Source: a virus
IMG/VR virus record: IMGVR_UViG_3300024277_000014
Location: 1 to 20,933 of that record
Reading direction: 5' to 3' (one strand)
DNA: 20,933 nucleotides
A model generated the notes under the pieces. It saw only the letters and a list, made by a program, of their open reading frames with translations. It searched no databases and was not told the DNA's origin. The translations under genes were made by a program, and so were the position numbers. The number at the start of each line of letters is the position of its first letter. Position 1 is the stretch's first letter. Positions 1 through 20,933 of the stretch are shown piece by piece.

Positions 1-2010
1 CTGGCGAAATGCGATGTTTGTGCCGTTGACCGTGAGGCCGATCGTGTCCAGCACCTCGACGAACACCTTGTTGACGCTGACGGCCGCACCCTTGACGATG
101 CCGGCGCCACCCGACACCTCTGGCGGCAGCAGCTTGACTCGCAGACCGATGGCCTTGCCGATCTCCACCTTGGTGGCTGGCCGCGCCAGGGTGATCTGGC
201 CGCCAGACACCACCAGGGGCGGCTGTGGAATGTCGTCTGCCCGCACGCGCACCGTTTCGCCTTCGAGGTGATCGAGGCCAGCCCAGACCGTTTGCGCGGT
301 GCCGGCCGTCCCCTTGATGGCGCTGTCGGTGTAGGTGTCAGGGTCGAGCATTTCCAGGTAACGCACCGTCACGCCGTCGATGACGCGGCGCACGACGAGC
401 ATGGTCTTGTCCGCATCCTCGTCTGGAATGGTGGCAGCAGACTCGACCACACCACCAGCGAAAGACTGGCGGGCCCAGCCGACGACATCCTGGTCGCGGT
501 CGTAGGTGCACGAAGCGATGAGGCCATCGGCGCGCAGGGCGAACAGCAGCGTGCCGGGTTCCTCGTGCCAGGTCAGGCCCACCACGCCGGGTTCGGTCAG
601 GTGATCGGCCACCACGCTCATGTCGGGCACAGCCCAGGAATCGGACGCCTCCTGAAACGCTGCAGCCCGCACGCGCTTGCCGGTGCGCTGAACGAACAGC
701 GTCTCGGTGCCCACCTTGGCAGGGCGCACCTGCTGGCAGCCTCGCGTGCTGCGCGGCTTGGCGCGCACGTTGGTGGGGGTGATGGGCTTCTCGACCCCGC
801 CGTCCAGCGTGAACTCGCCAGCGAACGACAGCGCCACCAGCGACTCCATCGAGATCATGTAGGTGATCGGGCTCACGTCGTCGCTGACCAGCTCGAACGC
901 AAACGCATCGGTGTCAAGCGTGCCGAGCTGGAAATTGAAGAACTCGCCCACCGCGCTGCCCCAGATGGTTTGCGGGTAGGAAGCGGTTCCGGCTGCCAGC
1001 AGGCGCTGTGCGTGAAACGTGCCGGTCGCCGGGTAGCCGTCGAAGTCGTTCCAGGCTGGCGGCTTGATAGCCCAGGCGTTGGCAGGCGCCGCCACCGTGG
1101 TGTTGAGGGCCACCATGACCTCGCCAGTCACCGAGGTGTCGGAACCAAAAGCCGTGATCTTGACCAGGCCGGTGTTGATCTCGACATGGCTGCCAACGTC
1201 GGACGCGCGCCAGCCTGCAGCCGACAGGCCCAGGGAGATGGATGAGCCGACCGGCCCGGTTCCGCTTGGCGTGCACGTGGCCTGCGGGCTGCCCGCCAGC
1301 GTCCAGGTGTTGCCAGCGATGGCGGTGCCGTCGAACTCGACCGTGATGTCAGCCGTTGCCGATGTGGCGCTGGCCACCGCCGTGATCGTGGCAACCCCTG
1401 CGCCGGCCCACACCTGGCGGCCGATGTCAGAGGCCAGGAAAACGCCAGAGGCGGCCGTGATGGTGCGCCCGGTGCCGACCGCGGCCGCGCTCAGGGTGAG
1501 CTCCACATTGAAGCGGCTGCCCACCTCGGCAAATGGCGCCGGGGCAAATGGAGCCAGGTCAAGAACCCATCTGGCATCAGCGAACCGGCGCAGGCGACGA
1601 GGCGCAGCGCTGGCGCACCAGATGATGAGCGTGTCGGCGCCTTGGCTGAAGTCCAGGGTGTCAAGCTGGGCCTCGGTGTAGGGCGTGACGACCTCGTAAG
1701 GTGTGGCCGGGGCGGACAACACCACGCCGCCGACCTTGTGCACGCGCATGTAGAGGTGTCCGAACTCCAGCCAGTAGGCATCGGTGCGATTGACCACGAA
1801 GCGAACCACCCGGCATTTGCGGTCTGGGTGCTTGGCCGCGTAGTGGAACAGCGTGCCCCAGCGCTTGGAAAACCCGCCATGGATGTTCGGCCAGGCGTTC
1901 TGCATGATCTCCACGCCCGAGTTGTACCGGGCGACATCCATGCGGGCGCGCATCTTGGGCGTGATCTCGCCCGATGTGAAGTTCGTCTGAACGTGCGAGG
2001 TCTTGGCCAT
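1..2010 (-). CDS. gp12-like podovirus tail nozzle protein, partial (C-terminus beyond window)
   Basis: The reading frame starts at the ATG at 2010 and is open for 670 codons to the window edge, so the C-terminus is missing. I checked every codon and found no stop. The first 60 residues carry the pattern seen at the start of gp12/tail-tubular-B-like proteins: NFTSGEITP, then an Asn-rich segment, then GGFSKRWGT. Residues 126-142 (DTLIIWCASAAPRRLRR) fit the same family. Known role: the hexameric nozzle at the tip of a short tail. T7 gp12 is 794 residues, so most of the protein is here. Residues about 170-315 hold two similar beta-rich units in tandem (see findings). The gene starts one base after the adaptor stop, with GGGGGTGG upstream as ribosome site. 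Family call is from pattern recognition, not a search. Confidence 0.8.
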   Translation of the reverse strand, partial: MAKTSHVQTNFTSGEITPKMRARMDVARYNSGVEIMQNAWPNIHGGFSKRWGTLFHYAAKHPDRKCRVVRFVVNRTDAYWLEFGHLYMRVHKVGGVVLSAPATPYEVVTPYTEAQLDTLDFSQGADTLIIWCASAAPRRLRRFADARWVLDLAPFAPAPFAEVGSRFNVELTLSAAAVGTGRTITAASGVFLASDIGRQVWAGAGVATITAVASATSATADITVEFDGTAIAGNTWTLAGSPQATCTPSGTGPVGSSISLGLSAAGWRASDVGSHVEINTGLVKITAFGSDTSVTGEVMVALNTTVAAPANAWAIKPPAWNDFDGYPATGTFHAQRLLAAGTASYPQTIWGSAVGEFFNFQLGTLDTDAFAFELVSDDVSPITYMISMESLVALSFAGEFTLDGGVEKPITPTNVRAKPRSTRGCQQVRPAKVGTETLFVQRTGKRVRAAAFQEASDSWAVPDMSVVADHLTEPGVVGLTWHEEPGTLLFALRADGLIASCTYDRDQDVVGWARQSFAGGVVESAATIPDEDADKTMLVVRRVIDGVTVRYLEMLDPDTYTDSAIKGTAGTAQTVWAGLDHLEGETVRVRADDIPQPPLVVSGGQITLARPATKVEIGKAIGLRVKLLPPEVSGGAGIVKGAAVSVNKVFVEVLDTIGLTVNGTNIAFRQ

Positions 2011-2011
2011 C

Positions 2012-2587
2012 TCACCACCCCCCGCCCGGGTAGCGCGCACGCATGAACGGGTCGTCGTCGATGCTGTCCGGCGTGCCCTCCTGCCCGTCCAGCGACTTGG
2101 CTTCGCGCAGCTTGCGCTCGGCAGCAGCCATCCAGGCGTCCGTCAGGCTGGCCGACTTGGTGATGGCGTAGCACATGGCCCCGGCCATGCGCAGGGTCAT
2201 CGCCGAGACCATGGTCGAATCCCAGCGGTCCACGGCCAGGTTCGTGATGTAGCGCAGGTCGATCGCGCTGGTGTTGGCCATGATGCTGCGCCCCTCGACC
2301 TTGTGCTCGATGTCGCTGTCGGAGAACTCGACGGACAGGACGCGCACGCAGTCATTGGGCAGCAGGAAGGCCGAGCGCCAGCCGAACGCCGGAGCATCCG
2401 ACAAGGGCGCCAACTGCACCCGCGTGATCGCCGCGTTCCACGGGTGCGCGCGCAGGAAGTCGCGCTTCTGGTCTGGGTAGAGGTTGGAGGCCACCAATGC
2501 GCCCGTGGTGCCCTCGGTGAACGATGCGATGGGCGCGGCGCCCAGCATCACCAGCGCATTGGAACAAATCGAGACATCGGTCGCCAT
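2012..2587 (-). CDS. gp11-like head-tail adaptor (tail tubular protein A family)
   Basis: A 191-residue protein, close to the 196 of T7 gp11. The N-terminus VSICSNALVMLGA followed by a segment ending DQKRDFLRAHPWNAA is characteristic of the gp11/tail-tubular-A family, in which short helices form the ring between portal and nozzle. It also matches in context: the next gene downstream, one base away, is the gp12-like nozzle. GGAGGG lies about 4 bases before the ATG. A strong terminator sits just upstream (2602-2625), so this gene either has its own promoter or depends on read-through from the capsid genes. I see no clear promoter in the short gap. Confidence 0.85.
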   Translation of the reverse strand: MATDVSICSNALVMLGAAPIASFTEGTTGALVASNLYPDQKRDFLRAHPWNAAITRVQLAPLSDAPAFGWRSAFLLPNDCVRVLSVEFSDSDIEHKVEGRSIMANTSAIDLRYITNLAVDRWDSTMVSAMTLRMAGAMCYAITKSASLTDAWMAAAERKLREAKSLDGQEGTPDSIDDDPFMRARYPGGGW

Positions 2588-2601
2588 GTGCCCTCCGAAT
2601 C

Positions 2602-2625
2602 AAAAAAGGGGGGCCGAAGCCCCCC
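2602..2625 (-). terminator. intrinsic terminator after capsid genes, TTCG tetraloop
   Basis: On the minus strand a 7-bp perfect stem, GGGGGGC with GCCCCCC, closes a TTCG loop and is followed directly by six T. It lies between the decoration-like gene and the gp11-like adaptor gene. This is the clearest intrinsic terminator in the minus-strand operon. Its place corresponds to that of T-phi after gene 10 in T7. Confidence 0.93.
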
Positions 2626-2658
2626 AAGTCGCTCTAGATGAGAGACAGCCCCACGAAA

Positions 2659-3165
2659 TCAGTTCGACTGCGCGTAGGTCACGCGCACGGTCAGCGTGCC
2701 GGAGGCGGTGGCCGCAGCGGTCAGCGTGGCGACGATGTCGTAGTCGATGCCGGGGTCAGCGCTCAGACCCAGGATCTGCCACAGCGGCTGCTCCATCTCG
2801 CTGATGTCGAGGACGCCCGACTCGTGCAGGATGTTGTTTCCGACCACGTTGGCGGTGGCCAGCGACACAGCCGAGCCGAAGGCGTCAGCGTCGACCACCG
2901 CGCCACCGTTCTGGGTGGTTTGGTAGACGCCGAAGTCGGCGGCGGCGCTGGTGATGGCATCGCAGTAGACGTCCAGCTCGCGCATCGAGGCATGGCTCGG
3001 CACGGTGGCCAAGATGAACTTCGATGCGATCGAGTCGCCGTTCGTGACTTCGACGGTGGCCACTTGGTCGTACAGACGGCGCGGGCCTTGGGTCATGCCG
3101 CCACGGACGGGCGGGGCGGAATCGCGGCCAGTGATCTGGGCCGACTTGACGGTGACGACAGCCAT
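2659..3165 (-). CDS. probable head decoration or minor capsid protein
   Basis: A 168-residue protein of unknown fold, encoded 31 bases after the major capsid gene and just before the terminator. It starts at ATG 3165 with AAAGGA about 4 bases upstream. It has no signal peptide or membrane segment. The sequence is rich in Ala, Thr, Val and Asp, with many short hydrophobic stretches separated by polar turns, as in beta-sandwich structural proteins. Co-transcription and tight spacing with the capsid gene, ahead of a shared terminator, argue for a protein needed in large amounts. Decoration or head-stabilising protein is therefore the best guess, but this is inferred from context alone; I recognise no motif. 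Confidence 0.6.
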   Translation of the reverse strand: MAVVTVKSAQITGRDSAPPVRGGMTQGPRRLYDQVATVEVTNGDSIASKFILATVPSHASMRELDVYCDAITSAAADFGVYQTTQNGGAVVDADAFGSAVSLATANVVGNNILHESGVLDISEMEQPLWQILGLSADPGIDYDIVATLTAAATASGTLTVRVTYAQSN

Positions 3166-3196
3166 GATGGTGTCCTTTCAGTGTTCAGGTGGTTGA

Positions 3197-4090
3197 TCAG
3201 GCACGCAGGAAGTCGATGGCAACCACCTTCTTCTCGTCGTTGCGGCCGGCGCCCAAGGACAGCCATGCGTAGGCCTCGGTCGGGTGACCTTCCTTGTTCT
3301 TGTTTTCCGACACGTCGGTCTTGAAGTTGATGCCCATGCCCATCTCGACGCCGGACTTGGCCCAGGCCACGGTGCGCGCTTCGAGTGCGCCGCCTGCGCC
3401 GTTGTCCAGCGCCTGGTAAGGCACCCAGGTGAAGCCCAGCCAGTTGCGAGCGATCTCGCCGGCCTGCAGCATCTGCGTGGCCATGAAGTCAGCGCTGGTC
3501 AGGGTGGTGTCGGCCAGGATCTGGCGAACCATGTCATCGTTGTAGGCGATGAACAGCTGCTCACCGTTGTTGTTGTCGCACTCGTTCTTGCGGAACAGCG
3601 AGCGAGCGAAGATGGCTTTGGCCTTGGTGAATGCGGTGCCGCCTGCCACGATGATCTGCGACGAGGGCAGAGCCACGGTGCTGAAACCGGTCTCGCTGGT
3701 CTTGGTCACCACAGCGTCCAGCAGGCCGCGGTAGATGATCTTGTCCTTGAGGCGGTTCGCAGCGTCAGCCAGCAGGCCAGGGTACTTGAACGACGGATCG
3801 GCGGCCAGCTTGGGCACGTCGAAGCCATCGACCACGGCCAGGGCGCTGTAGTCGCCCATGTAGACCACGCGGGTGCCGTTGGCAACGGTCTGCGGGGTCT
3901 TGTCCTGGTAGCGGCCGGTGACCTGCTTCATCTCGACGGTGCCCAGACCGTTGATCGTGAAGGAGGTGCCTTCGATCATGCCGCGGTCGATGACGGCGGG
4001 CGTGAAACGGGATTCGCGCTGCGCCACGGCATCGCGGAAGCCGTCATGGAACTGCTGCTTGAAAGCAACCGAAGGATTGGCGAGAGACAT
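3197..4090 (-). CDS. major capsid protein
   Basis: A 297-residue protein that starts MSLANPSVAFKQQFHDGF and has the composition of HK97-fold podovirus capsid proteins (the group often labelled Phage_capsid_2). Supporting segments are the early VAQRESRF and VIDRGMIEG stretch, a central region of charged helix and DDMVRQILADT, and the late EAYAWLSLGAGR. The protein is somewhat shorter than T7 gp10A (345). It is preceded by the scaffold gene, as in T7. The ATG at 4090 has AGGAG at a good distance. The upstream 234 bases hold several inverted repeats and a terminator for the scaffold gene. Expected to be the main virion protein; the identification is strong because of both sequence style and gene order. 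Confidence 0.88.
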   Translation of the reverse strand: MSLANPSVAFKQQFHDGFRDAVAQRESRFTPAVIDRGMIEGTSFTINGLGTVEMKQVTGRYQDKTPQTVANGTRVVYMGDYSALAVVDGFDVPKLAADPSFKYPGLLADAANRLKDKIIYRGLLDAVVTKTSETGFSTVALPSSQIIVAGGTAFTKAKAIFARSLFRKNECDNNNGEQLFIAYNDDMVRQILADTTLTSADFMATQMLQAGEIARNWLGFTWVPYQALDNGAGGALEARTVAWAKSGVEMGMGINFKTDVSENKNKEGHPTEAYAWLSLGAGRNDEKKVVAIDFLRA

Positions 4091-4280
4091 GGTTTGCTCC
4101 TGAAAAGGTTTGCGCCGATTCAGGGTGTCCAGTCACTTGACCGGGCCTGCTTTCGTGGCCACGACCCGGCTAAAGGTCAAGCGGCTACGGGCAAGACAGG
4201 AGGGTTTCCGGCTGCCACACCGGGCCTCTGATGTGAGCACTGTGCCCCTGCTGCTGGTCAGGATTCCCGACCAGAAACGA
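4091..4280 (-). other. structured non-coding leader upstream of the capsid gene
   Basis: No convincing gene lies here on either strand. The stretch holds two inverted repeats: CTGGTC/GACCAG arms at 4254-4259 and 4269-4274, and a larger nested one in about 4137-4180, where TTGACC and GGTCAA ends enclose CCGGG/CCCGG arms and the palindrome CGTGGCCACG. Lying between a terminator and the capsid ribosome site, it is the natural place for a capsid promoter or a leader RNA structure. I could not find a convincing -35/-10 pair. Confidence 0.45.
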
Positions 4281-4281
4281 C

Positions 4282-4302
4282 AAAGCCCGCACGGTGGCGG
4301 GC
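4282..4302 (-). terminator. probable terminator after scaffold gene
   Basis: On the minus strand, GCCCGC and GCGGGC form a 6-bp stem around a 6-base loop (4285-4302), followed by a short broken T run (TTT, then TCGTTT). It lies just after the scaffold stop codon and before the capsid leader. The weak T tract suggests partial termination. Confidence 0.55.
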
Positions 4303-4324
4303 CTTGCTTGCGGAGGGCGTGGCG

Positions 4325-5218
4325 TCAGCTCTGGTACTTTCGTTCGTAGTGGTCTTTGAGTTGCTTGACGATCTGCGCACGGCGCGGGTCGCCTTCCTTG
4401 AGGGCATCGCGCTGGCTCACCAGGTCGGCGCGCTTGGCTTCCCAGTCGAGCGCATCGGATGGGGTCTGCTGCGTGCCTGCCGGGGTGTCTTCCTGCATCT
4501 CGGGGGCCAGGGCTGCAGCCACGCGCAAGAACATGGCGTTGTTGCCCAGCGCGGCATTGAACTCGTCGTAATCGACGCCGATCTTGGCGGCCAGCTTGAC
4601 GCCGGCCTGGTAGGACAACCCCACGTTCTTGTCGAACTCGCCGGGCTCCTTCCACACCTCGCCCAGGGCCTTGGCGGTGGCGTCTGCCTCCTGCTCGAAG
4701 CGCTGCTCGGGCGTCAGTTGAGCGCCCTGCACCTGCGACATCACGCGCCCGTACTCGCCCAGCACCAGGTCGAGCTGCTGCTGCGTGAACCCGGATTTGT
4801 GCGCGTTGCCCAGGAAGGACTGCAAGGCCTGGTCTTCGGCAGGGTTCCAGTCCTTGAGCAGTTCGGCGTACTGCTCAGGGGCGGCCACCTTGTAGCCGCT
4901 GATGTCCTTGGGTGGCACATCGCCAGCGCCGAAACGCTTTTCCAGGTGGCTGCGGCCCTCGTCGATCTTGCGCGCGGTGGCTTGCCAGTCCACCTCATCA
5001 CCGTTCTTGACCAGGTACTTGTCGGGCGCGCTCCAGGCTGCAGGCTCGGCAGCCGTGGCGCCCTTGGCCATCACGGTGCCAGCGGGCGCCGGGGGCGCGA
5101 CGGGAGCGGATGCAGGTGCAGGTGCTGCAGGCGCGCCGGCATCGGCAGCGCCACCAGATGCTGCGCCTGCTTCGGCTGCGGCGGCTTCAGACATCAATCG
5201 GGGGGTCTTCTTGAACAT
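4325..5218 (-). CDS. capsid assembly scaffold protein
   Basis: A 297-residue protein, close to T7 gp9 (307). Residues about 10-60 are an Ala/Pro-rich disordered stretch. Residues 61-115 carry the segment typical of this family, SAPDKYLVKNGDEVDWQ followed by SHLEKRFGAGDVPP. The C-terminus is a basic helix ending RAQIVKQLKDHYERKY, where scaffolds usually touch the capsid. Known role: it directs procapsid assembly and then leaves. I chose the ATG at 5218 (MFKKTP) because GGAG lies 9 bases upstream; the ATG at 5194 has only a C-rich stretch before it. The chosen start overlaps the upstream gene by 32 bases, which suggests translational coupling. Confidence 0.85.
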   Translation of the reverse strand: MFKKTPRLMSEAAAAEAGAASGGAADAGAPAAPAPASAPVAPPAPAGTVMAKGATAAEPAAWSAPDKYLVKNGDEVDWQATARKIDEGRSHLEKRFGAGDVPPKDISGYKVAAPEQYAELLKDWNPAEDQALQSFLGNAHKSGFTQQQLDLVLGEYGRVMSQVQGAQLTPEQRFEQEADATAKALGEVWKEPGEFDKNVGLSYQAGVKLAAKIGVDYDEFNAALGNNAMFLRVAAALAPEMQEDTPAGTQQTPSDALDWEAKRADLVSQRDALKEGDPRRAQIVKQLKDHYERKYQS

Positions 5219-5435
5219 CGTCTTGTACTCCGTTCGCTCGGTTGATCTGGCCGAGGATGTAGTCGAGCACCTTTCGCATGCCGCCGCGCTCGTAGGTCTT
5301 GAGCACTGCGTCGATGCCCCCGGCGCTCACCTGGGGCTGAGAGAACCGCTTGACGAGGTCTTCGAGGATCAGCACGCCGTCGGCGTTGTCCTCGAAGATG
5401 CGGCGGTAGGTTTGTGGTGTGGGCATTTGATCCAC
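5187..5435 (-). CDS. Bbp19-like small phage protein
   Basis: An 82-residue protein with the recognisable pattern YRRIFEDNADGVLILEDL, then a GGIDAVLKTYERGG motif and the end ILGQINRANG. This matches the Bbp19-like family found next to scaffold and portal genes in BPP-1-type podophages. Function is not established. The position between portal and scaffold suggests a role in head assembly. The frame can start at GTG 5435 or at ATG 5426 (MPTPQTYR); neither has a good ribosome site, so the first three residues are uncertain. It overlaps the scaffold gene by 32 bases. Confidence 0.75.
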   Translation of the reverse strand: MDQMPTPQTYRRIFEDNADGVLILEDLVKRFSQPQVSAGGIDAVLKTYERGGMRKVLDYILGQINRANGVQDDVQEDPPIDV

Positions 5436-5461
5436 TCATCCGCGCCGAGGCGGGCTGGGGG

Positions 5462-7207
5462 TTACGGCGTGACTTCGACCGTGAACGACAGCGCGCCAGC
5501 GGATGGGGCCGTCGAGTAGGTCATGTAGACCTGATTGATGTCCCAGGAAACGGCAAACGGTTGGCTCACAGTCAGTGCATTCCTGGCAACGACGTTGCAG
5601 TTTGTCGGCACGACGCCCAGGCCGTGCGGAACCGCAAACGTGGTCTTTGTGCCATCAGCGGTCGGCGCGTATGGGACCAAGTAGTCCGGCTTACCTTGAA
5701 GCCCCTTTGCGCGCCCGCCAGCGAGCAGACGCAGGACCATTGCTTGCTGTTCGGCGGACACGAGCGCGTGCGCCGCTTGGTTCGGGTGGTAGCCGTCACC
5801 CGTGCCGGTGTAGCCAAGCAGGTACTGAATCCCGTTGGAGTAAGCGCCGCCCGCAACCAGGGTTGCAACGTCAAGGTAAGGCACGCCGCTGGCGCGAATC
5901 CAGCCGTTCAGCTTCAGGCGATTTGCCTCCATGGCAAGCGCCGTTGCCTGGTTCGCCCCACCCAGCAGGTAGATATCCTGGATGTAGGACGTGGGTGGCT
6001 GGGTTGTCGGCACAACGATGGTGCCAACGCGCTGCCCCAGCTCGATCAAGCCGAGCACGCGCTGCCAGTCGTTTTTGATACCTGTATCGGTGTACGGCGA
6101 TGCCTCAGTCAGGGCACTGACGTTCTGGCTGTGCACCTCCACGAAAACAATGTCCGGCAAGTTCCGGCTGCGCAGCAACTGATCCCGAAGCATGCCGTGG
6201 AAGTACGGCGGCACGGCGCCGCCCTGGGCCAAGCTCAGGTAGCCCCACGCGGCGCCGAGCGCGCGGCTGCTGTTCAGCTCCTGGACTGTTTGGTGCGTTG
6301 CATTGAGCACGCTGTTTGGCGTGTTGACGCCCTGCTGGGTCGAGTCGCCGCAGTTGGCAATGACGAACGACTTTTGCGCAGCTCGGATGCGAAGCGAGAA
6401 AACGAAAAACTCGCTAGAGCTGTCCGTCGCGGTGTCCCAGTTGATGAGGTTCAGTGCGTCGTAAGTGCTGTATCGGTAGCCGCGACGACGGTAAGGCACA
6501 TCCAACGTGTGCATGTCGGCGCCCCCCGTCTGAACGATGCCGCGACTGTGTTGCGAGTGAGCGCCTGCGCCACCGCCTGTGCGGCCCTGGATGTAAATGA
6601 CGGAACCGGGGCGCCCGTCGCGCCGAGGCTGCAATTCCAGAAGCACAGGCGGGGAGTACGCATAGCCGAGCTGGCCAGTGGTCGAGTGAGACGCGGGCGC
6701 CGCCGGAACAAACAGGACCATGGGGCTCGGGCCTTGCCCATCCACACTGGTGAACGACCCGCTGCTCGGCACATCCACAAACGCCGCTGCTGTGGTCCCG
6801 TCGAGCGTTTTCGGGTTTGCGTCGGAGAAGGCCGATCCCGAGGCGAATCGCAGCGAACCCAAGCTGTATCGGCCGTTACCGTTGCCCGCCCCAGCACCAG
6901 CGCCGGTATCCGTGCTCAAGTCGTTCAGCAGTTCGACGCTGACCTCCACGACTGTGCCAGGGTCAAACGGAACTTCAATGACCTCTTGGAATGCGTTTGC
7001 AAACCCAACCTCGGCGACGTTCGCCCCGTAGGGTCGATACGCCCAAACAGAACCACCACCACCACCACCGCCCACCGGCTGGCCGTCTGGGGTGATGAGT
7101 GAGCCGGTCGGGAGGCCATTCGTGTCCAGATTGACCAGCACCTGCGTGGTCGTCGGGCCATCGACATCCCAGCCCGAGCCGGTTTGCACTGCGGTGATGT
7201 TGCTCAT
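5462..7207 (-). CDS. tail-fibre-like protein with SGNH/GDSL esterase domain
   Basis: A 581-residue protein. Residues 1-45 are a short N-terminal part, then a run of seven Gly (46-52), a beta-rich region (53-275), a catalytic-looking domain (about 280-495) and a separate C-terminal beta-rich domain (about 505-581). The catalytic part has the SGNH blocks: FVIANCGDSTQQG with Ser289, Gly329/330, HSQN with Asn362, and DGYHPN with Asp471 and His474. Block III is not the usual GxND, so activity needs testing. Known family role: removal of acetyl groups from sugars. A phage could use this on capsule or O-antigen at adsorption. AAGGAG precedes the ATG at 7207, 10 bases after the portal stop. Codon use has more A/T at third positions than its neighbours, which suggests separate acquisition. 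Confidence 0.78.
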   Translation of the reverse strand: MSNITAVQTGSGWDVDGPTTTQVLVNLDTNGLPTGSLITPDGQPVGGGGGGGSVWAYRPYGANVAEVGFANAFQEVIEVPFDPGTVVEVSVELLNDLSTDTGAGAGAGNGNGRYSLGSLRFASGSAFSDANPKTLDGTTAAAFVDVPSSGSFTSVDGQGPSPMVLFVPAAPASHSTTGQLGYAYSPPVLLELQPRRDGRPGSVIYIQGRTGGGAGAHSQHSRGIVQTGGADMHTLDVPYRRRGYRYSTYDALNLINWDTATDSSSEFFVFSLRIRAAQKSFVIANCGDSTQQGVNTPNSVLNATHQTVQELNSSRALGAAWGYLSLAQGGAVPPYFHGMLRDQLLRSRNLPDIVFVEVHSQNVSALTEASPYTDTGIKNDWQRVLGLIELGQRVGTIVVPTTQPPTSYIQDIYLLGGANQATALAMEANRLKLNGWIRASGVPYLDVATLVAGGAYSNGIQYLLGYTGTGDGYHPNQAAHALVSAEQQAMVLRLLAGGRAKGLQGKPDYLVPYAPTADGTKTTFAVPHGLGVVPTNCNVVARNALTVSQPFAVSWDINQVYMTYSTAPSAGALSFTVEVTP

Positions 7208-7217
7208 GTCGCGCTCC

Positions 7218-8825
7218 TTACGCTGCGTTGGCCATGCGCGAAGCCATGGCGTCGGTCATGGATTGCTGCGCGGCCTGCTGTTGCATGGCCTGCTGCTGGT
7301 TCTGCTGGTCTTGCTTGCGCGCGTCGCGCAGGGCCTGCACCTTCTTGGCCTCGGGGACGATCGACTTGGGCACGCCCAATCCGTTGGCTACGATGCGGTT
7401 CGCCTCGTCGATGTCCACCAGGTCGCGCGCCTCGGGCCACACCGGCAACTGCAGGCCGATGGCTTGCACGTACTGCTGCACCGCGGTCACGTCTTCGAGC
7501 TTCTGGCTGCGTGCCAGTGGGCTGATGTACTTGACGTGGAACGACCGGCCGCCCAGACCTTGCGGGGCTTGACCCAGCATGCCGGCTCGGTAGGCGATGC
7601 CGAAGCAGCGCACCACCAGCGGCTGCAGGAACTCGGCTTGCAGGCGGCCGAACACAGGGCCAAGCAACTGGCGGATCAAGGCCACGCGCACGTGCACCTC
7701 GGTGGCAGTCATGGCGGGCCCGTCCTGGGGCTGCAGTTGATCGGCGAGCAAGCGCTTGCGGATGGCGCGCTCGAGCCGTTCCTCGGCCGTGAACGCCACG
7801 TTGAAGTCGGCGCCCGTCAGCAGCGGTTTCATGCTGTCCACGCTGTTGGCGACGATGACCTTGCGCGGCCCCACCTTGATGGTCTTGGGGTTGAGCACGC
7901 CGTCGTCCTCGGCGATCCACATGCCGGCCACAGCCAGCTCGGTGGCGCTGAGTTCGTTGGCGCGCAGGCGGTTGAGCAGGCGGATGTCGGGAAGAGCTGA
8001 AGCCACCGGGCCCGTGGCATAGGCAGACTGAGGCAGGCGGGACCAACGCGGCACGATGACCGGCATCTCGTGGTAACCCGACTCGCGCACCGCATGCTTG
8101 GCCGCCTTCTCGATGACGATGGACGCCACGGGCAGGTTCTTGGCCAGCAACGCGCCGGGCACGCTCAGGGCGCGCGGCTCGATGATGTGCACGAAGTCCA
8201 CCATGGTCTCCGGCTTGTTCATCGCCGCGTCTTGCGTGCGCTCGCTCAAGGCCTTGAAGCCGTAGACCGTGGCCGCCTGCTCGGCGGTCATCTGGTAGGC
8301 GCGCTCGACAATGTCCACCGGGCCGCCCGGCTTGCTGCTGGCCGGGTAGACCTGGTGCAGCGGCCACGTCTCGAAGGCATAGCCACCCACGTCGCGGTCT
8401 TGGTCGATGTAGAGCGCGCAGTAGCCAGCGGCCACCACGTCGAACATGGCGTCGAATACCTCGGCGTCGAAGTTGCTCGCGTGGATGTTCTCCCAGATGA
8501 ACCGGGCAGAGTCCGACAGCCAGCGCTTGTCATTCTCGCTGGCGCCGGCCACGTCCATCTCGAACCATTGCGCGTTTGCGGGCGTGGCACCGGCCACCAA
8601 GTTGGCGGTCAGGTTCTCGGCGGCATCGGCAGACACCGACGACAGCACGCGGGCGCGCTTGGTCTGCTCGGTGGCGGCGTCAAACGTCGCATCCCCGCTG
8701 AAGCCGAAGCCACGGGCGGGGTGGACGTAGTCGTAGCACTCCCGCGTGATGTGCTCATTGCGCAGGCGCTCAGACCGGCGCTGCTCGTGGCGCTTGAGGT
8801 ACTTCTCGACGCGGGACTGATCCAT
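7218..8825 (-). CDS. T7-type portal (head-tail connector) protein
   Basis: A 535-residue protein, nearly the same length as T7 gp8 (536), in the Head-tail connector family. Characteristic stretches are RNEHITRECYDYVHPARG near the N-terminus, ENLTANLVAGATPANAQWF, and the later MTATEVHVRVALIRQLLGP followed by RLQAEFLQPL. The C-terminal 50 residues are Gln-rich and probably helical or disordered. Known role: dodecamer at one capsid vertex, used for DNA entry and exit. I prefer ATG 8825 over GTG 8828: GGAGG lies 6 bases before the ATG but only 3 before the GTG. The ATG overlaps the upstream stop as TGATG. Confidence 0.92.
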   Translation of the reverse strand: MDQSRVEKYLKRHEQRRSERLRNEHITRECYDYVHPARGFGFSGDATFDAATEQTKRARVLSSVSADAAENLTANLVAGATPANAQWFEMDVAGASENDKRWLSDSARFIWENIHASNFDAEVFDAMFDVVAAGYCALYIDQDRDVGGYAFETWPLHQVYPASSKPGGPVDIVERAYQMTAEQAATVYGFKALSERTQDAAMNKPETMVDFVHIIEPRALSVPGALLAKNLPVASIVIEKAAKHAVRESGYHEMPVIVPRWSRLPQSAYATGPVASALPDIRLLNRLRANELSATELAVAGMWIAEDDGVLNPKTIKVGPRKVIVANSVDSMKPLLTGADFNVAFTAEERLERAIRKRLLADQLQPQDGPAMTATEVHVRVALIRQLLGPVFGRLQAEFLQPLVVRCFGIAYRAGMLGQAPQGLGGRSFHVKYISPLARSQKLEDVTAVQQYVQAIGLQLPVWPEARDLVDIDEANRIVANGLGVPKSIVPEAKKVQALRDARKQDQQNQQQAMQQQAAQQSMTDAMASRMANAA

Positions 8826-9103
8826 CACTGGCCTCCGAGGGTTGCGGCGCCTCGCGCCATGACGGTGGAGGTCATGGCAGGCGATGCCTGGGTGCCGCCT
8901 GCGGTGGCCTGCGACGGGCGGCTGCCTCGGGTCATGAGGGTGTTGGCCTTGGCGCGCACACGCTTGGCAGCCACCGCGGCATTGGCATCGACCTGCGCCT
9001 GGTTCTCGGCTGCAATTCGCTGGTTCTCAGCCTCGACGCGCGCGGCCTCACGGTCGCGTGCTGCGTCGCGTGCGCTGTAACCGCCACCACCGCCGCGGCA
9101 CAT
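8825..9103 (-). CDS. small Ala/Arg-rich helical phage protein
   Basis: A 92-residue protein that begins with a Gly-rich stretch, continues with a charged helix (about residues 10-50, many Ala, Arg and Glu, coiled-coil-like) and ends in a Ser/Thr/Gly-rich tail. I do not recognise the family. It is encoded directly upstream of the portal and coupled to it by stop-start overlap, and four bases after the next helical protein gene. Small proteins of this type before the portal in podophages are usually virion components. The ribosome site is weak, which fits coupling to the preceding gene. Function unknown. Confidence 0.6.
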   Translation of the reverse strand: MCRGGGGGYSARDAARDREAARVEAENQRIAAENQAQVDANAAVAAKRVRAKANTLMTRGSRPSQATAGGTQASPAMTSTVMARGAATLGGQ

Positions 9104-9107
9104 GGCG

Positions 9108-9449
9108 TCAGGCCTTCACGGGCGAGCCGTAGGCGGCAGGGACAACCCAGCCGGCTTTGCTCAGGTGGGCGGACTTGCCGGGCGTGACCGGGGCGGCAGC
9201 AGGGGCAGCCACGGCGGCGACTTCGGCCTGCTGCTCGGCCTGCGCTGCACGCTGCTCGGCTTCCAGACGTGCCAGGCGCTCGGCTTCGAGTTGAGCGCGC
9301 AAGATGGCCACCTCGTCGGCGAGTTCAGGCGCTTGGCCTTCTGCTGCCTGGTCGGTTTCGGCTGCGTCGTTCTGGGCTTGTTCGGTGGCGACTTCCTCGA
9401 CCTTGGCGGGTTCGCCAGGCACTTGGACGGCGCGGGCTGCTTTGGCCAT
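9108..9449 (-). CDS. small coiled-coil phage protein
   Basis: A 113-residue protein rich in Ala, Glu and Gln. Residues about 43-80 form a regular heptad-like helix (LRAQLEAERLARLEAEQRAA). Residues 82-92 are an Ala/Pro linker, and the last 20 residues hold GWVVPAAYGSPVKA. The sequence is not a known enzyme. It is the first gene of the structural block downstream of a HTH protein and has GGAG about 6 bases before the ATG. Candidate roles are an internal head protein or assembly factor; this is inferred from position only. Confidence 0.6.
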   Translation of the reverse strand: MAKAARAVQVPGEPAKVEEVATEQAQNDAAETDQAAEGQAPELADEVAILRAQLEAERLARLEAEQRAAQAEQQAEVAAVAAPAAAPVTPGKSAHLSKAGWVVPAAYGSPVKA

Positions 9450-9525
9450 GCTGCACTCCGGTCAGTTTGATGGATGACCGTTGCAGTGTTCGCCGGGAGG
9501 CTGGCAGCATTCCCGACCATGCGAC

Positions 9526-9921
9526 TCAGTTCAACAGGGTGAGCTGCCTTGCGTCGATGGTGTGCGGCTCGTCCTTGGTGGCCTTGGGTGCGCGCACGGT
9601 GTGCTCGGTGCCGCACAGGGGGCAATGGATGGTGCCGCCCTCCCAGGATTCGACGTACTTGGGTTTGATGCCGGTGCGTGGGTCGCCATGCCTTGGCACC
9701 TTGTCGAACGTGCGCCCCGTCTCGCGCATCCACAGCGCAATCAGCAGCTCGCCCTGGTGCATCTTTGGGTCGGCCTCCTGGTTGCGCAGATCCAAGAGCG
9801 TTGGCTTGCTGATGCCGGTGCAGGCCGTGATGACCCGCAGCGTGAGCCCTTTGTCGCGCAAGTCGGCCAGCACGCGGAACCAGTCCACGCGCTTGACTTT
9901 GACTTGGCGGATGAGGGTCAT
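9526..9921 (-). CDS. HTH protein in late-regulator position
   Basis: A 131-residue basic protein. Residues about 15-50 fit a helix-turn-helix: LADLRDKGLTLRVITACTG, then ISKPTLLDLRNQ as recognition part. Near the C-terminus IHCPLCGTEHTV (Cys100, Cys103, His107) looks like half of a zinc site. The gene lies between the replication operon and the first structural gene, 76 bases before the latter. In lambda-type phages this position is occupied by the late-gene regulator or antiterminator. That role is an inference; the HTH is what can be seen. The ATG at 9921 has GAAGG only 2 bases upstream, so initiation may be weak or coupled. Confidence 0.65.
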   Translation of the reverse strand: MTLIRQVKVKRVDWFRVLADLRDKGLTLRVITACTGISKPTLLDLRNQEADPKMHQGELLIALWMRETGRTFDKVPRHGDPRTGIKPKYVESWEGGTIHCPLCGTEHTVRAPKATKDEPHTIDARQLTLLN

Positions 9922-9956
9922 GGCCTTCTATGAAAAATGCACGCGCGCGAGGCCGA

Positions 9957-10085
9957 TCACCCCACAACGAGCACAGAAGCAAACAAGAACCAGCCCCATC
10001 CGTCCTTGCCATTTGCGGCCAAGTAGGCAGCAACACCAGCAAGGCCGACGGCCAACAAGCTGCGGAAAATCATCTGAGTGGTCAT
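9957..10085 (-). CDS. 42-residue membrane protein
   Basis: A short gene that reads MTTQMIFRSLLAVGLAGVAA at its start and ends WGWFLFASVLVVG. There are two hydrophobic stretches, about residues 6-23 and 30-42, separated by the short polar turn ANGKDG, so a hairpin of two membrane helices is likely. GGAG lies 5 bases before the ATG, which supports real translation. It sits between the RusA gene and the HTH gene. A two-helix membrane protein before the late genes could be holin-like, but it is very small and no endolysin is next to it. I do not assign a function. Confidence 0.6.
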   Translation of the reverse strand: MTTQMIFRSLLAVGLAGVAAYLAANGKDGWGWFLFASVLVVG

Positions 10086-10149
10086 GTCTGCTCCAGTTGG
10101 TGCCGCCCATTGACCGGAGCGGCTTCGGGTTTCTTGATCCTGTTTTGAT

Positions 10150-10488
10150 TCAAATCGCCAGGAACTCGACCTTGACGCCGAACTGGCCGCGCTTGCACTT
10201 CTCCTGGGCGTAATGCCAGGTGATCGGGCCGGTGGGGCCGTCGTCCACGCCGCAGATCTTGGCCACCTCGTCGCGCACTGCCTTCATGGCGCCCTGCAGG
10301 TTGTCGTCGTCGCACAGGGCTGGCGAGAGGCGCACCAGGCGGACGATGCAGGGCGTGAAGAACGGGCGGACGATCAGCGCAGTGGCAGCGCGCTCGGCTT
10401 TGACCCGGGCGGCACGCTTGCGCCAGTGCTCGCGGGCGTTGAGTCCGGTCACGGTCTTGATGGGGATCAGGTAGCTGGCGCCGCTCAT
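10150..10488 (-). CDS. rusA: RusA-family Holliday junction resolvase
   Basis: A 112-residue protein with the RusA pattern: N-terminal LNAREHWRKRAARVKAER, then the acidic motif CDDDNLQGAMKAVRDEVA (Asp60-62, Lys69, Asp73) and CGVDDGPTGPITWHYAQEK (Asp82, Asp83). Known role: a dimeric nuclease that cuts four-way DNA junctions symmetrically, clearing branched DNA before packaging. The start at 10488 overlaps the zinc-knuckle gene stop by ATGA and has AAGGAA upstream. The frame is open further upstream but that part lies over the neighbouring gene and does not look like RusA. It belongs at the end of the replication operon, as in many lambda-type phages. Confidence 0.88.
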   Translation of the reverse strand: MSGASYLIPIKTVTGLNAREHWRKRAARVKAERAATALIVRPFFTPCIVRLVRLSPALCDDDNLQGAMKAVRDEVAKICGVDDGPTGPITWHYAQEKCKRGQFGVKVEFLAI

Positions 10489-10718
10489 GCCTTGTTCCTT
10501 GCCTTGAATTGATCGCACCGAACCGGCTGCGTCACGCTGGGCACGAACTGCGCGCACAGACGCAACGAGCCCTTGGCGCAGTCGGCGCAGCGGTGCATGC
10601 CGTTGTCGTGGCCATCGAGCCGTGCGGATGCGTGCTCGGCTGGCGGTGCTGGGCGCTTGCAGCTGCTGGAGGTGTGGCCCCATTGGCCGCACTTGAGACA
10701 GGGGTCGGTTTTGCTCAT
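10485..10718 (-). CDS. small CCHC zinc-knuckle protein
   Basis: A 77-residue protein with an exact CCHC zinc knuckle, CX2CX4HX4C, at Cys7, Cys10, His15 and Cys20 (CLKCGQWGHTSSSC). A second cysteine set follows: Cys44, Cys47, Cys55 and Cys68. Zinc knuckles of this spacing are best known from retroviral nucleocapsid proteins and bind single-stranded nucleic acid. The gene is joined by ATGA overlaps on both sides, to a small helical protein upstream and to RusA downstream, which suggests a role in DNA replication or recombination. The nucleic-acid-binding role is an inference from the motif. Confidence 0.75.
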   Translation of the reverse strand: MSKTDPCLKCGQWGHTSSSCKRPAPPAEHASARLDGHDNGMHRCADCAKGSLRLCAQFVPSVTQPVRCDQFKARNKA

Positions 10719-10915
10719 GCCTCACCCCCGAAATGCGCGCGCGGGCGCGAGTCTTGGGGCTGGCGATCACCCGCCAAATCCCCGGTGGTCCGCAGTGCGT
10801 CGGCGATCTCTCGGGCCGAAACCTTTTCGCCGGCCTGAGCACGATCGAGCAGGCGATGTGCTGCGGCTCGTTCGGCTTGGGCGACAGCGGTTGGGAAGCG
10901 ATGGAACAGGTTCAT
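10715..10915 (-). CDS. small helical protein of replication operon
   Basis: A 66-residue protein, start MNLFHRFPTAVAQAERAAAH, with a segment AGEKVSAREIADALRTTGDL that resembles the end of a small HTH or dimerisation helix. I do not recognise the family. I chose ATG 10915 because AAGGAGG lies 7 bases upstream and the codon overlaps the helicase-loader stop as ATGA; the same frame extends upstream to 10978, but that part overlaps the loader gene. It is also ATGA-coupled to the zinc-knuckle gene downstream. Confidence 0.65.
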   Translation of the reverse strand: MNLFHRFPTAVAQAERAAAHRLLDRAQAGEKVSAREIADALRTTGDLAGDRQPQDSRPRAHFGGEA

Positions 10916-11706
10916 GCCGCGGCCTCCTTGCGAGCCTGGGGTCGGTAGCTTTCCCACTCGAACGGCACCAGCTTGCATGTCTCACGCAGGCGGTCGAAAG
11001 TGCGCTCCCCGATGTAGGCCTTGAGCCCTTCGGCGTCCTGGTTGGTCAGCAGGATGGTGGGCTTCATGGCGCGGTAACGGCCGTCGAGCACGTCGAACAG
11101 GATCGTTTGCTCGCCGTCGGTGCCGTACTGCACGCCCATCTCGTCGATGACGAGCAGGTCGAGCCCGGACAGGTAGGTCAGCACCTGGCGCTCGGACTTC
11201 TCGGAGTCGCGGCGCCACGTCTCGCGCACCATGCGGATCAGGTCCAAGCAGGTGGCGTAGAGCACGTCCTTGTCAAGGTGGGCCTGCAGGACGGAGCTGG
11301 CGAGGTGGCTTTTGCCGGTGCCTGGCTTGCCCGAGAGGATCAGGCCGCGGCCGTTGCGGGCGTTCTCGTCGAAGTTGTCGCAGTAGTCGCGCAGGATCGA
11401 CAGGGCCCGGCGCTTGTCGTCGGTGTCGGCCTTGAAGTTCTCGAAGGTGCGGCCCACGAAGCGCTCGGGGACTGCGGCACGGCCGATAAGCTTGCGATGG
11501 CGAAATTCACGGGCTTTGCGTGCGTCTTCCTCGGCCTTGGCTTCCTCGGCAGATCGGCGCTGCGCCTCACACTGCGGGCACCTCGACCAAATCCTGGCGA
11601 TGATGTGCCGGCTCGTGTACTGGCCGTGTGTCTCGCATGTCGCCGGCTTTTCGGTGACTTCTGCGGACTCATTGCTCGTGTCGAGCCAATCAGGCAAGCG
11701 ATCCAT
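10912..11706 (-). CDS. DnaC-like helicase loader ATPase
   Basis: A 264-residue AAA+ protein of the DnaC/IstB type. Walker A is GKPGTGKS at 126-133, Walker B LLVIDE at 184-189, a sensor-1-like TILLTNQD follows at 217-224, and GERTFDRLRE near 233-242 gives the arginine-finger region. The N-terminus has Cys24, His27, Cys43 and Cys46, a probable zinc site. Known role: it loads the host replicative helicase DnaB at the phage origin, as DnaC or lambda P does. It overlaps the initiator gene by 17 bases. The pairing with a DUF1376/DnaT-like protein is common in prophages. Confidence 0.9.
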   Translation of the reverse strand: MDRLPDWLDTSNESAEVTEKPATCETHGQYTSRHIIARIWSRCPQCEAQRRSAEEAKAEEDARKAREFRHRKLIGRAAVPERFVGRTFENFKADTDDKRRALSILRDYCDNFDENARNGRGLILSGKPGTGKSHLASSVLQAHLDKDVLYATCLDLIRMVRETWRRDSEKSERQVLTYLSGLDLLVIDEMGVQYGTDGEQTILFDVLDGRYRAMKPTILLTNQDAEGLKAYIGERTFDRLRETCKLVPFEWESYRPQARKEAAA

Positions 11707-12502
11707 CTGCGTTCACTCCTGCGGTGTAGTCCTTGGCTTGGAAGCCGGCGTGTGATCCGGCGCGGCGTTGTGCGGCCTGCGGTTGAGGCCTTGACGCGGC
11801 CAGCACTTGGCGGGTCTTGAGGCTCTTGGCGAGGGCGTTGTCCCACTCGGCCTGAGTGCGAAGCTCGTGCGACTTGGCCAGCCAGAAGCCCCGAAACTCG
11901 TTGAGCCCTTCAGCCATCGCTGCGGCATCGAGCACTGGCAGCCCGGCGAGCTTGGCCTGCACGGTGAACCCTGGACCGGGCAGCCATTCGGCAGTCATCG
12001 CGAACACCTCGTTGTCGATCGCTGGCGCGCGCGCTGTTGTTGTTGGTGTATTACTGGCTATGGTTATTGGTATGGTGCTGTCTGTGGTGCACGTTTCGTG
12101 CTCCGTTCGTGCGCCTCCGTTGCCATGTTCGTGAGCACGTTTCGTGCTGCCTTCGTGGTCTGCTTGTGCGTCTTTCTCGGCACGTTTGCGGGCCTCGCGT
12201 GCCAGGGCGATCTCACGGTTCTTGTCTGAGCGCTTCTCTCCTTTTTCGAGTTCGGCCTCGATGCGCTTGTGCCAAAGCTTGCCGTCCTTGAGCTCAAAGA
12301 AGCCCATGACCTCCTTGACGCCGTCACGCTCTGCTTTGCTGAATGCCCCAGCGATCCGGCAGCACGCTGCGTGCTCGGCCGGGAGGGGCTCCTCTGTGGC
12401 GTAGTAGTGGTGCATCAGGGCCAGATAGGCCCCGCGCGCAGTCAGCGACAGATGCGTGGTGTCGCGCTGGAAGTCGCCGATGTAGTGCTTGTAATAGTTC
12501 AC
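11690..12502 (-). CDS. DUF1376/DnaT-like replication initiator
   Basis: A 270-residue protein of two domains. Residues 1-90 match the DUF1376 (YdaU-type) pattern: MNYYKHYIGDFQRDTTHLSL, then RGAYLALMHHYY and FFELKDGKLWHKRI. Residues about 168-232 match the DnaT C-terminal domain (EWLPGPGFTV, GFWLAKSHELRTQAEWDNAL). The 75-residue linker between them is low-complexity, rich in His, Glu and Thr. It is in this linker that the DNA holds iterons and an A+T-rich stretch (see separate features). Known or presumed role: origin recognition and primosome assembly, equivalent to lambda O. The start overlaps the HNH-like gene by ATGA. Confidence 0.85.
   Translation of the reverse strand: MNYYKHYIGDFQRDTTHLSLTARGAYLALMHHYYATEEPLPAEHAACCRIAGAFSKAERDGVKEVMGFFELKDGKLWHKRIEAELEKGEKRSDKNREIALAREARKRAEKDAQADHEGSTKRAHEHGNGGARTEHETCTTDSTIPITIASNTPTTTARAPAIDNEVFAMTAEWLPGPGFTVQAKLAGLPVLDAAAMAEGLNEFRGFWLAKSHELRTQAEWDNALAKSLKTRQVLAASRPQPQAAQRRAGSHAGFQAKDYTAGVNADGSLA
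12031..12086. other. A+T-rich stretch next to iterons, probable DNA unwinding element
   Basis: Within the initiator gene, bases 12036-12078 contain 26 A or T of 43, whereas the surrounding genes are strongly G+C-rich. The stretch lies on the C-terminal side of the iterons, the same polarity as the A+T-rich region in lambda gene O. Role inferred. Confidence 0.55.
12089..12157. repeat. iteron cluster, probable replication origin
   Basis: Five copies of TTCGTG (plus strand) start at 12095, 12106, 12128, 12141 and 12152, spaced 11, 22, 13 and 11 bases, close to helical phasing. Two of them sit in a longer perfect repeat, GCACGTTTCGTGCT, at 12089-12102 and 12135-12148. Each of these is itself an inverted repeat (GCACG and CGTGC arms around TTT). 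The cluster lies in the linker-coding part of the initiator gene, as lambda ori does in gene O. Confidence 0.65.
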
Positions 12503-13017
12503 GCACGCCCCCCCATGCTGAAGATGGAGGCCGGGCCGACGGTTTCGCGCCAGGTGCGGCCTCGGCGGATGTCCTCGATGGCCTTGCGGTCAACGCCAAA
12601 GCGCGCGGCCAGGACGGTGCTGTGCTCGTCTGATGCGCGGACCTCTCGAGCTTTCTCGATGCTCAGTTTGGTGTGCGGGCTTGTGCGGGCGCCACGGGTG
12701 TGCGCTGCTCGAGCGGATGGGCTGCGCTTGGACTTGCCGTTGAGCTTGCGCCATGTTTGGAGTTGCCCAGCGGTGCCCCGCATGAGGTGCTGAGGGTTGA
12801 TGTCGCCCTGTTCGGTGACAGGCCAGATCACGTCTTTGCCAAGGTCTGACAGCTCGAGTTTGTGGTGCAGGCAGTAGGCGACCCGGTAGACGGATGTGTC
12901 GACCTGGCGATAGATCATCTTGGGTGTGCCGGCGCCATTGGTCCGACCGCGCCACATCCAGCGATCGCCGATGTCGTCGCACATGGAATAGAGGTGCTTG
13001 AGGGTGACAGTTTTCAT
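12499..13017 (-). CDS. degenerate HNH-type DNA-binding protein
   Basis: A 172-residue protein. Residues about 15-85 resemble the core of phage HNH endonucleases, ending INPQHLMRGTAGQLQTW, where the family usually has CVNPxHL followed by GT and N. The usual metal-site cysteines are largely missing. Residues about 115-160 (KLSIEKAREVRAS, then LAARFGVDRKAIEDIRRGRTW) are the helix-turn-helix that often follows HNH domains in homing enzymes. So it may be a nuclease that has lost activity and is kept as a DNA-binding protein, or a divergent active one. ATGA overlaps join it to the genes on both sides, which fits an established operon member rather than a recent insertion. Confidence 0.62.
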   Translation of the reverse strand: MKTVTLKHLYSMCDDIGDRWMWRGRTNGAGTPKMIYRQVDTSVYRVAYCLHHKLELSDLGKDVIWPVTEQGDINPQHLMRGTAGQLQTWRKLNGKSKRSPSARAAHTRGARTSPHTKLSIEKAREVRASDEHSTVLAARFGVDRKAIEDIRRGRTWRETVGPASIFSMGGRA

Positions 13018-13367
13018 GCGACTTTTCGGAGCGCCTGCAGCTCTTCCAAGACGGTCAGATCGGACTGAGCGGCCTGGTACTGGCTGATGACGGTGTTGCC
13101 GAGCACGCGCTCGACGGTTGCGATGTGCCGGGCGGGGAGTTCGCGCTTGTTCTCCTTGACGCTGAAGTAGTCGGAGACGTGCGTGGGGTACAGCCCTGCC
13201 TGCTCGGCGAGGTGTCGCCTGGTGAGGTTCTTGACGGCCCGCAGCTTCCAGGCGAGGCGGCAGGCGTGGCGGTAGGAGGTCAGGCCCCGGATGACTTCGG
13301 GGGGAACGACCAGGCGCTGGGCCTGAACGACACCGCCGACGAGGGGGAGGTGATTGGAAGAAGTCAT
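13014..13367 (-). CDS. HTH regulator in cII position
   Basis: A 117-residue protein with a helix-turn-helix at about residues 48-75 (LTRRHLAEQAGLYPTHVSDYF). The remaining part is basic and helical, ending in VLEELQALRKVA. By order (cro, this gene, then replication genes) it occupies the place of lambda cII. It starts at ATG 13367, with AGGT 7 bases upstream, just after two tandem 12-bp repeats (13371-13394) that could be its own binding site. The frame is open further upstream to 13790, but that part lies over other sequence and is not needed. Whether it activates the repressor as CII does is inference. Confidence 0.7.
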   Translation of the reverse strand: MTSSNHLPLVGGVVQAQRLVVPPEVIRGLTSYRHACRLAWKLRAVKNLTRRHLAEQAGLYPTHVSDYFSVKENKRELPARHIATVERVLGNTVISQYQAAQSDLTVLEELQALRKVA

Positions 13368-13678
13368 GGGGTTACCTGTTGAGTTACCAGTTGCCAGGGG
13401 GCAAAACTTTGACCATGCAGAACCAACAGGAGGGACTCCATGGACGTGAACTTGTGGGCCGCCGCGAAGGTGCGTGCGGTGTGGTGGCGAGCGGAGGCAG
13501 CGGCGGACGTTGCGTCGCTGGTGCTTGCGGTGCTGGTGGAGCGGTGGGAATGAAAGCGCCCGCAGACCCCACCACGCAAAGCCGCGCGGGAGGGCGCGGC
13601 ACTGTTCATGGAGGAGGCGGCAGCCGCCATGTGGCGGGGCTGCGTGGCGGCGCTCATGGCCTGCGGGCGGGGAAACAT
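13364..13678 (-). CDS. uncertain 104-codon ORF between cro and cII-like gene
   Basis: This frame would fill the gap between the cro-like stop and the cII-like start exactly: it begins 3 bases after cro and ends in an ATGA overlap with the next gene. Against it, the product is almost pure Ser, Ala, Thr, Arg and His, with only one Asp and one Glu in 104 residues, which is typical of an antisense shadow. It shares third codon positions with a plus-strand frame (13440-13553) that has a much better ribosome site. Only one of the two is likely to be real. Confidence 0.27.
   Translation of the reverse strand: MFPRPQAMSAATQPRHMAAAASSMNSAAPSRAALRGGVCGRFHSHRSTSTASTSDATSAAASARHHTARTFAAAHKFTSMESLLLVLHGQSFAPWQLVTQQVTP
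13371..13394. repeat. tandem 12-bp repeat, candidate regulator site
   Basis: GTTACCTGTTGA is followed directly by GTTACCAGTTGC, 9 of 12 positions identical (10 of 12 if the window is shifted by one or two bases). It sits just upstream of the cII-like start codon. A small inverted repeat, TTGCC/GGCAA arms at 13391-13404, follows. Lambda CII binds a direct repeat of TTGC around a promoter that fires toward cI; the geometry here is similar but the spacing differs. Confidence 0.4.
13440..13553 (+). CDS. possible 37-residue leader ORF on the plus strand
   Basis: The ORF reads MDVNLWAAAKVRAVWWRAEA and ends LAVLVERWE. AGGAGG lies 6 bases before the ATG, one of the best ribosome sites in the window. 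The product has balanced charges, five Trp and a helical look. It points toward the repressor gene and would be on a transcript running antisense to cro, where lambda has the pRE message. The same frame stays protein-like for about 45 more codons after the TGA, so the stop may be recent or the ORF may be part of a longer broken gene. It is on the strand opposite to the surrounding operon. Confidence 0.38.
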   Translation: MDVNLWAAAKVRAVWWRAEAAADVASLVLAVLVERWE

Positions 13679-13681
13679 GGG

Positions 13682-13885
13682 TCAGCCCTGCGCGTGCTCG
13701 GCGGGCTTGGCGGCCAGGGCAGCCTGCAGGCGCTTGAGGGTGGCGTACCCTGGGTTCGGGATCTTCCCGCGCACGAACTGCGAGACCCACGAGTGGCTCA
13801 CGTCGGCAGCCTTGGAGATCCTGGGCCAGTCGCCCCGGCGGCGGTCAAGTTCGGCACGAAGCCGGGTGTCGAGTTCGGTGTCCAT
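13682..13885 (-). CDS. cro: Cro-like HTH repressor
   Basis: A 67-residue protein with a single helix-turn-helix at about residues 19-54 (WPRISKAADVSHSWVSQF, then IPNPGYATLKRL). It is the first gene of the leftward operon that leads to the replication genes and is divergent from the larger repressor gene, the arrangement of lambda cro. The start is the only ATG in frame. There is no ribosome site; the predicted transcription start coincides with the A of the ATG, so the message may be leaderless. Operators begin 11 bases upstream. The symbol is used by position and size. Confidence 0.8.
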   Translation of the reverse strand: MDTELDTRLRAELDRRRGDWPRISKAADVSHSWVSQFVRGKIPNPGYATLKRLQAALAAKPAEHAQG

Positions 13886-13891
13886 GCCGGC

Positions 13892-13920
13892 AGTATCGCA
13901 ATCTTTTGCGATTCATGCAA
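13892..13920 (-). promoter_or_regulatory. candidate PR promoter for cro and replication operon
   Basis: On the minus strand TTGCAT (13920-13915) and GATACT (13897-13892) are 17 bases apart. The -35 overlaps operator 2 and the -10 overlaps operator 1. Seven bases after the -10 falls the A of the cro ATG. The hexamers are imperfect, but position and operator overlap support the call. Confidence 0.55.
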
Positions 13921-13958
13921 GCAACCTTTTGCGAATCAGGTGTAGCAAAGTTCTGCGA
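13896..13958. promoter_or_regulatory. right operator region, three 16-bp sites
   Basis: Three sites share the pattern TCGCAA-N4-TTGCGA: 13896-13911 (perfect inverted repeat, spacer TCTT), 13919-13934 (AAGCAA-CCTT-TTGCGA) and 13943-13958 (TAGCAA-AGTT-CTGCGA). Centres are 23-24 bases apart, two helical turns, which allows cooperative binding on one face. The third site ends on the A of the repressor ATG. This is the counterpart of lambda OR1-OR3. Confidence 0.88.
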
Positions 13959-14560
13959 TGGCAAAAAAGACCGCGAATCAGATCCTGGCCGAGCGCCTAG
14001 AGCACTTCATGAAGCTGCGAGACATGAACAACTCGAAGCTCGGCAAGAAGGCTGGTATTGCTGCAAACACGGTCGGCAACTACCTTGACAAGACGCCGCA
14101 CGTTACAGCCACTGGCAAGGAGAGATCGGCCAAGCTGGCAGAGATCGAGCGTTTGGCCGAGGCCCTGGAGGTCTCTATCGTTGACCTGATCACCGAACCA
14201 GACCCGAGCAAGCCTGAGCCGCGCGTTCTTTCTCCGAGGGTCGAGCAGATGCTGGAGGACTTGAGCGACCTGCCCGTGCCAAAGCAGTCGGGGATCATTG
14301 ACATGATCCACAACGCAGCCGAGGACGCCCGCGCGGCGGCGGCTCACCTGGCGGCCCGGAACCGTGTCCCGGTGGCGCAGCCGGCGAAGTCGTCGGGCCA
14401 TTCCACCAGCACCATCAAGATCAAGCACGGCGACGGGAACCCGGATCAAGGCTCCCTTGACCTGCGCTTGGTTGATGACCCATTCAACAGCGCCCCATCC
14501 CCCAGGGAGGCCGACTGGTATCAGCAGCTTCCCAAAGCTGGCAAGCACTCAAGGGCCTGA
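13958..14560 (+). CDS. CI-like phage repressor without peptidase domain
   Basis: A 200-residue protein. Residues about 8-79 form an XRE-type helix-turn-helix (LERLEHFMKLRDMNNSKLG is not quite exact; the visible core is SKLGKKAGIAANTVGNYLD), with AEALEVSIVDLI as closing helix. Residues 80-200 hold a helical stretch (about 92-135) and a polar tail. I see no S24/LexA-type Ser-Lys peptidase motif and no Ala-Gly cleavage site, so SOS-triggered self-cleavage is not expected. It is divergent from cro and followed by two membrane-protein genes and a terminator. No ribosome site precedes the ATG, and operator 3 reaches into it, so the maintenance message may be leaderless as for lambda cI. Confidence 0.8.
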   Translation: MAKKTANQILAERLEHFMKLRDMNNSKLGKKAGIAANTVGNYLDKTPHVTATGKERSAKLAEIERLAEALEVSIVDLITEPDPSKPEPRVLSPRVEQMLEDLSDLPVPKQSGIIDMIHNAAEDARAAAAHLAARNRVPVAQPAKSSGHSTSTIKIKHGDGNPDQGSLDLRLVDDPFNSAPSPREADWYQQLPKAGKHSRA

Positions 14561-14562
14561 AG

Positions 14563-14754
14563 GTGAACGACAAGCTCAACACCGCCCTGATGGGTGCCTA
14601 CTTTGTGGGCGACCTGGCCACATTCATCTACTTGGTGTTCTTTGACGGCACTCAATACAACTGGTGGAACTGGCTGATCACGGTGCCGATCGACTTCTTC
14701 CTGGCGACGATCTGGCCCCTCTACTGGCTGGTCGTGCGGCCGTTTTTTGGCTGA
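14563..14754 (+). CDS. small two-helix membrane protein in rex position
   Basis: A 63-residue protein starting with GTG two bases after the repressor stop, with AAGGG about 7 bases upstream. Two hydrophobic segments are clear: about residues 8-27 (TALMGAYFVGDLATFIYLVF) and 38-58, with the aromatic stretch NWWNWL between. WPLYWLVVRPF ends the second helix. It looks like a small conserved phage inner-membrane protein; I know no assigned function. Because it is co-transcribed with the repressor, it should be made in the lysogen, like lambda rexA/rexB. Superinfection exclusion is a reasonable hypothesis, not a demonstrated role. Confidence 0.7.
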   Translation: MNDKLNTALMGAYFVGDLATFIYLVFFDGTQYNWWNWLITVPIDFFLATIWPLYWLVVRPFFG

Positions 14755-14771
14755 CAACCTCGGGTTAACGC

Positions 14772-14957
14772 ATGCAAAAGGGCCCCAGCAAATCGACGCT
14801 CATTCTTTGGGTGCTTACGATCTTGGCAATAGCATGGGTCGCGCTCGAAGTCAGGTGGACGCGTCAAGCGATGCCAGAGGGGATGGACTACTCGACACAT
14901 CAGATGCTGCGCAGCATGGCCGACGACTTGGCCAACATTGCTAGGCAAAGCAGGTAG
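14772..14957 (+). CDS. small single-helix membrane protein, end of repressor operon
   Basis: A 61-residue protein. Residues about 8-25 (STLILWVLTILAIAWVAL) form one membrane segment; the rest is a short amphipathic helical tail (THQMLRSMADDLANIARQ). Basic residues before the helix and after it leave topology uncertain. The ATG has no good ribosome site. It is 17 bases after the preceding membrane protein and 19 bases before a strong terminator, so it is the last gene of the repressor operon and should be expressed from the prophage. I do not recognise a family; a joint role with the previous gene is inferred from co-transcription. Confidence 0.6.
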   Translation: MQKGPSKSTLILWVLTILAIAWVALEVRWTRQAMPEGMDYSTHQMLRSMADDLANIARQSR

Positions 14958-14976
14958 TCGCCCACTAAACGACCAG

Positions 14977-14998
14977 CCCGCCGCGAGCGGGTTTTTTT
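14977..14998 (+). terminator. intrinsic terminator of repressor operon
   Basis: CCCGC (14977-14981) and GCGGG (14987-14991) form a stem around CGCGA, followed by seven T. It ends the repressor-membrane protein operon just before the left operators, as expected for a lambda-type layout. Confidence 0.9.
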
Positions 14999-15019
14999 AC
15001 GCCTGGACACCCCCTAGGT

Positions 15020-15078
15020 TCGCAACTTTTTGCGCTGCATCGCAAACTTTTGCTTGACAGTCTCGCAAAACATTGCGA
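15020..15078. promoter_or_regulatory. left operator region, three 16-bp sites
   Basis: Three more sites of the TCGCAA-N4-TTGCGA pattern: 15020-15035 (TCGCAA-CTTT-TTGCGC), 15040-15055 (TCGCAA-ACTT-TTGCTT) and 15063-15078 (TCGCAA-AACA-TTGCGA, perfect). Centre distances are 20 and 23 bases. They surround the promoter of the rightward early operon, the counterpart of lambda OL. Confidence 0.88.
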
Positions 15079-15082
15079 AGAT
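15054..15082 (+). promoter_or_regulatory. PL-type early promoter
   Basis: A perfect -35 TTGACA (15054-15059) is followed after 17 bases by GAAGAT (15077-15082), a weak -10. The -35 overlaps the middle left operator and the spacer and -10 overlap the third, so repressor binding would block it. The first gene starts about 29 bases after the predicted start of transcription. Confidence 0.75.
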
Positions 15083-15117
15083 CCATCTCAACGCAACACC
15101 CACCCGGGAGAGCAGAG

Positions 15118-15477
15118 ATGGACAGAACCCCTTGCTTCAACACGCTGGCGACGAACCAGCACCTGGCGCGCAAAGACGCGGCCGACAGCGCGCTGCAAGA
15201 CCTGCACGCCGAGCTGGCGAACGACATGCAGAAGGCGCTGGCTGGGCTGCAAGGCCACGTCCCCAGCTTCAACGGCTTGGGCGCCATGCCCCGCGAAGTG
15301 CTCAAGTCGGCGGCCGATGAGGTTGTCGAGGCGCTGGACTACATGGAAACCGCCGCGGCCCTGATGCTGGTCTTGAAGGACAGCGCCTGCCCGCTGGTGG
15401 CCAATCTGCGCCGCGCTGTTGTGGACCGCTACGTCGAGTCCAACGCCGACAGCATCGCCGAGGCGCGGGGGCTGTGA
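15118..15477 (+). CDS. unknown early phage protein, first gene of PL operon
   Basis: A 119-residue mostly helical acidic protein. Features visible are CFNTLATNQHLARKDAADSA near the start and a central VVEALDYMETAAALMLVLKD helix. I chose ATG 15118 because GGGAG lies 7 bases upstream; the frame runs further upstream, but only over the operators. It takes the place of lambda N, but it is not the short arginine-rich peptide expected of N, and I see no clear boxA downstream. Function unknown. Confidence 0.72.
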   Translation: MDRTPCFNTLATNQHLARKDAADSALQDLHAELANDMQKALAGLQGHVPSFNGLGAMPREVLKSAADEVVEALDYMETAAALMLVLKDSACPLVANLRRAVVDRYVESNADSIAEARGL

Positions 15478-15803
15478 TGAGCGCGCACCTCGAAACGCCC
15501 CTCGAGGTGGTGGGCAACCTGGTCCGCACCGCTCTGCCGCAAGGCGGTTGCCTGGTGGCCGAGTGCTTCGACCCCGCCGACGGTCAGCCGCACACCGATG
15601 CGTCGAAGGCCTACGCCCGGCTGTTTTCCTTTGCGCCTGCGCTGCTGGCCGAGGTCAAGCGACTGCAGGCCGAGTCGGACCAACTCTGCGCCGACATGCT
15701 GGGCATCACCGTGGCCCAACTGGTGGCCGCATGCGAGCAGAAGCCCGGGGGTGATCGTGACCGCACCCTGGCACTGATCGCCAAGGCGGAGGGTCGAGCA
15801 TGA
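15477..15803 (+). CDS. unknown early phage protein
   Basis: A 108-residue protein starting MSAHLETPLEVVGNLVRTAL; the ATG overlaps the preceding stop as TGATG. A GTG three bases earlier is possible but unlikely. A helix at about residues 48-75 (FAPALLAEVKRLQAESDQL) suggests dimerisation. No known domain. It is followed by an ATGA overlap into a small interrupted ORF (next entry). Confidence 0.68.
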   Translation: MSAHLETPLEVVGNLVRTALPQGGCLVAECFDPADGQPHTDASKAYARLFSFAPALLAEVKRLQAESDQLCADMLGITVAQLVAACEQKPGGDRDRTLALIAKAEGRA

Positions 15804-15898
15804 GCGCCCTCCTGATCCTCTAAGCGCAGGCCGCGTGCCTGTCCGCGTGCTGGGAGGCCTACCTCTCAGACGTGCCCATGACCTGGCTGCGCGCATGA
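15800..15898 (+). pseudogene. 32-codon ORF interrupted by an in-frame TAA
   Basis: The ATG at 15800 overlaps the previous stop as ATGA and the final TGA at 15896-15898 overlaps a possible next ATG (15895) in the same way, which is how genes are joined in this operon. The frame reads MSALLIL, then TAA at 15821-15823, then AQAACLSACWEAYLSDVPMT and WLRA. Read through, it would be a 32-residue partly hydrophobic peptide. A single changed base could account for the stop. It may equally be a real 7-residue leader or chance. Confidence 0.35.
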
Positions 15899-15954
15899 CC
15901 TCCTTCCTGCGCGCCCTCCCCCGACTCCTTGACCCTGACCCGGAGGCTGATCCC

Positions 15955-16215
15955 ATGGAACACCCTGCACTCACCCGCGAACAAGTCGAGGCCATGGACG
16001 AAACCATGACCTTCAGCACGCGCCGCGTGACGCAACTGCACCGCCGCAACGAGCTGGGCGACCACTTCCCGGCGCCTGGCGTGATCGAGCACCACACGCG
16101 ACCCGGCCTGCTGTCCCGCCTGTGGAACCGCCTGACCGGCGCGCAGCAGGGCCTGCTGATCCTCGTTGGCTCGGCTGCGGCCGTCGTGAGCGCTTTTGTG
16201 TGGGCGGTGTCATGA
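15955..16215 (+). CDS. small protein with C-terminal membrane anchor
   Basis: An 86-residue protein. The N-terminal 60 residues are polar and charged (MEHPALTREQVEAMDETMTF at the start), and residues about 65-85 form one hydrophobic segment (GLLILVGSAAAVVSAFVWAV) that runs to the end, so it is tail-anchored in the membrane. I chose ATG 15955 because GGAGG lies 8 bases upstream. ATG 15895 in the same frame has no ribosome site but overlaps the interrupted ORF by ATGA. No family recognised. The stop overlaps the exonuclease start as ATGA. Confidence 0.65.
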   Translation: MEHPALTREQVEAMDETMTFSTRRVTQLHRRNELGDHFPAPGVIEHHTRPGLLSRLWNRLTGAQQGLLILVGSAAAVVSAFVWAVS

Positions 16216-17048
16216 GCAACCTCAAGATCATCACCGCCGCCGAGTACCACGCTGACGAGGCGGTGGGCAATTCGATGCTGTCGTCGCTCAAGGACTCGCC
16301 CGCGCACTGCTATGCGCTGCACATGGCGCCCGGTCGTCCTGAGCGTGTCGAGACTGCGGCCATGCGCCTGGGCACCATGACGCACACCGCGATCCTGGAG
16401 CCTGACGAGTTCCGCAAGCGCTACACGATCAAGCCCGAGGGCCTGAGCCTGGCCAGCAAGGAAGGCAAGGCATGGAAGGACGCGATGGGCGGCCTGGAGA
16501 TCATCACACGTGAAGAAGCCGACATGGTGGATCAGCAGCGCGGCGCGATCCTGGGCAACCCCGAACTCGCCCGCCTGTTCTCATTTGGCAGCCCTGAAAT
16601 GTCGGCCTTCTGGATCGACAGCGCGACGGGCCTGCGTTGCAAGTGCCGCCCCGACTGGCTGCAGTTCACCGGCCCCAACCGTGTGCGCGTGGTGGACCTC
16701 AAGACCACGAACGACATCACGCTCGATGCGGTGTCGAAGTCTGTCGCGAACTTTGGCTACCACCGCCAGCAGGCGCACTACACGCGCGGCCTGGAAGCGT
16801 GCGGCCTGGTCGTCGAGGACTTTGTCTTCGCGTTCGTGACCAAGGCTTACCCGTTCTTCGCCCTGCCCTATCGCATCGAGGACGCATCACTCGCCCAAGG
16901 CTACGAAGAAGTCGGCGAGCTGCTTTCTCTGTTCTCCAACTGCAAGCGCGCCAACGAATGGCCGCTGTCCGGCGCCGGGGTGCAGTCGGTCGGCCTGCCT
17001 CGCTGGGCGCTGCGTGAAGCCGAAATCGAGGTGTCTTATGTCTCTTGA
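16212..17048 (+). CDS. PD-(D/E)XK exonuclease, RecE C-terminal/DUF3799 type
   Basis: A 278-residue protein. The start segment ITAAEYHADEAVGNSMLSSL, then MRLGTMTHTAILEPDEF (His58, Glu63), then CRPDWL (Asp148) and VVDLKTTNDIT (Asp162, Lys164) are the catalytic pattern of this family; YHRQQAHYTRGLEA gives the following conserved Gln-Tyr helix. Known role: 5'-3' digestion of duplex DNA to leave 3' single strands for annealing, as RecE or lambda Exo. The ATG overlaps the preceding stop. It lies in the PL operon, as exo does in lambda, and overlaps the next gene by 11 bases. Confidence 0.88.
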   Translation: MSNLKIITAAEYHADEAVGNSMLSSLKDSPAHCYALHMAPGRPERVETAAMRLGTMTHTAILEPDEFRKRYTIKPEGLSLASKEGKAWKDAMGGLEIITREEADMVDQQRGAILGNPELARLFSFGSPEMSAFWIDSATGLRCKCRPDWLQFTGPNRVRVVDLKTTNDITLDAVSKSVANFGYHRQQAHYTRGLEACGLVVEDFVFAFVTKAYPFFALPYRIEDASLAQGYEEVGELLSLFSNCKRANEWPLSGAGVQSVGLPRWALREAEIEVSYVS

Positions 17049-17628
17049 CGTGTCCAACCTGCGCCCGACCATCATCCCGAAGTCGGATCAGCTCAACGCC
17101 GACCAGCTCGTGGGCGGCCCCATGACCGTGACCATCACCGAGGTGCGAGTCACCGCGAGCGATGACCAGCCGGTGATCATCCATTACCAGGGCGAGAACG
17201 GCCGTCCCTACAAGCCGTGCAAGACCATGCGCAAGGTGCTGATCTTCGCTTGGGGTGAAGACGGGCGCCAATGGGCTGGCCGCTCCATGACGCTCTACAA
17301 CGATCCGTCGGTGCGCTTCGGAAACGCCGAGGTCGGCGGAATCCGCATCAGCCACATGACGGACATCGAGCAGCCGGTGCGCGTGAGCCTGGCCGCGACG
17401 AAGGGCAAGAAGGCGCTGCACACGATCGAGCCCCTGACGCTGGTCACGCTGGACCAGGTCAAGACCGCGATCAGCACGGCCACGAACAAGGCCGGCATGG
17501 AGCGCGCCAAGCAACTGGCGATGCAACTGCCGGGGGACCAGATCCCCGAAGCCCTGGAGCTGTACCGGGCCAAGGTCGCCGAACTCAAGGCAGGCAAGCC
17601 GTCAGAGCCGGGCCAGAGCGCCGCCTAA
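17038..17628 (+). CDS. unrecognised partner of the exonuclease
   Basis: A 196-residue protein that overlaps the exonuclease stop by 11 bases. Residues about 1-125 have alternating hydrophobic and charged residues and conserved-looking segments (GGPMTVTITEVRVTASDDQP, YKPCKTMRKVLIFAWGEDG, GIRISHMTDIEQPVRVSL), consistent with a beta-rich, OB-like fold. Residues about 135-185 are helical. It sits where lambda has Bet and other phages have RecT or Erf, but I see no motif of those families. A single-strand DNA-binding or annealing role is an inference from position. Start ATG 17038 is preferred over 17014, which lies deeper inside the exonuclease gene. Confidence 0.72.
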   Translation: MSLDVSNLRPTIIPKSDQLNADQLVGGPMTVTITEVRVTASDDQPVIIHYQGENGRPYKPCKTMRKVLIFAWGEDGRQWAGRSMTLYNDPSVRFGNAEVGGIRISHMTDIEQPVRVSLAATKGKKALHTIEPLTLVTLDQVKTAISTATNKAGMERAKQLAMQLPGDQIPEALELYRAKVAELKAGKPSEPGQSAA

Positions 17629-17635
17629 CTTTTCC

Positions 17636-17678
17636 GGGCACCCACCCATCAAGGGGCCGGTTAGCACCAAGGGTGCCC
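17636..17678 (+). other. intergenic inverted repeat with an alternative hairpin
   Basis: GGGCACCC (17636-17643) can pair with GGGTGCCC (17671-17678), an 8-bp perfect stem. The second arm can instead pair with GCACC (17664-17668) through GGTGC (17672-17676), giving a smaller hairpin. There is no T run after it, so it is not a standard terminator. Confidence 0.4.
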
Positions 17679-17705
17679 ACCAGACAGACCAGCCAGGAGA
17701 GAGAG

Positions 17706-17948
17706 ATGAGCAACGAGACACCAGAAAAGACGCAAGACGGCGGCCCGGCTTTCCCGGTTTACGACCACCACGGAAACGGTCAGCAGTTTCTCGCGGAAAT
17801 CGGCATGACCCTGCGCGACTACTTCGCAGGTCAAGTGATCTGCGGCCTTATGGCGCGCGCTGGTGCGCCTGATCCTGGTTACGAAAGCAGGCTCGCTTAC
17901 GGGGTGGCCGACGCGATGCTCGCCGCCCGCCAGGAGCAACCCAAATGA
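17706..17948 (+). CDS. small conserved phage protein with GMTLRDYF motif
   Basis: An 80-residue protein. It has the pair of motifs GGPAFPV and GMTLRDYFAGQ that recur in many short accessory proteins of proteobacterial phages, followed by a helix ending in VADAMLAAR. No biochemical function is known to me. GGAGA lies about 5 bases before the ATG. The stop overlaps the next start as ATGA. Confidence 0.78.
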   Translation: MSNETPEKTQDGGPAFPVYDHHGNGQQFLAEIGMTLRDYFAGQVICGLMARAGAPDPGYESRLAYGVADAMLAARQEQPK

Positions 17949-18124
17949 CCATCTACCTAGCCCCCTGGCTGCTGGTTCCCGGCCTGCTGACTGCTGTGCT
18001 TGTGCTTGGGCTTGTGCACGAGGCATTGAGCGGTGATCTTGGCTGGCGTGATGTCGCGCTGTTCTTCTCTGTTTGGTCCGTGTTGATGGCCGTCAGTCTG
18101 GCTTCTATCTGGAGTGCGAAATGA
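17945..18124 (+). CDS. 59-residue two-helix membrane protein
   Basis: The ORF has two hydrophobic segments, about residues 6-26 (APWLLVPGLLTAVLVLGLV) and 37-57 (VALFFSVWSVLMAVSLASIW), joined by the short polar loop EALSGDLGWRD. It is joined to both neighbours by ATGA overlaps (17945 and 18121), strong evidence that it is a real gene. No family recognised. Like the other small membrane proteins in the early region it may act at the host membrane, but nothing in the sequence says how. Confidence 0.68.
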   Translation: MTIYLAPWLLVPGLLTAVLVLGLVHEALSGDLGWRDVALFFSVWSVLMAVSLASIWSAK

Positions 18125-19086
18125 GTCACACCGAACAGATGCGCGAGGCGCTGCGCAAAGTGCGCCCTTACCTTGAAGATGGCGCGAACCACGGGGACGA
18201 TGCAGTCGAACTGCTGAAGCTGGTTGACGAAGCCCTCACCGCCCCTGCGGCAGAGGTGCCGGAGGCGATGACCGACACCGACGTGGCTCGGATCTTCCGT
18301 CGAGTCTATGGCGGCAATCGCTTTGACGCGACTGAGCGCATGTTCGCGGCGGAGATTGCAGCCGCCCGCGACGCTCAGTGGCAATCCACCCGGCTGCGCG
18401 GTGGTGTGCCTGAACCCCGCATCGAAATCGACTTCAAGCAGGCCACCGAGCTGCTGGCGATGTTCGGCGGCGAGCCTTCGCTTGTCACGCTGATGCCCGG
18501 CGATGGGCACAGCGGCAAGGGCCTGTACGCCTACTGGACCGACCTTCCTGGCGAGGGCGCAATCTACCTGGGCGCCACGGATGACGACGCCGCCCCTCAA
18601 GCCCCAGACGCTGCGCTGGATGCTGACGGCGAGGCATTCCGCACCGCTGCACGCCTGGGCCTCACCTTGCGCTTCCACGGCGGGTGCGCGCAATCCGGCA
18701 TGCCTGGCAGCCCGAGCGCTTATGAGGTGGTTACCGGCGCGGACCCAGCCGCATCGATGCGCCAAGCCGTGCGACAGGCTGCCGCCGTGATCGAAGCTGG
18801 TGGTGAGCCTCAGCGGTTGAACACAGCCCCTGCGCTGGATGCGGGGGTGGTGCGGGATGCGTGGATCGCCGCATCTGATCGCGTTCCGCTTGAGGCTGAT
18901 GGCGAGGTGTTCGTGCGCTTCACTGACGGCAGCATCGGCACGGCTTGGGCGACCTACTGGCACGGCGCCTCGAACGATTTCGCGCAGTGGACACACCCTG
19001 ACCCTGACGAGGATCGCGTCGTGTCTCACTGGATGAAGGCGCCGCCAGTCGCCGCCATGTCCGCCCAGGCGGGATGGGGGAAGTGA
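18121..19086 (+). CDS. modular phage accessory protein with C-terminal DUF551 domain
   Basis: A 321-residue protein of several pieces: a helical N-terminus (1-95), a central part (about 100-152, IEIDFKQATELLAMFGGEPS and GKGLYAYWTDLPGEGAIYLG), an Ala-rich helical part (about 165-230), and at about 246-309 the DUF551 pattern, starting DAWIAASDRVPLEADGEVFV and ending VVSHWMKAP. DUF551 is common in phage accessory genes; its function is not known. ATG 18121 is the ATGA-coupled start; the frame is open a little further upstream over the membrane-protein gene. Confidence 0.78.
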   Translation: MSHTEQMREALRKVRPYLEDGANHGDDAVELLKLVDEALTAPAAEVPEAMTDTDVARIFRRVYGGNRFDATERMFAAEIAAARDAQWQSTRLRGGVPEPRIEIDFKQATELLAMFGGEPSLVTLMPGDGHSGKGLYAYWTDLPGEGAIYLGATDDDAAPQAPDAALDADGEAFRTAARLGLTLRFHGGCAQSGMPGSPSAYEVVTGADPAASMRQAVRQAAAVIEAGGEPQRLNTAPALDAGVVRDAWIAASDRVPLEADGEVFVRFTDGSIGTAWATYWHGASNDFAQWTHPDPDEDRVVSHWMKAPPVAAMSAQAGWGK

Positions 19087-19322
19087 TGGCTGACAAGTGC
19101 AAGAAGCTCACCCGCACGCTGCAACCCTGTGACGCGCTGGCCTTCGCCACGTCCAACAGGTTCCTTGTTCTGCAAACCTTGCGCAACCGCAACACAGGGA
19201 ACACGCGTGAGCGCGTGGTGCTGCCGACAAGGAAGGGCGACATGCCGCTGTGGTACTGCCCGTTCTGTCGCATCGACATCACCATTCCGGCAACCCAGGC
19301 CGAGCGCGAGAGGGGGGAGTGA
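19086..19322 (+). CDS. small protein with CPFC motif
   Basis: A 78-residue basic protein. The end part has WYCPFCRIDIT, a Cys-X2-Cys pair; one further Cys pair partner is possible at Cys5 and Cys15, so a zinc site may form. The ATG overlaps the preceding stop as TGATG and has a G-rich stretch before it. No family recognised. Confidence 0.62.
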   Translation: MADKCKKLTRTLQPCDALAFATSNRFLVLQTLRNRNTGNTRERVVLPTRKGDMPLWYCPFCRIDITIPATQAERERGE

Positions 19323-19323
19323 G

Positions 19324-19725
19324 ATGGCCGACGCAGACAAAGCCCTCGCGCTCGCTGGCCGCTATGCCCGCTTGCAGGTCCGTTCTGGGCAGTGCCGGGG
19401 GCTTTGCTCTCGCCTGCTCGACAAGTGCGAAAACCTGCGCCAAAGCGGCGACGGTGAAACATTCGAATCTTCTTGGTCCGGCTGCATGGAGGCGTACCGC
19501 GAATGGAAAAGCGAAGCCGCCAAGGGGAACGAAAGGCGCCCCAACTCTGAACAAGGCTGGACCGCGCTTCTTGAGCAAGACCTGGAGTTCTGCCGCCCTT
19601 GCCTGCTGGCAATGAAGGTCTGGAGACACCGCAAGACCATGCACCGCCGTCGCGCATCCGTGCTCGGCGCCATCAAGCGCATCGGCTTGCGCGCCACCCA
19701 CCCCACCAAGGACACCAAGCAATGA
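19324..19725 (+). CDS. unknown accessory phage protein
   Basis: A 133-residue basic helical protein with six Cys spread through it (CRGLCSRLLDKC near residues 24-35, CRPC near 90-93). GGGAG lies about 5 bases before the ATG at 19324. The C-terminus is very basic (HRKTMHRRRASVLGAIKR), which suggests nucleic-acid contact. The segment LLDKCENLRQSG is seen in other phage accessory proteins in my recollection, without known function. The stop overlaps the next start by ATGA. Confidence 0.62.
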   Translation: MADADKALALAGRYARLQVRSGQCRGLCSRLLDKCENLRQSGDGETFESSWSGCMEAYREWKSEAAKGNERRPNSEQGWTALLEQDLEFCRPCLLAMKVWRHRKTMHRRRASVLGAIKRIGLRATHPTKDTKQ

Positions 19726-19928
19726 GCAAGCCCGCTATCAGCAAGAACCTGTGGGCGCCGGTTCACACGCCAGCACGCGGCAATCCGTGGATCAACTGGC
19801 GGTGTGTCCGCACTACTCGCAAGGCCAGCAGAGAGGCGCTGCTTGAAGGCATCGGTCCGGATTACCACAAGAAGCACCTTGATGGCGTCCGCTTCGCCCG
19901 CGTGACCATCACTGAGGACACACCATGA
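19722..19928 (+). CDS. small basic accessory protein
   Basis: A 68-residue protein, start MSKPAISKNLWAPVHTPARG, with many basic and aromatic residues and no membrane segment. ATGA overlaps join it to both neighbours. No family recognised. Confidence 0.58.
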   Translation: MSKPAISKNLWAPVHTPARGNPWINWRCVRTTRKASREALLEGIGPDYHKKHLDGVRFARVTITEDTP

Positions 19929-20062
19929 CCCGCACCGGCTGGGACAAAGGCTTGTGCCAGGACTATGACCGAGGACTTGCGCTGTGGTTTGCAAGCCGCC
20001 TCGATGCACGACACACGATCCGCCGCTGGTTCGGCGACCAAAGGAAGAAGGACACACCATGA
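19925..20062 (+). CDS. 45-residue accessory protein
   Basis: The ORF reads MTRTGWDKGLCQDYDRGLAL, then WFASRLDARHTIRRWFGDQR. It is charged and aromatic, probably a helical hairpin. Both ends are ATGA overlaps (19925 and 20059), which supports it as a real gene despite its length. No family recognised. Confidence 0.58.
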   Translation: MTRTGWDKGLCQDYDRGLALWFASRLDARHTIRRWFGDQRKKDTP

Positions 20063-20933
20063 CCGAACAACTGAATCTGTGGAAGGCAGCACTTGAAGTC
20101 GCCTTCGATCAAACCTGCTCGGTTGGGCGCCCGAAGGACTGGAAGCTCATCAAGGATGCGCTTGCCTCGGTCAACGCCGCCCTCACCCATCCCGCCCAGC
20201 AACTTGTTGCGGAACTCGCAGAGGGTGGGGATGCTTCGGCGGAAGTCCTGCATGATGATCGGCTTGGCTGCAAAGCGGGCCAGCTTTTTCAAGACCTTCC
20301 CATTGGCACCAAGCTCTACACCGCCCCGCCCGCCAGCCAGGAGCAGCACGCCCGCGACAGCGCCGAGCTGCGCCGACTGTGCCAGGCGCGTGACGATGAA
20401 GCCAAGGCCCGCAAGGCCGCGCAGGAGCAGCTTTACGCCGAGCGCGAGCGACACACTGCCGAGGTAAAGAAGCTGCAAGCGGAGATTGGGCGACTCAAGG
20501 CCAGCCAGGAGCAGGCGCAGCAGCCCAGTGAACCAAACTGCGACCGTAGTGCATGCGGCGATTTCTCGCCAGGGCCTTGCGATCACCCTGACTGCCACGC
20601 GCTGAGAAAGCAGCAGCCCAGCGGCGTGGAGGTGGTGGACTTCGAGGCTGCGTGCATTGGGTATGCACGCCTAGATGGTGATGAATACAAGCTGGCAAGC
20701 ATGCGCCGATCACCTTTGATGGCTGATGGGCAGTTGCACCCGATCTATGCGTTCCCGGATGAGCTTGTTGAACGGCACCACCAGCAATTGCAAAGCTTCG
20801 CCACCCCCAAGCCGGAGCCGATGACGCGAGCCAGCACGCAAGACATCAATGCCTCACGCGCTGGGGTTGACAACGACCCCGACGAGCTGCCGGAACCGTG
20901 GTCATACAGGATGGGGTGGCGCGACTCGGAAAC
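20059..20933 (+). CDS. coiled-coil accessory protein, partial (runs off right edge)
   Basis: Open for 291 codons to the window edge. Residues about 65-92 hold the LPIGTKLYTAPP motif, which recurs in phage accessory proteins. Residues about 96-155 form a long charged coiled coil (ELRRLCQARDDEAKARKAAQ and following). Then a cysteine cluster appears: Cys161, Cys166, Cys174, Cys179, possibly a zinc site. Residues 190-291 are a mixed domain of unknown type. It is ATGA-coupled to the previous gene. Function unknown; the true C-terminus lies beyond the window. Confidence 0.7.
   Translation, partial: MTEQLNLWKAALEVAFDQTCSVGRPKDWKLIKDALASVNAALTHPAQQLVAELAEGGDASAEVLHDDRLGCKAGQLFQDLPIGTKLYTAPPASQEQHARDSAELRRLCQARDDEAKARKAAQEQLYAERERHTAEVKKLQAEIGRLKASQEQAQQPSEPNCDRSACGDFSPGPCDHPDCHALRKQQPSGVEVVDFEAACIGYARLDGDEYKLASMRRSPLMADGQLHPIYAFPDELVERHHQQLQSFATPKPEPMTRASTQDINASRAGVDNDPDELPEPWSYRMGWRDSE

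Follow-up and report, generated by a model that had tools for sequence, protein, structure and literature searches.

A likely phage replication origin inside a DUF1376-type initiator gene, and related linker repeats across the gene family

Introduction

Replication origins that lie inside the gene of their own initiator are known from bacteriophage lambda and its relatives, including the iteron-bearing Shiga phages (PMC7466680). The middle of lambda gene O, and of its lambdoid Shiga-phage counterparts, contains iterons followed by an A+T-rich tract, and the gene of the helicase loader comes next. A comparable arrangement is found in the pSK41-type RepA_N initiators, where a winged-helix N-domain binds sites within its own gene, the origin encodes the linker and the C-domain recruits the replication machinery; in pPR9 the N-domain and the in-gene origin have been exchanged together (PMC5703833). 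Unwinding elements, for their part, can contain short tandem repeats, as in Vibrio cholerae ori2 (ATCA, RctB) and RK2 (GGTT, TrfA) (PMC10316083). The Rac prophage of E. coli also carries an active origin, oriJ (PMC3945230).

Here we describe an initiator gene of the DUF1376 type in a virus record of 20,933 bases, the whole stretch of DNA that was analysed and which we refer to as the window. It meets the lambda-type in-gene layout, with iterons and an A+T-rich tract inside the initiator gene, in the same polarity, and a loader gene next to it. The array is likely to be a phage replication origin inside the initiator gene; its origin activity is inferred, there being no binding or replication data.

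The initiator gene and its surroundings

The initiator gene occupies positions 11690-12502 on the minus strand and encodes a protein of 270 aa with a DUF1376 domain, a disordered linker and a DnaT-like domain. Both domains meet their curated Pfam cut-offs, PF07120 (DUF1376) with an E-value of 6.8e-24 (84.5 bits against a cut-off of 30.1) and PF17948 (DnaT DNA-binding domain) with 1.2e-8 (35 bits against 25), while in PHROG the protein matches families of primosomal and of replication initiation proteins. The DUF1376 domain (aa 2-86; 12245-12499, minus strand) is a predicted winged helix and our proposed iteron-binding domain; the DnaT-like domain (aa 167-232) is encoded at 11807-12004 on the same strand. 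Adjoining the initiator gene is that of a DnaC-like helicase loader (10912-11706, minus strand; phrog_50, E 2.1e-74). No Pfam domain other than DUF1376 and DnaT was found in the initiator at E<=0.001, and neither a lambda O-type domain nor RepA_N was matched, which leads us to infer that the protein works like lambda O or RepA_N without belonging to either family.

In the AlphaFold2 model of the initiator an ordered N-domain runs into a long helix, followed by a low-confidence linker (residues ~131-180, with pLDDT down to about 55 or less) and C-terminal helices. The DUF1376 domain modelled alone reaches a mean pLDDT of 91.5 and has the appearance of a winged helix. Its alignments with VIA-align were mostly to winged helices and weak (best Z 5.7, with Rep structures at only 4.2-4.8), and since all Z values under 6 are too weak to support it, a structure-based family assignment of the domain was dropped. 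Foldseek searches with the models gave no match at E<=0.001, and no convincing solved relative was found by sequence.

Two HTH repressor-like genes lie near the initiator gene. Further along, at 16122-17628, an Exonuclease VIII-like gene comes before a conserved one whose function is unknown (phrog_11517, E 1.7e-56), and the two probably make up a recombination module. The GC skew of the window changes sign near 14 kb; this coincides with a change in gene direction and nothing was drawn from it.

An array of hexamers in the linker-coding DNA

The hexamer TTCGTG occurs five times on the plus strand, at 12095, 12106, 12128, 12141 and 12152, in steps of 11, 22, 13 and 11 nt. On the strand of the gene the copies read CACGAA and stand at about nt 345-407 of it. 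Iterons 1 (12152-12157), 3 (12128-12133) and 4 (12106-12111) are all on the minus strand; iterons 2 (12141-12146) and 5 (12095-12100), on the same strand, each lie within a palindromic repeat (12135-12148 and 12089-12102, respectively). These palindromes are the two copies of a 14-mer, GCACGTTTCGTGCT, which contains the inverted repeat GCACG-TTT-CGTGC. A longer repeat of 23 nt, not assigned to a strand, can be traced around them: copy A (12089-12111) includes the 14-mer, and copy B (12135-12157) is 91% identical to copy A at a distance of 46 nt.

TTCGTG is a mildly common hexamer in the window (22 copies, 11.25 expected). Five copies in 63 nt are exceptional, and nowhere else in the window do at least five fall within 70 nt. 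As a null model we used synonymous-codon shuffling, which preserves the protein and its codon usage; none of 2000 shuffles of the gene gave five copies of any hexamer per 70 nt (P<=0.0005). The repeats of the linker as a whole also beat this null, with p between 0.003 and 0.007 when the entire gene was shuffled and 0.003 when only linker codons were. The five hexamers fall in reading-frame phases 0, 2, 0, 1 and 0, and of the two palindromes one is in phase 1 and the other in phase 2, so that neither protein sequence nor codon choice accounts for these copies. In the period test neither the 11-nt nor the 7-nt period of the window gene was individually significant.

Beside the iterons lies our proposed unwinding element (12034-12080, minus strand), a tract richer in A+T and poor in G in which CCA recurs irregularly on the strand of the gene. 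A+T makes up 26 of the 43 bases at 12034-12076, in a window of ~65% GC that has four such places in all, and the G content of the tract is 14%, compared with 30-32% in most of the gene. The other three places with at least 26 A+T per 43 bases are at 13894, 14620 and 15044. Read from the sequence, the CCA steps of the tract are irregular (5, 7, 6 and 11 nt); the window gene lacks a significant 7-nt period and does not meet the criterion of a tandem 7-nt ACCARWM repeat 3' of the iterons, as found in its relatives (see below). We propose that the tract is a degenerate counterpart of that repeat, an inference from sequence alone.

The first-pass annotation of this stretch had claimed the five TTCGTG copies and their steps, a perfect 14-bp repeat that is itself an inverted repeat holding two of them, the A+T-rich stretch of 26 in 43 bases, their placement in the region coding for the linker of a DUF1376/DnaT-like protein, and a likeness in design and polarity to lambda ori inside O. 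All of this held. The exact positions of the hexamers were confirmed, the 14-bp repeat is in addition part of the 23-nt repeat, and the placement is borne out by the Pfam domains and the low-pLDDT linker.

Linker repeats across DUF1376 genes

Virus contigs, genomes and phage records supplied 385 DUF1376 genes, which were reduced to 110 representatives with less than 70% protein identity. Single proteins served as queries because an alignment of ten diverse DUF1376 proteins contained no stretch conserved enough for collection scans; a scan of genome contigs with the window protein found no relative. Each gene was scored for how densely 7- or 8-mers recur within 160 nt, and the score was set against synonymous shuffles, the longest other ORF of the same loci serving as controls. 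Repeat density was significant at p<0.01 in 82% (k=7) and 71% (k=8) of the 110 DUF1376 genes, as opposed to 6% and 4% of controls, and in 85% of DUF1376 genes when shuffling was restricted to linker codons. In the 93 genes significant at k=7 or 8, the repeat peaks centre a median of 140 nt past the DUF1376 domain. Lambda O shows this signal too, at the place where its iterons are annotated, and lambda P gave none. Kinship remains a caveat: requiring domains of less than 50% identity leaves 12 of the 110 genes, 58% of which are significant. The closest relative of the window protein (L001, 47% identical) has two perfect copies of the palindrome GTCACGCGTGAC in its linker, in the same place as in the window and with a different repeat sequence.

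The repeats of the family resolve into two elements. Periods of 7, 14, 11 and 22 nt are enriched at p<=0.01 in 54%, 36%, 38% and 16% of DUF1376 genes, respectively, other periods in no more than 9%, and the corresponding values in controls are 0-3%. Not one of these four periods is divisible by three, so the repeats cycle through the reading frames. Wherever both blocks are significant, the 11-bp block comes first and the 7-nt block follows on its 3' side (29 of 29 genes), at a median of 46 nt. The 11-bp blocks are iterons whose sequence varies between groups, whereas the 7-nt blocks, in the 59 genes with a significant 7-nt period, mostly follow a single consensus, ACCA(G/A)(A/T)(C/A) or ACCARWM; the exceptions are A+G-rich units in L010, L128 and L143. 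At least three tandem HCCANNN units are present in 72 of the 110 genes, against 5.7 expected from shuffles, and on the opposite strand in one. The longest G-free run was also tried as an indicator of the second element and, unlike the 7-nt period, did not differ significantly from the codon null. The linkers of L010, L128, L134 and L143 carry A+G-rich short repeats (e.g. AGAAGAG) in place of ACCA heptads. The iteron string AACGACCGTTCAACGACCGTT is common to L010 and L013, from Pseudomonas and Moraxella phages, whose proteins are only 18% identical. Helicase loaders (P-like or DnaC-like) or DnaB-like helicases are often encoded downstream in the relatives.

Virus contigs scanned for heptad arrays returned at least 120 stretches. 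In 81 of 120 the array falls within a DUF1376 ORF, strand-matched and 66-260 nt past the domain. No DUF1376 ORF was assigned to the remaining 39; several are intergenic and a few are in apparently truncated or frame-shifted DUF1376 genes. Also among them are two proteins outside the DUF1376 cut-off that resemble other initiators, one with a sub-threshold DUF1376 match (L482:469-1335) and one with none (L472:5400-6197). Arrays occur in other places of viral contigs as well, for instance L406:10290-10405.

Iteron sequence appears to follow the N-domain. Among gene pairs whose C-termini are unrelated, an iteron 9-mer is shared in ~3-8% of cases where DUF1376 identity is below 0.5 and in 40% where it is at least 0.7; pairs with similar C-termini and DUF1376 identity of 0.3-0.5 share one in 8-13%. 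The iterons thus follow the DUF1376 domain and not the C-terminus, which recalls the joint exchange of N-domain and origin in the pSK41/pPR9 plasmids (PMC5703833). Physical linkage may account for part of this, which makes it support and not proof. DnaT-like C-domains of the window type (68-72% identical) are also found fused to other N-domains, at L002:2470-3327, L003:117-857 and L004:2596-3336. None of these N-domains has a DUF1376 match, and the combination of one C-domain with differing N-domains indicates that initiators swap N-domains. In L003, repeats of the TGTCCGCA type lie within the DNA that codes for the N-terminal part.

The first-pass annotation had named the lack of any repeats in the same linker of close homologues as an outcome that would refute an origin. 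That outcome did not arise, L001 and most of the 110 genes carrying such repeats, and the origin reading survives this comparison with homologues. The interpretation as an origin is thereby supported, with actual origin function still inferred. The annotation had also stated that it knew of no described origin for DUF1376-type initiators; we found no paper connecting DUF1376 with a replication origin in the open-access literature searched, and none of the DUF1376 papers there concerns origins, judged by title and abstract, most subscription papers being outside the reach of the search. It had not mentioned the family-wide pattern, nor the conserved 7-nt repeat after the iterons in most relatives. 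In-gene origins as such are already known (lambda, pSK41), and it is possible that the DUF1376 version, and also its second element, are new.

A proposed mechanism and its rivals

Computation shows the iterons and their excess over the codon null, the constant position that they have in the family, their linkage to DUF1376 and, in the relatives, the strand-specific 7-nt repeat. What these elements do is a matter of inference, from binding by the protein through unwinding and loading of the helicase to activity as an origin. We propose that the predicted winged helix of the DUF1376 domain would bind the CACGAA iterons, spaced about one helical turn, in the DNA of its own linker. The resulting complex would open the A+T-richer, G-poor tract that follows the iterons in the 3' direction of the gene strand. 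In relatives the initiator, or proteins working with it, may, hypothetically, grip the ACCARWM heptads in single-stranded form. The host helicase would then be positioned by the C-terminal DnaT-like domain together with the DnaC-like loader of the next gene.

A bolder reading makes this a family rule. DUF1376 initiators would share a two-part in-gene origin, made up of clade-specific iterons for the N-domain and the conserved, strand-specific heptad ACCARWM, which would be opened and used as a single strand in the manner of the DnaA-trio and the RctB ATCA repeats, across unrelated C-termini and perhaps in other initiator families (L482, L472). We would not wager on this generalisation in either direction.

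The alternative that survives best concerns the second element only. The G-poor, CCA-rich 7-nt repeat of the relatives could act in RNA (Rho utilisation or antitermination), or be a spreading heptanucleotide satellite, instead of an unwinding element. This remains possible: the coding strand is G-poor at the repeat, Rho sites are likewise G-poor, and 39 of the 120 recovered arrays lie outside assigned DUF1376 ORFs, several of them in intergenic DNA. Against it stand the 81 arrays inside DUF1376 ORFs, all on the same strand and 66-260 nt past the domain, the position of the repeat 3' of iterons, and the precedent of short tandem repeats in the unwinding elements of V. cholerae ori2 and RK2 (PMC10316083).

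Alternatively, the iterons could control the initiator gene, by autorepression or handcuffing, or be operators of a phage repressor, with replication starting elsewhere. Regulators typically have palindromic sites, two HTH repressor-like genes are close by, and iteron plasmids are known to use their iterons for control as well as initiation. However, sites ~345-407 nt into a gene are poorly placed for an operator, their position is kept in the family, and an operator would not predict an adjoining A+T-rich or 7-nt element; we hold this to be very unlikely. Also very unlikely is that the repeats have no function and arose merely through slippage or tandem duplication within a linker of low complexity. 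Linkers tolerate changes in length, duplication copies codons, so that the codon null alone does not exclude it, and codon-level repeats such as AACCAG occur in some relatives. Yet strong enrichment is confined to periods of 7 and 11 and their multiples, one heptad consensus with few exceptions prevails in 59 genes and on one strand (72 genes versus 1), the order of the elements is fixed in 29 of 29 genes, and the copies in the window are interspersed and partly palindromic. Repeats at the protein level are disfavoured by the frame-cycling periods, the phases in the window, the strand bias and the linker-only shuffle.

If the in-gene origin is accepted as the preferred reading, DUF1376, a domain of 'unknown function', acquires a specific and testable role, inferred to be the binding of iterons as part of an initiator, and origins can be predicted in many proteobacterial phages and prophages, the Rac prophage of E. 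coli among them. The 7-nt repeat of the relatives would be a new candidate for the site of origin opening, with binding sites and unwinding element both in coding DNA, and N-domain and iterons are apparently inherited as one module. Overall, in a large and unstudied family of phage replication genes, linker DNA doubles as repeats of the protein-binding type (the binding being inferred) and a strand-specific CCA repeat.

Comparison with known systems

The Rac prophage offers a relative of the window gene in E. coli K-12. Its ydaU encodes a DUF1376 protein with significant linker repeats (p=0.001), and the adjoining ydaV is annotated as an ATP-binding protein. The linker of ydaU (L517:10460-10600) has repeats around (A/G)TGTTCAA and an 11-nt perfect inverted repeat, ATGTTCAAACA/TGTTTGAACAT. 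It differs from the relatives with ACCA heptads in that an A-rich tract follows the repeats and no heptads are present. These repeats are a possible candidate for oriJ, the position of which relative to ydaU is not established; beyond the Rac papers, a search of the open-access literature for oriJ gave only unrelated work.

The heptads resemble the DnaA-trio, the RctB ATCA repeats and the RK2 GGTT repeats in being short direct repeats that adjoin double-stranded initiator sites (PMC10316083), and GGTT of RK2 is the other-strand form of the AACC in the DUF1376 heptad. Unlike them, the heptad unit is 7 nt long with an ACCA core, lies in coding DNA and is irregular in the window, and its binding as single-stranded DNA is hypothetical. 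The RepA_N plasmids (pSK41) are like the DUF1376 proposal in that the sites of the N-domain lie inside its own gene and the origin encodes the linker. They are, however, plasmids of Firmicutes whose C-domain binds DnaG primase, without a loader partnership, and the window protein has no Pfam match to them and only weak similarity to Rep structures (Z 4.2-4.8).

The closest likeness in layout is to lambda. The lambda protein is of another Pfam family, the window protein being DUF1376 plus DnaT, and its iterons are 18-nt sites in steps of 20-24 nt, as opposed to a hexamer in steps of 11-13 and 22 nt. The A+T-rich tract of lambda stands where DUF1376 relatives carry the 7-nt repeat. The lambda iterons are found at nt 348-432 of O and those of the window at nt 345-407 of its gene, and the lambda O succession of N-domain, iterons, A+T-richer tract and C-domain is matched by the window.
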